This document shows, one piece after another, positions 1 to 64,000 of a stretch of DNA of 64,000 nucleotides (positions within the stretch are counted from its first letter, which is position 1; each line of letters begins with the position of its first letter). Source of the stretch: Desulfatibacillum sp. (GTDB lineage Bacteria > Desulfobacterota > Desulfobacteria > Desulfobacterales > SpSt-501); NCBI GenBank assembly GCA_020725555.1, contig DYEU01000024.1, forward strand, positions 1-64,000, given 5' to 3'. The notes beneath the pieces are model-generated. The model was not told the origin of the DNA, did no database searches, and was given only the letters and a program-made list of their open reading frames with translations. The position numbers and the translations under genes are program-made.

Positions 1-60
1 CTCCCCGCACGAAAACGGCAGGCGGGACCCCTCCCCGCACGAAAACGGCAGGCGGGACGC
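1..60. repeat. Two tandem copies of a 30-bp unit
   Basis: Positions 1-30 and 31-60 are the same 30-base unit, differing only at position 29 of the unit (c versus g). The copies abut without a spacer, so this is not a CRISPR array. The unit is ten codons long and stays in frame with the methyltransferase read on the minus strand, adding a ten-residue repeat containing LPFSCGE. The array may continue left of the window. Confidence 0.9.
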
Positions 61-648
61 CTGCGCTCCCAGCAGTTTTCTCCGCGACTGCGGGTTCACG
101 GGGGGCCGGCCGGCGAACTTGGGCGGGATCTCGATCATGGCCTTGCAGATGAGCACCGCCACGGGGTTGAGATCGGAGGCGTGGCTCTCGAGCCCGAGCC
201 GCTGGGCCTCGAGCGGCAGCGCCCCGCCGCCCGCGAACGGGTCGTGAAAAGCGGGCAGCTTGTGCCGGTCGAAAAGCTCCTTGGCGCGCGGGTGGTCGGC
301 GTTTTCCGCGCAGGCCCGGCGCCAGCTGTTCCAGATCTCATCCCGCGCCTGCTGCAGGACCGCCTCGTTGGTGGTGTTTTCCCACTTCACCAACTCCTCG
401 ATGATCCGGAACAGCCGCTGCCGCTCCTTCTCCTGCTTCTGCCCGGTCGGGAAAAGGTCCGGGTGCGCCGAAGGGTCGTCCACCATCTGCGCGAAGATCA
501 CCGCCCGCGCCGCGGCCAGCGGACGGCGCGCCCACCACAGGTGCAGCGTGCTGGGGTGCCCGTGGCGGATGGACTTCTCCCGCGCCGAGGCCTTGTTGAT
601 CGCCTCCAGCGGGAGCGCGACTTCGATGAGTTTCTTCGTTTGAACCAT
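1..648 (-). CDS. DUF1156-type DNA methyltransferase, N-terminal part (runs off the left edge)
   Basis: The minus-strand frame is open from an ATG at 648 to base 1 (216 codons). The N-terminus, with [20 protein letters not shown] followed by a [20 protein letters not shown] stretch, is the hallmark of DUF1156 proteins, which are large predicted DNA methyltransferases. Around residues 150-160 there is a SAM-binding motif I ([17 protein letters not shown]) and then [10 protein letters not shown]. The catalytic motif lies outside the window. The gene is 48 bases downstream of the GTPase gene and is probably co-transcribed with it and the helicase. Family knowledge: DUF1156 methylases often sit beside helicases and DUF499 proteins in predicted anti-phage loci. 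The last 20 residues visible are a tandem repeat that looks foreign to the family, so the gene may be altered there. Confidence 0.85.
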
Positions 649-696
649 GTCGAGCCGTCATCTCATGGTGATTTTACGTGAAGGGCGCGATAGCCG

Positions 697-2934
697 TCAG
701 GAAGCCCCTGTTTGCGGCAAGGTGGCGAGAATGTCCTCGACATTCGGGTTCGCGGACAGCTCTTTAATTGAGATGTTCGCGTTATTCACGACCTTTTGTG
801 CTTGTTCGGTTGCCGAGCTCACCAGCTGTTCGAAAAGCCCATGGATGATCATCTCCAGGTCTCTCAGCCCCTCGACCAGGTCCTGCTGAATGGCATCGTA
901 TATGGGCCGTGCGGATTCGGTCGCCGCAGGCTCGAGGTGGCCAAGAATGCGCGTTTTTAAAGCGGATCCTTTTTCCTTTTTTGCCTTATCATAAGCGGGC
1001 GTCATTCGCTCCTGAACGACGCGGGGGATTCTCGCTGCAAGTTCCCGCCTTCTCTGGGAAACTGCATTGACTACCTTTTTTGCGGACTCTTCGGTCAATA
1101 AGGAAATCTTCTCCCGGAACCAGCCAAGCTGCTCCTTGAACTGCTTTTCGGATGGACCGAAGAGCATTTCACAAATCAAGAGGATCTTGTCGCAGAAACT
1201 GCTGACGGATTCCGAGATCTGAATGGAAAGCTCATGGGCGACCCGCCCGAGATCATCCGTGAAGTATTGTTCCCACGCAACCGGCAGCCTGGAAAGGAGG
1301 GGTTCCGAGATATCGAGATTGAAGTCATAGTGGCGGCCGGAGGTTGGGCTCCGGAAAGAGCCGTTCCGCTGGACGATCGCCTTGAGAGTGGCCCAATGAA
1401 TGGATCTCCACCCTTGGATCGATTGCTCCACCCCTTGAACGCTTTGTGCAAAGTACGGGTCTATGCGCTCCAAGAACCGTTCCCGATAAGTTTTCAATCT
1501 CTCTTTGGCCCTCTTCTGGGCATCGTCGAGCCTCTTGCCTAGCGACTCGCTTTCCTGCGCAAACCGAGAATGCGCTTCAGCCAGCTTTTGGGAGAAGGGC
1601 TGGGCCTTGGCTCCAAAAAAAAAGGCGATTTCCTCTTTGAGCTTGTTTACACGCTCCAAGGCCTTCTGCGCGTTCGAAGCCGCCCCATGGGTTCCGGCAA
1701 TCCATGAAAGATGCCTGTGAATTCCCGGGATGCCGGTCTCCTCCTCATTTTCCAGCCCGATATCGCTTCGCAACCGGCCGATCCCTTTCAGCTTGTTGTA
1801 GGCTCTCGCGGAGGTGGCATGCACGATCACGCGCCGCGCCATCCGGATCATCCGCGAGAGGGTTTCGCTTTCTTCACGGGGGCCGGCGAGGTCCCGAACC
1901 ATCTCTTCGAGTTGTCTTCGAGCCTCCTTGACCGTTTGTTTGCGGTATTCCCGCACCAACTCCGCGAAGCTGCAATCCTCGGGGAGACCGAGCTGGTCGC
2001 ACGCACTGTGGTCGATGTCATCGGCCCTGGTTCCCACCAGGCTGAGCGTCTGGTACCTTCCGCCCAGAATGAGCGCCCGGAGAAGCTTCTCCTCTTTCAG
2101 AATGCGCTGGATGTCGTCGGTCAAGCCCCGCACCATGGAAAACACGATCCAGAGGAAGGGGGAGCTTCTCAGGAATTTTTTCGTCACCTCAACCCGGGCC
2201 TCGTTGGGGTCGTTCAGGCCGGGCAGATCCACGAGCTCCAGGCCGCCCTGCAAACATGCATAGGGGCCGCTCAGGTTCACCTCCTTGACGAGGGGCCACA
2301 GGGGGCTATCGCCTCGCACAAGCTTGCGAAGGTGCGCCAGCATGGCTTTTGGGTCATCGAACACCAGCTTCTCAACCGAACCCCGGGAAAACACCTTTTC
2401 CACCTCCTCGGGGAGCGGGGGCAAGCGATCGGGGGAAAAATTTTCAAACGATTGCCCATAGACCGCCTGGATCCTCTTCCTTGCGGCCTCCATGAGCTTT
2501 CGGTCGGCCTCCTCTTCATCCTCGGGCGGCTCCAGGGCCGAGGACAGGGCTTCCAGGTCCTTGCGCCACTCCTCCGGGCGGCAGTATTGGACCTTCAACC
2601 CGTATTCCGGGCCGACCGAGTAGCGAACCGTCGTCACGAAAGCGGTGCAAGGCCTCATCACCCCCACCGGCAGAAGCTCCTGTCCCAGAACTGCGTTGAG
2701 CAGGGTCGATTTCCCGGACCCTGTGGTACCGACCAAGGCGATCCGGATCCGCCGCGGTTCCTTGAGCAGGGATCGGATCGCATCGAGCTCCTTTTTCCAG
2801 GAACTCAACTCGTGAGCCCAGGAACCCTGGGATGCCTTGACGACTTTCCGCTCAAACCAGTCGGAGAAGGCATTCACCGCGTCGGTCGCTTTCCGGATCC
2901 ATCGGGTCGACTCGGCAAAATTTACCGTTTCCAT
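697..2934 (-). CDS. Dynamin-family GTPase, middle gene of the putative defence operon
   Basis: 745 residues. A GTPase domain near the N-terminus has P-loop GTTGSGKST at residues 69-77, a threonine-rich switch I region (CTAFVTTV, about 96-103), switch II DLPG at 236-239 and a G4-like TRAD at 302-305 in place of the usual NKxD/TKxD. The C-terminal half (about 420-720) is rich in Lys, Glu and Ala and looks helical or coiled coil, as in dynamin stalks. No transmembrane segment is obvious. Known: bacterial dynamin-like proteins remodel membranes, and some act in phage defence (LeoBC/Eleos type). The gene starts 7 bases after the helicase stop, so it is cotranscribed. Base composition is visibly more AT-rich than the flanks, suggesting transfer. 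A run of nine T on the coding strand (bases 1615-1623) encodes three Phe and is slippage-prone. Confidence 0.85.
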   Translation of the reverse strand: METVNFAESTRWIRKATDAVNAFSDWFERKVVKASQGSWAHELSSWKKELDAIRSLLKEPRRIRIALVGTTGSGKSTLLNAVLGQELLPVGVMRPCTAFVTTVRYSVGPEYGLKVQYCRPEEWRKDLEALSSALEPPEDEEEADRKLMEAARKRIQAVYGQSFENFSPDRLPPLPEEVEKVFSRGSVEKLVFDDPKAMLAHLRKLVRGDSPLWPLVKEVNLSGPYACLQGGLELVDLPGLNDPNEARVEVTKKFLRSSPFLWIVFSMVRGLTDDIQRILKEEKLLRALILGGRYQTLSLVGTRADDIDHSACDQLGLPEDCSFAELVREYRKQTVKEARRQLEEMVRDLAGPREESETLSRMIRMARRVIVHATSARAYNKLKGIGRLRSDIGLENEEETGIPGIHRHLSWIAGTHGAASNAQKALERVNKLKEEIAFFFGAKAQPFSQKLAEAHSRFAQESESLGKRLDDAQKRAKERLKTYRERFLERIDPYFAQSVQGVEQSIQGWRSIHWATLKAIVQRNGSFRSPTSGRHYDFNLDISEPLLSRLPVAWEQYFTDDLGRVAHELSIQISESVSSFCDKILLICEMLFGPSEKQFKEQLGWFREKISLLTEESAKKVVNAVSQRRRELAARIPRVVQERMTPAYDKAKKEKGSALKTRILGHLEPAATESARPIYDAIQQDLVEGLRDLEMIIHGLFEQLVSSATEQAQKVVNNANISIKELSANPNVEDILATLPQTGAS

Positions 2935-2941
2935 GTCGCAC

Positions 2942-5900
2942 TCAAGCAGGGGCGGCCGCTCTGGAGAGGAGTTCGCTGAAAGCGTAGTTGACGCTGGTTA
3001 CCCCAAAATCCGGCTCCCTCCGAAAGGGATTCCGGACATAGTGCACCCGATGGGCGCCGTCCTCCAGGAACTCGACAATGGCAAGGATGAACTCCTCGGG
3101 TTTGTTCAGCGAGCAGAGGATTTCATTGCGGGTGACGGTGACGGTGTGGGCGTTGGATACCCGGCCCTTCACCTCCAGGAATCGCAGCTTGCCGTTGCGA
3201 GGGTCCATGCTTTCGATGTCGTAGCCGAGTTTTTCCGATTCGCGATCCACCGGCTGGTAGCCCAGGCTGCGTTCCACCCCCATGATGATCTCCCGCGCCC
3301 GGGCGGCCGCCGCCCGGGTGTCGGCCGCGCCGCCTTCAAACCGCAGGCTTTGGCCCCTCATCTTCGCGATCAGCCCGATCGGAACGACCATGAACCCCCC
3401 CAGGACCACCGGCGGCAGGGCGGAGATCTGCCCCTCCAGGTCGAGCTGCGCCAGACGCTTCTCCAGGCGCGCCTGCAGGTCATCCGCCCGCCGGCGGGCC
3501 TCCTGGGAGTTGAGCCGCGCGTTGACCCTGCCCGCCTGCTCCTGGAGTTTCAGCTCCTCGGCCCGGTGGTCCCAGTAGTTGATCTCCTTGGTCAGGCGGT
3601 CCTTGACGGCGGCGCGGGTCTTCTCGATCCAGCCAAGGCGCCGGTCGCTCACCTCCTTAAGATGCTCCGGGACCACCCGGGCAATCGCGTGAGCCTGGGC
3701 TTTCGGTTCCAACTCGCGGCTGATCCAAGAACACTCGGGCCGTTCGAAGATCGCCTGGACGTCGGGTTCCTCCGGCCGCAGCGGCCGAAAGTCCAGGTAG
3801 GGCGCATAGTGCAGGTGCCGGATTCCGCCGCCGGCATCGATTTCCACGTACAGCATCCGCTTCGATATCACGCGGCGCTCGCCGCTGCGGGTGAGGCTTG
3901 CGTCCTGGATGGCGTGCTCCAGGTAAAAGACGACGCGGGGGGAATCGCCCGGGTCGCGCTCGTCCACCAGGACCGCGCCCCGGCGCAGGAGGTCCCGGTG
4001 GCGCTCGAGTGTCAGGTCCAGGGTGGCGTCGAGCAGGGGATGGCCCGGGCAGACGAACGCGGCAAGCGGCTGCCCGGGGAGGGCGATGAGGGGTTTCTCG
4101 AAGACGATGCGCTCGTAGCGGGGAAGCACGGGTTCGCCGATGCCGATCAGCCGGTCGCGGTTGCGGATGGGGGCTGACACATGGGTGATCTCATACCGGC
4201 GCGGCTCGCGCTGCCGCAAGGTCCCTCCCAAATATCTGAAGGCTTCCAGGAAAAAGGACTCGATGTAATGCGGCTGCAGCCGCCGGGCCTCCGCGCGCTC
4301 CATGTCGGCCCGGACACGCCGCACCCGGCCGATGTCCATGGCATCCTGCACCAGGCCGCGGTTTTCGAGCAGCTCCCGGAGTTGGTCGCGGTCGAAGGCC
4401 CCTTCCACGGCCCGATTCAGCCGGGCCCGCACTTCGGGAAGTTCCCCATAGCGGATGGCCTCGATGAGAAGCTCGCGCAGGGGCCGGCCGCCGAACTGGA
4501 GCTTCCCCAACACGTCGAACACCTGCCCGCCGAGCGCCTTGCGGGCCTCTTCGAGCTTTTCGAGAAGCCTCCGGTAGACATCGCCCTCGCGGGTCTCTTC
4601 GGCGACCAGGTTCCACAGGTGACAGACCTCGGTCTGGCCGATGCGATGGATGCGGCCGAAGCGCTGTTCGATCCGGTTGGGGTTCCAGGGGAGGTCGTAG
4701 TTGACCATCAGATGGGCGCGCTGGAGGTTGATGCCCTCGCCGGCGGCGTCGGTTGCGACCAGCACCTGCACATCGGGATCGTGCTTGAAGGACTCCTGGG
4801 CCTTCAAACGCTCCTCCCGGCCCATGCCGCCGTGGATGATCACCACCGCCTCCTTGCGGCCCAGGAGTGTCGCAATGCGGCTTGCGAGGTAGTTGAGCGT
4901 GTCCCGGTGTTCGGTGAAGACAACCAGCTTCTGCCGGGGGGAGGGCTTCGGTTTGGGGATGGGGCCGGCGCCGTAGGGCGCGGGGGGTTCCGCCACGCAT
5001 TGGGCGGTCGCAGCAGGGGTGAAGATCTCGCATAAAAGGGAGGCCAGCTCCCGCCACTTGCGGTCCTCCCCGCTGCGGCGCACCGCCAGCGCCAGGGCCT
5101 CCAGCTCCCGGAGGGTGGCGATTTCCGCCTTCAACTCGTCGATGGTCCGAGCGGCGGTGGCCTGGTCGAGGATCTTCTCCTCGGCTTCCTGAACCTCGCG
5201 ATCGGGGGCCTCCTCCAGGTCCTCCACATCCTCGTCGTCCAGGCCGGGAAGGCTTTCCGCCAGGGCGGCCGCGACCGCCCCGCGCTGCAGAAGCTCGAGT
5301 TCCCGGAGCTTTCTCTCCAAGCGCTCCCGGCGCCGGCGAAGCGACTGGTAGATGGCCTCCGGCGAGGAGGCCAGCCGCCGCTGAAGAATGGTCAGGGCGA
5401 ACCCGACGGTGCCGGCCCGCTTGTCGTTTTGCAGGGCCTCGGCCCGGTTGAACTCCTCGCGCACGTAGTCGGTGACCGCTTTATAGAGCCGGGCCTCGCC
5501 GTCGGAGAGCTTGTAGGGTACGGTGTAGGCGATGCGTTCGGGGAAAAGGGGCGTGCCGTCGAATTTGAGCAGCCGCTCCTTGACCATGCGCCGCATCAGG
5601 TCGGATACGTCGGCGGTGTGCACCCCGTCACGGAAGCGGCCCTCGAAGCGGTCCCCGTCGATCAGGGCCATGAAGAGCTGGAAATCCTCTTCCTTGCCGT
5701 TGTGAGGGGTGGCCGTCATCAGCAGAAAATGCCGCGTCAGGGTGGAAAGCATCTGCCCCAATCGGTAGCGCTTGGTGTATTTGACCTCGGAGCCGAAGAA
5801 GGAGGCCGACATCTTGTGGGCCTCGTCGCAGACCACCAAGTCCCAGCGGCATTCGGGCGCCTGGAGCTTCTGTCGGACCTCTTCGTCGCGCGAGAGCTTG

Positions 5901-6520
5901 TCGAGCCGGGCGATGACGAGGTGGGTTTCAAGAAACCAGTTGCCGGTGCGGGCGGCTTCGAGCTTGTCGTTGGTGAGGATTTCGAACGGCAACTGAAACC
6001 GCCGCCAAAGCTCATCCTGCCATTGTTCGACCAGGCTGCCGGGGCATACGATCAGGCAGCGCTGCAGGTCGCCGCGGACGATGAGCTCTTTGATGAGCAG
6101 CCCGGCCATGATGGTCTTGCCGGCCCCGGGGTCGTCGGCGAGCAAGAACCGCAAAGGCTGACGTGGCAACATCACCTCATAGACCGCTGTGATCTGGTGA
6201 GGCAGCGGCTCCACCAGAGAGGTGTGCACGGCCAGCACAGGATCAAAGAGATGGGCCAGGCGGATGCGGTGGGCCTCGGAAACCAGCCGGAAGAGGTGCC
6301 CGTCGCCGTCAAAGCTCCAGGGCCGCCCCTGCTCGACGACCTCGATGCGCGGCTCGTCGTGCCGATAAAGGAGCTGACTGGCGAGCCTGCCGGAAGGGTC
6401 TTTGTAGGTCAGCTCGAGGGCCTCTGAGCCGAACCATTGGACGTTCACCACGGTGACAAGACAATCGGGCAGGATCCCCTTGAGGAAGGCGTTCGGCCGG
6501 AGCTCTTCGAGTCTGCTCAT
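2942..6520 (-). CDS. SNF2-type superfamily 2 helicase with C-terminal DUF3883 (nuclease-like) domain
   Basis: 1192 residues. The helicase core has Walker A DPGAGKT at about 130-136, DEAH at 232-235, motif III (LLMTATPHNGKEEDF), and a second lobe with VATDAAGEGINLQ and QRFGRIHRIGQ. A charged helical insert (about 395-490) separates the lobes. The extreme C-terminus carries YDIESMD followed by FLEVKGR (about 1100-1120), the DUF3883 pattern, which resembles PD-(D/E)xK nucleases. Helicases of this build (also DrmD of DISARM) move on DNA and are common in anti-phage loci beside DUF1156 methylases. It is the first gene of a three-gene operon. The ATG at 6520 is the first Met of the conserved N-terminus, and its ribosome binding site is weak. 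The role in defence is inferred from context. Confidence 0.85.
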   Translation of the reverse strand: MSRLEELRPNAFLKGILPDCLVTVVNVQWFGSEALELTYKDPSGRLASQLLYRHDEPRIEVVEQGRPWSFDGDGHLFRLVSEAHRIRLAHLFDPVLAVHTSLVEPLPHQITAVYEVMLPRQPLRFLLADDPGAGKTIMAGLLIKELIVRGDLQRCLIVCPGSLVEQWQDELWRRFQLPFEILTNDKLEAARTGNWFLETHLVIARLDKLSRDEEVRQKLQAPECRWDLVVCDEAHKMSASFFGSEVKYTKRYRLGQMLSTLTRHFLLMTATPHNGKEEDFQLFMALIDGDRFEGRFRDGVHTADVSDLMRRMVKERLLKFDGTPLFPERIAYTVPYKLSDGEARLYKAVTDYVREEFNRAEALQNDKRAGTVGFALTILQRRLASSPEAIYQSLRRRRERLERKLRELELLQRGAVAAALAESLPGLDDEDVEDLEEAPDREVQEAEEKILDQATAARTIDELKAEIATLRELEALALAVRRSGEDRKWRELASLLCEIFTPAATAQCVAEPPAPYGAGPIPKPKPSPRQKLVVFTEHRDTLNYLASRIATLLGRKEAVVIIHGGMGREERLKAQESFKHDPDVQVLVATDAAGEGINLQRAHLMVNYDLPWNPNRIEQRFGRIHRIGQTEVCHLWNLVAEETREGDVYRRLLEKLEEARKALGGQVFDVLGKLQFGGRPLRELLIEAIRYGELPEVRARLNRAVEGAFDRDQLRELLENRGLVQDAMDIGRVRRVRADMERAEARRLQPHYIESFFLEAFRYLGGTLRQREPRRYEITHVSAPIRNRDRLIGIGEPVLPRYERIVFEKPLIALPGQPLAAFVCPGHPLLDATLDLTLERHRDLLRRGAVLVDERDPGDSPRVVFYLEHAIQDASLTRSGERRVISKRMLYVEIDAGGGIRHLHYAPYLDFRPLRPEEPDVQAIFERPECSWISRELEPKAQAHAIARVVPEHLKEVSDRRLGWIEKTRAAVKDRLTKEINYWDHRAEELKLQEQAGRVNARLNSQEARRRADDLQARLEKRLAQLDLEGQISALPPVVLGGFMVVPIGLIAKMRGQSLRFEGGAADTRAAAARAREIIMGVERSLGYQPVDRESEKLGYDIESMDPRNGKLRFLEVKGRVSNAHTVTVTRNEILCSLNKPEEFILAIVEFLEDGAHRVHYVRNPFRREPDFGVTSVNYAFSELLSRAAAPA

Positions 6521-7002
6521 CGCCTCATCGTGATCTCGTTGTGGACGGTCGAGTATGGATGAACTTCAGGGATGTTCCCCGGGGGACATCGTTCAGAGGC
6601 TTTCCAGAGCGCTCCGAGGTGAAACGGAGCCACGCTCCGCCATCCAGCCTGTTGGGAATTGGCAAACCGCTGCTTGGCAAAAAGGGAGTAGAGATGCGGT
6701 TCCTCTTCATCTCTGGTTCTCCCGGTGGGGTGGGAATCAGAGTCAAGCACACTGTCCAACTGTTGAAGACCGTCGGCGAGGGCGGAAGGAAGGGCGCATC
6801 GCTTTCGTTTGCAAGAATATCATGGCCGGACCGCTGAATCAATATTCATCCGGGCGAGGCATGCGTGGTGGGCCGGTATTTTCAAACCCAAGATTGCTCC
6901 ATCGCGCTGCCTGGAACTTTTCATGGTTTGTGTCATTCCCCGGAAACGAGCCCGTATGCCCATCTTGTTCAATCAACAAGGAGGCTTCGCCCGGATGAAC
7001 CG
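6521..7002. other. 482-base intergenic stretch upstream of the helicase operon
   Basis: No convincing gene on either strand: the open frames have no family-like motifs and are shadows of random sequence. It holds a palindrome at 6571-6590 and a weaker inverted repeat at 6964-6980 (six-base arms, five-base spacer). It lies between two minus-strand operons of different composition and is a plausible boundary of the putative defence island. It must contain the promoter of the helicase operon. Confidence 0.6.
6571..6590. promoter_or_regulatory. Near-perfect 20-base palindrome, candidate operator of the helicase operon
   Basis: The halves gatgttcccc and gggggacatc are inverted copies with one mismatch. 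The centre lies about 60 bases upstream of the helicase ATG at 6520, a position suited to a repressor. No cognate regulator gene is visible in the window. Alternatively it is a short RNA hairpin. Confidence 0.45.
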
Positions 7003-7230
7003 CTACTGGACCCTGATCTTGGTCACGCGCCGCCGGGTCTTGGGCCGGCTTCGCTTCTCGAGAGTCTCGATCCACTCGTCCAGGGCGAGGCGCACGGCCT
7101 TGAGCACCTGCAGGGCGCAGCGCGCCATCGCCTCCACTTTCTCCGGCCGCGGGCCGGATGCGCCCCACTCGTTGAAAAAACGCCCCACGGGGCACCCCGC
7201 GGGGGGACAGGTCGATTTGGTTTTGCTCAC
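7003..7230 (-). CDS. Small uncharacterised protein coupled to the ArsA-like ATPase
   Basis: 75 residues from a GTG whose last two bases overlap the ATPase stop codon (GTGA), so translation is likely coupled. The N-terminal part has CPPAGCPVGRFFNEWG. The rest is a Leu/Ala/Arg-rich helix with a very basic tail. I do not recognise the family. The tight coupling to an ArsA-type ATPase and a P-type ATPase suggests it works with them. Confidence 0.6.
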   Translation of the reverse strand: MSKTKSTCPPAGCPVGRFFNEWGASGPRPEKVEAMARCALQVLKAVRLALDEWIETLEKRSRPKTRRRVTKIRVQ

Positions 7231-8417
7231 GGGTCGATTCCTCCAAAGAGGATATTCAGGTAGGGCGGGTCGACGCGCGCCGTGACCGATGCCGCGGACA
7301 AAAGCGGCTTGGGCAGCATGATGTGCCGCTTGTAGCTGCCGATCCGCAGGATCAGCTCATCGGACACCTTGCTCAACTCGACGCTCTCCCTGACGACAAA
7401 GGGCAGCTTGAGCTGCAGGCGATAGCGGCCGTCCTCCTTGACCAGCCGGTAGAGCTCCTCCTCGAAAAAGCGGTCCAGCGGGTTGCGCTCGCCGTAGATC
7501 GCGGCGGCCAGGGCCGCGAGCCTCCGGCGGCCGAGGATCTCCCCCTGGAAGAGGTTGACCGGCAGGACCGGCACCGGGTGAAAGTAGTGCCGCGCGAGCT
7601 CGCTATAGCGGCCCTGGCTGATGAGCCAGTCGCTGAAAAACTCTTCCCGGAGCCCCGCGGGCAGCAGGCGGTTCATGATGATCGCATCGATGCTCATGCG
7701 ATATAAGCAAAAGTACATGAACGCCCGCTGGGTCTCCTTGATCACCACCTTCTCGGGGTTGGTGACCAGCCGCACCGTGGTGACCGCCGGGTCGGTCAGG
7801 ATGCGGTCCACCCCTTCCAGGCGGCTGAAAAGACGTTCGAGGGCCTTGAAGTAGTCCTCTCCGGGAAGTGGGACGTCGGTTAGCCGCTTGGCCAGGGGTC
7901 GCGCGCAGCGGACAATGGTGCGCTCGACCTTGAAGAGCTTTTTCATGTACCACTCGAGGGTGGTCGGGATGCTGATGAAGCGCAGGGACTCACCGGTGGG
8001 GGCGCAGTCAAGCACCAAGGCATCGAAGCGGCCCTGGCGCACGTACTCGTTGATGTAGAGCAGGAGGCTCACTTCCTCCATGCCGGGCAGGACCGCAAGC
8101 TCCTCGGCCAGGACCTCGTTCAGGCCCGTCGTGTTCAACAGGCCCGAGAGGTAGCGGTGGATGTCGCCCCAGTTGCGCTCGATCTCCTCCTGAATGTCGA
8201 GCTCCTGGATCCACAGGTTGGGCTGCACCTTGACCGGCCTGCCCCGCCGCTGGTCGAGCAGTCCCCGGTCGAGATCGAAGATGTCCGCCAGGCTGTGGGC
8301 CACGTCGAGGGAGAGGATCAGGGTGCGGCAGCCTTGATCGGCCGCCCGGACGCCCGTGGCGGCCGCCACCGACGTTTTTCCGACCCCGCCTTTGCCCGCG
8401 AAGAAGAGGATTCTCAT
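7227..8417 (-). CDS. ArsA/GET3-type anion-transporting ATPase family protein
   Basis: 396 residues. It begins with the deviant Walker A motif MRILFFAGKGGVGKTSVAAA, followed by SLDVAHSLADIFD (switch I-like), LDCAPTGESLRF (switch II/Walker B) and LVTNPEKVVIKETQRA, all typical of ArsA-family P-loop ATPases. One ATPase unit is present, like Get3 and single-domain ArsA-like proteins. In known members ATP-driven dimer changes move arsenite or guide tail-anchored membrane proteins. No ars genes (arsB, arsR, arsC) lie nearby, so arsenite export is not supported. The ATG at 8417 overlaps the stop of the upstream P-type ATPase by four bases (ATGA), and the next small gene overlaps its own stop. The three form a coupled unit. 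A membrane-protein or metal-related accessory role is inferred. Confidence 0.8.
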   Translation of the reverse strand: MRILFFAGKGGVGKTSVAAATGVRAADQGCRTLILSLDVAHSLADIFDLDRGLLDQRRGRPVKVQPNLWIQELDIQEEIERNWGDIHRYLSGLLNTTGLNEVLAEELAVLPGMEEVSLLLYINEYVRQGRFDALVLDCAPTGESLRFISIPTTLEWYMKKLFKVERTIVRCARPLAKRLTDVPLPGEDYFKALERLFSRLEGVDRILTDPAVTTVRLVTNPEKVVIKETQRAFMYFCLYRMSIDAIIMNRLLPAGLREEFFSDWLISQGRYSELARHYFHPVPVLPVNLFQGEILGRRRLAALAAAIYGERNPLDRFFEEELYRLVKEDGRYRLQLKLPFVVRESVELSKVSDELILRIGSYKRHIMLPKPLLSAASVTARVDPPYLNILFGGIDP

Positions 8418-11329
8418 GCGGCGCTCGCCGAGGGCCGGGGTTGCTTCCCGGGCTCTTTCCGTGCCAGCAGCCGCCGGGCCAACCAGCCCCCCCCGGCCAG
8501 GGCCAGCAGGTCGAGCACGCCGCCACCGCCGGTCACGGCGAACACCAGAAGCGGCATGCCCGCCGCCGCCCAGAGAAGCAGCCTCGACCGCGGCACCGCG
8601 CCCGGCCGGCGGCCGGCCGGTTTTTCCCCGAGCGCCAGCATCATCTGGTTGAACCCCACGCCGGCCCAAAACACCCCTCCCGCTTGCGCACCGCTTCCGT
8701 AACGGCTGAGCGCATAACCGCCGACCAGGCCGGAGGCGGCCATGACGGCCGCGGCGTCGGAGAGGGCGTCCCGGATCCAGCCGCCGTCGATCCGTGCCGC
8801 CCCCCCCTCGTAGAGCGCGCCGCTCTCCTCGCCCTCTTCGGGGTCGATCGCCAGCGCCAGGGCGGCCGTGTTGTTCCACACCGGCTGCAGCGGGTTCGGG
8901 GCTGCGGCACCGGTGGTTTTGGCAACGGCGGCGGCAAGGTCGACGTAGGTCGTGCCCGCCAGGAACCTCAGGCTCCGGTGCACGTTCCGGTAAAACCGCC
9001 GTCCGCTTTGAATGGCCGCGAAGACCCCGCCGAGGTCGTCATCCTCCAGGATCAGGTCGGCCGCCTTGCAGGCCATGTCGGCGCCTTGCCGGCCCATGGC
9101 CATGCCCACGTCCGCCACCTTGAGCGCCAGGACGTCGTTGAAGCCGTCGCCGACCATGACGACGCTCAAACCGGCGCTCTGGTAGGATTGGATGATCTGC
9201 AGCTTCTGGGTGGGGGTGAGGCGGGCAAAGATGTGCGTGCGGGCCACCACCTCCCGCAGCCCGTTGAGGGCCGCGCCGCGCAGGTCCGCCGCATCGAGGA
9301 TCCGCAGCGGCTCGGACCCGCTCAGGCCGAGTTGGTTGCCGATGTACTGCGCGGTCAGGCTTTGGTCGCCGGTGAGGACGGCGGTCCGGATCCCGGCGCG
9401 GTGAAGCGACGCGATCAGGCCCTTGGCCTCGGGGCGCACCGGGTCGGAGAAGCCCACCAGCCCGGACCACACGAGGCCCGGCCCGGCCAGGTATCGGTCC
9501 TCCTCGCTGCCCTGCCGCCCCCAGCGGAAGGCCAGCCCCAGCACCCGGAGGCCCCGTCCGGCCATCCGGAAATTTTCGGCCTCGATCCGGGCGCGGGCCT
9601 CCTCCGTCAGGGGATGGACCTCTCCACCGCGGCGGAAATGGCTGCAGAGCGCCAGCACCTCGAAGGGGGCGCCCTTGACCGCCGTCAATTCCCGGTCTGC
9701 ATCCCATTGGTGGACCGTGACCATGTAGGGGTGGTGCTCGCTGCGGTGAAAGATCTCCACGATGGGGTGCTCGCCGCGGAAGCGGGTGGTGTGGATCCCC
9801 CGGCCCTCCGCAAAATGGATCAGGGCCGCTTCGGTGGAGGACCCCTCCAGGGAGCGGGTGCCTTCATGCAGCATGAAGGCTTCGTTGCAGAGCACCCCCA
9901 GCCGGACCAGCCAGTCGAGGTCGCCCGCCGCAGCCGTCGCCGCAAGCGGGTCGGAGGGTTCTTGGCCCCCCCGGCCCGGATCGATCGCATCGCAGCCGAC
10001 GCACAGGGCGGCCACGGTCATCTGGTTCAGGGTGAGGGTCCCGGTTTTGTCCAGGCACACGATCTGGGTCGAGGCGAGGTTGCCGAGCGCCCGCAGCCGG
10101 CGCACCAGGATGCGGCGGCGCCGGAGGTCGCGATGGCCGAAGGCGAAGGCGCTGGCGCTCAAGGTCGAAAGCCCCGAGGGGATCGCGCCGGCCGCAATCG
10201 CCAGGGCCTCTTTCAGCACCTGCAGGACCCCGTGTCCGCGCAAGAGGGAAAAAAGGCCGTAGGCCCCGGCCGCCCCTGCGCCCGCCGCCAGCAAATGCCG
10301 GATCCACCGGCGCATGTCTCTCGCCACGGCGGCCTCCGGCGGAAACACCGCCCCCAGATAGGACTGCAGCCGCCCCAACACGGTCTCCGCCCCGGTGGCG
10401 ACCACGACCGCCCGGCCGCTCCCTTCGACGACCAGGGTGCCGCGGTAGACCATGTTGGTGCGTTGGCTGAGCGGGGGATCGGGGTCGGGCGGGATGGCGG
10501 CCGATTTGAGGACCGGGATGCTCTCGCCGGTCAGCGCCGCCTCGTCCACGGACAGACGCTCGGCGCGGATCACGCGCGCATCGGCGGGGACCCGGGACCC
10601 GGGCACGAGGTCGAGGATGTCCCCGGGGACGAACTCGTCGAAGCCGACTTCGAAGATTTCCCGGCCGCGCAGGACCCGGGCCCTGAGTTCGACGGCCGCC
10701 CGCACTTCATCCAGCAGGCGTTCGGCTCGGTTCTCGGCGATGCTCGAGGCGAGGGCGTTGGCCAGGGCGATCGCGAGCGCCGTCACTCCCTCAACCACCC
10801 CTCCGGCCACAATCGCCAGCCCGGCCGCGGCCGCCACCAGAAGAACCGGAAGCTCGGTCATCTGCTTCTGCAAGATGACCCGAAAGGAACGGCCGGCCGT
10901 GACCGGCAAGGTGTTGGCTCCCTGCAGGCGAAGGCGCCGCCCCGCCTCCCGCCGCGAAAGTCCGGTGGATGACGAGACCTTGAACACGCCCAGGACCTCG
11001 CGGGCCTGCAGGCGGTGCCAGGGCAGCCGGGAGGCCTCCTCGGGCGAAAGGCGAAGCAGCGGGAGGCGACCGGCATCGGCCGCCGTCCCCCCGCCCTCCT
11101 CCCCCGAGGCCTTCAAGGCACGGGAAACGGCGGCCGATACCGCCCGGAGGGGCTGCCCGCGGGGGTAGCGCACCAGGACGCTGCCCGTGATCGGGTTCAC
11201 GACGACGTCCTGAAAGCCCGCCGCGAGGCGCAAGGCCTGATCGAGCCGTTTGGCCCGTGGGCGATCCCGGCGGATTTCCGGGATGCGAAAACGAACCCGC
11301 CCGGGCAGGGCGTGAATGATCTCCATCAT
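8414..11329 (-). CDS. Atypical P-type ATPase with N-terminal HMA_2-like domain
   Basis: 971 residues. Residues 1-85 form an HMA_2-like domain (ALPGRVRFRIPEI and NPITGSVLVRY). The rest has P-type ATPase features: LTGES, the phosphorylated DKTGTLT with Asp427, KGAPFEVL (nucleotide binding), GDGFNDVLALKVADVGMAMG (hinge) and about eight to ten membrane segments. Two ion-site positions are unusual. The M4 motif reads AIPSGLS instead of the PEGLP seen in the second ATPase at 14004-17054. The M6 motif reads PVWNNTAALALAID instead of LWINIISDIFPGLAL. So transport specificity may be changed or lost. It is the first gene of a minus-strand unit and overlaps the ArsA-like gene by four bases. The substrate is unknown. 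Confidence 0.85.
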   Translation of the reverse strand: MMEIIHALPGRVRFRIPEIRRDRPRAKRLDQALRLAAGFQDVVVNPITGSVLVRYPRGQPLRAVSAAVSRALKASGEEGGGTAADAGRLPLLRLSPEEASRLPWHRLQAREVLGVFKVSSSTGLSRREAGRRLRLQGANTLPVTAGRSFRVILQKQMTELPVLLVAAAAGLAIVAGGVVEGVTALAIALANALASSIAENRAERLLDEVRAAVELRARVLRGREIFEVGFDEFVPGDILDLVPGSRVPADARVIRAERLSVDEAALTGESIPVLKSAAIPPDPDPPLSQRTNMVYRGTLVVEGSGRAVVVATGAETVLGRLQSYLGAVFPPEAAVARDMRRWIRHLLAAGAGAAGAYGLFSLLRGHGVLQVLKEALAIAAGAIPSGLSTLSASAFAFGHRDLRRRRILVRRLRALGNLASTQIVCLDKTGTLTLNQMTVAALCVGCDAIDPGRGGQEPSDPLAATAAAGDLDWLVRLGVLCNEAFMLHEGTRSLEGSSTEAALIHFAEGRGIHTTRFRGEHPIVEIFHRSEHHPYMVTVHQWDADRELTAVKGAPFEVLALCSHFRRGGEVHPLTEEARARIEAENFRMAGRGLRVLGLAFRWGRQGSEEDRYLAGPGLVWSGLVGFSDPVRPEAKGLIASLHRAGIRTAVLTGDQSLTAQYIGNQLGLSGSEPLRILDAADLRGAALNGLREVVARTHIFARLTPTQKLQIIQSYQSAGLSVVMVGDGFNDVLALKVADVGMAMGRQGADMACKAADLILEDDDLGGVFAAIQSGRRFYRNVHRSLRFLAGTTYVDLAAAVAKTTGAAAPNPLQPVWNNTAALALAIDPEEGEESGALYEGGAARIDGGWIRDALSDAAAVMAASGLVGGYALSRYGSGAQAGGVFWAGVGFNQMMLALGEKPAGRRPGAVPRSRLLLWAAAGMPLLVFAVTGGGGVLDLLALAGGGWLARRLLARKEPGKQPRPSASAA

Positions 11330-11472
11330 GATTCGCTTTGCGCCCCCCTGATCGAGCCGCGCCCCTCCTCCCCCGGGCCTCAGGGGTTTGGCTATCCTTG
11401 GGGTAAGGGGCTATACCATGACCACCCGGCTTCGTGCTCTGTTTTTTCTTTCCCTAATAAAACTCTAACAAA

Positions 11473-11493
11473 ACCGCTATAGTTGGTAGCGGT
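11473..11493. promoter_or_regulatory. Inverted repeat in the divergent promoter region
   Basis: Perfect seven-base arms accgcta and tagcggt with a seven-base spacer. It sits between the divergent P-type ATPase gene (start 11329) and the small gene at 11533, in a locally AT-rich stretch that includes a ctaacaa element. It could be an operator controlling both directions. Confidence 0.4.
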
Positions 11494-11532
11494 ACGGCGA
11501 TGCAAACCTTGGTTCTGTGAGCGACGAGCCCC

Positions 11533-11823
11533 ATGATCTCCCAAGACTGCAGTTTAGCCGATTTCGCCCGCGCCCTGCGCGACAAAGACTACTTCGAAGT
11601 GATCCGCTTGGCCGATCTCGAGGCGACCGAGGCCGAGCGGCTCGCTTTGAAGGCCCGTGTGGATCCCGCCCGCCGCCTGCGCTGCGGCATGGAGTACGCC
11701 GAGCAGCTCAAGCAGGTTATCTTCTACCTGCGATATCGCGTGGTGCCCCGCGGGCTAAGCCCTCGCGACCTCGAACTCTTTCAATCCCTGGCCCCGATCG
11801 AGCGCTCGCGCCGCGGCCTTTAG
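11533..11823 (+). CDS. Hypothetical protein, 96 residues
   Basis: ATG at 11533. The product is a soluble-looking, charged helical protein (MISQDCSLADFARALRDKDY...), with no membrane segment and only two cysteines. I do not recognise the family. It is divergent from the P-type ATPase operon and heads a run of small plus-strand genes that includes an HMA_2-like protein, which suggests a link to the same metal-related module. Confidence 0.55.
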   Translation: MISQDCSLADFARALRDKDYFEVIRLADLEATEAERLALKARVDPARRLRCGMEYAEQLKQVIFYLRYRVVPRGLSPRDLELFQSLAPIERSRRGL

Positions 11824-11946
11824 CGGGGCCATCCCCCCGATCGCCCCCGGCCCCCGGAAGGGGTGCCAAGCGCCGCGGCGGCCTTTACCGATTTTTAGCA
11901 CAGTCCTCATCGCCGACTCACATGCCGCCGTTAGGGTGGCTGCACC

Positions 11947-12333
11947 ATGCGAACCGGCGCAAACCCCCGCAGCGACCCCCGGCAGCCAGGCAGGGCGGCC
12001 GCCGGCATGCAAAGCGGCAGGCCGAAGGGCCAACGAGCCGCAAGCCCCCGTCGCCGAACGATCCAGGGAGTCATTTGCCCGCGGTGCGCCTCCGAGGCCA
12101 TTTACCGCTACGGCCGCACGAAGTCCGGGAAAAAGCGCTTCCTCTGCCAGGCGTGCCGGCGCCAATTCACGCTGCGCCCTTCCGTCCGGCTGAGCCCCGC
12201 CGAGCGGCCCGCCTGCCCCGCATGCGGTGAGCCGATGCACGTCTACATGCGCGAAGGCGAGACGATCCGCTTTCGCTGCAGCCGTTATCCGAACTGCCGC
12301 ACCTTCTTCAAACGCGCCGTGAGGGAGGGTTGA
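11947..12333 (+). CDS. Double zinc-ribbon protein
   Basis: 128 residues from the first ATG, but the first 35-40 residues are low-complexity and basic, so the true start may be further in. Two zinc ribbons follow: CPRC..CQAC with YGRTKSGKKRFLCQACRRQF (the type found at the N-terminus of IS1 InsA and related DNA-binding proteins), then CPACGEPM..CSRYPNC, resembling a topoisomerase-type zinc finger. Its TGA overlaps the ATG of the HMA_2-like gene (TGATG). No transposase partner or terminal inverted repeats are present, so it is more likely a DNA- or RNA-binding or metal-sensing accessory protein than part of an insertion sequence. Confidence 0.6.
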   Translation: MRTGANPRSDPRQPGRAAAGMQSGRPKGQRAASPRRRTIQGVICPRCASEAIYRYGRTKSGKKRFLCQACRRQFTLRPSVRLSPAERPACPACGEPMHVYMREGETIRFRCSRYPNCRTFFKRAVREG

Positions 12334-12710
12334 TGGGCATGCGTTGCTACTGCCACCACGTGCCGGGACGGCTTCGCGTCAAGATCCCCGGCCTGCAAGG
12401 CGAACCGGCCGAGGCGGAGCGGGTGGAAACCGTCCTGCGGGCCATCCCGGGCGTCACCGGCGTGCGGGGGAACCCCTTGACGGGAAGCGTGGTCGTCCTT
12501 TACGACCCCGATCACACCGCCCAGGACCGCATCCTGAACATCTTGCAAGATCAGGGGTTGTTCGACGCGTCGCTGGCGATCACCCACGAGGAACAGGTGC
12601 GAGCCGCCGTGGCCGAGTTCGGCATGCGGCTCGGCCGGGCGGCCTTGGGTTGGGCGGTGGGGAAAAGCCTCGACGCAAGCGGGCTTTCGCTCTTGGCCGC
12701 TCTGCTGTAG
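12333..12710 (+). CDS. Small HMA_2-like domain protein
   Basis: About 125 residues. An HMA_2-like fold is indicated by HHVPGRLRVKIPGL and, about 35 residues on, GVRGNPLTGSVVVLYD, the same two motifs as at the N-termini of both P-type ATPases in this region. The C-terminus is a short helical or amphipathic segment. The first ATG (12333) overlaps the previous stop, and a second in-frame ATG lies at 12339. The protein may deliver or sense the ligand handled by the ATPases, or provide an exchangeable N-domain; this is inference. Confidence 0.7.
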   Translation: MGMRCYCHHVPGRLRVKIPGLQGEPAEAERVETVLRAIPGVTGVRGNPLTGSVVVLYDPDHTAQDRILNILQDQGLFDASLAITHEEQVRAAVAEFGMRLGRAALGWAVGKSLDASGLSLLAALL

Positions 12711-12828
12711 CCCGCCACGGCGAACCGTTCCGCCCGCTTTCTTCGTTTGCCCCTCGTTGCCTAAGAGCCCCCCGCCGTCCCTGGGCCCGCCGCCGCCACC
12801 CCCGGTGTGCGCGCGGCGGCCGGCCGGT

Positions 12829-14007
12829 TCAGCCCTCTTTCAGGATGTCCACCTTGTCGTCTTTTTCCCAGGGCAGATCCATGTCCGTGCGGCCGAAGTG
12901 GCCGTAACTCGCCAGTTTCTGAAAATAGCCGTCGGGGTGCTTGGAGGGCAGGTGGCGCAGGCGGAAGTGTTTCATGATGCCCGCCAGCCGGAACTCGAAG
13001 TGGCGCTCGAGCAAGTCCCGGATTTTCTCGTCGGGGACTTTCCCCGTCCCGAAGGTCTGGACCTGCAGGCTGACCGGCCGGGTGATCCCGATCGAGTAGC
13101 TGAGCATCACCTCGCAGGCGGCGGCCAGCCCGGCCGCCACGACGTTGCGCGCGGCGTAGCGCGCCGCATAGGCCCCGACGCGGTCCACCCGCATGGGGTC
13201 CTTTCCGCTCAGGGCGTCGCCGCTGTGGCGCGCGTATTCGCCGTAGGTGTCCACGGCGCTCTTTCTGCCGGTCAGCCCGGAGTGGTGGGAGGGTCCGCCC
13301 AGGTAGGGTCCGTCGGGGTTGATCAGGATGCGGGTCTCCTTGTCGGGCCGGATTTTCTGTTTCTGGAAGACCGGGGTGATCACCGCCTCGACGATGTCGG
13401 CCGTCAGCTTCTTGGAGTCCACCTGCTTGGGGTGCTCCAGGCTCGCCATCACCGTGAGGCTGTGGATCCGGGCCGGCTTGTTTCCCTCGTAGGCCACCCC
13501 CACCTGAACCTTGCCGTCCGGCAGCAGGTAGGGAAGGATCTTCCGGTGGCGGACCTCCGCCAGGCGCCGGGCCAGCTGGTTGGCCCGCACGATGGGCAGC
13601 GGCATCAGCTCCGGGGTCTGGTCGCAGGCGAACCCGAAGAGCGTCACCTGGTTCTTGGCGGCCACCTGGTCGATCTCCTCGTCGGAGAGCCGGGTCTCGT
13701 CGAAGCGGTGGGCCGTGTTGAGCGGCAGCTCCTGGGGGGCCGACAGAATGCTGCAGATCTTGGCGTTGAAGTCCGGCTGGTCGTAGCCGATCTTCTGGAT
13801 CACCTTGCGCGCCAGGTAGGAGAAGTCCACCTTCGCCTCGGAGGCGTAGCGCACGGCGATGAAGAGGATCGCGCTCGACACCGCGCACTCGGCCCGCACC
13901 CGGGAGAAGGGGTCCTGTTTCAAAAAGTGGTCGACGATGCAGTCGCTCACCTGGTCGCACATTTTGTCCGGATGGCCTTCGGTGACGGATTCCGAGGTGA
14001 AAATCAT
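12829..14007 (-). CDS. metK: S-adenosylmethionine synthetase, divergent form
   Basis: 392 residues, full length for bacterial methionine adenosyltransferase (ATP + L-methionine to S-adenosylmethionine). It keeps GHPDK (11-15), FGFACDQTPELMPLPI (about 124-139), the GLTGRK sequence, SGKDPMRVDR and AAYAARY-like motifs. Divergent points: the usual GGPxxDxGLTGRK reads GGPSHHSGLTGRK, with His242 where Asp is expected, and the N-terminal domain differs widely from housekeeping enzymes. Its ATG overlaps the stop of the P-type ATPase gene by four bases (ATGA), an unusual operon partner for metK. It may be a second, specialised copy. Whether it is fully active is uncertain. Confidence 0.85.
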   Translation of the reverse strand: MIFTSESVTEGHPDKMCDQVSDCIVDHFLKQDPFSRVRAECAVSSAILFIAVRYASEAKVDFSYLARKVIQKIGYDQPDFNAKICSILSAPQELPLNTAHRFDETRLSDEEIDQVAAKNQVTLFGFACDQTPELMPLPIVRANQLARRLAEVRHRKILPYLLPDGKVQVGVAYEGNKPARIHSLTVMASLEHPKQVDSKKLTADIVEAVITPVFQKQKIRPDKETRILINPDGPYLGGPSHHSGLTGRKSAVDTYGEYARHSGDALSGKDPMRVDRVGAYAARYAARNVVAAGLAAACEVMLSYSIGITRPVSLQVQTFGTGKVPDEKIRDLLERHFEFRLAGIMKHFRLRHLPSKHPDGYFQKLASYGHFGRTDMDLPWEKDDKVDILKEG

Positions 14008-17000
14008 GAGGTCTCCTCAACCGGATGGGGGGTGTGAGCCAGCTTGCGTGTCTCGTTAACGACGAGGGGTCCCAGGGCGCAGGCGCCGATGACGGCGAGA
14101 TCGGTCAGGCCGGGCGGCACCGCCCCGAGGAAACCCCGCAGCCCCGGAAGCGCCATGGTCAGCACCTGCAGCGCGAGGGAGCCGCCGACGGCCAGGTCGA
14201 GGTAGGGGTTGCGGGGGGGGCGCTTCGCCGAAAAGACGCTGCGGTGCTCCGAGCGGCAGCTGTAGGCGTGCAGGAGCTGGCCGAAGACGAGCGTTTGGAA
14301 GGCGAGCCCGCCTGCCCGCGGGCCCTGCCCGTAGCGGCCGATCCCGTAGAGGTAGGCCGCGAGGGCGCCGCCGCTGATGACCGCGGAGTCGAGCGCCATG
14401 GCGCGGAAGTCGCCGCGCGAGAAGAGCGGGGCGTCGCTGGGGCGCGGCGGCTGCGCCATCAGGTCAGGCTCCGGCTCCTCGCGCGAAAGGGCCAGCCCCG
14501 GGAAGATGTCCGAGATGATGTTGATCCACAAGAGCTGCATGACGCTTAACGGGAATCCTAAACCGAGGGCCATGCAGGCGAACATCACCATGATCTCGGT
14601 CAGGTTGGTGGAAAGAAAGAAGCGGACCGACTTGCGGATGTTCCCGTAGATCGTGCGCCCGCCGCGAAGGGCCTGGATCAGCTGCTCCAGCCGGTCGCCG
14701 TCGATGATGATGTCCGCGACCTCGCGCGCCACATCGGTGCCGGACTCGCCCATGGCGATGCCCAGGTTGGCCGCTTTCAGGGCCGGGCCGTCGTTGATCC
14801 CGTCGCCGGTCATGGCCACCACCCGGCCGGCGGACTGCAAGGCCTGAACGATCCGCAGCTTGTGCGCCGGGCTGACCCGGGAATAGACGTGAACGTTCTT
14901 GGCGAGGGCCTGGAGCCGCTCGGCGTCGAGCGAGGAGAGCTCGGCCGAGTCGAGGATCTTGAGCGGCTTTTCGCCGCCGAGGTTCAATTGGCGCGCCACG
15001 GCGTAGGCCGTGGTGCTTTGGTCGCCGGTGATCATCACGGTTTCGATGCCCGCTCTCTGGAAGGCGGCGATCAGCTCCGCCACCCCCGGCCGGATGGGGT
15101 CCTCCATCCCGGCCAGCCCCACCCAGACCATCGGCGCCGACTCGTCGATCGCCTGCTCCATCGTGAAGCGGTTGAAGGCAAAGCCGAGCACCCGCAAGCC
15201 GCGACCGGCCATGCGGTCGTTTTCGATGTGGATCTCCTGGCGGCGCTCCTCGGTAAGGGCCTTCACCCGCCCCTGCACCATTTCCCGATCGCACAGATCG
15301 AGGACGTCGTGCGGGCTGCCCTTGGTGAAGATGTAGCGGCAGTCCTCCGAGGGGCACGAGTGCAGGCTGCTCATGTACAGCCGGTTTTCCGAACGCAGGC
15401 GCAGCCCCACGAACCGAAAATCCTCCTGCAGGCCGACGATGTCGATCCCGGCCGCGGCCGCCACCCGCACCAGGGCCGTCTCCGTCGAGGAGCCGAAGAG
15501 TTCGAAGGCGCCGCTTTCCTTGTCCGCCGCGATCTTGACTTCGTTGCAGAGGGCACAGATGATCAACAGGTGGCGGATTTCGCCGACGCTGAGCGGATCG
15601 CGTCCCCCCGGCAGGCAGTCCAGCCGATCGTTGACGACGGTGAGGCGCGTGCGGCCGGAGAGGATTTCGGTCACCGTCATGCGATTCTCGGTGATGGTCC
15701 CGGTCTTGTCCAGGCAGATGGTCTGGACCGCGCCCAGGGTTTCCACGGCCTGCAGCCTGCGAACGAGAACCCCGTGGCGGCGCAGGTCGGTGATGCCCAT
15801 GGCGAAGTTGATCGTCGCCGCCATCGGCAGCCCCTCGGGCACGGCCGAGGCCGCCAGCGAGATCGACGTCTGCAACAGCCGCAAGAAGCCGTAGCCGCGC
15901 AGCCAGCCGATACCGAACACCACCCCGCAGATCGCCACGCAGGCCGCCACCAGCTGGTTGCCCAAGCGGGCGAGTTGGAGCTCGATCGGGGTCTTGGGGG
16001 TCTGGGTCTGCAGGAGCATCGTCTGGAGCATGCCGACCTGGGTGTGGCGCCCCACGGCCACGACCACCGCCAGTCCCTGGCCGCCGGTCACGAGCGTGCC
16101 CATGTAGGCCATGTTGGCGCGGTCGGCGAGCGGGGTGTTCTCGTGCGCCAATCGCTTGGCTTCCTTGTGCACCGGCAGGCTCTCGCCGGTCAGCATCGAC
16201 TCGTCGATGCTGAGGCGGTCGGCGGCGAGGATCCGGCTGTCGGCGGCCACGTAGACCCCCGGCTTCAGGACCAGGAGGTCCCCGACGGTCACCTCCTCCA
16301 CCGCGAGATGGAGCGAGCGCCCCTCCCGGATGACTTCCGCCGTCGGGTGAACGAGTTCCCGGAGGGCCTCCATGGATTTTTCGGCGCCGCTCTCCGTGAA
16401 GTAGCCGATGCAGGCGTTGGCCAGCACAACGCCGCCGATGACGGCCGCATCGAGGAGGCCGCCGGTCAAAAGCGAAATGCCCGCTGCAGCCCCCAACAGC
16501 ATCACCGGCAGGGAGTTCAACTGCTGGAAGAACAGCTCGGCCTGGGAGCGCGGCTCGGGCTTGGGCAGGAGGTTGGGTCCGTAGGCTTTGAGCCGTTCGG
16601 CGGCTTCGCCGTCGGTGAGCCCGGCGGTGGCGTCGGTGCGCAGGATGGAGGCGGCCACCGGGGCCTCCAGCGTGTGCCAGGGCTTGTCAAGCGGGGTAGC
16701 GCCGTCCGCCTCCGGGGACAAAAAGCGCTTGAGCGTTTCCACCGGCAGGCGCCGAACGGGAGCGCGCCGGGCCGCCGGTTCGGACTCGCCCTCGGATGCC
16801 GCGGCCTGTGGCGACCCGTCATCCCGGATTTCCACCAGGATCTCTTCGAGCAGAAAGCGGATGGTGTGGTGGTCGTTGTCGGAGTTGAAGGTGACCAGCA
16901 GGTTGCCCGTGAGGGGGTTGGCCGAGGCCGAGTAAATCTCCGTTTCCCGTGCGAGCCTCTGCTCGAGGGCCCGTTTGAGCGTCTCCGAACCGAACAAGCC

Positions 17001-17054
17001 CTCGATCTTGAAGCGGGCCCGGCCCTCAACCCGGGTGTGAACCGCCTGAATCAT
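14004..17054 (-). CDS. P-type cation-transporting ATPase (PacL-like) with N-terminal HMA_2-like domain
   Basis: 1016 residues from the ATG at 17054, which is preceded by a GGAG ribosome binding site. An HMA_2-like domain (about 1-90; RVEGRARFKIEGL and SANPLTGNLLVTF) is followed by a linker and a P2-type core: LTGESLPVHKEA, AVPEGLP in M4, ICLDKTGTITENRMTV with Asp449, GDGINDGPALKAANLGIAMG, and M6 LLWINIISDIFPGLAL. It keeps the canonical PEGLP, unlike the ATPase at 8414-11329. The order is DUF5132 gene, HMA_2 gene, this gene, metK, all on the minus strand. The substrate is probably a divalent cation, not resolved here. Confidence 0.88.
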   Translation of the reverse strand: MIQAVHTRVEGRARFKIEGLFGSETLKRALEQRLARETEIYSASANPLTGNLLVTFNSDNDHHTIRFLLEEILVEIRDDGSPQAAASEGESEPAARRAPVRRLPVETLKRFLSPEADGATPLDKPWHTLEAPVAASILRTDATAGLTDGEAAERLKAYGPNLLPKPEPRSQAELFFQQLNSLPVMLLGAAAGISLLTGGLLDAAVIGGVVLANACIGYFTESGAEKSMEALRELVHPTAEVIREGRSLHLAVEEVTVGDLLVLKPGVYVAADSRILAADRLSIDESMLTGESLPVHKEAKRLAHENTPLADRANMAYMGTLVTGGQGLAVVVAVGRHTQVGMLQTMLLQTQTPKTPIELQLARLGNQLVAACVAICGVVFGIGWLRGYGFLRLLQTSISLAASAVPEGLPMAATINFAMGITDLRRHGVLVRRLQAVETLGAVQTICLDKTGTITENRMTVTEILSGRTRLTVVNDRLDCLPGGRDPLSVGEIRHLLIICALCNEVKIAADKESGAFELFGSSTETALVRVAAAAGIDIVGLQEDFRFVGLRLRSENRLYMSSLHSCPSEDCRYIFTKGSPHDVLDLCDREMVQGRVKALTEERRQEIHIENDRMAGRGLRVLGFAFNRFTMEQAIDESAPMVWVGLAGMEDPIRPGVAELIAAFQRAGIETVMITGDQSTTAYAVARQLNLGGEKPLKILDSAELSSLDAERLQALAKNVHVYSRVSPAHKLRIVQALQSAGRVVAMTGDGINDGPALKAANLGIAMGESGTDVAREVADIIIDGDRLEQLIQALRGGRTIYGNIRKSVRFFLSTNLTEIMVMFACMALGLGFPLSVMQLLWINIISDIFPGLALSREEPEPDLMAQPPRPSDAPLFSRGDFRAMALDSAVISGGALAAYLYGIGRYGQGPRAGGLAFQTLVFGQLLHAYSCRSEHRSVFSAKRPPRNPYLDLAVGGSLALQVLTMALPGLRGFLGAVPPGLTDLAVIGACALGPLVVNETRKLAHTPHPVEETS

Positions 17055-17257
17055 GCTCGCTCCGGCAAGGCGTTCGCTTGCGGTCCTCTGGGGGTGGATC
17101 CGGTTGCGACCCGCGAAATCGGCCGCGCATCCCGGGGGGGGAAAGCTTCGAATCCGGCGATGTCGGGGCGGAGAGCCTGATCGGCCGTTTCGCTTCCCGG
17201 CCCTCACGCAACCAGCCCCCGTACGGGCGGTCTTGCGGGCGCCGGGGGCGAAAACCG

Positions 17258-17776
17258 TCAGTCGGGCTCATGGCCGGGGTTGGCCCGCACGCCCTTTTCG
17301 AGCACGTACATCGAAACGAGCCCGAAGGCATACCAGAACGCGGTGTACCAAGGCGGAACGGTCCAGCGGCCGCGGAGCAGCTCATAGATGCCGAAGCCGA
17401 GCAGCATCAAGAAGACGCCGCTCGGCAGATCGATCCTGCCGCCCGTCAGCTGCTCGAGGGAGCGATTGACCCCGGCCACCGAGCGGACGGCTTCCTGCAT
17501 GACGGGCCGATGGGGCAAGGCTCCGAGGCGAAGCCGGAAGAGCCCCTCCTCGCGTCCGAGGACGGCAATCTCCTCCGGCGCCGCAGCGCTCCCCACAAAG
17601 AGCAGGCTCGCCGTCTGCGGGTTCACCTGCGGCCGCTTGCCGTTCCGGGCGCAGGCATCCTGGACCGCGGCGAAAAAAGCGGTGTCCCCGCGCCGTGACG
17701 GGACGCGGATCCTCAGCCGGCCGGCGGCGTGGTGGCAGACCGAGGCTTCCGGCAGTTCCGCCGAGACCTCGTTCAC
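17258..17776 (-). CDS. HMA_2-like protein with C-terminal membrane segments
   Basis: About 172 residues from a GTG at 17776 with a GGGAG sequence five bases upstream. The N-terminal half has the shared signature HHAAGRLRIRVPSRRG and PQVNPQTASLLFVG. The C-terminal half has two predicted membrane helices (about VFLMLLGFGIYELL and AFWYAFGLVSMYVL). It lies 26 bases after the DUF5132 gene and about 200 bases before the P-type ATPase gene. It is probably a membrane-anchored partner of that ATPase. The longer open frame upstream of the GTG overlaps the DUF5132 gene in another frame and is unlikely to be translated. Confidence 0.65.
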   Translation of the reverse strand: MNEVSAELPEASVCHHAAGRLRIRVPSRRGDTAFFAAVQDACARNGKRPQVNPQTASLLFVGSAAAPEEIAVLGREEGLFRLRLGALPHRPVMQEAVRSVAGVNRSLEQLTGGRIDLPSGVFLMLLGFGIYELLRGRWTVPPWYTAFWYAFGLVSMYVLEKGVRANPGHEPD

Positions 17777-17802
17777 GAATGCTCCCGGGGTCCGGGCCTG
17801 GG

Positions 17803-18084
17803 TCAGGCCGCTTGCTTCTTGGGGGTCTTGACCTGGCCCGCCGGCTTGCGGCCCTCGGCGATCTCGGCCTTGGCTTCGGCCACGATGTCCTCGACCGTCT
17901 CCTGGGTTTCGGCCAGCGCCACCTTGGCGCTCTCGAAGGCCAGGATGCCGCCCTTGATGACCGACTTGGCGACCGGCTTCAACACGGCGCCAACGATCGG
18001 CAACACGACCGGAGCCAACAGCACGGCGGCGGCGCCGATGGCCACCGCGCCCCCGAAGCGGATTCCGTTGCTGATTCCGAACAT
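17803..18084 (-). CDS. DUF5132-like small glycine-zipper membrane protein
   Basis: 93 residues from the ATG at 18084, with a strong ggagg ribosome binding site. A glycine/alanine-rich membrane segment (GGAVAIGAAAVLLAPVVLPI) is followed by a helical acidic segment with EDIVAEAKAEIAEGRK and a basic tail. The pattern matches DUF5132 proteins and resembles the layout of mycobacterial PacL1 (DUF1490), a small membrane partner of metal P-type ATPases. Being first in the operon with an HMA_2 protein and a P-type ATPase supports an analogous partner or metal-chaperone role. That role is inferred, not shown. Confidence 0.7.
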   Translation of the reverse strand: MFGISNGIRFGGAVAIGAAAVLLAPVVLPIVGAVLKPVAKSVIKGGILAFESAKVALAETQETVEDIVAEAKAEIAEGRKPAGQVKTPKKQAA

Positions 18085-18251
18085 GAAGGCCTCCTTGCGC
18101 GCATCGTCCCCACCGGGTCCCCCTGCGGGGATGCGTCCCTTCCGCGACGCCGGTGCGTCGGGCAAGACCCGGTATTTGCAAAAAGATTAACAACAGGGGG
18201 GTTGGCCTGTCCAGGCGAAAAATCATTCCTTCACCTAATCAAAAACAGCAA

Positions 18252-18281
18252 ATTGTTAGATGCTTTTTTCGGTATTGTTAG
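18252..18281. promoter_or_regulatory. Direct repeats of attgttag with 22-base period upstream of the DUF5132 operon
   Basis: attgttag occurs at 18252-18259 and again at 18274-18281, spaced by about two helical turns, in an AT-rich island about 170-200 bases upstream of the DUF5132 ATG. The complement ctaacaa also occurs at about 11464-11470, upstream of the first P-type ATPase. A shared regulator site is possible. Confidence 0.35.
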
Positions 18282-18390
18282 CGAATGGTTGGCAAAGGGC
18301 CCGCGACGCGACGCGGGCCCTCGGGACATGCTGCGGCCGGTAACAATGGCGCAGTGGTTCGCGGCCAAGGGTGGCGGAAGACTCATGCGG

Positions 18391-18650
18391 ATGAAGAGCG
18401 GCTGCAACGCGTTCGGCTCCTCCTGCCGGGGTGTGCCTCGCCGTCTGCCCCTACAAAGCGCCCCGCTTCGCGGAAAGGGGCCCCTCCAGCGGCCGCGCGG
18501 AAATCGAGACCGCCCTCTGCAAGAGGTGCGGGCTGTGTGTCGCCTCCTGCCGGGCTGTGCGTCGCCTCCTGCCGCTCGGGGGCCGGCCTGCTTGCGGGCT
18601 TCACCGACGCCCGGACGATCGCCAGGATCGCGGCCGCCCTGGCCGGCTGA
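18391..18650 (+). pseudogene. Broken dicluster ferredoxin (HdrA C-terminal-like)
   Basis: Fragments of two [4Fe-4S] motifs are spread over reading frames. Around 18400 there is a degenerate first Cys motif (C-N-A-F-G...), then CLAVCPYKAP, and ETALCKRCGLCVASC, and finally GLLAGFTDARTIARIAAALAG ending in TGA at 18650. The last piece is in a different frame because a 22-base tandem duplication (18530-18573) shifts the frame. Removing one copy restores a continuous frame through CKRCGLCVASCRSGAG to the stop. The tail GFTDxxTIARI resembles ferredoxin ends in HdrA/QmoB-like proteins. A second disruption exists near the first Cys motif. The gene is probably non-functional. A sequencing error could explain one shift but hardly both. 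Confidence 0.65.
18530..18573. repeat. 22-base tandem duplication inside the ferredoxin remnant
   Basis: 18530-18551 and 18552-18573 are identical except for one base (t/c). The unit is not a multiple of three, so it breaks the reading frame of the ferredoxin-like gene. Confidence 0.85.
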
Positions 18651-18862
18651 CCGCTTCCTTGGCGGCTTCCGGTTCCTTCCCCCCCCGTCCCGGTCAGGGT
18701 TGCAACGCCGGGTGCGCCGGGGGTAAAACCCCCCGGGTGCTTGCGCTCGCCGTCGCGCCCGGAACACCGCCGGCCCGCCGCGGCAGCGCTACTCTGCCGG
18801 CGGCCGCCCGGTGTGGCGAAAGCGGCCCCGCGTCCCTGCGGCGGCGAGGGAAGGAGAGGGTT

Positions 18863-19636
18863 TTGCGCAGCGTCGGCCTCGACATCGGCTCGCGGGCGGT
18901 CAAGCTCGTCCTCCTCGAGGAGGGCCGGGTCGCCCTGACGCGGACGGCGGACACGGTCCCGGACCCGCTCGCCTCCGGCCGCCGCCTGCTCGAAGGGCTC
19001 GCCTGGGACCGCATCCTCGCCACGGGATACGGCCGCGGGCTCATCGAGGCCGCCTGCGAGATCCCCACCGTGACCGAAATCAAGGCCCACGCCGTCGGGG
19101 CACGTCACCTCTTCCCCGGCGTGCGCACGGTCCTCGACATCGGCGGCCAGGACAGCAAGGCGATCGCCCTCGGCCCGGAGGGGCAGGTCCTCGCCTTCGA
19201 AATGAACGACCGCTGCGCGGCGGGCACGGGGAAATTCCTCGAAATCATGGCGAACACGCTGGGCTTCGGCCTCGGGGAGTTCGCCGCCGAGGCGCTTCGG
19301 GCCGAGCGGGAGCTCCCGATCCATAGCCTCTGCACCGTCTTCGCCGAATCCGAAGTCACCTCCCTTCTCGCCCGGGGCGAAGACCGCCGCGGCATCGCCC
19401 TGGGGCTCCACCGCGCGATCGCCCGGCGGGCCGCGGGGATGCTCGCGCGCGTCTCCCGCGAGGGGCCGGTCGCCTTCACCGGCGGGGCGGCGCGCAACGG
19501 CTGCCTCGCCCGGCTGCTGGAAGAGCTCCTGAAACGGCCGCTCCTCGTCCCCGATGCCCCCGAACTCGCCGGCGCGCTCGGCGCCGCCCTGCTCGCAAGC
19601 CGCCCCGCGGCGCTCCCCCCCGCAAGGACCGCCTGA
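18863..19636 (+). CDS. Orphan acyl-CoA dehydratase activase (BadF/BcrA/HgdC family)
   Basis: About 257 residues from a TTG preceded by aaggagagg. It has the ASKHA ATPase fold signatures: VGLDIGSRAVKLVLL at the N-terminus, VLDIGGQDSKAI, NDRCAAGTGKFLEIMA (with a cluster-ligand Cys), LCTVFAESEVTSLLARGE and FTGGAARNGCLARLLEE. Known relatives are homodimeric [4Fe-4S] ATPases that feed low-potential electrons to 2-hydroxyacyl-CoA dehydratases or benzoyl-CoA reductases. No dehydratase subunits are nearby, so its partner is elsewhere or it acts on another low-potential enzyme. A broken ferredoxin lies just upstream. The gene for YedE follows about 215 bases downstream. Confidence 0.85.
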   Translation: MRSVGLDIGSRAVKLVLLEEGRVALTRTADTVPDPLASGRRLLEGLAWDRILATGYGRGLIEAACEIPTVTEIKAHAVGARHLFPGVRTVLDIGGQDSKAIALGPEGQVLAFEMNDRCAAGTGKFLEIMANTLGFGLGEFAAEALRAERELPIHSLCTVFAESEVTSLLARGEDRRGIALGLHRAIARRAAGMLARVSREGPVAFTGGAARNGCLARLLEELLKRPLLVPDAPELAGALGAALLASRPAALPPARTA

Positions 19637-19743
19637 GCCGCAAGGGCCCCCGATGCCGCGGGGAAAGCCTCCCACCCCCTGCGGGCCGCTTCGCCTCCCC
19701 TTCACGAGGCGATCGAGAATTCCGAAACGCAGGGCCCGATCGA

Positions 19744-19762
19744 TTCAAATTATCTATTTGAA
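19744..19762. promoter_or_regulatory. Perfect 19-base palindrome upstream of the selenium operon
   Basis: Arms ttcaaat and atttgaa with a five-base spacer, about 90 bases upstream of the yedE ATG and directly followed by a -35-like ttgaca (19766-19771). It is AT-rich in a GC-rich genome and lacks terminator features, so an operator for the selenium operon is the best guess. Confidence 0.5.
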
Positions 19763-19852
19763 GGATTGACATTCCTCGGTTAGATAGGTCGCCTTGAGCC
19801 TCGCGGCCCAGGCCGCCGCATCGCCAAAATCCGCACCGGGAGGGGAGGTTCC

Positions 19853-20947
19853 ATGGCTGCCGTGAAAAACCTGTTCGCGACCCGCTGGGGCATCATCGGG
19901 GTGGGCGTTTTCATCGGGGTTCTGGCGACGCTGCTGCAGAAGTGGGGGAACCCCGCCAACATGGGCATCTGCGTCGCCTGCTTCGACCGCGACATCGCCG
20001 GCGCGCTCGGGCTGCACCGCGCCGAGGTCGTGCAGTACATGCGGCCGGAGATCATCGGCTTCGTCCTGGGCTCGCTGATCGCCGCCTACGCCTTCCGCGA
20101 GTTTCGGCCGCGGGCGGGCTCGGCCCCCATCGTGCGCTTCGTGCTGGGCGCCTTCGCCATGATCGGCGCGCTGGTCTTTCTCGGCTGCCCCTGGCGGGCG
20201 CTGTTGCGCCTCGCCGGCGGGGACGGCAACGCGATCTTCGGCATCGCCGGCCTCGCCTTCGGGATCTGGGTCGGAACGCTCTTTCTCAAGTCGGGCTACA
20301 CCCTCGGCCGGGCGACCCCGACCTACCCCGCCGTCGGGTGGCTCCTGCCCCTCACGATGCTCGGGTTCCTGGCCCTCATGCTCGTCTTCCCGCAGGTCCC
20401 CAACGAGCCGAAAAGCGGGGTCCTCTTTTACAGCGTGAAGGGGCCGGGAAGCCAGCATGCGCCGCTTGCCGTCTCGCTCCTCGTGGGACTCGCGGTCGGG
20501 TTCCTCGCCCAGCGCAGCCGCTTCTGCACCATGGGTGCGCTGCGCGACCTGATCCTCTTCCGGCAGGTGCACCTCTTTTCCGGGATGCTCGCCCTGCTGG
20601 TCACGGCCTTCGTCATGAACCTGCTGCTCGGCCAGTTCCACCCGGGGTTCGAAAAACAGCCCGTCGCGCACACGATGGGCCTGTGGAATTTTCTCGGCAT
20701 GACGGTCGCCGGGCTGGCGTTCCTGCTGGGCGGCGGCTGCCCGGGGCGCCAGCTCTTCCTCGCCGGCGAGGGCGACGGGGACGCGGCCCTCTTCGTTCTG
20801 GGGATGATCGTCGGCGCCGGGTTCTCCCACAACTTCGGCATGGCGAGCTCGCCCTCCGGCATCGGCCCCTACGGGGTCGCGGCGGTCGTGACGGGGCTTG
20901 CCGTCTGCCTCTTCATCGGATTCACCATGCGGCAGAAAGCCGCCTGA
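19853..20947 (+). CDS. yedE: YedE-related selenium metabolism membrane protein
   Basis: 364 residues with about ten membrane segments. Conserved Cys sites are GCPWRALLRL, RSRFCTMGALRD and GGGCPGRQLFLAGEGD, the YeeE/YedE (PF04143) signatures, with the length and C-terminal form of the selenium-associated subgroup. Likely role: import or membrane handling of a selenium or sulfur compound for selenophosphate synthesis. First gene of a tight operon ending with selD and yedF. The ATG at 19853 has a ggggagg site. Assignment to selenium rather than sulfur rests mainly on the neighbours. Confidence 0.85.
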   Translation: MAAVKNLFATRWGIIGVGVFIGVLATLLQKWGNPANMGICVACFDRDIAGALGLHRAEVVQYMRPEIIGFVLGSLIAAYAFREFRPRAGSAPIVRFVLGAFAMIGALVFLGCPWRALLRLAGGDGNAIFGIAGLAFGIWVGTLFLKSGYTLGRATPTYPAVGWLLPLTMLGFLALMLVFPQVPNEPKSGVLFYSVKGPGSQHAPLAVSLLVGLAVGFLAQRSRFCTMGALRDLILFRQVHLFSGMLALLVTAFVMNLLLGQFHPGFEKQPVAHTMGLWNFLGMTVAGLAFLLGGGCPGRQLFLAGEGDGDAALFVLGMIVGAGFSHNFGMASSPSGIGPYGVAAVVTGLAVCLFIGFTMRQKAA

Positions 20948-20958
20948 AGGAGGATGCC

Positions 20959-21174
20959 ATGGCCCTCGTGGACGCCCGCGGCCTCTCCTGCCCGCAGCCC
21001 GTGCTTCTCGCCCTGGGGGAGATGAAAAAGCTCGGGACGGGAAGCCTGGAGATCCTGGTCGACACCGACACCTCGGTCGAAAACGTGACCCGCGCCGCCG
21101 AAAGCCAGGGCTGGAACGTGAAGGACGTCCGGCCCGAGGGGGTCGGGTACCGGATGATCGTCGAGAAAGCGTGA
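20959..21174 (+). CDS. TusA/SirA-family sulfur (selenium) carrier protein
   Basis: 71 residues. DARGLSCPQPVL contains the CPxP motif with the acceptor Cys11 that carries a persulfide in TusA relatives. The gene has an aaggagg site five bases before the ATG and lies 11 bases after yedE. YedE-TusA pairs are common. Here the pair probably handles selenium for SelD. Confidence 0.85.
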   Translation: MALVDARGLSCPQPVLLALGEMKKLGTGSLEILVDTDTSVENVTRAAESQGWNVKDVRPEGVGYRMIVEKA

Positions 21175-21184
21175 CGCGGCCCCC

Positions 21185-21742
21185 ATGTTCGGCTGGCTGA
21201 AACGCGGGGCCCCCCGCGGCGGGGAAGCGCCCCCGGCGGCGACGGCCGCGGAGCGCGGGATCCTCGTCTTCGAGAACACCAGCGAGGTCATCCGCGCCGA
21301 GCAGCGCCTGCGCGACAGCGGGCGGCCGGTGCGGGTGATGGGCCCGCCCCCGGAGATCCGCACCGGCTGCGATCTCGTGATCGAGTTTCCGCTGATCGAG
21401 GAGCTCGCCGTGCGGCGTCTTCTCGAAGAGGCGGGGCTGCAGCCGCTGCAGGTGGTGCCGGTTTCGGGCCCGCTCCTCAAGCCCGTCGACCTCTTCCAGG
21501 TCAAGGACTTCGGGGATTTCCTCATGGTCCGGGCGGCCAACATGAAGCTCACCTTCGAGAAGGAAACCCGCCGCATCGTGAACGTCTCGGGCGGCGGGTG
21601 CCCGGATGTCCCCTACCTCGCCCGCGAGCTGGTCGGGAAAACCCTGGAGCAGGCCCCGGAGCCGCGCCGCATCGGGCACACGCTCTGCGGCTACGCGCTG
21701 CAGCTCGCGCTGGAAGAAAGCCGCAGGCGGTGCTCGCCCTGA
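21185..21742 (+). CDS. DUF3343 (putative Se/S carrier-like) protein
   Basis: 185 residues. The N-terminal 30 residues are variable. Residues about 30-100 (ILVFENTSEVIRAEQRLRDSG, PPPEIRTGCDLVIEF) match DUF3343, a small domain seen beside SirA/YedF and SelD genes and proposed as a Se/S carrier. A C-terminal extension carries NVSGGGCPDVPYLAREL. Cysteines in RTGC and GGGC are candidates for chalcogen binding. Its end overlaps the next gene by 13 bases, so translation is coupled. Confidence 0.75.
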   Translation: MFGWLKRGAPRGGEAPPAATAAERGILVFENTSEVIRAEQRLRDSGRPVRVMGPPPEIRTGCDLVIEFPLIEELAVRRLLEEAGLQPLQVVPVSGPLLKPVDLFQVKDFGDFLMVRAANMKLTFEKETRRIVNVSGGGCPDVPYLARELVGKTLEQAPEPRRIGHTLCGYALQLALEESRRRCSP

Positions 21743-22614
21743 TCGGCACCGTCCCCGACCCCGACTGCGGCCTGGTGGCGGGCGAGGCCGCGCCGGACCC
21801 GGCCGGGATTCGGGTCGGCGGGGCCCGCTTTCCCGTCACCCGGGGGACCCCGGCGCTGATCGCGGCCTGCCTGGCCGCCGGCCGCGTTCTGGGATCGCCC
21901 CCGCCCGCCGTCGTGCTCGGCGGCGACATCGGCTTGGGCGGCGGGAGCCGGCTCGTCTACCGGCACCTCGTCGAAACCCTCCCGCGCGCGGCCTTCTCCG
22001 TCCTCACCTTTCACTACCTCCAGCCGGATGTCGACTGGCACAACCGGATCCTGCTCACGCTCGAGGGGCTCCCGCGCCGGCCGCAACTGATCGCCGACGC
22101 GGGCTACATGTACGCGGCCAAGATGAGCGGGGAGGCGGAACGCTACGACCTCTTCACCCCGGATGCGGGCGAGCTCGCCTTTCTCGCCGACGAGGAAGCC
22201 CCTCACCCTTTCTACACCCGCGGCTTTATCCTGCACGAGGAGCAGAAGGTCCCGGAGCTGATCGCCCGCGCCTTCCGGCACAAAAACGCCGCCCGCTGCC
22301 TGCTCGTGAAGGGGCGGGTCGATTTCGTGGCCTGCGAGGGCCGGATCCTCGAGACCGTGGCGGACCCCTGCGTTGCGGCCCTCGAGCCGATCGGCGGCAC
22401 GGGGGATACCCTCACGGGGATCGTCTCCGCCCTGGTCCATGCCGGATGGCCGGTTGCGGACGCCTGCGGCATCGCCGCGCGGGCAAACCGCGAAGCCGGC
22501 CGGCTCGCCGACCCCTCCCCCCGAAGCGGGGTCGAGGCGCTGATCGCGCGGATCCCCGAGGCGCTCCGCCGGGTTCTTGATTCGGCCGCCCCCGTGCGCC
22601 ATATTCGAGACTGA
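21730..22614 (+). CDS. Ribokinase-fold protein related to NAD(P)H-hydrate dehydratase, in the selenium operon
   Basis: 294 residues from a GTG at 21730 inside the end of the DUF3343 gene. An ATG at 21598 in the same frame would overlap far more and encodes an unlikely N-terminus. The C-terminus has EPIGGTGDTLTGIVSAL, the anion-hole/catalytic GGTGD motif of ribokinase-fold enzymes such as the NAD(P)H-hydrate dehydratase (NnrD) family. Other family-like elements are AVVLGGDIGLGGGSRL and LIADAGYMYAAKMSGEAERYDLFTPDAGELAFLADEE (only part needs matching). The true substrate is unknown. Its location between DUF3343 and selD suggests a selenium-related kinase or dehydratase rather than nucleotide repair. 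Confidence 0.7.
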   Translation: MLALIGTVPDPDCGLVAGEAAPDPAGIRVGGARFPVTRGTPALIAACLAAGRVLGSPPPAVVLGGDIGLGGGSRLVYRHLVETLPRAAFSVLTFHYLQPDVDWHNRILLTLEGLPRRPQLIADAGYMYAAKMSGEAERYDLFTPDAGELAFLADEEAPHPFYTRGFILHEEQKVPELIARAFRHKNAARCLLVKGRVDFVACEGRILETVADPCVAALEPIGGTGDTLTGIVSALVHAGWPVADACGIAARANREAGRLADPSPRSGVEALIARIPEALRRVLDSAAPVRHIRD

Positions 22615-22844
22615 TGGAGCTGGTATTCGTCTGCCCGCAAGCGGGCCGAAGCTTTTGCAGCGCGGACTACGAGATCGACGAGTTCCGCGGCGTAATCGAG
22701 GATGCCGCCGGGAGAAAATCCCTTGCGGCCCGGGTCCGGCTGCAACGCCCCTGCCCCTTCTGCGGCGAGCGCCACGACTACCGCGCCGCGGATCTCCCCT
22801 GCCCGCTCGCGGCGGCGGCCCGGGGCGACGGAGCCTCCGCATGA
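22614..22844 (+). CDS. Small cysteine-rich protein coupled to selD
   Basis: 76 residues. The ATG overlaps the previous TGA (TGATG), and its own TGA overlaps the selD ATG (ATGA), so it is translationally coupled on both sides. It has five cysteines: VCPQAGRSFC, then RPCPFCGERHDYRAADLPC. This suggests a zinc-ribbon or chalcogen-binding fold. I do not recognise a named family. Coupling to selD argues for a role in delivering or sensing selenium. Confidence 0.65.
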   Translation: MELVFVCPQAGRSFCSADYEIDEFRGVIEDAAGRKSLAARVRLQRPCPFCGERHDYRAADLPCPLAAAARGDGASA

Positions 22845-23896
22845 GCCGAACGGAAAAAGAACCGCCGGTCCGCCTGACCACGACCGTGGCCGGCGCCGGC
22901 TGAGCCTCCAAGCTGGCTCCAGGGGACCTGGACCGGGCGCTGTGCGGCATGCGTTTCCCCACGGACGAAAACGTGATCGTCGGGCTCGAGCGCGCCGACG
23001 ACGCCGGCGTCTACCGCGTCTCCGAGGAGCTCGCCCTGATCCAGACGGTCGATTTTTTCACGCCGGTCGTGGACGACCCCTATGCCTTCGGCCAAATCGC
23101 GGCGGCCAACGCCCTGAGCGACGTCTACGCCATGGGCGGGGTGCCGAAGACGGCGATGAACCTCGTCGCCTTCCCCGTGCGCGAGATGGACCTCGCCGTC
23201 CTGCGGGCCATCCTGCAGGGCGGGATCGACAAACTCCGCGAGGCCGAGGTCGTGCTGATCGGCGGGCACAGCGTCGAAGACAAGGAGCTGAAGTACGGCC
23301 TCTCCGTCACCGGCTTCGTCCACCCCCGGCGCGTGCTGACCAAGAAAAACCTCCGCCCCGGGGACCGGCTGGTGCTGACCAAGCCGCTCGGGACCGGGAT
23401 CGTGAACACGGCGATCAAGGCGGGGCTCGCGGCGCCGGGACTCGTCGAGCGCGTGACGCGCACGATGGCCGAGCTCAATCGCCGCGCGGCCGAACAGCTC
23501 GGCCGCTTCCGCGTGCACGCCTGCACCGACGTCACGGGTTTCGGCCTGCTCGGCCACCTCGCCGAGATGGTCGCGGGCTCCGGGGCGAGCGTCCGGCTGG
23601 CGGCCCGGGCGGTGCCCGTCTTCCCCGAGGCGCTCGACTTCGCGCGCATGGGCCTCATCCCGGCCGGCGCGCACCGCAACCGCGAATTCCGCGAGGCCAT
23701 GGTCGAGTTCGGGGAGGGCGTGCCCCGGGACATGCAGGATGTGCTTTTCGACCCCCAGACCTCGGGCGGTCTCTTGATCAGCCTGCCCGCGGAAGAGGTC
23801 GAACCGCTCTGCGGCCGGATCCGGGACCAGGGCGGCACGGCGCAGGAGATCGGCGAGGTGACCGCCGACCCCGGCGAGCGCATCCGGGTCGCGTGA
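22841..23896 (+). CDS. selD: Selenide, water dikinase with selenocysteine at residue 21 (in-frame UGA)
   Basis: 351 residues when the TGA at 22901-22903 is read as Sec. SelD makes selenophosphate from selenide and ATP. The N-terminus reads RLTTTVAGAG-U-ASKLAP, matching the GAG(C/U)xxK active-site loop of SelD, and the reading frame continues without break into PTDENVIVGLERADDAGVY, QTVDFFTPVVDDPYAFG, MGGVPKTAMN and DVTGFGLLGHLAEM. A Met at 22949 would lose the catalytic Sec and Lys, so ATG 22841 is the start. It overlaps the upstream small gene by four bases. A hairpin suited to SECIS function follows the UGA. So the operon's product is itself a selenoprotein and the cell must have SelA/SelB/SelC elsewhere. 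Confidence 0.93.
22918..22932 (+). promoter_or_regulatory. Candidate bacterial SECIS hairpin in selD
   Basis: tccagg (22918-22923) pairs perfectly with cctgga (22927-22932) around a gga loop. The loop begins 21 bases after the UGA, within the range known for bacterial SECIS elements, and has G at the loop start. It would let SelB insert Sec at the UGA. Confidence 0.7.
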
Positions 23897-23940
23897 GCCG
23901 CACGCACGCCCCCCGCAGGAAGAACGAAGGAGGAACCCCG

Positions 23941-24555
23941 ATGAAAGAAATCGACGCCCGGGGCCTGGCCTGCCCCGCGCCCGTGCTCCACACCCGCGCG
24001 ACCCTGCAGCAGGAACGGGCGGAGGCCGTGCGCGTCCTGGTCGACAACGCGGCCTCCCAGGAAAACGTGCGCCGCTACCTCGAGTCCGAGGGCTTCGAAA
24101 CCCGCCTGGAACGCGCGGGCGAGGACTACGTGGTCGTCGGCCGCTGCGGGAAGGCGGCCCCGCCCGCCGCGCAGCCCGAGCCGGCCCCGGCCAAGCCGGC
24201 GCCGGCCGCCGAGCCAAGCCGCAAGATCCTCGTCCTCTGCGGCGCAGACCGCCTGGGCCGGGGGGACGACGAGCTCGGCCGGAGGCTCATGGCCAACTTC
24301 GTGAAGACCTTGAAAGAGATGGGGCCGGATCTCTGGCGGCTCGTCTTCGTGAACAACGGGGTCAAGCTCACGATCGACGCCTCCGAAGTCCTCGAGGACC
24401 TGAAAGGCTACGAGGCCGCGGGGCTCAAGATCCTCGTCTGCGGCACCTGCCTCAACCACTTCGGGCTGCTCGAGCGCAAGCGGGTGGGCGAGACGACCAA
24501 CATGCTCGACATCGTGACCGCCATGCAGCTCGCCGACAAGGTCATCTCGGTCTGA
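23941..24555 (+). CDS. yedF: Selenium metabolism protein YedF
   Basis: 204 residues. The N-terminal TusA/SirA-like domain (about 1-70) has DARGLACPAPVL with Cys11. A Pro/Ala linker (about 78-98) leads to a DsrE-like domain (about 100-204) with ILVLCGADRLGRGDDELG and ILVCGTCLNHFGLLE. This two-domain architecture defines YedF, nearly always found with SelD. The ATG at 23941 has an aaggagg site and lies 44 bases after selD. It probably transfers or holds selenium for selenophosphate synthesis; the exact biochemistry is unproven. Confidence 0.9.
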   Translation: MKEIDARGLACPAPVLHTRATLQQERAEAVRVLVDNAASQENVRRYLESEGFETRLERAGEDYVVVGRCGKAAPPAAQPEPAPAKPAPAAEPSRKILVLCGADRLGRGDDELGRRLMANFVKTLKEMGPDLWRLVFVNNGVKLTIDASEVLEDLKGYEAAGLKILVCGTCLNHFGLLERKRVGETTNMLDIVTAMQLADKVISV

Positions 24556-24592
24556 CCCCGGCCGCCCCCGCCCGGGGCGCCGGCGGCCGGGG
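24556..24592 (+). terminator. GC-rich hairpin directly after yedF
   Basis: Perfect 11-base arms (24556-24566 and 24582-24592) with a 15-base loop begin right after the yedF stop. There is no following T-run, so it may be a weak or factor-assisted terminator, or an mRNA-stabilising hairpin that separates the selenium genes from the Mop gene. Confidence 0.6.
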
Positions 24593-24625
24593 AGCCCTCG
24601 TCCCGAACGTCACAAGGAGGATGCC

Positions 24626-24835
24626 ATGAAGTACGGAGCCCGCAACCGGATCGCCGCCGAGGTCAAGAGCATTCAAACCGGGGATGTCATGTCGCTGGTC
24701 AAGTTCACCGTCCGGGAGCCGCACGAGATGGCCTCCGTGCTCACGACCGAGTCGGTCAAGGAGCTCGGCCTCCGGGTCGGGGAGCCGGTCGAGCTCGTGA
24801 TCAAGGCGATCCACGTCCTGCCGGTCAAGCCCTGA
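24626..24835 (+). CDS. Mop/molbindin (TOBE-domain) molybdate or tungstate-binding protein
   Basis: 69 residues, one TOBE/Mop domain: KYGARNRIAAEVKSIQTGDV ... EMASVLTTESVKELGLRVGE..VELVIKAIHV. Such proteins oligomerise and bind oxyanions for storage or buffering. A strong aaggagg site precedes the ATG. Its place after the selenium operon fits supply of molybdenum or tungsten to Sec-containing molybdoenzymes such as formate dehydrogenases. Binding of other oxyanions cannot be ruled out. Confidence 0.85.
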   Translation: MKYGARNRIAAEVKSIQTGDVMSLVKFTVREPHEMASVLTTESVKELGLRVGEPVELVIKAIHVLPVKP

Positions 24836-24854
24836 GGGGTCGCCGCGGCCGGCG

Positions 24855-24883
24855 TTGCATTTTGGGGGGCCGGTGGTTATCAT
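24855..24883 (+). promoter_or_regulatory. Sigma-70-like promoter of the ClpX-like gene; start site near the ATG
   Basis: ttgcat (24855-24860), a 17-base spacer and tatcat (24878-24883). A transcript would begin six to eight bases later, at about the ATG at 24890, implying a leaderless or almost leaderless mRNA. No ribosome binding site is visible before that ATG, which agrees. Confidence 0.6.
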
Positions 24884-24889
24884 CGCGGC

Positions 24890-26644
24890 ATGCCCCGTGA
24901 CGGTGACCACCTGCCCGACCCCAAGGAACTCGAGCGCGAGATCGCCGACTTCCTGGCCAAGAAATTCGGCGGCCAGGTGAAGGTGCTCTCCCCGCTCGTC
25001 ATGACCGCGGAGACTCCTGCGCCGCGCGCGAAGGAGACCCCGCGCGGCGAGCCGATCCGCTTCGACCTCAAGCCCGAGGAGCTGATCGCCTATCTCGATC
25101 AGTACATCGTCAAGCAGGACCGGGCCAAGGCGATCCTGGCGACCAAGGTCTGCACCCACTTCAACCGCATCCGCACCCTCCAGGAGCAGCCCGAGCGCTT
25201 CGAGTCGACCGCGGGCGCCATCAAGAACAACGTCCTCATGATCGGGCCGACCGGGGTCGGCAAGACCTACATGGTCAAGCTGATCGCGGCGAAGCTCGGG
25301 GTGCCCTTCGTCAAGGGGGATGCGACGAAGTTCAGCGAGACGGGCTACGTGGGCGGCGACGTCGAGGACCTCGTGCGCGACCTCGTGCGCGAGGCCGGCG
25401 ACGACGTCGAGCGCGCCCGCTACGGCATCATCTACATCGACGAGATCGACAAGATCGCCTCGGCCCGCAACCACCTCGGCGCCGACGTCTCCCGGACCGG
25501 GGTGCAGCGGGCGCTGCTCAAGCCCATGGAGGAGACCGACGTCGAGCTGCGCGTCCCCCACGACCCGGTCTCGATGATGCAGGAGATCGAGCGTTTCCGC
25601 AAAACGGGCAAGCGCGAGAAGGTCACGGTCAACACGCGGCACATCCTCTTCATCGTGAGCGGCGCCTTCACCGAGCTCGGCCCGATCATCCAGCGGCGGC
25701 TTTCGCGCCAGGGGATCGGCTTTGCGGCGCGCCTGCCGGAGCCGCGAGAAACGGCGGCGCTGCTCGAGGAGGTGAAGGCCGAGGACCTGGTCGAGTACGG
25801 CTTCGAAAGCGAGTTCGTCGGCCGCCTCCCGGTCAAGGCCGTCTTCGAGCCGCTCCAGGAGGAGGACCTCTTCCAGATCCTCTGCAACCCGAACAACCCC
25901 ATCGTGCTCGGCAAAAAGCTCGACTTCGCCGCCTACGGCATCGCGATCCGCTTCGACCGCGAGTTTCTGCGCCGCATGGCCGCGCGCGCCTTCGCCGAAA
26001 ACACGGGCGCCCGGGGGTTGGTGAGCGTGATCGAGCAGGCGCTGCTTCCCTTCGAGCGCCGGCTGCCGAGCACGGCCGTCCGCCGCTTCCCCGTCACCCT
26101 CGAGGTGCTCGAGGACCCCGAGGGGCTGCTCGCGCGGCTGACCGCGAACCCCGAGGACCCGGAGTTCCGCCGTCTCTTCGAGCGGCTCGCCGAGGAGGAG
26201 CAGCAGGCGGTCTGCCGGCACCTCCTCGCCAACGGCCGCAGCCTCGTCGAAAAGAGCGGGATCGCCCTCACGCCGGCCCGCGTCGAGGCGGCCGCCGCCC
26301 TCTACTGCCGGGAGGTCGTCGACCTCTTCACCGCGGTCCGCCGGATCAAGGCCGCCGTCGACGAAATCAAGGAGATCGAGTTCCTCTTCTACCGCAGCCA
26401 CGATCTCAACATCGTGCTCGAGGACGACGCGATCGACTCCCTGCTCGAGGAGGTGCTCGAGGGGGGGGTCCGGGCCGCGGAGCTCTTCTCCCGCCTCAGC
26501 CGGCAGTTCGAGCACGGCCTGCGGCTGGTGCGCGAGAAAACCGGCCAGAGCCGGTTCTTCCTCAACCGCAACGCGCTCCTCAACCCCGAGGAAACCATCC
26601 GCGCGCTTTTGGCCCTGCCGGCCCGGGACCGCAACGGCTCATGA
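24890..26644 (+). CDS. ClpX-like AAA+ ATPase without the zinc-binding domain
   Basis: 584 residues. The AAA+ core resembles ClpX: QYIVKQDRAKAILA, Walker A GPTGVGKT (119-126), GYVGGDVEDLVRDL, Walker B IYIDEIDKIA (about 181-190) and an arginine-finger region. It lacks the N-terminal Cys4 zinc domain of ClpX and has an unusual 60-residue N-terminus and a long helical C-terminal extension (about 400-584). An IGF tripeptide (276-278, QGIGFAARL) is like the loop by which ClpX binds ClpP. The stop overlaps the ahbC ATG by four bases (ATGA). Its substrate may be a heme-synthesis enzyme or another client; this is inferred from coupling only. Confidence 0.8.
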   Translation: MPRDGDHLPDPKELEREIADFLAKKFGGQVKVLSPLVMTAETPAPRAKETPRGEPIRFDLKPEELIAYLDQYIVKQDRAKAILATKVCTHFNRIRTLQEQPERFESTAGAIKNNVLMIGPTGVGKTYMVKLIAAKLGVPFVKGDATKFSETGYVGGDVEDLVRDLVREAGDDVERARYGIIYIDEIDKIASARNHLGADVSRTGVQRALLKPMEETDVELRVPHDPVSMMQEIERFRKTGKREKVTVNTRHILFIVSGAFTELGPIIQRRLSRQGIGFAARLPEPRETAALLEEVKAEDLVEYGFESEFVGRLPVKAVFEPLQEEDLFQILCNPNNPIVLGKKLDFAAYGIAIRFDREFLRRMAARAFAENTGARGLVSVIEQALLPFERRLPSTAVRRFPVTLEVLEDPEGLLARLTANPEDPEFRRLFERLAEEEQQAVCRHLLANGRSLVEKSGIALTPARVEAAAALYCREVVDLFTAVRRIKAAVDEIKEIEFLFYRSHDLNIVLEDDAIDSLLEEVLEGGVRAAELFSRLSRQFEHGLRLVREKTGQSRFFLNRNALLNPEETIRALLALPARDRNGS

Positions 26645-27858
26645 TCGGGATCTCCAAACTCTACTGCGGCACGGTCGAGCCCTCCGACGCCCTGCGCTAC
26701 GGCCGCGAATCGGGGAGGCTCCCCTCCCACCTCCTGCAGTTCTCCGCGGACAAAAAGCCGGTCGTCGTCTGGAACATGACGCGCCGCTGCAACCTGCGCT
26801 GCATCCACTGCTACGCGCACGCCCGCAGCCGGGCCGACGAGGACGAGCTCACCACCGCGGAGGGCCGGGCCCTGCTCGACGACCTCGCCGCCTTCGGCGT
26901 CCCGGTCGTTCTCTTCTCCGGGGGCGAGCCGCTTTTGCGGCCGGATCTCCCCGAGCTTGCCGCCTACGCCGTCGGCCGCGGCATGCGCGCGGTCATTTCG
27001 ACCAACGGCACCCTCATCGACGCGGAAACGGCCCGCACCCTGAAGCGCATCGGCCTCTCCTACGTGGGGATCAGCCTCGACGGCCTGGAGGAGGTGAACG
27101 ACCGCTTCCGCGGCGTCCCGGGGGCCTTCCGCGCCGCGCTCGAAGGCATCCGCCGCTGCCAGGAGGCGGGGATCAAGGTGGGGTTGCGCTTCACGATCAA
27201 CCGCCACAACGTCGGCGAGATCCCGGCGGTGTTTCGGCTGATCGAGGAGATGGACATCCCGCGCGTCTGCTTCTATCACCTCGTCTACGCGGGGCGCGGC
27301 TCGGCCCTGGTCGACCAGGACCTCGGCCCGGCGGAGACCCGCCGCACCGTCGACCTCATCCTCGACGAGACCCGCAGGCTCCACGCCGCGGGCAAGCCCA
27401 AGGAGGTGCTCACCGTCGACAACCACGCCGACGGGCCCTACGTGTACCTCAGGCTGTTGCGCGAGGACCCCGCCCGCGCGGCCGAGGTCCTCGAGCTGTT
27501 GCGCTGGAACGAGGGCAACAACTCCGGCCGCGGCATCGGCTGCGTCGGCTGGAGCGGGGAGGTGCACGCCGACCAGTTCTGGCGGCACCTGAGCTTCGGC
27601 AACGTGCGGCGCCGGCCGTTTTCGCAGATCTGGACCGACACCTCGCACCCCGTGCTCGCCCGCTTGAAGGAAAAGAAAAAGTACGTGACCGGACGCTGCG
27701 CCCGCTGCCGCTGGCTCGATGTCTGCGGCGGCAATTTCCGCGTGCGCGCCGAGGCCGTGACCGGCGACCTCTGGGCCCCGGACCCGGCCTGTTACCTGAC
27801 CGACGAGGAAATCGCCCTCACCCACGGCCCCGAGCCCTGCCGGGCGGCGGAGGCCTGA
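26641..27858 (+). CDS. ahbC: 12,18-didecarboxysiroheme deacetylase (radical SAM)
   Basis: 405 residues. Radical SAM motif CNLRCIHC with cysteines at 50, 54 and 57, the GGEPLLR motif (SAM binding), and a C-terminal Cys-rich part (GCVGWSGEVHADQFW, CARCRWLDVCGG) typical of a second cluster. N-terminus MIGISKLYCGTVEPSDALRY is characteristic of AhbC, which removes acetate side chains from didecarboxysiroheme to give Fe-coproporphyrin III in the siroheme-dependent route. The next genes are hemB and ahbD, the known arrangement in sulfate reducers. Confidence 0.92.
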   Translation: MIGISKLYCGTVEPSDALRYGRESGRLPSHLLQFSADKKPVVVWNMTRRCNLRCIHCYAHARSRADEDELTTAEGRALLDDLAAFGVPVVLFSGGEPLLRPDLPELAAYAVGRGMRAVISTNGTLIDAETARTLKRIGLSYVGISLDGLEEVNDRFRGVPGAFRAALEGIRRCQEAGIKVGLRFTINRHNVGEIPAVFRLIEEMDIPRVCFYHLVYAGRGSALVDQDLGPAETRRTVDLILDETRRLHAAGKPKEVLTVDNHADGPYVYLRLLREDPARAAEVLELLRWNEGNNSGRGIGCVGWSGEVHADQFWRHLSFGNVRRRPFSQIWTDTSHPVLARLKEKKKYVTGRCARCRWLDVCGGNFRVRAEAVTGDLWAPDPACYLTDEEIALTHGPEPCRAAEA

Positions 27859-27882
27859 ACCCCGATCCCCGAGGAGCCGACC

Positions 27883-28878
27883 ATGCTCTTTCCCGACACC
27901 CGCGGCCGCCGCCTGCGCCGCAGCGCGGCCCTGCGGCGGATGGTCCGCGAAACGCGCCTTTCCCCGGACGACCTCGTGTGGCCGCTTTTCGTGGTCGGCG
28001 GCAAGGACGTGCGCCGCCCCATCGAGGCCATGCCCGGACAGTTCCAGCTCTCGATCGACCGGCTGCTCGAGGCCGCGCGCGAGGCGCAGGACCTGGGCAT
28101 CCCCGGCGTGATCCTCTTCGGGGTCCCGGACCGCAAGGACGCGCTCGGCACCTCCGCCTACGCCGCCGACGGAATCGTCCAGCGCGCGGTCCGGGCGCTC
28201 AAGGACAAACTCCCGGGCCTCGCGGTCATCACCGACGTCTGCCTCTGCCAGTACACCGACCACGGCCACTGCGGCGTCGTGGAACAGGGGCGGATCCACA
28301 ACGACGCAACCCTCGAGCTGCTGGCCCGCACGGCGGTCTCCCACGCCAAGGCCGGCGCCGACCTCGTCGCCCCCTCGGACATGATGGACGGCCGTGTGGG
28401 GGAAATCCGTGAGGCGCTCGACGAAAACGGCTTCGAGGAGGTCGCGATCCTCGCCTACTCGGCCAAGTACTGCTCGGCCTTTTACGGGCCCTTTCGCACC
28501 GCGGCCGACTCGGCCCCGAAGTTCGGCGACCGCCGCAGCTACCAGATGGACCCGGCGAACGCCCTCGAGGCGCTGCGCGAGGTGACGATGGACATCGAGG
28601 AAGGGGCCGACATCGTCATGGTGAAGCCCGCGCTCGCCTACCTGGACGTCATCCAGCGCGTGCGCCAGGAGTTCGATCTTCCCGTCGCCGCCTACAACGT
28701 GAGCGGCGAGTACGCCATGGTGAAGGCGGCCGAGGAGCAGGGATGGCTCGACGGCAAGCGCGCCATGATGGAGACGCTGACCGCGATCAAGCGCGCCGGG
28801 GCCGATCTCATCCTCACCTACTTCGCCCCGGAGGCGGCTAGGTGGCTGCGCGCCGGGGGGTCGGGAGAGGCGGCATGA
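27883..28878 (+). CDS. hemB: Porphobilinogen synthase (delta-aminolevulinic acid dehydratase)
   Basis: 331 residues, full length. It condenses two 5-aminolevulinate molecules. Schiff-base lysines lie in [14 protein letters not shown] and [13 protein letters not shown]. The Cys-rich [14 protein letters not shown] loop indicates the zinc-dependent type. It lies 24 bases after ahbC with a ggagccg site, and its stop overlaps the ahbD ATG by four bases. It supplies the tetrapyrrole pathway feeding siroheme and the AhbC/AhbD enzymes. Confidence 0.96.
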
Positions 28879-29990
28879 GCCGCGGCGGCGAGCACGGGGA
28901 AGCCCGGCCCGCGGGCGGCCCGCCGGAGGCGGCCGCCGCAAGCGCCGCGCTGCGCCTCGTCGCCTGGGAGACCACCCGGCACTGCAACCTCGACTGCGTC
29001 CACTGCCGTGCCGCCGCGGGAAAAGGACCCTGGGCCGGGGAGCTCTCGACCGCGGAGGGCGTGCGGCTGCTCGAGGAGATCGCCGAGGTCGCCCCGGCGA
29101 TCGTCATCCTGACGGGCGGGGAGCCGCTCCTGAGGCCCGACATCTTCGAGCTCGCCGAGCACGGCCGCCGGCTCGGCCTGCGCATGGTGATGGCCCCCAA
29201 CGGCACCCTCGTCACCGCGGAAATCGCGCGGCGGATCGCCGCGGCGGGCATCCAGCGCGTGAGCATCAGCCTGGACGGCGCCTCGGACGCAACCCACGAC
29301 GCCTTCCGCAACGTTCCGGGGGCCTTCGCCGGGGCCCTCCGCGGCATCGAGCACCTGCGGGCGGCGGGGGTTCCGTTCCAGATCAACACGACGATCAGCC
29401 GCGCGAACCTGGCCGAGATCCCCGCGATCCAGGAGCTCGCCGTGCGGCTCGGGGCCGTCGCCCACCACATCTTTCTCCTCGTCCCGACGGGCCGCGGCAA
29501 GTACATCGTCGACCAGGCGATCGACGCCGAGACCTACGAGCGCACCCTGAACTGGTTCTACGAGCAGCGGGGAAAGACGCCGCTCGAGCTCAAGGCGACC
29601 TGCGCCCCCCACTACTACCGGATCCTCCGCCAGCGCGCCGCCCGCGAGGGACGCCCCGTCTCCCCGCAGACCCACGGCCTGGACGCGGTGACCCGCGGCT
29701 GCCTGGGCGGAATCGGCTTCTGCTTCGTCTCCCACGTGGGCGAGGTCCAGCCCTGCGGCTTCCTGCACACCCTCTGCGGCAACGTGCGCGAGCGCTCCTT
29801 CGGCGAGATCTGGCGTCACAGCGAGGTCTTTGTCGCCCTGCGGGACTTCGAGCGGCTGCGCGGCAAGTGCGGCGCTTGCGAGTTCAAGCGGGTCTGCGGC
29901 GGCTGCCGCGCCCGCGCCTTCGAGGCGACGGGGGATTTCCTCGCCGAGGAGCCTCTCTGCAGCCACCTGCCGCGCCGCGCCTGCGGCTGA
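28875..29990 (+). CDS. ahbD: Heme b synthase (radical SAM)
   Basis: 371 residues from the ATG at 28875, overlapping the hemB stop. Radical SAM motif CNLDCVHC (cysteines about 37, 41 and 44), [11 protein letters not shown], and a C-terminal region with [20 protein letters not shown] and [19 protein letters not shown] for an auxiliary [4Fe-4S] cluster. AhbD oxidatively decarboxylates the propionates of Fe-coproporphyrin III to vinyl groups to give heme b. The first 22 residues are a low-complexity Gly/Ala/Pro stretch, unusual for the family but continuous with the frame. Confidence 0.92.
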
Positions 29991-30128
29991 CCGCACCCTG
30001 CGCCTTTTGCGGCGCCCGTTGCCGCTTTTCTGTTGCCAACGGCGATCCCCCCGCGGTATGAACACCGTCAGCCGGCCCGAGGAGCGGGCCACGGCGCGGC
30101 CAGGGCCGATTTCCCCGGCAGGTGAGCC

Positions 30129-30734
30129 ATGAAGATCCGCGACCTGATGATTGCCCACCCCATCTGCATCACCGCGAACGCCTCGATCCAGGAGGCGATC
30201 GAGCTCATGAAGGCGAACCGCATCCGGCACCTGCCGGTCGTCTCCCGGGGCCGGCGCCTCGAGGGGCTCGTCACCCTCGCCGATCTCAAACAGGGCCTCC
30301 TCCCCTCCATGCTGGGGGACGTCACCTTGAAGGACCTCATGATCGCCGACCCGATCACGGTGGCGCCCGAGGAGGAGATCGAAACCGCGGCCCAGCTCAT
30401 CTACAAGTACAAGATCGGCGGCCTCCCGGTCACCAAGAACGGGCGTCTCGTCGGGATCATCACCGAAACCGATCTCCTGCGCGCCTTCATCGAGATGCTC
30501 GGGCTGCTCGCCACCTCGTCCCGGCTGGACGTTGCGGCGGGGAACAAGCCCGAATCGCTCCGGCGGGTGCTGCAGATCATCGGCGAACACGGGGGCGACG
30601 TCCTCAACGTCTTCATGACCCTCGAAAAGGCCAAGCGCCGCGTCTACCATTTCCGCCTCGCCGCCTGCGACACGGAGCCGATCCGCAAGGCGCTGACCGC
30701 GGCCGGCTTCCGCGTGACGGCGGCGATCGACTGA
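30129..30734 (+). CDS. CBS-domain protein with C-terminal ACT-like domain (AcuB-like)
   Basis: 201 residues. Two CBS domains (about 1-60 and 75-135), each with an M(I/L)xxPI-type start and a GLVTLADL/GIITETDLL end, which usually bind adenine nucleotides. The C-terminal 60 residues (LRRVLQIIGEHGGDVLNVFMTLEK) are ACT-like. AcuB-type proteins have this arrangement and act as regulatory sensors. A gap of 138 bases separates it from ahbD, so it may have its own promoter. The regulated enzyme is unknown. Confidence 0.8.
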   Translation: MKIRDLMIAHPICITANASIQEAIELMKANRIRHLPVVSRGRRLEGLVTLADLKQGLLPSMLGDVTLKDLMIADPITVAPEEEIETAAQLIYKYKIGGLPVTKNGRLVGIITETDLLRAFIEMLGLLATSSRLDVAAGNKPESLRRVLQIIGEHGGDVLNVFMTLEKAKRRVYHFRLAACDTEPIRKALTAAGFRVTAAID

Positions 30735-30756
30735 GCCGCGCGGCCGCGCACCCCCG

Positions 30757-33294
30757 TCACTCCGGCTCGTCGCCCCCCTCGTCCTCCCCGCGGGGTTCCT
30801 TCGCCCGCCAGGGCCGGACCGCATGGCCCCGGGGGCCCAGCTCGACCACCACCGCCCCGTCGCGATCGGTGCGCCACACGGCGATCCCCCGGCGGGCAAA
30901 CCGCTCCAGCACCTCGGGGTGGGGCGATCCCCTGCCGCCCGCGCAGGAGACGATCACCGCCTCGGGGGCCACGGCGTCGAGAAACTCCTCCGAGTTCGAG
31001 CCGCGGCTGCCGTGGTGCGGGGAGAGCAGCACCGTGCTGCGGAGGCGGCCGCCGTGGCGCACGACGAGCTCCCGCTCCGCGGCCCGGCGGATGTCCCCGG
31101 GCAAGAGGATCGAGGCGCCGCCGGCATCCAGCCGGAGGACGAGCGAGCGGTCGTTGGGATCGCCCCGCCGCCGGGATCCCGCCCCCGCCGCCGGGCCGGC
31201 CGGAGGCGGATGGAGGACCTCGAGCGCCGCCTCCCCGATCGCCACCCGCTCGGGGAGATCGCCCGGCCCGCGAACCGGGATCCCGCGCTCCCGCGCGGCC
31301 GATAGAAGCGCGGCGTGGGTCGCCAGCGGGCTCTCCTCACCGTTCACCCAGAGCGCGCCCACGCGAAAGTGCCGCGCGATGAAGACCAGCCCGTTCAGGT
31401 GATCGCTGTCCGGGTGGGAGAGGACGAGGAAATCCACGGTGGCGATCTTCTTTCCCCACAGGACCGGGGCCACGACCCGGCCGCCCACGTCGAAGGCCGA
31501 GGGGTCGGAGAAGCCGCCGCCGTCGACGAGGGCCGTTTTCCCGCCGGGGAACTCGGCAAGCACGGCCGAGCCCGCCCCGACATCGAGAACGGTCACGCGG
31601 AGCTCCGCGCGGCCGAAGCGCTGCCACGCCCACCAGCCGGCATCGACGACCCACCCGGCGAGGGCGGCCAGGGCGACGAGGCCGCAACGGCGAAGCCGCG
31701 CCCCGCGCTCGGCCTCCCCGCCCGCGTGCCCCCGGCGGCGCTCGGCCCAGGCGACCAGCAACGCCCCGCTCAGGGCGTAATACAGGACGATCTCCACCTC
31801 CGAGGGGGTGACCGTGTAGAGGGCGGCGGCGGGGATCGCCGAGAGCCCATCCAGGAAGGCGAGCCCCGCGCGCACAAGCCCGCCGGCCGCGGCGAGCAGC
31901 AGGTCGGCGGGCCAGCCGCCGAGCGGGGAAAGGAGCGCCCCCCCCAGTCCCAGGATGACCGCCCCCCAGCCGATCACGGGCACGGCGAGGGCGTTCGCCG
32001 GCAGGCCGACGAGCGGGAGGGTGTTGAAGCGGTAGAGCACGAGCGGCGCGGTCGCCCAGGTGGCGAGCAGCGTGATCGCGAGGAACAGCAGGGCCCCGCG
32101 GCGAAGCCGCGCCACGAGGCCGCGGCGGGGCGCGAGCCCGCCCGCGGGCTTGCGCCGCCGCACCCCGATCCCCCAGAGGATGGCCGCGGCCGCGGCGAAG
32201 GAAAGCTGGAAGGAGATCGAAAACAGCGCCGTCGGGGCGGCCGCGAGGATCGCGAGCGCCGCGGCGGCGAGCGCGTTCAGGGGGTCGGCCTCGCGCTCGG
32301 CCAGGGCGGCGGCCAGGGCGACGGCCACCAGGAGAAACGCCCGCTGCGTGGAGGGCGAAAAGCCCGCGAGCAGGGCATAGAAGAGCACGGGGAAGAAGGA
32401 GAGCAGCAGGGCCCCCTTGCGCGCCCAGGCGGCGTGGAGCACGGCCGGGATGCGGCCCAGCAGGCCGCGGAAGAGGCGGTAGGCGAAGGCGGCGACCAGG
32501 CCCACGTGCAGGCCCGAGATGGCGAGCAGATGCCCCGTCCCGGTGCGCTGGAACACCTGCCGCAGCTCCGGGTCGATCGCGGAGCGGTCGCCGATGACCA
32601 GGGCCTGGAGGATCGCCCCCTCGCGGCCGCCGACCGCCCGGTCGATCCGCTCCGCGAGCCGGCGGCGGAGACCCTCCAGGCTCGCCTCGAGCCCGGCCGC
32701 ATCCCCGGGCTGCAGCACCTCGAGGTCGCGGGCCGCAACACCGACACCCGCCCAGAGGCCGCGGTGCGCGGCGGCGCGCGCGGCGTCGAAGCCGTAGGGG
32801 TTGTCGAAGCCGCGGATGCGGCGGATCGCGCCGCGGAGAGCGACCCGGTCGCCGTGGCCCACCGGCGGGATGTCCCGGCCGTAGACGACCACCCGCAGCA
32901 ACCCGCGGGCGGCTCGCTCGCCTGCGGCGTCGGCGATGTGCTGGACGCGCACGACGAAGCGGCGGCGGTCCTCGAACTCGAGCGGCCGGCCGTCCACGAC
33001 GCCCTCGACGCGCAGCACGCCGCGGCCCGCGGCGTGCGACACGTGCGCCGGGGAAAAGACCGGGGACGCCCAGGGCTGGATGGCGAGGTAGCCGACAGCG
33101 CAGAAGAGAAGGAGCGGGGGAAGGAGCCCCCCCGCGGGGCGGCGGAGCGCCCGCAGGAGGGTGAGTCCCGCGACCCCCGCCGCCGCCCAGGCCGCGGCCT
33201 CCCCGCCGGGGGCGGCCTCGCCGAGGGCGATGCCGAGCATCAGCGCGAGCGTGAGGGGGATCAGCGGCCGGTGAACGAAGCGGGCGGACGGCAT
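30757..33294 (-). CDS. comEC: DNA internalisation competence protein ComEC/Rec2
   Basis: 845 residues. N-terminal DUF4131-like region and competence domain with about ten membrane segments (LAISGLHVGLVAAFAYRL, STQRAFLLVAVALAAA), then a C-terminal metallo-beta-lactamase-like domain with VDFLVLSHPDSDHLNGL (the HxDxDH-type motif) and SPHHGSRGSN. It forms the channel for single-stranded DNA uptake. No other competence genes are nearby. It is followed on the same strand after murA in transcriptional order (murA first). Confidence 0.93.
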   Translation of the reverse strand: MPSARFVHRPLIPLTLALMLGIALGEAAPGGEAAAWAAAGVAGLTLLRALRRPAGGLLPPLLLFCAVGYLAIQPWASPVFSPAHVSHAAGRGVLRVEGVVDGRPLEFEDRRRFVVRVQHIADAAGERAARGLLRVVVYGRDIPPVGHGDRVALRGAIRRIRGFDNPYGFDAARAAAHRGLWAGVGVAARDLEVLQPGDAAGLEASLEGLRRRLAERIDRAVGGREGAILQALVIGDRSAIDPELRQVFQRTGTGHLLAISGLHVGLVAAFAYRLFRGLLGRIPAVLHAAWARKGALLLSFFPVLFYALLAGFSPSTQRAFLLVAVALAAALAEREADPLNALAAAALAILAAAPTALFSISFQLSFAAAAAILWGIGVRRRKPAGGLAPRRGLVARLRRGALLFLAITLLATWATAPLVLYRFNTLPLVGLPANALAVPVIGWGAVILGLGGALLSPLGGWPADLLLAAAGGLVRAGLAFLDGLSAIPAAALYTVTPSEVEIVLYYALSGALLVAWAERRRGHAGGEAERGARLRRCGLVALAALAGWVVDAGWWAWQRFGRAELRVTVLDVGAGSAVLAEFPGGKTALVDGGGFSDPSAFDVGGRVVAPVLWGKKIATVDFLVLSHPDSDHLNGLVFIARHFRVGALWVNGEESPLATHAALLSAARERGIPVRGPGDLPERVAIGEAALEVLHPPPAGPAAGAGSRRRGDPNDRSLVLRLDAGGASILLPGDIRRAAERELVVRHGGRLRSTVLLSPHHGSRGSNSEEFLDAVAPEAVIVSCAGGRGSPHPEVLERFARRGIAVWRTDRDGAVVVELGPRGHAVRPWRAKEPRGEDEGGDEPE

Positions 33295-33369
33295 CGGGTG
33301 TTTCCCGGGTCGGCTCTCCCCCGCGGCGGCCCCCGGGGCGCCGGGCGGTCCCCTGCGGCGGGGGCCGCG

Positions 33370-34620
<1,251 letters not shown>

Positions 34621-34665
34621 GGGGCGATGCCTCGGGAGTCCTTCTCAGGCGGCCGGGGGTGCGGG

Positions 34666-34710
34666 AAAAAAACGCGCTCTTTCGCCGGCCTTCGCCGGAA
34701 AAAGAGCGCG
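34666..34710 (-). terminator. Rho-independent terminator of the qrc operon
   Basis: Perfect ten-base arms cgcgctcttt (34673-34682) and aaagagcgcg (34701-34710), with an inner ccgg/ccgg stem in the loop. On the minus strand the hairpin is followed by seven U (34672-34666). It lies 22 bases after the stop of the small membrane protein gene, marking that gene as the last of the qrc operon. Confidence 0.92.
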
Positions 34711-34732
34711 CCGGGTCCGACGTGCCTGCGGG

Positions 34733-34897
34733 TCAATGGTGCCCGTGTTCGTGTTCCTCCCCGCGGGATGCCTGCCAGGCGGCCTTGAGGATGCAGTAGG
34801 TGAGGCCGATCCCCAGGATCGAGAGCGCATACCAGAGGGCGCCGTGGAAGACGAGGTGCCCGAGGTCCCAGACCCACTCGAAGCTGAAAGGAAACAT
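34733..34897 (-). CDS. Small single-pass membrane protein coupled to qrcD
   Basis: 54 residues, too short for many gene callers. The ATG shares one base with the qrcD stop (TGATG), and a gagg-type site lies just upstream within qrcD. The protein begins MFPFSFEWVWDLGHLVF, has one clear membrane helix (ALWYALSILGIGLTYCIL) and ends in a charged His-rich tail (EEHEHGHH). It sits between qrcD and the operon terminator. It is probably an accessory subunit or assembly factor of the Qrc complex. I know of no named family. Confidence 0.8.
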   Translation of the reverse strand: MFPFSFEWVWDLGHLVFHGALWYALSILGIGLTYCILKAAWQASRGEEHEHGHH

Positions 34898-36153
34898 CAC
34901 CGGCCTCCTTCAGGCAGCGGGTTCAGCTCCGCTTCCTGCGGAAAGATCGGGAGATAGCGGTAGGAGAAGGCGATCAGGATGATGCCGTAGGCGACCGGGA
35001 GGATCGTCGTGGCGATCTCCTGCCAGCTCGGGAAATAGGTGAACCACCGCTCAAAGGGCAGCACGGGCACGGCCTGCATCTGCAGGATCATCACCCAGCG
35101 GTTGAGGCAGGCGCCGAGCACGGCAAGGAGGACGGCGAGAAACAGAAGCCGGGCGTTGCGGCGGACGGAAGGGGCGATCAGCATCAGGGCGGGGAGCACG
35201 CCGCAGAGGCCGACCTCGGCGATGAGGATCCACAGGCCGTAGGCCGACCCCGGGTTGTTCGTGTAAAAATCCATGAGCGTGAACCCCATCGCGGGGGCGG
35301 TCACCGCGGCCCAGTAGACCGTGTCCACGATCTTCGCCGCGATGTAGGTCACAAGCATCCAGCCGGCGATCTTCGCCAGCAGATCGATCACCTCGTCCTT
35401 CACCAGCTTCTTGCGGGTCGCCATCTCGGTGATGCGCGTCACGAGGATCGTGAAGCAGGGCCCGCAGGCCGCGGCCGACCAGGTGTAGAGAAAAAAGGTC
35501 CACGGCCAGATCCCGATCCCCGAGCGGAAGCCGAAGGGCCGGCCGTAGAGCACGCCGCTCACCCCGCCGAGGGAGCCCTGGTGGAAGAAGGAGAGAAAGG
35601 CGCCGGTGGCGGCGAAGACGGCCATGATGCCGTGCATGTTGTGGGCGAGGTGCCGGAAGAAGGAGATGCGCTCGATCTGGCGGTTTTCGAGGATCAGCGG
35701 GATGTACTCGATCGTGAGCACCCCAAAGTAACAGGTGAGGCAGAAGGCCACCTCGGTCAGCATGGAGTGCACGTTGGCGTGCCAGAAGATGAACCACGCC
35801 CGCAGCGGCTGGCCCACGTCGATCGCGAGAATGAGGAGCGCCGAGCTGTAGCAGACGAAGCCGATCAGGACGGCGTAGTTGATGATGTTCTTGAGCTCGG
35901 CCTTGCCGAAGATGTAGCGCAGGAGCCCCGTGAAGAACGCCCCGCCGCCCAGGGCGATGACCGCGAGATCCGCCCAGATCCAGAGCGCGAAGCCGTAGGC
36001 GTTGTTCATGTTGGTCTGGTTGAGGCCCTTGATGTAGATGAGGAACATCGCCACCACGCCCCACAAGAGCACCGCACCCACGATCGCGATGAAGGCGAGG
36101 AACCGACCGAGCGGGCAACGCTCGACTCCCTTGGGTATCAGAGCGGAATCCAT
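34897..36153 (-). CDS. qrcD: Menaquinone reductase, integral membrane subunit (NrfD/PsrC family)
   Basis: 418 residues with about ten membrane helices and the NrfD-like architecture. It begins MDSALIPKGVERCPLGRFLAFIAI. QrcD binds menaquinone and may help conserve energy by directional proton/electron transfer. It lies 76 bases after qrcC and overlaps the small gene that follows by one base. The complete neighbouring set (QrcA cytochrome, QrcB, QrcC) fixes the identity against other NrfD homologues. Confidence 0.93.
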   Translation of the reverse strand: MDSALIPKGVERCPLGRFLAFIAIVGAVLLWGVVAMFLIYIKGLNQTNMNNAYGFALWIWADLAVIALGGGAFFTGLLRYIFGKAELKNIINYAVLIGFVCYSSALLILAIDVGQPLRAWFIFWHANVHSMLTEVAFCLTCYFGVLTIEYIPLILENRQIERISFFRHLAHNMHGIMAVFAATGAFLSFFHQGSLGGVSGVLYGRPFGFRSGIGIWPWTFFLYTWSAAACGPCFTILVTRITEMATRKKLVKDEVIDLLAKIAGWMLVTYIAAKIVDTVYWAAVTAPAMGFTLMDFYTNNPGSAYGLWILIAEVGLCGVLPALMLIAPSVRRNARLLFLAVLLAVLGACLNRWVMILQMQAVPVLPFERWFTYFPSWQEIATTILPVAYGIILIAFSYRYLPIFPQEAELNPLPEGGR

Positions 36154-36229
36154 GACTGTTCCACCTCGTCGCCGGTTGGGGAGGGTTGCGGCCCGCGCTC
36201 GTCCGGCGAAGCCCCGCCCCTCCGATCCT

Positions 36230-37015
36230 TCAGCTCTTCTGCACCTCGTTGTCGCCCGCCCGGCGCACCCAGTCCCGGCCGGTCAGGTAGTAGACCTTGG
36301 GGTGGGTCCCCAGGCGCTCGAGCAGGCGGAAGGCCTTGGGGTTGCGCGGCCGGCCCCCGTGGGCCAGGTCCGGCTGGACGATCCGGTGCACCCGGTGCCG
36401 GGGGTTGTTCAGGTCCCCGAAGACGATCGCCCCGGCCGGGCAGGCCTGGGCGCAGGCCGTCTGGTACTCCTCCTCGGCCAGCTCGCGCCGCCCCTCGACG
36501 TAGGCGCGGTTCAGGGCCGTCTGGTAGCGGCTGTAGCAGAAGCTGCATTTTTCGACGACCCCGCGCATGCGCACCGAAACGTCCGGGTTGAGCGCGCGCT
36601 CCATCCCCTCCGGCCAGACCGGGTCCCACCAGTTGAACTGCCGCACGTGGTAGGGGCAGGCGGCCATGCAGTAGCGGCAGCCGAAGCAGCGGGTGTAGAT
36701 CTGGCTGACGATGCCCGTGTGCATGTCGTAGTCGGTCGCCGTCGCCGGGCAGACCGAGACGCAGGGGGAGTGGCCGTGCTCGCCCTCGCAGTGCTGGCAG
36801 GGCCGGGGGAGGAAGCACTCCTCGGCCTGCGGGAAGGGCTTCCCGTTGCTCAGGCGGTAGACGTGCATCCAGGAGACGCTGAGAAGCTTGTCGGTGTCGT
36901 CGTCGCGGAAGGGGATGTTGTTCTCGGCCATGCAGGCCACCATGCAGGCGCCGCAGCCGGTGCACTTGTCGAGGTCGATCACCATCCCGTACCGCTTGTT
37001 CTTCGGCTGGTCCAT
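36230..37015 (-). CDS. qrcC: Menaquinone reductase, iron-sulfur subunit
   Basis: 261 residues with four ferredoxin-type cysteine groups: CTGCGACMVACMAENNIP, CQHCEGEHGHSPCVSVCP, CFGCRYCMAACPYHVRQFNW and CSFCYSRYQ...CAQACPAGAI. This is the periplasmic-facing electron wire in Qrc, like PsrB/NrfC subunits. No signal peptide is visible; it presumably travels with the QrcB precursor. It lies about 54 bases downstream of qrcB. Confidence 0.94.
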   Translation of the reverse strand: MDQPKNKRYGMVIDLDKCTGCGACMVACMAENNIPFRDDDTDKLLSVSWMHVYRLSNGKPFPQAEECFLPRPCQHCEGEHGHSPCVSVCPATATDYDMHTGIVSQIYTRCFGCRYCMAACPYHVRQFNWWDPVWPEGMERALNPDVSVRMRGVVEKCSFCYSRYQTALNRAYVEGRRELAEEEYQTACAQACPAGAIVFGDLNNPRHRVHRIVQPDLAHGGRPRNPKAFRLLERLGTHPKVYYLTGRDWVRRAGDNEVQKS

Positions 37016-37069
37016 GCGCTAACCCCTGTCTCCTCCGGAGGTTCGGATCGGTCGCGGATCAACCCCCCG

Positions 37070-39271
37070 TCAGGCCCGTTCCAGTCTGGCGCGGATCCCC
37101 CAGCCGGCCTCGAGGCCGGAGGAGGGATCTTCGACGAGGGCGAGCAGCCGGTTCGCGCTGACGCCCTTGCCGGCGAGGTAGCGGTCGTGCGCCCCGCGGC
37201 CCAGCCCGCGGGCCATGCCGACCAGGCCGGGGCGGATCCCCTCGGTCAGGTAGACCTTGACCCGGGCGCTCCCCTGGGGGGTCGTGATCCGGGCGTCGGC
37301 GCCGTCGGCCAGGCCGAGGTCGCGCGCCGTCTGCGGGTGGATCTCGACCCGGATGTCGTTTTTCAGGAGGATCTCGCTCTCGAGGGCCTTCACCAGAAAC
37401 GGCGGCGCCCCGAGGGCGGCCGTCAGGCGCAGGGTGTCGAACGGAACCAGGGTGAGCTTGAAGGCCCCGGGATCGCCCGGCGCCGGCAGCGGCCGAAACG
37501 CCGCAAGCCGCTTGAGGTCGGCGTTGGCGAACTCGAACTTGCGGCTTGCGGTCTCGAAGGGCTGGGGCTTGAAGCCCTCTTCCACCGCGAAGCCCTTCCG
37601 GCGCAGGGTCTCCCAGGCCGGGCCCAGGGTCTGCCGCAGGCAGGCCTCGTGGCTCTCCCAGGGGAAGGCCGCGCGGATCGGCCCGCCGAGACGCCGGGCG
37701 AGGCGGAGAACCACGTCCGCGGTCGGCATCGTCGCGAAGCGGGGCGGGACCACCGGCCGGGCGAGGCCGACCACGGGCTTCGGGTAGCCCGCCGCGCCGG
37801 GGACGTCCTCCCAGCGCTCGAGGTGGGTGGGCGCGGGGAGAATGTAGTGGGCGGCGGCCGCGGTTTCGTCGAGGAAGGGGGAGAAGCTCACGATGAGCGG
37901 GATCCGCGCCAGCGCCTTCTCCGTGCGCTCGCCCCCGGCCAGGCTGTAGAAGGGGTTCCCGCCGCTCACGAAGAGGACCCGCACCGCGGGCCGATCCCCC
38001 TGGAGGAGCGCCTCGGGGAGCCGGTTGAGGAGATAGCGCGCGTGGGGGTAGCGCTCGGAGCCGGCGCCGTCCACGCGCGGGGTCTGCATCCCCTTGGAGG
38101 CGACCGCGTCCATCTCCGGCTCGGGCCAGCGGATGTACTCCGGCTCGGGCACGGCGATGACCCCGCCCTCGACGTTGACGCTGCCGACGAGGGCGTTCAG
38201 GAAGTGGACGGCGAGCGTCTCCTGCAGGCCGCCCGGCACCCGGCCCGCCCCCCGGCCGCAGACGGCGAGCGGCCGTTCGGCCGCGGCGAAGGCGCGGGCG
38301 AGCTCGACCACGGCCTTGGCCTCGAGGCCCGTGGCCTGGGCCACGGCCTCGGGGGAGAAGGCCTCCTGCAGCGCCTGCCGTTTCAACTCCTCCAGCCCGG
38401 CCGTGTGCGCGGCGACGAAGGGCTTGCGCTCGCGGCCCTCCTTCAGCAGGACGTGGATCAGGCCGAAGGCGAGCGTCCCCTCGCTTCCCGGCAGGATCGG
38501 CAGCCACTGGTCGGCCTTGGCCGCGGTCTTGGAAAGCCGCGCCTCGGCCTGGACGAAGCGGCCGTTGTTGTCCTTCAGGGCCCCCCGGGCGCGGAAGACG
38601 AAGGGCGGGGTTCCCCAGCCCTCGAGCAGCCCGCTTCCCAGGCTGAGCAGGAAGGTCGCCCGCTCGAGGTCGAACCCGGCCGTCGCCCGCTGCCCCTGGG
38701 TGAGGTAAAGCGCCGTCTCCCAGGCGTCCTGGGCGCACGGGGTGCGGATGAAGTTGGGCGAGCCGTAGACCGTGAGGAACCGGCGGCACAGTTCGGCCGT
38801 GGTGCCGCGGTCGGTGTCCGCGATCCAGGCGACCGCCTCGGGGGTCCCGGCCTCGCGCAGCTCGCGGAGAACGCCTGCGATCTCGCCGATCGCCTGCTCC
38901 CAGGAGACCGGGACGAAGCGGCCGTCCATCTTCTTGAGCGGCTGCCGCACGCGCCAGGGGCTGTAGAGGAGCTGTGCGCCGGCCGCGCCGAGCGGGCAGA
39001 TCCCGCCGCGGTTCACGGGGTGGTCGTTTCGCCCCTCGATCTTGACGACGCGGTCTTCCACGCGCCGCACGCGGATGCCGCAGCCGCCCGGGCAGAGCGT
39101 GCAGGTGGAGTCGACGTAGGTCGTCTCCCCCTTGGGGGGGACGGGGGTCCACGGCCAGTTCTGGGTCCAGATCGAGATGTCGTCGGTCAGTTTCCAGGGG
39201 AGCGGGGAAAGCGCCGTGCCCGCCGCACCGCCGAGAACGAAAGCCAGGAAGCTGCGTCGGTCGATCTTCAT
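37070..39271 (-). CDS. qrcB: Menaquinone reductase, molybdopterin-oxidoreductase-like subunit
   Basis: About 733 residues from the Met of MKIDRRSFLAFVLGGAAGT, a signal of the RR-type (DRRSF) suited to Tat export. A longer frame upstream overlaps qrcA and is unlikely. A [4Fe-4S] motif (CTLCPGGCGIRV ... GGICPLG) is followed by the molybdopterin-oxidoreductase fold. In Desulfovibrio QrcB this subunit has lost the molybdenum cofactor and serves as a scaffold (family knowledge). The rest of the operon supports the same role here. Confidence 0.92.
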   Translation of the reverse strand: MKIDRRSFLAFVLGGAAGTALSPLPWKLTDDISIWTQNWPWTPVPPKGETTYVDSTCTLCPGGCGIRVRRVEDRVVKIEGRNDHPVNRGGICPLGAAGAQLLYSPWRVRQPLKKMDGRFVPVSWEQAIGEIAGVLRELREAGTPEAVAWIADTDRGTTAELCRRFLTVYGSPNFIRTPCAQDAWETALYLTQGQRATAGFDLERATFLLSLGSGLLEGWGTPPFVFRARGALKDNNGRFVQAEARLSKTAAKADQWLPILPGSEGTLAFGLIHVLLKEGRERKPFVAAHTAGLEELKRQALQEAFSPEAVAQATGLEAKAVVELARAFAAAERPLAVCGRGAGRVPGGLQETLAVHFLNALVGSVNVEGGVIAVPEPEYIRWPEPEMDAVASKGMQTPRVDGAGSERYPHARYLLNRLPEALLQGDRPAVRVLFVSGGNPFYSLAGGERTEKALARIPLIVSFSPFLDETAAAAHYILPAPTHLERWEDVPGAAGYPKPVVGLARPVVPPRFATMPTADVVLRLARRLGGPIRAAFPWESHEACLRQTLGPAWETLRRKGFAVEEGFKPQPFETASRKFEFANADLKRLAAFRPLPAPGDPGAFKLTLVPFDTLRLTAALGAPPFLVKALESEILLKNDIRVEIHPQTARDLGLADGADARITTPQGSARVKVYLTEGIRPGLVGMARGLGRGAHDRYLAGKGVSANRLLALVEDPSSGLEAGWGIRARLERA

Positions 39272-39323
39272 CCGGTCCACCCCTTGTGCGGCGCCAAGCC
39301 GCCGATGCCGGTTGGGACGGGGG

Positions 39324-40001
39324 TCACTTGTGGCAGACGAAACAGCCGTCCTTCTGTGTCTGCACGCTGCCGCCCGGGACGCGGGCCTGGGCATGGCACT
39401 CGGCGCAGTCGTCCATCTTCATGCGGTCCCAGGAGTTGCGCTTGATGCCGGCGATGTTCCAGCCCCAGATGTCCCGGCTGTAGCCGGTGATCCGGTTCTC
39501 CTGGTAGGGCCGCAGGCTCGTCGACTCGCCCATGGGGCCGTGGCAGACCGCGCAGTCGATGCCGCCCAGCCGCACGTGGGCCGCGTGGGAGAAAAAGACG
39601 CAGTCCGGTTGCCGCGCGTAGACGAGCCAGGGGACCTCGCGGCCGGGCTTCACGTACTCCTCGACGAACCGGATCTCCTCCGGGTCGTCGCTGTTCGCCT
39701 CGCGGTGGCACTCGATGCACTGGGCGAGCTTGGGAGCGCCGGAGAAGCCGCCGTCCGCACGGAAGAAGTGGCAGCTCGCGCAGCCGTGGTCGACGATCTC
39801 GTTGTGCAGCGCGTGGTTGAAGTCCACCGGCTGGCGCTTCTCGGAGTAGAGCAGCGCCGGGAAGGCGACCCAGCCGACGAGCAGGCTGGCGGCCAGCCCC
39901 AGAATGAAAAAGAGGATGATCGCCCCCCCGGCGCCATCCCCTTGCCCGCCCTGTCCCGGCTCCGACCGCGATGATGGTGCAGACGATTTCGGCTCTTCCA
40001 T
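39324..40001 (-). CDS. qrcA: Menaquinone reductase, multiheme cytochrome c subunit
   Basis: 225 residues from the ATG at 40001. One N-terminal membrane anchor (AIILFFILGLAASLLVGWVAF), then five CxxCH motifs (CASCH, CIECH, CAVCH, CAECH, CFVCH) and several extra histidines for axial ligation. QrcA in Desulfovibrio is described as hexaheme; I find only five standard motifs. It accepts electrons from periplasmic type I cytochrome c3 and passes them to QrcC. First gene of the operon. Heme is made by the ahb genes and attached by the resB/ccsA system upstream. Confidence 0.92.
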   Translation of the reverse strand: MEEPKSSAPSSRSEPGQGGQGDGAGGAIILFFILGLAASLLVGWVAFPALLYSEKRQPVDFNHALHNEIVDHGCASCHFFRADGGFSGAPKLAQCIECHREANSDDPEEIRFVEEYVKPGREVPWLVYARQPDCVFFSHAAHVRLGGIDCAVCHGPMGESTSLRPYQENRITGYSRDIWGWNIAGIKRNSWDRMKMDDCAECHAQARVPGGSVQTQKDGCFVCHK

Positions 40002-40152
40002 GGACACCCCGTCGCGCTGTGGTTGGTGAAGGGTCTGCGGCGTGACCGCACCCGCCCGCGTCGGCCCGCGAGCGGATGCAAAAATGCGTCGGTTCTGTAC
40101 CCCAACCGTTTCCCGCTTGTCAAGCATTCCACCGGCGTGCGGGGGGACGGGG

Positions 40153-40992
40153 TCAGCCCGTCGTCTGGTAGCTGTGCAGCCCCGGAAGCAGGTTCACGCC
40201 GAAATAGGTGAAGAGCACGGCGCCGAAGCCGACGAGGGAGAGGACGGCGATCCGGCGGCCCCGCCAGCCGCTCACCAGGCGCGCGTGCAGGAGCGTCGCG
40301 TAGACGAACCAGGTGATGAGCGACCAGGTCTCCTTCGGGTCCCAGCCCCAGTAGCGGCCCCAGGCGGTGTTCGCCCACACCGCGCCGGTGATGATGCCCG
40401 CCGTGAGAAAGAGGAACCCGAAGACGACCAGCCGGTGGGTCCACTCCTCGAGCAGCTCCGGCTCGGGCAGCCGGCCGGCCAGCCTGCCGGGGGCGGCGGC
40501 GCGCGTCCGCAGGAGATACATGAGGCTCACCCCGAAGGCCACGGCGAAGGCGGCGTAGCCGATGAAGCAGGTGACGACGTGGGCGATCAGCCAGTTGCTT
40601 TTCAGGGCGGGGATCAGGGGCTGGATCTTGTCGGAGATGTTGGGCGAAAGCGAGGCGTAGGCGAGCGCCAGAAAGGCGAGCGGCGCGGAAAAGGCCCCGA
40701 TCACCCGGTTGCCGGTACGCCGCTCGACCACGAGGTGCACGAGGACGATCATCCCGGCGAAGAAGACGAGCGACTCGTAGAGGTTGGAGAGCGGCGCATG
40801 GCCCATGCCCAGCCAATAGGACTCCGCCCAGCGCAGGAAGAAGGCCGCCGTGTTGGCGGCCAGCCCGACGGCCGCGGCCCAGGAGGCCAGCGCCTCGAGC
40901 CCCGGGCGATGGAAGACCCAGGCCGCGAGGTACAGAAAGGCGGAGAGGCCGTAGACCCAGGTGGTGGCCGAAAGGAGAATCGAACTCGTCAT
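40153..40992 (-). CDS. ccsA: Cytochrome c assembly protein CcsA (system II)
   Basis: 279 residues with about eight membrane helices. The heme-handling WWD-like motif is RYWGWDPKETWSLITWF, with conserved flanking histidines (HVVTCFIGY and others). With ResB it transports and ligates heme to apocytochromes c in the periplasm. It lies 12 bases after resB, in the same unit. Needed for maturation of QrcA. Confidence 0.92.
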   Translation of the reverse strand: MTSSILLSATTWVYGLSAFLYLAAWVFHRPGLEALASWAAAVGLAANTAAFFLRWAESYWLGMGHAPLSNLYESLVFFAGMIVLVHLVVERRTGNRVIGAFSAPLAFLALAYASLSPNISDKIQPLIPALKSNWLIAHVVTCFIGYAAFAVAFGVSLMYLLRTRAAAPGRLAGRLPEPELLEEWTHRLVVFGFLFLTAGIITGAVWANTAWGRYWGWDPKETWSLITWFVYATLLHARLVSGWRGRRIAVLSLVGFGAVLFTYFGVNLLPGLHSYQTTG

Positions 40993-41004
40993 GCCAGGAT
41001 TCCT

Positions 41005-42369
41005 CTACCGGCGGCGAAGCTCCCGGGCCAGGCGCTCGACCGCGGAGGGCAGCGCCGCGCGGTTCTTGTTGGCGGTCATCGCGAGCACCACCCGGCTTCC
41101 GCCGCCGTGCGGCTCCAGCCGGAGGCCCGCCTGGCGGTGGGCGCGGAAAAAGGTGACGTAGCAGCCGACCAGCATGAGGACGAACCCCGCGTACACCACC
41201 GGCACACCCGGGTCGCGGTTGACCTGGAGGCCGGTATAGTGCCGCTGCTTGACCTCCTCGACGGCGATCACGACCTCGCCGCGCCGCATGCGGTCGAAGG
41301 TGGGAAAGCGCACGGGCAGGAGCACCTCGACCGCCTCGCCCTCCCGGGGGATGAGCCGCCCGACGAAGGCGTCCCCCACGGGGCTGCCGCGGAAACTCGC
41401 GTTCGGCCGCAGATCGAGCAGGACGAAGGTGCCCAGCCCCTCGGGGATCTCGAATTCGTCGCCCGGCTTCATCCCGCGCGTGTAGACCATGCCCGTCTCG
41501 CGGCTGGTGAAGCTCAGCTGCACCTCGCGGCCGGGAAGCGTCCCGTAGCTCGACTGGTAGATCGTGATCCCCCGGTACTCGAGCGGGTCGTTCACCAGGA
41601 TGTCCCGCCGCAGCACCTCCCGGCCCTCCTCGAGCAGGACGAGCCGGGAGCGGAACTCGCTCGGCGCGCCCGTCTCGTAGAAGCGCACGGAGAAGCTCTC
41701 GCAGCGGATCGCGAAGGGCAGCCGCAGGCGCTCCCCGGTGTTGCGCAGCTGGATCGTCTGGACGGTTTCGCCTTCGGGGATGTTGACGAACCCGTCGAAG
41801 CCGAAGCGCGATCCGATCAGGCCGCCGACGAGGAGCAGCAAGACGCTCGCGTGCACGGCGTAGACCCCCCAGCGCGACCCGCGGCCGGACTCGCCGAAGA
41901 GAAACCGGCCGCCCGTTTGCGTTTCCCGGACCGCGACCCGGCGGAAGCGGCGGCGGAAGAGGGGCTCGACCGCGGCGAGAAGGGCCGCCGGCTCGCGCGG
42001 GTCCTCGAAGGCGGCGCGCGCCTCCGCCCCCTCGAAGCGCCGGGGGTCCGGGACGGGGGTCTTGCCGGTCAGCAACGCCCACTGCCGCGAAACCCGCTCG
42101 GCCGAGCAGACGACGAGGTTCACGGCGAGCAGCAGGGCGAGCAGCTGGAACCACCAGGAGTGGTAGAGGTCGAAGAGGTCGAGCGCGCGGAAGAAGCGGT
42201 AGCCCGTGTCGCCGAAGAGCGCGCGGTAGGTCGCCGGGGCCTCGTTCTGGGGGATCAGGGTCCCGAGGATCGAGGTCCCCGCGAGCAGCAGGAGGAGGAC
42301 GATCGTGAGGCGGATCGAGGCGAACCCCTCGCGCAGGGCCGCGCCGACGGAGGAACGGGAGGCGGTCAT
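41005..42369 (-). CDS. resB: ResB/Ccs1-like cytochrome c biogenesis protein
   Basis: 454 residues. N-terminal membrane helices (SIRLTIVLLLLLAGTSILGTLIPQNE) with the PQNE sequence typical of ResB, a large periplasmic domain with NDPLEYRGITIYQSSYG, and a final membrane helix (YAGFVLMLVGCYVTFF). It partners with CcsA in the system II heme ligase. It is divergent from the helicase gene at 42658. Confidence 0.9.
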   Translation of the reverse strand: MTASRSSVGAALREGFASIRLTIVLLLLLAGTSILGTLIPQNEAPATYRALFGDTGYRFFRALDLFDLYHSWWFQLLALLLAVNLVVCSAERVSRQWALLTGKTPVPDPRRFEGAEARAAFEDPREPAALLAAVEPLFRRRFRRVAVRETQTGGRFLFGESGRGSRWGVYAVHASVLLLLVGGLIGSRFGFDGFVNIPEGETVQTIQLRNTGERLRLPFAIRCESFSVRFYETGAPSEFRSRLVLLEEGREVLRRDILVNDPLEYRGITIYQSSYGTLPGREVQLSFTSRETGMVYTRGMKPGDEFEIPEGLGTFVLLDLRPNASFRGSPVGDAFVGRLIPREGEAVEVLLPVRFPTFDRMRRGEVVIAVEEVKQRHYTGLQVNRDPGVPVVYAGFVLMLVGCYVTFFRAHRQAGLRLEPHGGGSRVVLAMTANKNRAALPSAVERLARELRRR

Positions 42370-42657
42370 GGCCGCACGGCTCCGGCCGGGGACCCCGGGG
42401 GGAGGGCGCCCCCGGGATGCCGGGGGATCGAAAGCGGTCGCGGGGACGGGTGCATGCGAAACGAAGGACGCGGTACCTCGCCGTGGGGTGTCCCGTCTCG
42501 ATAGAGCATCCTGCCGGCGATGTCAATTGCGGGCCCGCAGCCTTCCTGCGGCCGCGGCCGGCGAAAAAGCTGCTGACCGGCCGCTTCCGTTGTGATAGGG
42601 GTGGCGGAGGCGGCGGGGTTTCCCCGCCCGAGCCCCAAGACCACGGGATTTCCGCCC

Positions 42658-44646
42658 ATGAACGCTCCCCCCACCCCCCGCCCCGCGCCGGACGCCGGGC
42701 CGGGCGACGTGCTGAACGAGGCCCAGCGGGCGGCCGTCGATCACGGCGAGGGCCCGCTCCTCGTCATCGCCGGCGCGGGCAGCGGCAAGACCCGCACCCT
42801 CACCCACCGCGTCGCGCGCCTCGTGGCCGAGGGGGTCCCGCCGGCCGCGATCCTGCTGCTCACCTTCACGCGCAAGGCGGCCCAGGAGATGATCGCGCGC
42901 GCGATCCGGCTCCTCGACCGCCGCTGCGAGCGGGTCTCGGGGGGGACCTTCCACTCCTTCGCCCACCTCATGCTGCGGCAGCACGGCACGGCGATCGGCC
43001 TGCCCGCCGATTTCGCCATCCTCGACCGCAGCGACGCCGAGGACCTGATCGGCCTGTTGCGCAAGGAGATCGCGGGCCGCCCCGCCCGCGGCCGGCCGCT
43101 TCCCCGCAAGCAGACGCTCGGCGATCTCTTCAGCCGCGCCGTGAACACGATGCGGCCGCTCGAGGAGGTCGTCCTCGCCGAGTACGCGCATTTCGCCGAG
43201 CAGCTCGAGGAGCTCGAGGCCCTCTTCGCCGCCTACGAGCGGCGCAAGCGCGAGCACCACTTCGTCGACTACGACGACCTCCTCGTCCTCTTCCGCCGCC
43301 TGCTCGCCGAGGCCCCGGAGGTGCGCCGCCGCATCTCCGGCGCCTACCGCCACATCCTCGTCGACGAATACCAGGACACCAACCGCATCCAGGCGGACAT
43401 CCTCGACCTGCTGGCCGAGGTCCACCGCAACCTCATGGTGGTCGGCGACGACTCCCAGAGCATCTACGCCTTCCGCGGGGCCGATTTCCGCAACATCCTC
43501 GAATTCCCCCGGCGCTTCCCGGGGACCCGCATCATCCGCCTGGAGGAAAACTACCGCAGCACGCAGCCGATCCTCGACCTGACCAACCTCGTGATCGCCC
43601 GGGCGCGGGAAAAGCACGCCAAGCGCCTCTTCACCCGCCGCGCCGGCGGCGCCCCGCCGCTGCTCGTCGAGGCCGAGGACGAAAACACCCAGTCCCGCTG
43701 GGTGGTCGAGCGCATCCGCGAGCTGTTCGACCGGGGTGTGGACCCGGGCGAAATCGCCGTCCTCTTCCGCGCGGGCTACCACTCCTTCGACCTCGAGATC
43801 GAGCTTGCCCGCGCGCAGATCCCCTTCGTCAAGGTCGGCGGCTTCAAGTTCAGCGAATCCGCGCACATCAAGGACACCCTCGCCCACCTGCGCGTCCTCG
43901 CCAACCCCTACGACCGGCTGAGCTGGCACCGCATCCTCACCCTGCTCGAGCGCATCGGGCCGAAACACGCCGAGGGCATCTACCGGGACATCGTCAACGC
44001 CCGCAGCGGCGTCTCCGGCCTCCTCGCCCTGCCGTCCCGGAACCCGGAGCTCGAAAAGCTCAAGGCGCTCTTCCGCGCCCTCGACCCGCAGGCAATGTCG
44101 GTGGCGGAGCTCGGCCAGGAGGTCCTGCGGTACTACCTGCCGATCCTGCGCCGGAGCTTCGACGACCACCCGCGGCGGGCGAAGGACCTCGAGCAGCTCC
44201 TCGGGATCATGGAGCGCTACCGCCGCCTGGAGACCTTTCTCGCCGACATGGCCCTCGAGCCGCCCACGCTGAGCGTCGAGGAGCGGCTCGTCGCCGAACT
44301 CGAGGCGAAGGACCGCCTCGTCCTCTCCACGATCCACTCCGCCAAGGGGCTCGAATGGCACACCGTCTTTGTCCTCTGGGCCCTGGACGGCAGGTTCCCC
44401 TCGCTGCACGCCCTGGCCGACGAGGAGGAGATGGAGGAGGAGCTGCGGCTGATGTACGTGGCCCTCACCCGCGCCCGCGAGGGGCTCTACCTCTGCTACC
44501 CGCGGGAGGTCTTCGACCGCACCCTGGGCGTCGTGTTGAACCGGCCCTCGCGCTTCATCGACCGCATCCCGCGGCGGGTCTTGCCGAAATGCCGGGTGGA
44601 CGGCTACGGCCGGCTCCTCCCCGAGGGGGAGGGGGAGGCGCCCTGA
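42658..44646 (+). CDS. UvrD/Rep/PcrA-family superfamily 1 helicase
   Basis: 662 residues from the ATG at 42658, which fits the family N-terminus (LNEAQRAAVDHGEGPLLVIAGAGSGKT). Motifs: Walker A AGAGSGKT, LTFTRKAAQEM, DEYQDTN, VVGDDSQSIYAFRGAD, STIHSAKGLEW and MYVALTRAREGLYL. A DNA-unwinding enzyme for repair or replication restart. The extreme N-terminus is a low-complexity Pro/Ala stretch. It converges on the small zinc-ribbon gene, 16 bases away. Confidence 0.9.
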   Translation: MNAPPTPRPAPDAGPGDVLNEAQRAAVDHGEGPLLVIAGAGSGKTRTLTHRVARLVAEGVPPAAILLLTFTRKAAQEMIARAIRLLDRRCERVSGGTFHSFAHLMLRQHGTAIGLPADFAILDRSDAEDLIGLLRKEIAGRPARGRPLPRKQTLGDLFSRAVNTMRPLEEVVLAEYAHFAEQLEELEALFAAYERRKREHHFVDYDDLLVLFRRLLAEAPEVRRRISGAYRHILVDEYQDTNRIQADILDLLAEVHRNLMVVGDDSQSIYAFRGADFRNILEFPRRFPGTRIIRLEENYRSTQPILDLTNLVIARAREKHAKRLFTRRAGGAPPLLVEAEDENTQSRWVVERIRELFDRGVDPGEIAVLFRAGYHSFDLEIELARAQIPFVKVGGFKFSESAHIKDTLAHLRVLANPYDRLSWHRILTLLERIGPKHAEGIYRDIVNARSGVSGLLALPSRNPELEKLKALFRALDPQAMSVAELGQEVLRYYLPILRRSFDDHPRRAKDLEQLLGIMERYRRLETFLADMALEPPTLSVEERLVAELEAKDRLVLSTIHSAKGLEWHTVFVLWALDGRFPSLHALADEEEMEEELRLMYVALTRAREGLYLCYPREVFDRTLGVVLNRPSRFIDRIPRRVLPKCRVDGYGRLLPEGEGEAP

Positions 44647-44662
44647 GCCGGCCGGCGCGCGT

Positions 44663-44914
44663 TCAGTCGCTGAAAAACCCCCACCAGACGAAGGCGGCGA
44701 AGGCCGCGATGGCCGCGGCGGCGGCGAGGTAGGCCTTGAGGTTGAAGGGCTTGCGGGCGAGCCCCGTCGGCGTGACGGGCCCGACGGGCCGGCCGCAGGC
44801 GTGGCAGACATCGGCCTCGAGGGGGAGGTAGGCGAAGCACTCCGGGCACTTCTTGGTCAGGTGAGCCGGCGCCGCGCCCCGAGGCGGCGCCGCCGGACGG
44901 GCGGGTCGGGCCAT
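44663..44914 (-). CDS. Small zinc-ribbon membrane protein
   Basis: 83 residues. A Pro/Ala/Arg-rich start, a zinc ribbon (CPECFAYLPLEADVCHACGRP) and a C-terminal membrane helix (AAAAAIAAFAAFVWWGFF). A strong ggaggcccc site precedes the ATG. It lies 9 bases after ppiD and is likely cotranscribed with it. Function unknown; no named family recognised. Confidence 0.7.
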   Translation of the reverse strand: MARPARPAAPPRGAAPAHLTKKCPECFAYLPLEADVCHACGRPVGPVTPTGLARKPFNLKAYLAAAAAIAAFAAFVWWGFFSD

Positions 44915-44923
44915 GGGGCCTCC

Positions 44924-46816
44924 TCAGCTGAAATCCTTGCGCCGCTCGATCTTGCCGCTGCGGCGCAGGTCGTTCATCCAGGACTCCCAGAGCTGCGCCC
45001 GTTTCTGGCGCAGCAGCTGCTCCCGGATCCGCTCCCGCTCCCGCTCGAGGCCCGCGGGGTCGGGCTCCTGGCGGCCGGCGAAGCGCAGCACACAGGCCCC
45101 CTTCTCGGTCGGCAGCGGCTCCTCGGGTAAAGGGTTGCGCTCGGAGAGGGAAAAGGCCGCACGGTTGACGGCCGGCTCGTGCCCCAGCCCCTCGATCGTG
45201 TCGCTGCGCTGGAAATAGCCCGTCGTGCGGAAGGCGACCCCGTGCCTTTTGGCCGCCGCCTCGAGCGCGGCCCCGCCCCGAAGGTCGGCAAGCAGCGCGC
45301 GCGCCTGCTCAAGCGCACGCTCGGCCTGCTTGCGCCGGACCACGTCCGCCCGGACCTGCGCCTCGACGTCGGGCAGCTCCGGGATGCGCGAGGGCCGGGT
45401 CTCCCGCAGCTGCAGCAGGACGTAGCCGTCGGGGAGATCCAGGATGTCGCTCACCTCGCCGGGGGCGAGCGCGAAGGCCGCGGCCGCGAAGCGCTCCGAA
45501 TCGGCGAGGCCCGCGGGAGGCGCCTCGCGTGGGAAAAAGTCGGTCGTGACCGCCTCGAGGCGGAGCTCGGCCGCCGCCCGGCCGAGATCGCCCGCGGCGA
45601 GCGCGGCGTCGTAGAGGGCCTCCGCCTGGTCGTAGGCAAGGCTTCTCGCCCGCTCGCGCCGGAGCCGCTCGGCGATCTCCTCCTTCACCTCGGCGAAGGC
45701 GCGCGTGCGCTCCGGGTTCACGCGCTCCACCCGGATCAGGTGCCACCCGAACGGCGTGCGCACGGGCTCGCTCACCTCCCCCGGGGCGAGCGCGAAGGCC
45801 GCCTCGGCGAAGGGGGAGACGACGTCCCCCCGGCGGAAGGCGGGGAGCAGCCCGCCCTGGTCCCGGCTGCCCGGGTCCTCGGAGACCTCGCGGGCGAGGG
45901 CCGCGAAGTCCGCGCCCTCGAGGATCCGCCGGCGAAGCTCGGCCAGGCGCGCGCGGGCGGCCTCGACCGCCTCGGCGCCGGCGTCCGCCTCGAGCCGCAG
46001 CAGGATGTGGCGCGCCTCGACGGTCCGCGGGAGCGCGAAGCGCTCGCGGTGTTCTTCGTAGTAGGCCTCGAGTTCCGACTCGTTGAGGGCCACCCGGTCC
46101 CGGAAGCGCTCCGGGTCGAGGCGCACGAACTGCACCCGGACCTCGGCCGGCCGGCGGTAGGCCTCGCGTTTTTCCTCGAAGTGCCGGGCGATCTCCTCGG
46201 CCGTCGCCTGGACGTCGCGAAAGCGCTCGGCCTCGATGCAGGCCCAATCGGCCTTCACGGCGAGGCGGTTCCAGGCGTACCACTCCTCCACCTCGCGCTC
46301 GGAGACCTTGGCGCCGCCGGTCACGACCTGGGCGAGTTTCCGCGCCATCAGCGACTCGCGCTGGAGCGACTCGAAGACCTCGGGCGTCATGCGGTTCAGG
46401 CTCAGGACCTGGCGGTAGCGGCCGGGGTCGAAGCGGCCGTTCGCCTGGAAGGCCTCGATGCGCTGCACCGAGCGCGCAAGCTCCTCGTCGCTCACCTCGA
46501 GCCCGAAGCGCTCGGCCGCCTGCCGCAGCAGCAGCTGGTCGATCAGCTCGTCGAGGGCCCGGTTGGGCAGGTCGAGCGCGCGCAGCATCTCGTCGTTCAG
46601 GGCCGTGCCGAAACTCTGCCGCACCTGGTCGAGCATGCGGTTGTACGTGCGGCGGTAGGCCTCGATGGCCACGGCCTCGCCGTTCACGGTGGCGACGATC
46701 CCCTCCTCGTGGTGGGTCCAGCTGCCGACCCCCCAGAAGATGAAGACCACGACGATGGCGAAGAGCAGGGCCTTGATCATCCAGGTGCCGGCGTGCCGGC
46801 GCATGAAATCGAGCAT
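44924..46816 (-). CDS. ppiD: Periplasmic folding chaperone / peptidyl-prolyl isomerase, PpiD-SurA type
   Basis: 630 residues. An N-terminal cytoplasmic start and membrane anchor ([19 protein letters not shown]), a SurA-like N-domain (about 40-230), a parvulin domain (about 265-365; [45 protein letters not shown]), and a further helical C-terminal part. It folds or quality-controls outer membrane and periplasmic proteins. PpiD is the best match because of the membrane anchor and length. Confidence 0.85.
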
Positions 46817-46889
46817 GGTTTGAATTCTCCGATCGCGAGGGGATGGGGGGCCGGGCGGCTCCCGCGGGCGGTCTCCTCCCCGTGGGGTC

Positions 46890-47117
46890 TCACACGATCA
46901 GCCGCAGGTGGGCTTCGCCGCGGCTCACCTTCGTCCCCACGGAGGCCGAGCAGAACGCACAGAGGTACTCGTACTTGTCCCCCTCGGGCAGGACCAGCAG
47001 CAGCCGCTTGCGGACGGGGACCGCCCGCCGGCAGCGCGGGCAGAAGAGCTCGGTGGCGTCGAAATCGCGGTAGGCCCCCGGGGGTCCCCCGAAGGCCCGC
47101 TGCGCATGAGGGTTCAT
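46890..47117 (-). CDS. Small zinc-ribbon protein
   Basis: 75 residues from the ATG at 47117, which has a cggagg site; a longer frame begins upstream but has no such site. Two CxxC pairs ([20 protein letters not shown] ... CAFC) form a predicted zinc ribbon. No further function can be assigned. Confidence 0.6.
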
Positions 47118-47245
47118 CCGCTTCCTCCGTGACATGAAACGTGCCGCGCGGGGCAACCGGCGGCGGACGCGCCGCCGAACCGCAACCCCTGCGGCATCTT
47201 AGAAGCCCGACCCGCCTTTGTCAATGCGCGAAACCGCATTTGCCG

Positions 47246-47274
47246 TTGACAAGCGGGGCCGACTCAAGTAAAAG
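47246..47274 (+). promoter_or_regulatory. Sigma-70-like promoter of the tRNA gene
   Basis: ttgaca (47246-47251), a 17-base spacer and taaaag (47269-47274), ending 18 bases before the tRNA. Strong match to the consensus. Confidence 0.75.
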
Positions 47275-47292
47275 GATTAGATCGATGCGCGT

Positions 47293-47371
<79 letters not shown>

Positions 47372-47475
47372 CCCCCCTTCCCCCCTTTCTGATCCTCCCG
47401 GAAAAGCCGAAAAGGCCGACCTGAAGGCCCCGCTTCCGGTCCCGGCCCCCCGGGCCTTCCCGCCGTGCGCGGCCC

Positions 47476-47505
47476 TTGACATCCCGCGGCGAGATCTCAT
47501 AGGTT
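47476..47505 (+). promoter_or_regulatory. Sigma-70-like promoter of the TRAP operon
   Basis: ttgaca (47476-47481) and taggtt (47500-47505) with an 18-base spacer, about 70 bases upstream of dctP. Confidence 0.55.
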
Positions 47506-47573
47506 AGCCCACTCGGCGTCCCCGGGCGCCGCGTTCGTCTCCATCAACCGCACCACCTGAAGGAGGATTGGGT

Positions 47574-48557
47574 ATGAAGAAGGCGCTACGTTTCGGTTTG
47601 GCGCTCTGCCTGGCGCTCTCCCTCGCCGTTCCGGCCGCGGCCGAGTACAAGGCGACGATGAAGCTCGCCTCGACCCAGAGCATGGAACACCCCTACATGA
47701 TCGGGGCCAAGCAGTTCGCCGACCTGATCAAGGAGCGCACCAACGGCCGCATCGAAATCAAGCTCTACCCCAGCAACCAGCTCGGCAAGGGCGAGCGCGA
47801 GATGACCGAGGGCATCCAGCAGGGCGCGATCGATCTGCTCGTCACCTCGACCGGCCCGCTCGGCGGCTTCAGCCCCTCGATCAACATTCTCGATTTCCCC
47901 TTCCTCTTCCGCGACAACGCCCACGTCGACCTCGTGCTCGACGGCCCGATCGGCAGAAAACTCCTCGACGACTTCGAGAAGGCGAACATCAAGGCGCTCG
48001 CCTTCTGGGAAAACGGCTTCCGCCACCTCACCAACAACAAGGTCTCGGTGAAGAAGGTCGACGACGCCAAGGGCCTGAAGATCCGCACCATGGAAAACAA
48101 GGTCCACCTCGCGGCCTGGAAGGCGGCCGGCCTGAACCCCACGCCCATGGCCTGGGGCGAGGTCTACACCGCGCTCCAGCAGCGGGTCATCGACGGCCAG
48201 GAGAACCCGGTCGCCGTCTACTACGCCTCCAAGTTCTGGGACGTGCAGAAGCACTTCTCGCTCACCGCCCACGTCTACTCCCCCTCCCCCTTCCTGATGA
48301 GCAAGAAGACCTTCGACGCCATGCCCAAGCCGGACCAGGAGCTCTTCGTGAAGACGGCCTACGAGGTGGCCAAGTTCCAGCGCAAGGTCAACCGCGACGC
48401 CGAGGAGGACAAGCTCAAGGAGATCGCCAGCAAGGGCGTCACCGTGGTCCGCGACGTCGACCGGGAGAGCTTCAAGAAAGCCATGTCCCCGATCTACGAC
48501 CAGTTCAGCGACCAGTTCGCCAAGTCGGACATCGAAGCCATCATGAACGCGAAATGA
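47574..48557 (+). CDS. dctP: TRAP transporter substrate-binding protein (DctP family)
   Basis: 327 residues. Signal peptide MKKALRFGLALCLALSLAVPAAA, then a DctP-type periplasmic binding fold (TMKLASTQSMEHPYMIGAKQ, TEGIQQGAIDLLVTSTGPLG, ENGFRHLTNNKV, GLKIRTMENKVH, QRVIDGQENPV). It binds an organic anion, often a C4-dicarboxylate or related acid; the conserved Arg in KIRTMEN suggests a carboxylate. The ATG at 47574 is seven bases after an aggagg; a TTG at 47568 is the alternative. A strong hairpin follows before dctQ. Confidence 0.9.
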   Translation: MKKALRFGLALCLALSLAVPAAAEYKATMKLASTQSMEHPYMIGAKQFADLIKERTNGRIEIKLYPSNQLGKGEREMTEGIQQGAIDLLVTSTGPLGGFSPSINILDFPFLFRDNAHVDLVLDGPIGRKLLDDFEKANIKALAFWENGFRHLTNNKVSVKKVDDAKGLKIRTMENKVHLAAWKAAGLNPTPMAWGEVYTALQQRVIDGQENPVAVYYASKFWDVQKHFSLTAHVYSPSPFLMSKKTFDAMPKPDQELFVKTAYEVAKFQRKVNRDAEEDKLKEIASKGVTVVRDVDRESFKKAMSPIYDQFSDQFAKSDIEAIMNAK

Positions 48558-48575
48558 CCGGCGTCGCCGGTTTGC

Positions 48576-48614
48576 CGCGGGCGCCCCGGCCGCCGGCCGG
48601 CGGGGGCGCCCGCG
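48576..48614 (+). terminator. Intercistronic hairpin between dctP and dctQ
   Basis: Perfect 12-base arms cgcgggcgcccc (48576-48587) and ggggcgcccgcg (48603-48614) around a 15-base loop, followed by ttccgtttccg. It is probably a partial terminator or attenuator, giving more binding protein than membrane subunits. Confidence 0.75.
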
Positions 48615-48643
48615 TTCCGTTTCCGTAGACAGGCAGGGCTTCC

Positions 48644-49135
48644 ATGCGGGTGCTGCAGGCGGTCAATCGGGTCCTCGTTTCCTTCGGCAGCTGGGGGACG
48701 ATCCTCTTCATGGCCGTGATCGGGGTCGTCATCCCCTATGAGGTGATCGGGCGCTACCTCTTCCAGAAGATGACCATCTGGTCCGGGGAGGTCTCGACCT
48801 ACTCCCTCGCCTGGGCCTCGATGCTGGGCGGCGCGGTGGGGCTCAAAAAAGGCTACCAGGTGCGCATGGACTCGGTCGTCGGGGCCGTGCCCCCGGGGCT
48901 GGCGCGCGTCTTCAAGTTCTTCGCCTACCTCGCAGCCCTCTTCTTCTTCGCCATGATGTTCGGCTTCGGGCTCTTCCAGACGATCTACAACTGGAAGCAG
49001 ACCTCGCCCGCCATCGGCCTGGTGATGAGCATCCCCTACGCCGCGCTGCCCACCGGCTTCTTCATCATGTTCATGCTCACCCTCGAGGAGTTTCTCGCCT
49101 TCCTCGGCGTCGGCGCGAAAGGATCCGCGGCATGA
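48644..49135 (+). CDS. dctQ: TRAP transporter small membrane subunit (DctQ)
   Basis: 163 residues with four membrane helices; conserved [19 protein letters not shown] and [19 protein letters not shown]. Forms the transporter with DctM. Its stop overlaps the dctM ATG by four bases (ATGA). Confidence 0.92.
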
Positions 49136-50412
49136 TCGCCGTCTTCGCCATCAGCTTCCTCGGGTTGCTCTGCATCTCGGCGCCGATCACGGTCGCCCTG
49201 GGGGGCTCCGCCCTCGCCTACGCCCTGATCAGCGGCGATGTGCCGATCACGACCCTCATCCAGACCACCTTCGGCGGGCTCGCCACCTTCCCGCTGCTCG
49301 CGATCCCCCTCTTCATGCTCGCCGGCAACCTGATGAACGAGGGCGGGATCACCCCCGACCTCGTGCGCTTTGCGCGGCTGCTCCTCGGCCACATCCGCGG
49401 CGGGCTGGGGCTCGCCACGATCCTCGCCTGCGCCATCTTCGCCGCCATCTCCGGCGCGGCCGTGGCCACCGCCGTCGCCATCGGGGTCGTCATGATCCCG
49501 GCGATGAAGGAGGCGGGCTACGACGAGGAGGTCGGCGCGGCGATGACCTCGGTCGCCTCCTGCATGGGGCCCATCATCCCGCCGAGCATCCCCTTCATCA
49601 TCTACGGGGTCGCGGCCAACATCTCGGTCGGGGCCCTGTTTTTGGGCGGGGTCTTCCCGGGGCTGCTCCTCGGGCTCTCTCTCATGCTCTACATGTACTT
49701 CGTCGCCCGCAAGCGGAACTACCCCATCGACCCCCCGACCCCCCTCCGGGAGCTCGGGATCGCGGCCTGGAAGGCCCTCCCCGCGCTCTTCATGCCGATC
49801 CTCATCATGGGCGGGATCCTGAGCGGGATCTTCACCCCGACCGAGGCGGCCGGGGTGACCGTCATCTACGCCGTGCTCGTCGGGACCTTCGTCTACCGCA
49901 AGCTCCGCCTGCGGCGGATCCCGGCCGTCCTCCTGCAGGCGGGGCTCGAATCCGGGATGGTGATGCTCCTGATCGCCCTCTCCGAGCCCTTCTCCTGGAT
50001 CGTGGCCGCCGACCAGATCCCGCAGCTGCTGATCGACTGGATCTCCAAGCTCACGACCTCGCCCTATGCGATCCTGCTTCTGATCAACGTCTTTCTCCTG
50101 CTCCTCGGCATCCCCATCGAGACCGCCCCCGGCATCGTCATCGTCACCCCGGTGCTCGCCCCGATCGCGGCCTCCATGGGGATCGACCCCGTGCACATCG
50201 GGATCGTGATCTGCCTGAACCTTGTTCTCGGGCTCGTCACCCCGCCGGTCGGGGCCGTGCTCTTCGCCATCTGCGGCGTGGCCAACATCTCGCTCGACAA
50301 GCTCGGCAAGGCCGTCTGGAAACCCTTCTTCGTCGCCCTCGTCGTGCTGGCGATCGTGACCTACGTGCCCTGGCTGAGCACCTGGCTCCCCAAGACGTTC
50401 CTCGGCTACTGA
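49132..50412 (+). CDS. dctM: TRAP transporter large permease (DctM)
   Basis: 426 residues, about 12 membrane helices, typical DctM motifs ([71 protein letters not shown]). It forms a sodium-driven uptake system with DctP and DctQ for a carboxylate not identifiable from sequence alone. Confidence 0.94.
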
Positions 50413-50427
50413 CCCCGATCGGAAACC

Positions 50428-50447
50428 GGGCGGCCTTCCGGCCGCCC
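50428..50447 (+). terminator. Hairpin after dctM
   Basis: Perfect eight-base arms gggcggcc/ggccgccc with a ttcc loop, 15 bases after the dctM stop. No U-run follows, so termination is likely incomplete or factor-dependent. Confidence 0.55.
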
Positions 50448-50492
50448 TCCCCGGCGGGCTCCCCGCAACCGCCGCCCCCAGGAGGTCGACCC

Positions 50493-52187
50493 ATGGCATC
50501 CGCCGCCGAACCCCGCGGCCCCTTGCGCTCCTCGATCATGACCCGCGGCCTCGACCGCGCCACCCACCGCGCGCTCCTGTACTCGATGGGCTGGCGGGCC
50601 GAGCACCTCGAAAAGCCGATCGTCGCCGTGGTCAACTCGTTCAACGAGCTCATGCCCGGCCACGTGCACCTGAACGCGCTCTGCCAGGCGGTCAAGCTCG
50701 GGGTCGCCGAGGCGGGCGGGCTGCCGCTCGAATTCCCGACGATCGCCGTCTGCGACGGGCTCGCCACCGGCCACGCCGGGATGCGCATGCCCATGCCCAG
50801 CCGCGAGCTCATCGCCGACTCGGTCGAGATCATGATCACGGCGCACGCCTTCGACGCCCTGGTGCTCATCACCAACTGCGACAAGGTGACGCCGGGGATG
50901 CTCATGGCCGCGGCCCGCCTGAACCTCCCCGCCCTGCTCCTCGCCGGCGGGCCGATGGACACGGGCTGCTTCTGCGGCCAACGCGTCTGCTACAACGACC
51001 TCATGGAGGCCGAGGGCCGGGTCGAGCGCGGGCAGATGTCCCCCGAGGAGCTCGCCCGGCTCGAGGAGGTGGCCGTCTGGGGTCCCGGCGCCTGCGCCAT
51101 GATGGGCACGGCGAACTCGATGAACATCCTGACCGAGGCCCTGGGGATGACCCTGCCCGACGGCGCGCTCACGCCGGCGACCTCCGGGGCGCGCCTGGCG
51201 CTCGCGCGCCGCGCGGGGCGGGCGATCCTCGAGCTCCACGCCCGCAACCTCCGGCCGCGGGACATCCTCACGCGGGAGGCCTTCGAAAACGCGCTCGCCG
51301 TCGACATGGCCGTCGGCGGCTCGACGAACACCTGCCTGCATCTCCCGGCGATCGCCCACGCCGCCGGGGTCGAACTGGGGCTCGAGGATTTCGCCCGCGC
51401 CGCCTCGCGCTACCCGCACCTCGTGCTCCTCAAGCCGGCCGGCAGGCATTTCCCGCTCGACTTCTACAACGCGGGCGGGGTGCCCGCCCTGATGAAGGAG
51501 CTCCTCGACCGGGGCCTTCTCCGCGGGGACGGCCTCACCGTGACCGGCCGCACCGTGGCCGAAAATCTCGAAGGCCGCCGCATCCTGGACCCCGAGGTGA
51601 TCCGGCCCGTCGCCTCCCCCTTGAGCCCGACGGGCGGGATCGCCGTCCTGCGGGGCAGCCTCGCCCCCGGCGGCGCGGTCGTCAAGCGGGCGGCCGTCGC
51701 CCCCGCCATGCTGCGCCATGCGGGCCCGGCGCGGGTCTTCGAGCAGGAGGAAGAGGCGCTCGGTGCGATCTTCGGCGGCCGCATCCGTCCGGGCGACGTG
51801 GTCGTCATCCGCTACGAGGGACCCCAGGGGGGACCGGGGATGCGCGAGCAGCTCCTGCCCACCTCGGCGCTGATCGGCATGGGCCTGGGCGAATCGGTCG
51901 CCCTGGTGACCGACGGCCGTTTCTCGGGGGCGACCCGCGGGGCCTGCGTCGGCCACGTCACCCCGGAAGCCTATGCGGGCGGGCCGATCGCCCTCGTGCA
52001 GGAGGGGGACCGGATCGAGATCGACATCCCGGCGGGCCGGATCGAACTCGCCGTGCCCGCCCCGGAGCTCGAGCGCCGGCGGGCGGCGTGGCGACTTCCC
52101 GAGCGGCTGGCCCTCGAGCCGGGAAGCCTCCTCGAGCGCTACCGCCGGCTCGTCGGCCCCGCCGACCGCGGCTGCATCCTCGGCTGA
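50493..52187 (+). CDS. ilvD: Dihydroxy-acid dehydratase
   Basis: 564 residues, IlvD/Edd family. [11 protein letters not shown] and [15 protein letters not shown] carry the two Fe-S cysteines, and [16 protein letters not shown] is a C-terminal active-site motif. The N-terminal motif is [13 protein letters not shown] as in the E. coli-type enzyme (Gly where the [2Fe-2S] type has Cys). It catalyses the dehydration step in valine, leucine and isoleucine synthesis. Other members act on sugar acids; the branched-chain role is the best guess. An aggagg site precedes the ATG. No other ilv genes are present. Confidence 0.9.
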
Positions 52188-52226
52188 GGGGGCGGCCCCC
52201 CGGCGCAAGGCCGAAGCCCCCGTTTC

Positions 52227-52255
52227 TTGACTTGCCTCACCGCTTGGCATAAGGA
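52227..52255 (+). promoter_or_regulatory. Sigma-70-like promoter of the EF-G gene
   Basis: ttgact (52227-52232), 17-base spacer, taagga (52250-52255), about 75 bases upstream of the ATG at 52331. Confidence 0.6.
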
Positions 52256-52330
52256 TGCGCTTCTCCGGGCGCGCCGCCCCCGGGGCCACCGCCGTGGCCC
52301 CGGCCGGCCGGGCGCGGCCCGCGGTCCGCC

Positions 52331-54358
52331 ATGAAAAAGACGAAGATCAGCGCCGTCCGCAACATCGGGATCATCGCCCACATCGACGCCGGCAAGACGA
52401 CGGTGACGGAGCGGATCCTCTTTTACACCGGCCGCTCGCACAAGCTGGGCGAGGTCCACGACGGCGAGGCGGTCATGGACTGGATGCCCGACGAGCAGGA
52501 GCGCGGCATCACGATCACCTCCGCGGTCACGACCTGCCCCTGGCAGGACGTCGAGATCCACCTCATCGACACGCCGGGCCACGTGGACTTCACGATCGAG
52601 GTGGAGCGCTCGCTGCGCGTGCTCGACGGCGCCGTGGGCGTCTTCAGCGCGGTGGAGGGGGTCGAGCCGCAGTCGGAGACGGTCTGGCGCCAGGCGGACA
52701 AGTACCGCGTCCCCAAGATCGCCTTCCTCAACAAGATGGACCGCGTGGGCGCGGACTTCTTCGGCACGGTGGAGATGATGCAGGCCAGGCTGAACGCCCG
52801 CCCCCTGCTGCTTCAGCTCCCCGTGGGCAGCGGCGAGACGTTCCGCGGCGTGATCGATCTGTTGCAGATGAAGCGCATCGAGTGGGACGAGGCCTCCCTG
52901 GGGACGGTGTTTCGGACCGAGGAGATCCCCGCGGAGCTGGCCGCCCAGGCGGCCGAGTACCGCGAGCGGCTGGTCGCCGCCGCGGCCGAGTTCGACGAGG
53001 GGTTGATGGAGGCCTACCTCTCGGAGCAGCCGATCGCGACGGCCGAGCTGCTCGCCGCGATCCGGCGGGCCACGATCCGCCTCGAGCTCGTCCCCGTCCT
53101 CTGCGGCGCCGCCCTGCGCAACAAGGGGATCCAGCCGCTCCTCGACGCCGTGGCGCGCTTTCTCCCCAGCCCGCTCGACATCCCCCCGGCGCGCGGCGTC
53201 CACCCCGAAACCGGCGAACCGGTCGAGGTGCACGCGCGCGAGTCCGACCCCCTGGTCGCGCTGATCTTCAAGGTCTCCCTGATGGAGGGGCGCAAGCTCT
53301 GCTTTGCGCGCCTCTACAGCGGCAGGCTGAAGGCCGGGGCGGAGGTCTACAACGCCACCCTCCGCCGCAAGGAGAAGGTCGCCCGCCTGCTCCGCATGCA
53401 CGCCAACAAGCGCGAGCGGATCGAGGAAGCCTCCGCCGGGAGCATCATCGGGATCATGGGGCTCAAGGACTCCTCGACCGGGGACACGCTCTGCACGGTC
53501 GAACACCCCGTGATGCTCGAGCGGATCGAGGCCTACGAGCCGGTGATCTCGGTGGCGGTCGAACCCAAGACCCACGCCGACCAGGAGAAACTCGACGAGA
53601 TCCTCGAGAAGTTCACGGCCGAGGACCCCACGCTGCGGGTGCGCAAGGACGAGGACACCGGCCAGACGATCCTCTCGGGGATGGGGGAGCTGCATCTCGA
53701 GATCGTGACCAGCCGCATGCAGCGCGAATTCAACACCAACGTGAACGTGGGCCGGCCCCAGGTCGTCTACCGCGAGACGATCGACGCCCCGGCCCGGGCC
53801 GCGGCCGTCTTCGACCGCGACATCGCCGGGACCCGCCACGTCGCCGAGGTGGAAATCGAGGTCCGGCCGCTCCCCCGCGGCGCGGGCGCCGCCTTCACCG
53901 CGGCGATCCCCGCCGAGAGCCTCCCCGCCGCCTTCGTCGAGGCCGCCCGCAAGGGGGCGATGTCGGCGCTGGAAAGCGGCCCGGTATCGGGCTACCCCGT
54001 GGTGGACGTCGCCGTTTGGCTCGTGCGGGCCGCGCTGCAGGAGAACGCCAGCGAGCTCGCCTTCACCGTCGCCGCCTCCATGGCCTGCCGCGACGCCCTC
54101 GGCCGGGGGGCACCCGTTCTGCTCGAGCCGATCATGACCGCCGAGGTCCTCGTCCCGGACGCCTTCCTGGGGGAGGTGATCGGCGATCTCAACGCGCGCA
54201 ACGGCAAGATCGAGTCGATCGAGCACCGGGCCGGCCTCCAGGTGGTGACCGTGACCGTGCCGCTTTCGCGCATGTTCGGCTACTCGACCGCGCTGCGCTC
54301 GGCCACCCAGGGACGCGGCACCTTCACCATGCAGTTTGCGCGCTTCGACCGGCCGTAA
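52331..54358 (+). CDS. Elongation factor G paralogue (EF-G-like)
   Basis: 675 residues. The GTPase domain has AHIDAGKTT (16-24), [17 protein letters not shown] and NKMD; domains II-V follow ([28 protein letters not shown], and a C-terminal [13 protein letters not shown]). EF-G translocates tRNA and mRNA on the ribosome. It stands alone, away from the str operon (rpsL-rpsG-fusA-tuf), and has divergent domain IV/V features. So it is probably a second EF-G (EF-G2 type) rather than the housekeeping copy. Confidence 0.85.
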
Positions 54359-54371
54359 GGCCCGCCCCCCT

Positions 54372-55808
54372 TTAGCCGTCCTGCATCTTCTTTTCGGCCT
54401 GGATTTCGCGCTCGGCGTTCTGGAGCCCCTGCAGGAGGCGCTCGCGCAGGTCGCTCTCGGCGGCATGGCGCAGCCCGTTGCGAAACTGGATCGCCGCGGT
54501 TTTGAAGTCCCGGGATTTGAAGTGGTAGACCCCGAGCGTGTAGTGGGCCTCGCCCAGGCGGCCCTCCCGGCCCAGGGCCTGGCCCAGGAAGTAGTGCCCC
54601 TCGCGGAAATCGGGCGCGGCCCGCGTGAGCTCGCGGAAGAGCGCGATCGCCTCCTCGGGCCGTCCCGTCTCCTGGCGTACGCGGCCGAGGAAGAGCAGCG
54701 TGTCCGGATCCTGGGGAAGCCGGCGGAGGGCGGTTTCCAGAAGCGAGGCGGCCTCCTCGAGCCTTCCCGCCTGGAAGTAGGCCCTGCCCAGGTCGCGCAG
54801 CAGCCAGGGGTTGAAGGCATCCTTGGCGAGCAGCCGCTGGAACTCGGCGCCGGCCTCGGCGGGGCGGTTCAATTTCAACAGCAAAAGCGCGCGGCGATGC
54901 CGCGCGAGCGCCTGGTCCGGCTCCCGCGCCAGGATCTCCTCCTGCCGAGCGAGCTCGGCGGAGGGGTCGGTCGTTTCGGTGAGGATCCGCGTGAGAAACC
55001 GCTCCCACGCCGCCGGGTCGCCCTGCCGGCCTTTCCGCCCGGCCTCCGGGTGTTCCTCGATCCAGTTGGCGATGGCCGCGATGCGGTCCTCGATCGCCGG
55101 GTGGGTGAGCATGTAGGTCGGCACCTGGCCCTTGCCGAAGGCCTGCCGGGCGCGGATCTTGCGCAGGGTGGCGAGCAGCCCCTCGGCCCCGTAGCCCGCC
55201 TCCCGCAAATACTGGAGCCCTAGGTGGTCGGCCTGGGACTCGTTTTCGCGGCTGAAGGCGAGCTGGATCGTCGCCCCCGCCGCGGCCGAGCCCATCATGG
55301 TGGCCGTGGCGGCGGCCCCGCTCCCGGCGGCGACCCCCAGGAGCATCCCCGCCGCCATGCCCGCGAGCTGGGCCCAGCCCACCTTCTTGGCGAGATCGAT
55401 CTTCTGCGAGATGTGGCGGCAGGCCACGTGGGCGATCTCGTGGCCGAGGATGCCCGCGAGCTCCTCCTCGCCCTCCATGGCCGCGATCAGCCCGCTGTAG
55501 ATGAAGACGTGCCCCGCGGGGGTGGCGAAGGCGTTGAAGGCGTCCTGCTGGATCACGTAGAAGCGGTACCGGAAGGGCTGGTCGGAGAGCCCGGCGAGAA
55601 GCCGCCGTCCCACGCGGTCCACGTAGGCGGTGATGTAGGGGTCGTCGATCACGGGCATCCGGCGGAAGATGTAGCGCAGGATCTCCTGCGAAAGCTCCTC
55701 TTCCTCGCGGAAGGTGATCGCCCCGGCGGGCGGCAAGGGAAGCAGGCTCGCCGCCAGCAAAAGCACGAGCAGGCGCTTCCATCGGCCGAAGGGCGGGGTC
55801 GTGGGCAT
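54372..55808 (-). CDS. M48-family zinc metalloprotease with TPR repeats (BepA-like)
   Basis: 478 residues with an N-terminal signal peptide (RLLVLLLAASLLPLPPAGA). Zinc motif HEIAH at 123-127 with a downstream Glu ligand in NESQADHLGLQYL. The C-terminal half (about 270-460) consists of TPR-like repeats (LAREPDQALARHRRALLLLK, AESDLRERLLQGLQ). BepA/YfgC proteins act in the periplasm on outer membrane protein assembly and quality control. The gene converges with fusA-like and is divergent from parA. Confidence 0.88.
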   Translation of the reverse strand: MPTTPPFGRWKRLLVLLLAASLLPLPPAGAITFREEEELSQEILRYIFRRMPVIDDPYITAYVDRVGRRLLAGLSDQPFRYRFYVIQQDAFNAFATPAGHVFIYSGLIAAMEGEEELAGILGHEIAHVACRHISQKIDLAKKVGWAQLAGMAAGMLLGVAAGSGAAATATMMGSAAAGATIQLAFSRENESQADHLGLQYLREAGYGAEGLLATLRKIRARQAFGKGQVPTYMLTHPAIEDRIAAIANWIEEHPEAGRKGRQGDPAAWERFLTRILTETTDPSAELARQEEILAREPDQALARHRRALLLLKLNRPAEAGAEFQRLLAKDAFNPWLLRDLGRAYFQAGRLEEAASLLETALRRLPQDPDTLLFLGRVRQETGRPEEAIALFRELTRAAPDFREGHYFLGQALGREGRLGEAHYTLGVYHFKSRDFKTAAIQFRNGLRHAAESDLRERLLQGLQNAEREIQAEKKMQDG

Positions 55809-55938
55809 GGTCGTTTCGTCTCTTCCGGGGGGGCGCCCGTTTCCGCGCGCACGGCGCGGTCAGGCGCCGTCCCCCGGCCTGAATATCGCACAGTTTCGCA
55901 TTCTTTTCAAAGCGCGGGTTTTGTGGTAGAGCCGCCCC

Positions 55939-56724
55939 ATGCCCAAGGTCCTCTGCATCGCCAACCAGAAGGGCGGGGTGGGGAAAACCACGACCGCGAT
56001 CAACCTCTCGGCCTCGCTCGCAGCCCTCGAGCGGCGCACGCTTCTCGTCGACTGCGACCCCCAGGCGAACGCCACCTCCGGCCTGGGGATCGACAAGGCC
56101 GGCCTCGGCCGGACCCTCTACGACGGGCTTCTCGGCCGCGCCCCCGCCGCGGAGTTGCTCCGGGAAAGCGAGCTCGCCTTCCTCCAGGTGATCCCCGCCA
56201 ACGTGGACCTGATCGGCTTCGAGGTGGAAATGATGGGCGAGGCGGGCTGCGAAACGGCGCTGCGGCGGCTGCTCGAGCCCTTGCGGGAGCGCTTCGACCA
56301 CATCCTGCTCGATTGCCCGCCCTCGCTCAGCCTCCTCACGGTGAACGCGCTGACGGCGGCCGACGCGCTGCTCATCCCCCTGCAGTGCGAGTACTACGCG
56401 CTCGAGGGGCTGGGGCAGCTGCTCGAAACCGTGCACCGCGTGCGCCGCTCCCTCAACCCGGGGCTTGCCGTGGCCGGCATTCTCCTCACCATGTTCGACC
56501 GCCGGACCAACCTGTCCCACCAGGTCGCCGAGGAGGCCGAAAGCCATTTCCCCGACCTCGTCTTCCGGACCCGTGTGCCGCGCAACATCCGGCTGAGCGA
56601 GGCGCCGAGCTTCGGAAAGCCGATCCTGCTCTACGATGCCTCCTCGGCCGGCGCCCAGAGCTATGTCGAGCTCGCCCGCGAGATCCTGGACCCGGCGCGG
56701 GAACGGCTCGCCGCCGGGAGATAG
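55939..56724 (+). CDS. parA: Chromosome partitioning ATPase ParA (Soj)
   Basis: 261 residues. Deviant Walker A KGGVGKTT at about 11-18 ([20 protein letters not shown]), [16 protein letters not shown] and [16 protein letters not shown]. Works with ParB in chromosome segregation. The next gene, parB, starts five bases later. The pair suggests proximity to the replication origin region, though no origin repeats (parS, DnaA boxes) were checked exhaustively. Confidence 0.95.
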
Positions 56725-56729
56725 CCCGC

Positions 56730-57632
56730 ATGGAGAAACCCCCCTCGCCCCCGGAAGCCTCCGCCAAAAGGAAAAAGCTCGCCCTCGGCCGCGGGCTGGG
56801 CGCCCTCCTGCCCGCCGCGGCCCCCGGCGGCGAGGCGGCGGAGAGCGATTATTTTCTCTGCGACATCGACCTCATCCGGCCCAACCCGCTCCAGCCCAGG
56901 CGGCGCTTCGACGAAACCGAGCTCGAGGAGCTCGCGGCCTCGATCCGCACCCAGGGCGTGCTCCAGCCGCTCGTCGTCCGCCGGGGGCCGGCCGGCTTCG
57001 AGCTCGTGGCCGGGGAGCGCAGGCTCCGGGCCGCCCGGCGCGCCGGCCTCGCCCGCGTCCCGGTGGTCCTGCGCGAGGTGAGCGACGAGAGGCTTCTTGA
57101 GGTCTCGCTCGTCGAGAACATCCAGCGGGCGGAGCTGAACCCCCTCGAGGAGGCCGAAGCCTACCACCAGCTGGTCACCCGCCTGCACCTCACCCAGGAG
57201 GAGGTCGCCGCGCGGGTCGGGAAAAGCCGCTCCACCGTGGCGAACTTCCTGCGCCTCCGGCAGCTCCCCCCGCCCATCCGGCAGAGCATCGAGGCGGGGG
57301 AGCTCAGCATGGGGCACGCCCGCGCGCTGCTCTCCTCGGAGAACCCGGCACACCAGCTCGCGGCCTGGAAGGAAGTCCTCGGCCGGGGCCTCTCGGTGCG
57401 CGAGACCGAAGCCCTGATGCGGCGCCTGAAGGAGGCGCCGAAGGAGCGCCGCGTCCGGCCGCGGCGGCCCGAGGCGCTGCACCTCGAGCGCCTGGCGGAG
57501 GACCTCTCGCGGCTGCTCGGCACCAAGGTGACCCTGCGCGCCCGGGGGCCGCGGGGACGGATCGAGATCGAGTTCTACTCGCCCGACGACCTCGAGCGGC
57601 TGATCGAACACTTCCGCCGCGGGTCCCGATAA
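56730..57632 (+). CDS. parB: Chromosome partitioning protein ParB (Spo0J)
   Basis: 300 residues from the ATG at 56730. N-terminal KKLALGRGLGALLP, the CTPase/ParB box (NPLQPRRRFDETELEELAASIRTQGVLQP, GERRLRAARRAGL), helix-turn-helix region (LTQEEVAARVGKSRSTVANFLRL), and a C-terminal dimer domain (GTKVTLRARGPRGRIEIEFY). It binds parS sites and spreads. Coupled to parA. Confidence 0.95.
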   Translation: MEKPPSPPEASAKRKKLALGRGLGALLPAAAPGGEAAESDYFLCDIDLIRPNPLQPRRRFDETELEELAASIRTQGVLQPLVVRRGPAGFELVAGERRLRAARRAGLARVPVVLREVSDERLLEVSLVENIQRAELNPLEEAEAYHQLVTRLHLTQEEVAARVGKSRSTVANFLRLRQLPPPIRQSIEAGELSMGHARALLSSENPAHQLAAWKEVLGRGLSVRETEALMRRLKEAPKERRVRPRRPEALHLERLAEDLSRLLGTKVTLRARGPRGRIEIEFYSPDDLERLIEHFRRGSR

Positions 57633-57655
57633 CGCCTCCCGCGGCCGCTCCGCCC

Positions 57656-58183
57656 ATGGCCCTGCACCTGCTCATCGACGGCTACAACGTCATCCGCCGC
57701 TCGCCCGAGCTGGGCCGCCTCGACCGCGAGGACCTCGAACGCGGCCGCGAGGCGCTCCTGGCGCGGCTGGCCGCCTACCGGCGCCTCCGGCCCCACCGCA
57801 TCACCGTCGTTTTCGACGGCGCGGGCGCCCCCGCGGGGCTGCCGGAGCGCGACCGCCGGGCGGGTGTCCGCGTCCTGTTCTCGCGCGGGGGCGAAACCGC
57901 CGACCGGCTGATCGCGCAGCTGGCGCGCGAGGAGGGGGACGGCGTCCTCGTCGTCACCTCGGATGCGGCCCTGCAGCGCACGGTCGCCTCCTGCGGCGCC
58001 GACGCCGTTTCCGCGGAAGACTTCGCGGCCCGCCTGGAGCTCGCCCTTCACGGCGGCGCGCCCGAGGACGCCGAGGAGGACGGGCCCGGGGGCGGCCGCC
58101 GCCTCGCCACGCGCAAAAAAGGCGCCGCCCGCCGGACGCCCAAGCGGGAACGCCGCGCCCGCCGCAGGGCGATGAAGCTCTGA
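57656..58183 (+). CDS. NYN-domain (YacP/Rae1-like) RNase
   Basis: 175 residues. HLLIDGYNVIRRSPEL starts the PIN-like/NYN fold; further acidic sites are VFDGAG and VVTSDAALQ. The tail is long and basic (KKGAARRTPKRERRARRRA), suited to RNA binding. Relatives cleave mRNA on ribosomes. It follows parB and precedes the ispH fusion by about ten bases. Confidence 0.8.
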   Translation: MALHLLIDGYNVIRRSPELGRLDREDLERGREALLARLAAYRRLRPHRITVVFDGAGAPAGLPERDRRAGVRVLFSRGGETADRLIAQLAREEGDGVLVVTSDAALQRTVASCGADAVSAEDFAARLELALHGGAPEDAEEDGPGGGRRLATRKKGAARRTPKRERRARRRAMKL

Positions 58184-58193
58184 AGGCGCCGGA

Positions 58194-59939
58194 ATGAAAA
58201 TCGTCGTCGCCCGGATGTCCGGCTTCTGCATGGGGGTGCGCCGCGCGGTCGAGATGATCCTCGACGCCCCGGAGACCCACCCGGGGCCGATCTGCACCTT
58301 CGGCCCCCTGATCCACAACCCCCAGGTCCTCGAGCTGCTCGCCTCCCGGGGGGTCCGCACCCTGGAGGCGATTCCCGACCGCGGCGAGGGCACCGTCCTG
58401 ATCCGCGCCCACGGGGTGCCGCCCGAAACCAAGCGCCGTCTCCGGGAGAGCGGCCTCCGCGTCATCGACGCCACCTGCCCGCGGGTCGTGCGCGTGCAGT
58501 CGATCATCCGCCGGCACGCCCGCAAGCATCACGCGGTCATCATCCTGGGGGACCCGGAGCACCCGGAGGTGGTCGGCCTGCTCGGCCACGCGGGGGAGCG
58601 GGGCGTCGTCGTCTCCAGCCTCGCGGAGCTCGAGCGCCTGCCGCCCTTCCCCGAGGCCATTCTCGTCGCCCAGACGACCCAGAACACGGCCCTCTTCCAG
58701 GAGGCGGTCGCCTGGGTGGCCCGGCGGCACCCGCACTACAAGGTCTACCGCACGATCTGCGACTCGACCGAACGCCGCCAGGAAGAGGTGATGCGCCTCG
58801 CGGCCGAGGTGGACGCCCTGATCGTGGTCGGCGGCAAAAGCAGCGGGAACACCCGGCGGCTCTTCGAAATCGCGCGCGAGACGGGGAAACCGGCGTTTCA
58901 CATCGAGGACGAGCGCGAGCTCGGGGAAATCGACGCCGGGCTCCTCGCCCGCTGCCGGGCGATCGGGATCACGGCCGGGGCCTCCACGCCGAACTGGGTG
59001 ATCCGCAAGGTGATCCTCGCCCTGGAAAACGCGGTCTACCGCCGCAAGTCGCCCCTGCACAAGGCGCTCTACGCCCTCATGCGCGCCGCCCTCCTCACCA
59101 ACGGCTACATCTCCGTCGGCGCCGCAGGGCTGTGCCACGCGGCGAGCCTGCTGCAGGGGATCTCCCGGGACACCGCCGCCTGGGTGGGGGTCGCCTACCT
59201 CTACGTCCAGTCGATGCACATCCTGAACCACCTGACCGGGAGCCGGGCCGACCGCTTCAACGAGCCGGAGCGGGCACGCTTCTACGAGCGGCGCAAGGTC
59301 CCGCTCACCGCGGCCGCCCTCGCCTGCGGCGCGGGCGGGCTCTGCCTTGCGCTGTGGCAGGGGACGGTGCCGTTTGTGCTCCTGCTGGCGATGAGCCTCC
59401 TCGGCCTCTCCTACCGCATCGCGATCTGGCCGTCCCGGCTCTCCCCCCGGGGCCTCCGGCGCATCCAGGACATCCCCGGCTCGAAGACGGTCCTCATCGC
59501 CCTCGCCTGGGGGGTGGTGACGGCGCTCTTGCCCGCGATCGCCTCCGGCCGGGCGGGCGAGCCCGCGGCGGCGATCGCCTTCGTCTGGATCGCGGCGCTC
59601 GTCTTCGTGCGCACGGCCTTTTTCGATCTGCTCGACATGCAGGGCGACCGGCTCGTGGGCAAGGAGACCATCCCCATCCTGCTCGGCGAGCGGCGCACGC
59701 GGCGGATGCTCAAGGCGATCCTCGCGGTCCTCATCGCCGGGCTTCCGTCGGCGACGGCGGCGGCGGGGCTCCCCGCGATCGGCCATCTCCTCGCCCTCTC
59801 GCCCGCCGCCATGCTCGCCGTGCTCCTCGCCTGGGAACGGGGGGCCGTGCTGCCCGGGGTCCGGCTCGAGTTTCTCGTCGAAAGCCACATCCTGCTTGCC
59901 GGCGCGCTCGCGCTGCTGTGGGGGTGGGCGGCGGGCTGA
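58194..59939 (+). CDS. ispH: IspH fused to a UbiA-family prenyltransferase-like membrane domain
   Basis: 581 residues. Residues 1-280 are a full 4-hydroxy-3-methylbut-2-enyl diphosphate reductase with cluster cysteines Cys12 (SGFCMGV), Cys95 (DATCPRV) and Cys189 (TICDST), the last step of the MEP isoprenoid pathway. Residues about 290-581 add seven to eight membrane helices with the second UbiA motif (Asp478, Asp481, Asp485; DLLDMQGDRLVGKETIP). The first motif keeps NEPxR (356-360) and one Asp (353), but the usual Asp at positions 2 and 5 of NDxxD are His346 and Gly349. One frame with no stop between the parts supports a true fusion. It would couple IPP/DMAPP formation to prenyl transfer or channel product to the membrane. 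Confidence 0.88.
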   Translation: MKIVVARMSGFCMGVRRAVEMILDAPETHPGPICTFGPLIHNPQVLELLASRGVRTLEAIPDRGEGTVLIRAHGVPPETKRRLRESGLRVIDATCPRVVRVQSIIRRHARKHHAVIILGDPEHPEVVGLLGHAGERGVVVSSLAELERLPPFPEAILVAQTTQNTALFQEAVAWVARRHPHYKVYRTICDSTERRQEEVMRLAAEVDALIVVGGKSSGNTRRLFEIARETGKPAFHIEDERELGEIDAGLLARCRAIGITAGASTPNWVIRKVILALENAVYRRKSPLHKALYALMRAALLTNGYISVGAAGLCHAASLLQGISRDTAAWVGVAYLYVQSMHILNHLTGSRADRFNEPERARFYERRKVPLTAAALACGAGGLCLALWQGTVPFVLLLAMSLLGLSYRIAIWPSRLSPRGLRRIQDIPGSKTVLIALAWGVVTALLPAIASGRAGEPAAAIAFVWIAALVFVRTAFFDLLDMQGDRLVGKETIPILLGERRTRRMLKAILAVLIAGLPSATAAAGLPAIGHLLALSPAAMLAVLLAWERGAVLPGVRLEFLVESHILLAGALALLWGWAAG

Positions 59940-59972
59940 GACGGAGCCGGCCCGCCTCGGGCGTCGTCTTTC

Positions 59973-60596
59973 TCAGGGCTTGAGGCGGAAGGGCGGCTCG
60001 GTACCGGCGGCAAGCCGCCGGAGGTTGTCCGCGTGGCGCCAGGCGACGAGGAGGCAGACCGCGGCGGCCGCGGCGGTGAGCGTCACCGGCCCGCCGAGGA
60101 GATGGACCGCGATGGGCAGCGCGGCCGCGGCGGAAAGCGAGCCCACGGCGACGCGGCGGCCGGCCAGGAAGGCGAGCAGGAAGACGGCGGCCGCGACCCC
60201 CACCGCGGCCGGGGCGAGCGCAAGGAACCCTCCCGCCGCGGTCGCCACCCCCTTTCCGCCGCCGCGGAAGCCCCAGTACACGGGGAAGAGGTGCCCCGCG
60301 AAGGCCAGGAGCGCCGCGGCCGTGGGGAGATGGGCGAGGGGCGCCTCCGGCCCCGGGAACCAGGCGAGCGCGGCCGCGGCCGGGAGAAACCCCTTCAGCC
60401 CGTCCGCGGCGAGGGTGGCCAGCCCGGCGGCCGCCCCGGCCGTGCGCGCGACGTTGGTGGCGCCGATGTTGCCGCTTCCGGCGCGCCGCGGGTCGGCGGA
60501 GGAAAAAAGGCGCGCGAAGAGAACGCCGAACGGCACGGCCCCCAGGAGGTAGGAGCCGGCGAGCAGGCCGACCGCGGCCGCCGTCTCCGCGCTCAC
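59973..60596 (-). CDS. plsY: Glycerol-3-phosphate acyltransferase PlsY
   Basis: 207 residues from a GTG at 60596 preceded by a gaggggg site. Five to seven membrane helices; motifs LLGAVPFGVLFARLF, DPRRAGSGNIGATNVART (the GSGNIGATN active-site loop), GHLFPVYWGFRGGGKGVATA and VAWRHADNLRRLAAG. It makes lysophosphatidate from acyl phosphate and glycerol-3-phosphate. It converges on the ispH fusion. Confidence 0.92.
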   Translation of the reverse strand: MSAETAAAVGLLAGSYLLGAVPFGVLFARLFSSADPRRAGSGNIGATNVARTAGAAAGLATLAADGLKGFLPAAAALAWFPGPEAPLAHLPTAAALLAFAGHLFPVYWGFRGGGKGVATAAGGFLALAPAAVGVAAAVFLLAFLAGRRVAVGSLSAAAALPIAVHLLGGPVTLTAAAAAVCLLVAWRHADNLRRLAAGTEPPFRLKP

Positions 60597-60652
60597 GGGT
60601 TCCCCCTCGGGGTCGAGGCCGCCCGAGGCGCGGCGAAGGAGGCCCGCTGGCG

Positions 60653-60946
60653 ATGGACGAAGACGAAGCGGTCCCGGTTCCGATCGAGGACGTGATCGAC
60701 CTGCATGCCTTCCACCCCCGGGACATCCCCGATCTCCTCGAACACTGGATCGCGGAATGCGCGCGCCGGGGCTTTTCCTCCGTGCGCGTGATCCACGGCA
60801 AGGGAACGGGCCACCAGAAGCTCCGCGTGCAGAAGATCTTGAGCCGCCATCCCCGCGTGCGCTCCTTCCGGGACGCGCCGGCGGAAGCGGGCGGCTGGGG
60901 GGCGACCCTGGTCGAGCTGGACCCCGGGGATGGCCCCCGCGCCTGA
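60653..60946 (+). CDS. Smr-domain protein (stand-alone)
   Basis: 97 residues. Smr motifs: DVIDLHAFHPRDIPDLLEHW, then VRVIHGKGTGHQKLR and a C-terminal GGWGATLVEL. Smr domains nick or bind DNA/RNA (as in MutS2). It has an aggagg site before the ATG, and the gene converges with the DUF1537 gene, six bases away. Confidence 0.85.
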   Translation: MDEDEAVPVPIEDVIDLHAFHPRDIPDLLEHWIAECARRGFSSVRVIHGKGTGHQKLRVQKILSRHPRVRSFRDAPAEAGGWGATLVELDPGDGPRA

Positions 60947-60952
60947 CCCGCC

Positions 60953-62248
60953 TCAGGAAACCCGCCGCCGCACCTCGAGCAGGGTCTCGGGGCTGCCGAA
61001 CGATCCCGCCTTGGTGACGACCGCAAGCCCGTCCCAGCCCCCGCCGGCGATGCGGCCGGAGGCGACGCCGAGGACGAGTTCGCGCTCCAGGCGCACGGCC
61101 CGGGCCTCCAGCCGCTCGAGCACGGCGGCCGCCGTGTCCCCGCCGGAGAGAAAAAGCCCCCGCGGCGGAACCCGCGCCACGAGCGCGGCGACGAAGCGCG
61201 AAAGCCCCTCCGCCAGGGCGGCCGGATCCGCCCGTTCCTGCCCCGCGGCGGGCGGGGGGAGCCGCAGCAGCACATCCATGCGCGCCAGCCGCTCGGCGGC
61301 GCGCTCGAGGGCCGCCTGCACGCCGGCGGCGTCGGGCGGGCCGCAGAGGGCGGCGGCGGAGAGCGTCTCCCCGTGCACCCCGCCCGCTTCGCAGAGCCGC
61401 TCGGCCTGGGCCCGCAGACGCTCCGAGGCCGAGCCGCACACCCAGAGAAAGCCCCCCCCCGGCGGCCGGGACGGTGGGGGGGCCTCCGGAGGCCCAGAGG
61501 GCCGGGGGGCCGCCAGCCGGACGATCGCCGCGGCGAGACCCGCCGAGCCGCAGGGCAGCGCCTCCGGGAAGCGGTTCAGGAAAAGACGCGCGATCGCCTC
61601 CAGGTGCCGCTCCTCCAGGGCGTCGAAGCAGACGTGCACCACGCCCTCCCCGAGCAGGCGCGCGACGGCGCGGGCGGCCGCCTCCTCGCCCTCCGCGAGC
61701 ACCCTCCAGGAAAGATGCGCGACCGGTTTGGCGGCCGTGTGCGCGATCCAGGCCGCAAGCCGCGACTCGCGCACCGGGAAGACGGGGTCGCGGGCCATCT
61801 CGGTTGCGGCGATCGGCCGGCCGTGGAGCCGGTGGATCCCGTCCTCGGTCGTCCGCCCCTGGGCGGGAAACGCCGGGGCGATGAGGCTCGCCTGCGCCCC
61901 GAGGGCTTCGAGCACGGCCTCGATCTCGGCGCCGATCGGTCCGCGGAGGGCGGAGTCGATCTTCTTGTAGACGCGCCGGAAGCCCGCGCGGGCGACGGCG
62001 CGGGCGACCGGGAGGAGGACCGCCGCGGACCGGCGCGCCGGCAGCGCCCGCGTCCCGGTGTAGACGGCGACCCCGCCCGGTTCCGGGTCGAAGTCGAGGC
62101 CGTCGCCGCGGCGGCCGTCGACGAGGTAGAGGGGGGAGGCCAGCGGCAAAAACTGGATCCCCGTGTCCGCCGCCCCGGTGAGATCATCGGCGATGACCGC
62201 CCAGCCGCGCAAGGATTCGTCCGCCTTTCTTCGAGCGCCTTCCCCCAT
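60953..62248 (-). CDS. DUF1537 four-carbon acid sugar kinase family protein
   Basis: 431 residues. The N-terminal domain starts with VIADDLTGAADTGIQF (the ADDLTGAxD motif), with GADKIDS-type KKIDSALRGP. The C-terminal nucleotide-binding domain has LFLSGGDTAAAVLERL and VTKAGSFGSPETLLEV. Family members (OtnK, DtnK) phosphorylate acid sugars such as erythronate or threonate. The usual dehydrogenase and aldolase partners are absent, so the substrate is open. Confidence 0.82.
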   Translation of the reverse strand: MGEGARRKADESLRGWAVIADDLTGAADTGIQFLPLASPLYLVDGRRGDGLDFDPEPGGVAVYTGTRALPARRSAAVLLPVARAVARAGFRRVYKKIDSALRGPIGAEIEAVLEALGAQASLIAPAFPAQGRTTEDGIHRLHGRPIAATEMARDPVFPVRESRLAAWIAHTAAKPVAHLSWRVLAEGEEAAARAVARLLGEGVVHVCFDALEERHLEAIARLFLNRFPEALPCGSAGLAAAIVRLAAPRPSGPPEAPPPSRPPGGGFLWVCGSASERLRAQAERLCEAGGVHGETLSAAALCGPPDAAGVQAALERAAERLARMDVLLRLPPPAAGQERADPAALAEGLSRFVAALVARVPPRGLFLSGGDTAAAVLERLEARAVRLERELVLGVASGRIAGGGWDGLAVVTKAGSFGSPETLLEVRRRVS

Positions 62249-62400
62249 GCCGGATGGGCGATCCTAGTCCAGATGGCGACAAAGATCAAACGTCCGGGGC
62301 GCGGTACGGCGCGGGGCGGGGCAGGCGCTTGCAGCGGGGCCGAAGGGGGGCTATGATGCGCCGCTCGCTTCCGGCGAAACCGGGGCGGCGGGAAAGAACG

Positions 62401-63633
62401 ATGCCGGATGTCCTCCATCTCGCGCTCGTCCTCGCGGGCATCCTCGTGCTCCTCCGGCTGCGGGTCCCGCTCAGCCTGACCCTCATGGCCAGCGGCGCAG
62501 GCCTCGGCCTGCTCTACCGCCTTCCGGCCGCCGCCTGGGCCGAGGTCCTCGGCCGCGCCCTGGGGAGCTTCGAGAACCTCAAGCTCGTGATCGCCCTCGA
62601 GGGGGTGCTCCTCTTCAGCGCGGTCATGAAAGAGACCGGGGCCATGCGCGCGGCCATCGCCGCGCTGCGCAGGCTGTGCGGGGATGTGCGCCTGCTGCTT
62701 GCCGCGCTGCCCGCGCTCGTCGGCCTTCTGCCCGTCGTCGGCGGGGCGATGCTTTCGGCGCCGCTGGTGGACGAGGCTTCCGGGGAGATGGCGCTGCGGC
62801 CCGAGCGGCGCACCTTCCTCAACTACTGGTTCCGCCACGTCTGGGAATATTCGCTGCCCACCTTTCCCGCGGTCTTTCTCACGGCCTCGATCACCCAGGT
62901 CGGCGTCCCCGACCTCGTGCTCGCCGGCCTGCCGCTCACGGCCGTCGCCATCGCCGCGGGGGCTCTGGCCGGCTTCCGGGGGATCGCTCCCGGGGCGGGG
63001 GGGGCCTCCGCTTCGCCCGGGGCCGGTGCCGGGCGGGAGCTCCTTGGCGTGCTGCGAAACCTCTTGCCCTTCGTCCTCGTCGTCACGGCCACGGCGGTGT
63101 TCGAGGTCCATCTCGCCTGGTCCATCCTCGCCGGCACCGCCCTCGCCGCCTTGCCGCACCGGCTGCCGAAAAAGCGCTGGCCGGGGCTGCTCCGCGGCCA
63201 CCTCTCGATGGACCTTGCGCTGCTCGTCTGGGGGATCATGCTGTTCCAGGAGACGCTCCAGGCAAGCGGCGCCATGCCGCGCATCGCCGAGGGCCTCTCG
63301 GCCCGCGGGGTCCCGCCGCTTCTGCTCGCCTTCCTCCTCCCGGCCGCGATCGCCTTCCTCACCGGGTACACCACGGCCTTCGTGGGCTTGAGTTTCCCGG
63401 TCCTCGTCCCGTTCTTCCCGGACGGGGCCCTTCGGGCCTGGTACGTGATGTTCGCGCTCGCCGGCGGAATCAGCGCCCATATGCTCTCGCCGATGCACGC
63501 CTGCCTGGCCATGACCCTCCAGTACTATCACGCCCCCCCGGGGGCGGCCTACCGGCTGCTCCTCCTCCCCGTCCTCGCCGTGCTGCTCGCGGCGGCGGCG
63601 CAGCTCGCGCTGGTCGGCTGGCTGCGCGGCTGA
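62401..63633 (+). CDS. DUF401-family membrane protein
   Basis: About 410 residues with about 12 membrane helices; ATG at 62401 (an in-frame ATG at 62353 is the alternative). DUF401 signature regions: VGLLPVVGGAMLSAPLVD and YWFRHVWEYSLPTFPAVFL, GISAHMLSPMHACLAMTLQYY. These proteins look like permeases of the TRAP/arsenite-permease superfamily, with no known substrate. Confidence 0.85.
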   Translation: MPDVLHLALVLAGILVLLRLRVPLSLTLMASGAGLGLLYRLPAAAWAEVLGRALGSFENLKLVIALEGVLLFSAVMKETGAMRAAIAALRRLCGDVRLLLAALPALVGLLPVVGGAMLSAPLVDEASGEMALRPERRTFLNYWFRHVWEYSLPTFPAVFLTASITQVGVPDLVLAGLPLTAVAIAAGALAGFRGIAPGAGGASASPGAGAGRELLGVLRNLLPFVLVVTATAVFEVHLAWSILAGTALAALPHRLPKKRWPGLLRGHLSMDLALLVWGIMLFQETLQASGAMPRIAEGLSARGVPPLLLAFLLPAAIAFLTGYTTAFVGLSFPVLVPFFPDGALRAWYVMFALAGGISAHMLSPMHACLAMTLQYYHAPPGAAYRLLLLPVLAVLLAAAAQLALVGWLRG

Positions 63634-64000
63634 CCGTCCCCGGCGGCGACCCAGGCCGTCGGACCGCGGAACTGGCGCAAGAACGCCTGCCTCCAGGGGA
63701 GATCGTAGCCCTCGCCGGAGGCGCGGTGCGCGGAGGCGAGCCGGTGCCAGGGAAGAAGCGGCTGCCGGTGATGCACCCGGTGGCGGTTGAAGTGGAGCAC
63801 AAGCCCGGCGAGCCACCCGGGAAGGTGCAGGTTCAGCGCGTAAAGCCGCTGCCGCGGGTCGGTGCCGTAGTGGGGAAGGTTGTTCGCCGTCGAGACGAGA
63901 ACGGCCCGGCCTGCCAGAACGAGAAGCAAGAGGCCCGGTTCGGCGCGGTAGGCCCAGAGGGCGAACCCCCAGAAGGAAAGCGCGGCGAGGGCCTCGGCGC
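63549..64000 (-). CDS. Fatty acid desaturase, C-terminal part (gene begins beyond the right edge)
   Basis: The minus-strand frame is open from the window edge. It contains a third histidine box (HFNRHRVHHRQPLLPWHRL) preceded by TANNLPHYGTDPRQRLYALN, typical of membrane fatty acid desaturases. The end is unclear: the stop at 63549 lies 85 bases inside the DUF401 gene, with a final Ser/Arg/Ala-rich stretch, so the true end may be affected by a shift. The N-terminal half is missing. Confidence 0.65.
   Translation of the reverse strand, partial: AEALAALSFWGFALWAYRAEPGLLLLVLAGRAVLVSTANNLPHYGTDPRQRLYALNLHLPGWLAGLVLHFNRHRVHHRQPLLPWHRLASAHRASGEGYDLPWRQAFLRQFRGPTAWVAAGDGQPRSQPTSASCAAAASSTARTGRRSSR

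Follow-up and report, generated by a model that had tools for sequence, protein, structure and literature searches.

The window, the whole stretch of 64,000 nucleotides that was analyzed, begins with the first base of contig C18, part of a genome assembly of 3.59 Mb in 35 contigs. Three genes lie packed together on the minus strand at its left end, as the first-pass annotation had stated, with a gap of 7 bases between the helicase gene (hmaA) and the dynamin gene and of 48 bases between the dynamin gene and the methyltransferase gene (hmaB). The identities proposed for them were confirmed by Pfam: SNF2, Helicase_C and NOV_C domains in the first, Dynamin_N and DUF7605 in the second and DUF1156 in the third. 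DUF3883, the name first given to the helicase C-terminus, is presumably the earlier name of NOV_C. The features are as follows.

2942..6520, minus strand: hmaA, SNF2 helicase and putative nuclease, first gene of the operon (1192 aa; PADLOC PDLC00659 and Pfam)
3038..3301, minus strand: NOV_C domain of HmaA, with a PD-(D/E)XK-like motif (Pfam PF13020, aa 1074-1161, E 4e-17)
697..2934, minus strand: dynamin-family GTPase gene, cargo of the hmaA-hmaB slot (745 aa; Dynamin_N and DUF7605)
2707..2730, minus strand: G1/P-loop GTTGSGKS of the dynamin (motif reading, aa 69)
946..1437, minus strand: DUF7605 domain of the dynamin, including the motif HWATLKA (PF24564, aa 500-663)
1..648, minus strand: 5' part of hmaB, truncated by the contig edge; DUF1156 adenine methyltransferase (216 aa; PDLC00660)
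1..62, no strand: copies of a 30-bp repeat at the contig edge, common to the end of contig C13 (10 residues per unit)

The GC content of positions 1-6520 is 63.3% compared with 70.6% for positions 7001-64000, so the drop that had been noted is real. It is lowest in the dynamin gene (57.8%, GC3 71%); hmaA has 65.9% (GC3 85%) and the hmaB and hmaC parts of the core have 68-69% (GC3 88-92%).

HmaA gave 1697 bits over positions 1-1172 of the 1176 of its model (PADLOC PDLC00659), and its Pfam domains are SNF2-rel_dom, Helicase_C and NOV_C. The protein carries a Walker A motif, GAGKT, at aa 132, a DEAH motif at aa 232, and within NOV_C a GYD...EVKG motif with EVKG at aa 1116. By analogy with the helicases described in PMC12839542, the C-terminus is a putative active nuclease.

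Because the window begins at base 1 of C18, the methyltransferase gene is truncated at the contig edge. The fragment in the window matches positions 7-198 of the 967 of the HmaB model with 365 bits (PADLOC PDLC00660; 6-198 when the whole genome was searched) and DUF1156 with 114 bits (Pfam). The remaining part was found on contig C13 (8828-11857 of locus L014; model positions 207-965, 1202 bits), reading toward the contig end. HmaB is matched in two complementary pieces, on C18 and C13, which make a single gene only if the contigs join. Positions 11771-11832 of C13 are 98% identical to positions 1-62 of the window and fall within a repeat array of 5.4 copies with a period of 30, at 11696-11858 of L014. 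The same 10-residue repeat unit is read in the HmaB frame on both contigs and, since 30 bases are ten codons, the frame is kept at any repeat copy number. The search of the same genome with the HmaB model also returned another, divergent DUF1156 gene on contig C31.

Onward from the contig end, the order on C13 is hmaB, an AAA_14/DUF4143 ATPase gene and a gene for a protein with HEPN_Swt1 and DUF499. This last protein is HmaC (1150 bits, a nearly full-length model match; HEPN_Swt1 132 bits). The genes hmaA, hmaB and hmaC have the same strand and order across two contigs that have a common end repeat and are unjoined in the assembly. The operon is likely to be hmaA - dynamin - hmaB - AAA_14/DUF4143 - hmaC, if C13 and C18 join as we infer. 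Inside hmaB lies an in-frame Y1 transposase domain, an insertion that may have impaired the methyltransferase. Two related HmaB genes are likewise in frame at this insertion site.

The Hma system received its name in 2021, for an operon of three genes that encode a helicase, a methyltransferase and an ATPase (Payne et al. 2021, PMC8565338), and was reported from 26 phyla (PMC8565338). In 2026 it received the name of Type-1 DUF499-centred BREX-related (BR) systems (PMC12839542), described as a helicase with a C-terminal PD-(D/E)XK nuclease, a DUF1156 N6-methyltransferase and a DUF499 ATPase that is often fused to HEPN (PMC12839542). An experimental study cited in PMC12839542 confirms phage defence by the helicase. 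The window operon resembles Hma, or Type-1 BR, in having a helicase with a C-terminal PD-(D/E)XK-like domain, a DUF1156 methyltransferase and a DUF499 ATPase with an N-terminal Swt1-like HEPN domain. Its gene order, hmaA, hmaB, hmaC, is also that of most census loci showing all three genes. Unlike Hma, it adds the dynamin gene between hmaA and hmaB and the AAA_14/DUF4143 ATPase gene between hmaB and hmaC, and its HmaB contains the Y1 transposase domain.

The core of the operon is the known Hma system, as read directly from its gene content. The presence of hmaC on the second contig supports this. The locus had been annotated as a candidate defence system, and that much was borne out by the matches of all three Hma models. 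The annotation had also proposed an undescribed three-gene system, for which no support was obtained: the core is that published as Hma (PMC8565338), alias Type-1 BR (PMC12839542). Two related systems were considered and rejected: DISARM, since the window helicase scored 362 bits with DrmD against an equivalog cut-off of 610, and Type-2 BR, since the helicase has NOV_C and gave no PLD match. DUF3780 was absent from the seven scanned proteins of the two contigs.

The dynamin protein scored 68.8 bits with Dynamin_N (E 7.5e-19) and 46.5 bits with DUF7605 (E 5e-12), the Pfam cut-off being 27 for each. Its reading frame is intact and the GTPase motifs are in place: G1 GTTGSGKS at aa 69, G3 DLPG at aa 236 and a G4-like TRAD at aa 302. 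Residues G69 and S73-T77 are invariant among eight bacterial dynamins. The nearest solved chain by sequence is the bacterial dynamin-like protein 2j68, followed by mitofusins, in the G-domain region. The best 19-residue hydropathy mean is 1.15; with no strongly hydrophobic segment, the protein's own sequence gives no sign of membrane action. A single-sequence structure prediction had a mean pLDDT of 42 and was unusable. Eleos, which we take to be the system name for LeoA/LeoBC, was rejected because LeoBC (25 bits) and LeoA (19 bits) matched the N-terminal 92 residues only and the window has a single dynamin gene. The resemblance to Eleos is that of a dynamin-like GTPase; unlike Eleos, the window has one such gene and no partner dynamin.

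In the same phylum, matches to the dynamin were obtained in 10 of 297 genomes, the own genome included (E up to 1e-10). The nine other homologues match in the G domain only, at about 30% identity, and hmaA, hmaB and hmaC were absent beside all nine in the 6-20 kb that were fetched. When the 297 genomes were searched for the DUF7605 family, three gave matches at E up to 0.001 and only the own genome scored above the cut-off. Dynamin matches were found in 0 of 398 genomes of the phylum of a Thauera genome (E up to 1e-12) and 0 of 227 of the phylum of an Acidobacteria-titled genome, both searches being without an internal positive control. The phylum of a Chloroflexi-titled genome gave a match in 1 of 231 genomes (residues 49-348) and that of a Planctomycetales-titled genome in 1 of 199 (residues 167-705; the protein of locus L178). 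Three weak G-domain matches came from 12 genomes with Hma loci. Viral contigs held no relative of the dynamin, whether searched with the single protein or with a two-row profile of the window dynamin and the L178 protein, and phage records gave no match to the dynamin. Among plasmids, five Escherichia records matched residues 54-264 only, at 31% identity; there was no plasmid match to the L178 protein.

The L178 protein, from genome G1317, aligns in the same order with the window dynamin over residues 20-706 of the latter, is 22% identical to it over 795 aligned positions and shares HWATLKA. It gave no DUF7605 match at E 0.001, so that a common subfamily with the window dynamin is uncertain. 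Next after the dynamin gene of L178 comes a gene for a SNF2 helicase whose nearest models are BrxH/DrmD; the product scored 127 bits with HmaA and has no NOV_C, and the gene order is reversed relative to the window. The helicase ORF overlaps that of the dynamin by 61 nt (longest frame) or 4 nt (first ATG). The contig is about 6 kb long and ends 263 bp past the helicase, so the neighbourhood is incomplete. The L178 protein was found in 0 of 38 relatives of its genome.

A census of Hma loci was carried out with an alignment of 11 HmaA proteins as the query, and the best 80 of 585 confirmed loci, all 80 named and with titles from many phyla, were retained. Retention favored similarity to the query, and the percentages therefore apply to the clade so selected. 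With 7 same-phylum loci and 4 plasmid loci, 91 Hma loci other than that of the window were available, and the hmaA-hmaB gap is complete in 71 of them (61 and 10). The seven were picked from those fetched. The loci L118 and L089 belong to a single species. Every ORF of the fetched stretches was compared with the window protein, with a profile of eight bacterial dynamins and with the profile of the window dynamin and the L178 protein. No dynamin was found in any of the 91 loci. As a control, both profiles picked up the window protein as well as the nine same-phylum dynamins. Seven of these nine are members of the eight-row profile, which leaves L074 and L076 as its independent controls; for the two-row profile all nine are independent. 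Additionally, 14 further HmaA-bearing same-phylum loci (L038, L063-L068 and L079-L085, the last of these from the own genome) had no dynamin. The trio had been put forward on the understanding that a dynamin gene only rarely found between the other two in other genomes would speak against it as a system, and this is what the 91 loci show.

The hmaA-hmaB gap was evaluated in the 61 of the 80 census loci in which hmaB lies downstream of hmaA on the same strand; the other 19, in which it does not follow in this way (contig ends, hmaB absent or reversed), were left out. Cargo was defined as at least one co-directional ORF of at least 90 aa within the gap. By this rule the slot is occupied in 45 of the 61 loci. 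A cargo-free gap of at most 120 bp was seen in 11 and a longer one, cargo-free by the rule, in 5. The occupied gaps span 538 to 6178 bp, and in 44 of 45 the largest ORF has the same strand as the operon. A 4-nt overlap between the first cargo ORF and the end of hmaA was seen in 24 of these loci, and in 32 this ORF starts within 60 nt of that end; the hmaA-dynamin pair of the window, 7 nt apart, is without the 4-nt overlap of many relatives. The figure of 45 of 61 is a low count, because the rule misses the co-directional ORFs of L130 (406 aa) and L161 (144 aa), whose longest frames overlap hmaA by more than 30 nt, and because the slot of L166 has two ORFs on the opposite strand. Two ORFs were excluded as cargo: one of 488 aa in L113, which encodes the C-terminal half of an HmaA that is split, and one of 93 aa in L168, which is an HmaB fragment.

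Cargo was typed for 134 of the 141 slot proteins (at least 120 aa), one of them a core fragment (the L113 piece was included). There were 68 Pfam families in total, and among the first 25, from which the counts are given, were AAA_21 (19), AAA_15 (18), HATPase_c_4 (9), SLFN_AlbA_2 (7), Sacsin (7), RloB (4), AAA_14 (4) and DUF4143 (4), with GmrSD_N, Fic, HEPN, PIN and NYN at 2 each. PADLOC returned AriA 19 times and AbiLi 15 times, but these are overlapping ATPase models that name families and not whole systems. Not every slot gene resembles a defence gene: three slot ORFs are transposase-like (L091, L115 and L149), several of those scanned are without a Pfam match and many are without a named function. 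The cargo includes AAA/OLD-type ATPases, Schlafen, RloB, Fic, Hsp70 and Sacsin-like proteins. Hsp70 occurs as a single case, in L060, as does AAA-ATPase_like with PDDEXK_9 after hmaA in L062. The slot of a Gloeocapsa plasmid holds an annotated AAA ATPase and DUF4435 pair, which we take to be PARIS-like.

The turnover of cargo was estimated by comparing HmaA identity with cargo homology among 52 loci with an occupied slot. Counted in locus pairs, which are not independent, detectably homologous cargo is shared by only 6 of 58 pairs with HmaA at least 80% identical (none was detected in 52 of 58), by 34 of 500 at 70-80%, by 20 of 543 at 60-70% and by 6 of 171 at 50-60%. The closest relative of the window among the census loci, L093, has an HmaA that is 88% identical and an HmaB that is 92% identical over 184 residues, and its slot holds a DUF4062 and HATPase_c_4 protein in place of the dynamin. 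Between the two loci, DNA similarity breaks off at the stop codon of hmaA and is regained inside the 5' end of hmaB. In the sampled clade, the hmaA-hmaB gap is a slot with high occupancy, with co-directional and often overlapping cargo and with fast turnover. The divergent GC of the dynamin gene and the break in similarity would fit a gene swapped into a standing slot, and the dynamin looks like rare, exchangeable cargo and not like a component of a new system of three genes.

The reading that we favor, with a probability of about 0.62, is that of an Hma operon in which the dynamin occupies the hmaA-hmaB slot as an accessory and possibly membrane-acting effector. From what is published on these families, HmaB would mark self DNA, and HmaA with HmaC would scan and cut DNA that is unmarked. 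The least secure steps are that the dynamin may be co-expressed with hmaA and that it might polymerise with GTP, most likely at the membrane, as a second-line effector, and might delay or blunt phage release when restriction fails. A role of this kind is reasonable for the window dynamin because DynA of Bacillus delays lysis after phage infection (PMC8844932). Both are bacterial dynamin-family GTPases, and DynA is phage-protective (PMC8844932); the differences are that DynA is described as acting with no partner of the restriction-like kind and that the window protein contains a DUF7605 part. The membrane-acting second-line role is provisionally ranked before a helicase-coupled role on DNA. 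Against a membrane effector, a Pseudomonas element carries dynamins with a predicted defence role that were inactive versus the phages tested (PMC12595487). Moreover, with a dynamin in 0 of 91 other Hma loci, no selection for the pairing is demonstrated.

The possibility was considered that the dynamin and the SNF2 helicase form one DNA-acting machine, with the GTPase as a GTP-driven scaffold or sensor on DNA. The L178 locus, where a co-linear, distant dynamin with HWATLKA lies directly before a SNF2 helicase, argues for it, as does the lack of a strongly hydrophobic segment in the window protein. SLIP-GC, a eukaryotic relative, is nuclear, which was counted on the same side. However, L178 adds just a single case, from a contig of 6 kb, with reversed order, a helicase that is not HmaA and no DUF7605 match at E 0.001. 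Furthermore, none of the 91 Hma loci keeps a dynamin, and HmaA therefore does not need one. We regard such a machine as unlikely, though the strongest of the alternatives.

It is less likely again that the dynamin is a chance neighbour, a non-defence or decaying insertion in an operon that is perhaps inactive. The deviant GC of the gene, the in-frame transposase domain within hmaB and the lack of a dynamin across the 91 related loci speak for such an insertion. Yet the dynamin frame and GTPase motifs are intact, the gene lies on the same strand with gaps of 7 and 48 bases, and the slot is similarly occupied in 45 of 61 loci, partly by proteins that match defence models. The transposase insert, for its part, is at a site that is in frame in two related HmaB genes. 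A dedicated new helicase-dynamin-methyltransferase defence system, suggested by the tight packing of the three genes and by a search of the available literature that returned no paper with the combination, is very improbable given HmaC on the second contig, the 0 of 91 related loci with a dynamin, which refutes it for the sampled clade, and the 0 of 9 same-phylum dynamin homologues that have an hma gene (hmaA, hmaB or hmaC) within the 6-20 kb fetched around them.

The favored reading, of a dynamin as slot cargo in an Hma operon, may be extended. Tentatively, and with the odds clearly against it, such dynamins could be a class of accessory effectors that plug into helicase-based restriction-like operons (Hma; L178), and the hmaA-hmaB gap could be a general loading site for second-line effectors swapped under one core. 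If so, there would be one position in a widespread operon at which to seek new defence effectors, and a gene overlapping the hmaA stop by 4 nt would qualify as a candidate. Through the dynamin, restriction-like defence would be connected with a GTPase family, and layered defence could be tested directly. The dynamin GTPase family also includes immune GTPases of animals.

Extra genes in operons of this kind are partly known, since nuclease effectors embedded in BREX and BR loci have been reported (PMC12839542, section 35). The cargo resembles the auxiliary or backup nuclease effectors of BREX and BR (PMC12839542) in being encoded inside the core operon, and Schlafen, OLD-type ATPases, HEPN, PIN and GmrSD are common to those effectors and to the census cargo. 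Unlike the cargo of the window, the effectors catalogued in PMC12839542 are nucleases, and the main text of that paper has no mention of dynamin, GTPase, Hsp70, Sacsin, Fic or DUF4143. In the literature searched, two or more of the terms DUF499, DUF1156, HmaA and 'Hma system' occur together in two papers, PMC8565338 and PMC12839542. No paper was found there on dynamin with DUF1156 or on dynamin with DUF499, and for dynamin with Hma or HmaC no title on the subject was among the matches listed. There was none on SLIP-GC with bacteria and none on nested defence genes, and Hma, dynamin and DUF1156 did not occur in the available passages of PMC12458937. Of the novelty first claimed for the trio, the part that concerned its core did not hold, the core being known. 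What stands is the dynamin: no paper found places it with DUF1156 or DUF499, and an unrelated genome encodes a distant, co-linear relative immediately ahead of a SNF2 helicase.

The second gap of the operon is also used. ORFs of the same kind as the cargo of the first gap were found between hmaB and hmaC in 18 of 46 loci, and AAA_14/DUF4143-type genes lie at this position in L114 and L170 as well. In the window operon, the accessory gene of this type shares the composition of the core (GC 70.1%, GC3 90%), which counts against the favored reading.

A Y1 transposase domain was found in-frame within HmaB, in one loop, in three genomes (that of the window and those with the Hma loci L093 and L113). 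The insert is flanked in HmaB by ...AGRPPVNP and ...GLAEDVRYYG, and no stop codons occur across the visible portions of the three genes.

Window 1-648, continued on L014:8828-11857 (contig C13, same genome): HmaB with Y1 transposase domain
L093:15426-17101: HmaB with Y1 transposase domain
L113:13798-17382: HmaB with Y1 transposase domain
L014:11696-11858 and window 1-62: 30-bp repeat array inside the hmaB frame

The transposase portion from the window's genome is 80% identical to that of L093 and 59% identical to that of L113. The domain is of the REP-associated type. At the insert site, the HmaBs of loci L094 and L105, among others, have a short variable loop. The Y1 domain could be an insertion that the three genes share, or the site could be an in-frame one that was hit repeatedly. 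The hmaB frame also contains the array of a 30-bp repeat, which lies at the end of C13 and again at the end of the window's contig, C18; one repeat unit makes exactly ten codons. The array is probably what interrupted the assembly at this point.

Other cargo was found in the Hma slots. The AAA_14/DUF4143 ATPase of the window operon has homologues in two other Hma operons, where they occupy both the hmaA-hmaB and hmaB-hmaC slots. Very large cargo proteins (1191-1526 aa), all of one family, recur in the hmaA-hmaB slot at seven loci in the census of the best 80 of 585 HmaA loci. Pfam finds Sacsin and HATPase_c_3 (Hsp90-like) domains in the protein from L100, and gave no match at E 0.001 for the one from L096.

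L114:13590-21612: AAA_14/DUF4143 ATPase homologues, both slots
L170:13604-19446: AAA_14/DUF4143 ATPase homologues, both slots
L096, L100, L106, L116, L137, L153, L162: very large cargo proteins of one family, hmaA-hmaB slot

The window's genome bears a second, divergent Hma-like locus on contig C31, encoding a DUF499 protein, a DUF1156 methyltransferase, a 296-aa protein and a helicase that scored 578 bits against the HmaA model. The 296-aa protein, for which a Pfam scan gave no match, occupies the helicase-methyltransferase gap.

L015:11207-18363 and L085:4081-7536: divergent Hma-like locus, contig C31

Dynamin genes also lie near helicase genes elsewhere.

L178:443-5820 (6-kb contig, genome G1317): dynamin and SNF2 helicase genes
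L179:2193-19128 (genome G1153): cluster of Leo-like dynamin, UvrD-type helicases and SNF2 helicase

In L178, the dynamin gene is followed and overlapped by the helicase gene, possibly as a two-gene module; the dynamin N terminus gave a weak, below-cut-off zinc-ribbon match. The L179 cluster, in which the dynamin scored 74 bits with the LeoA model and the SNF2 helicase has a weak PLD match, is defence-like.
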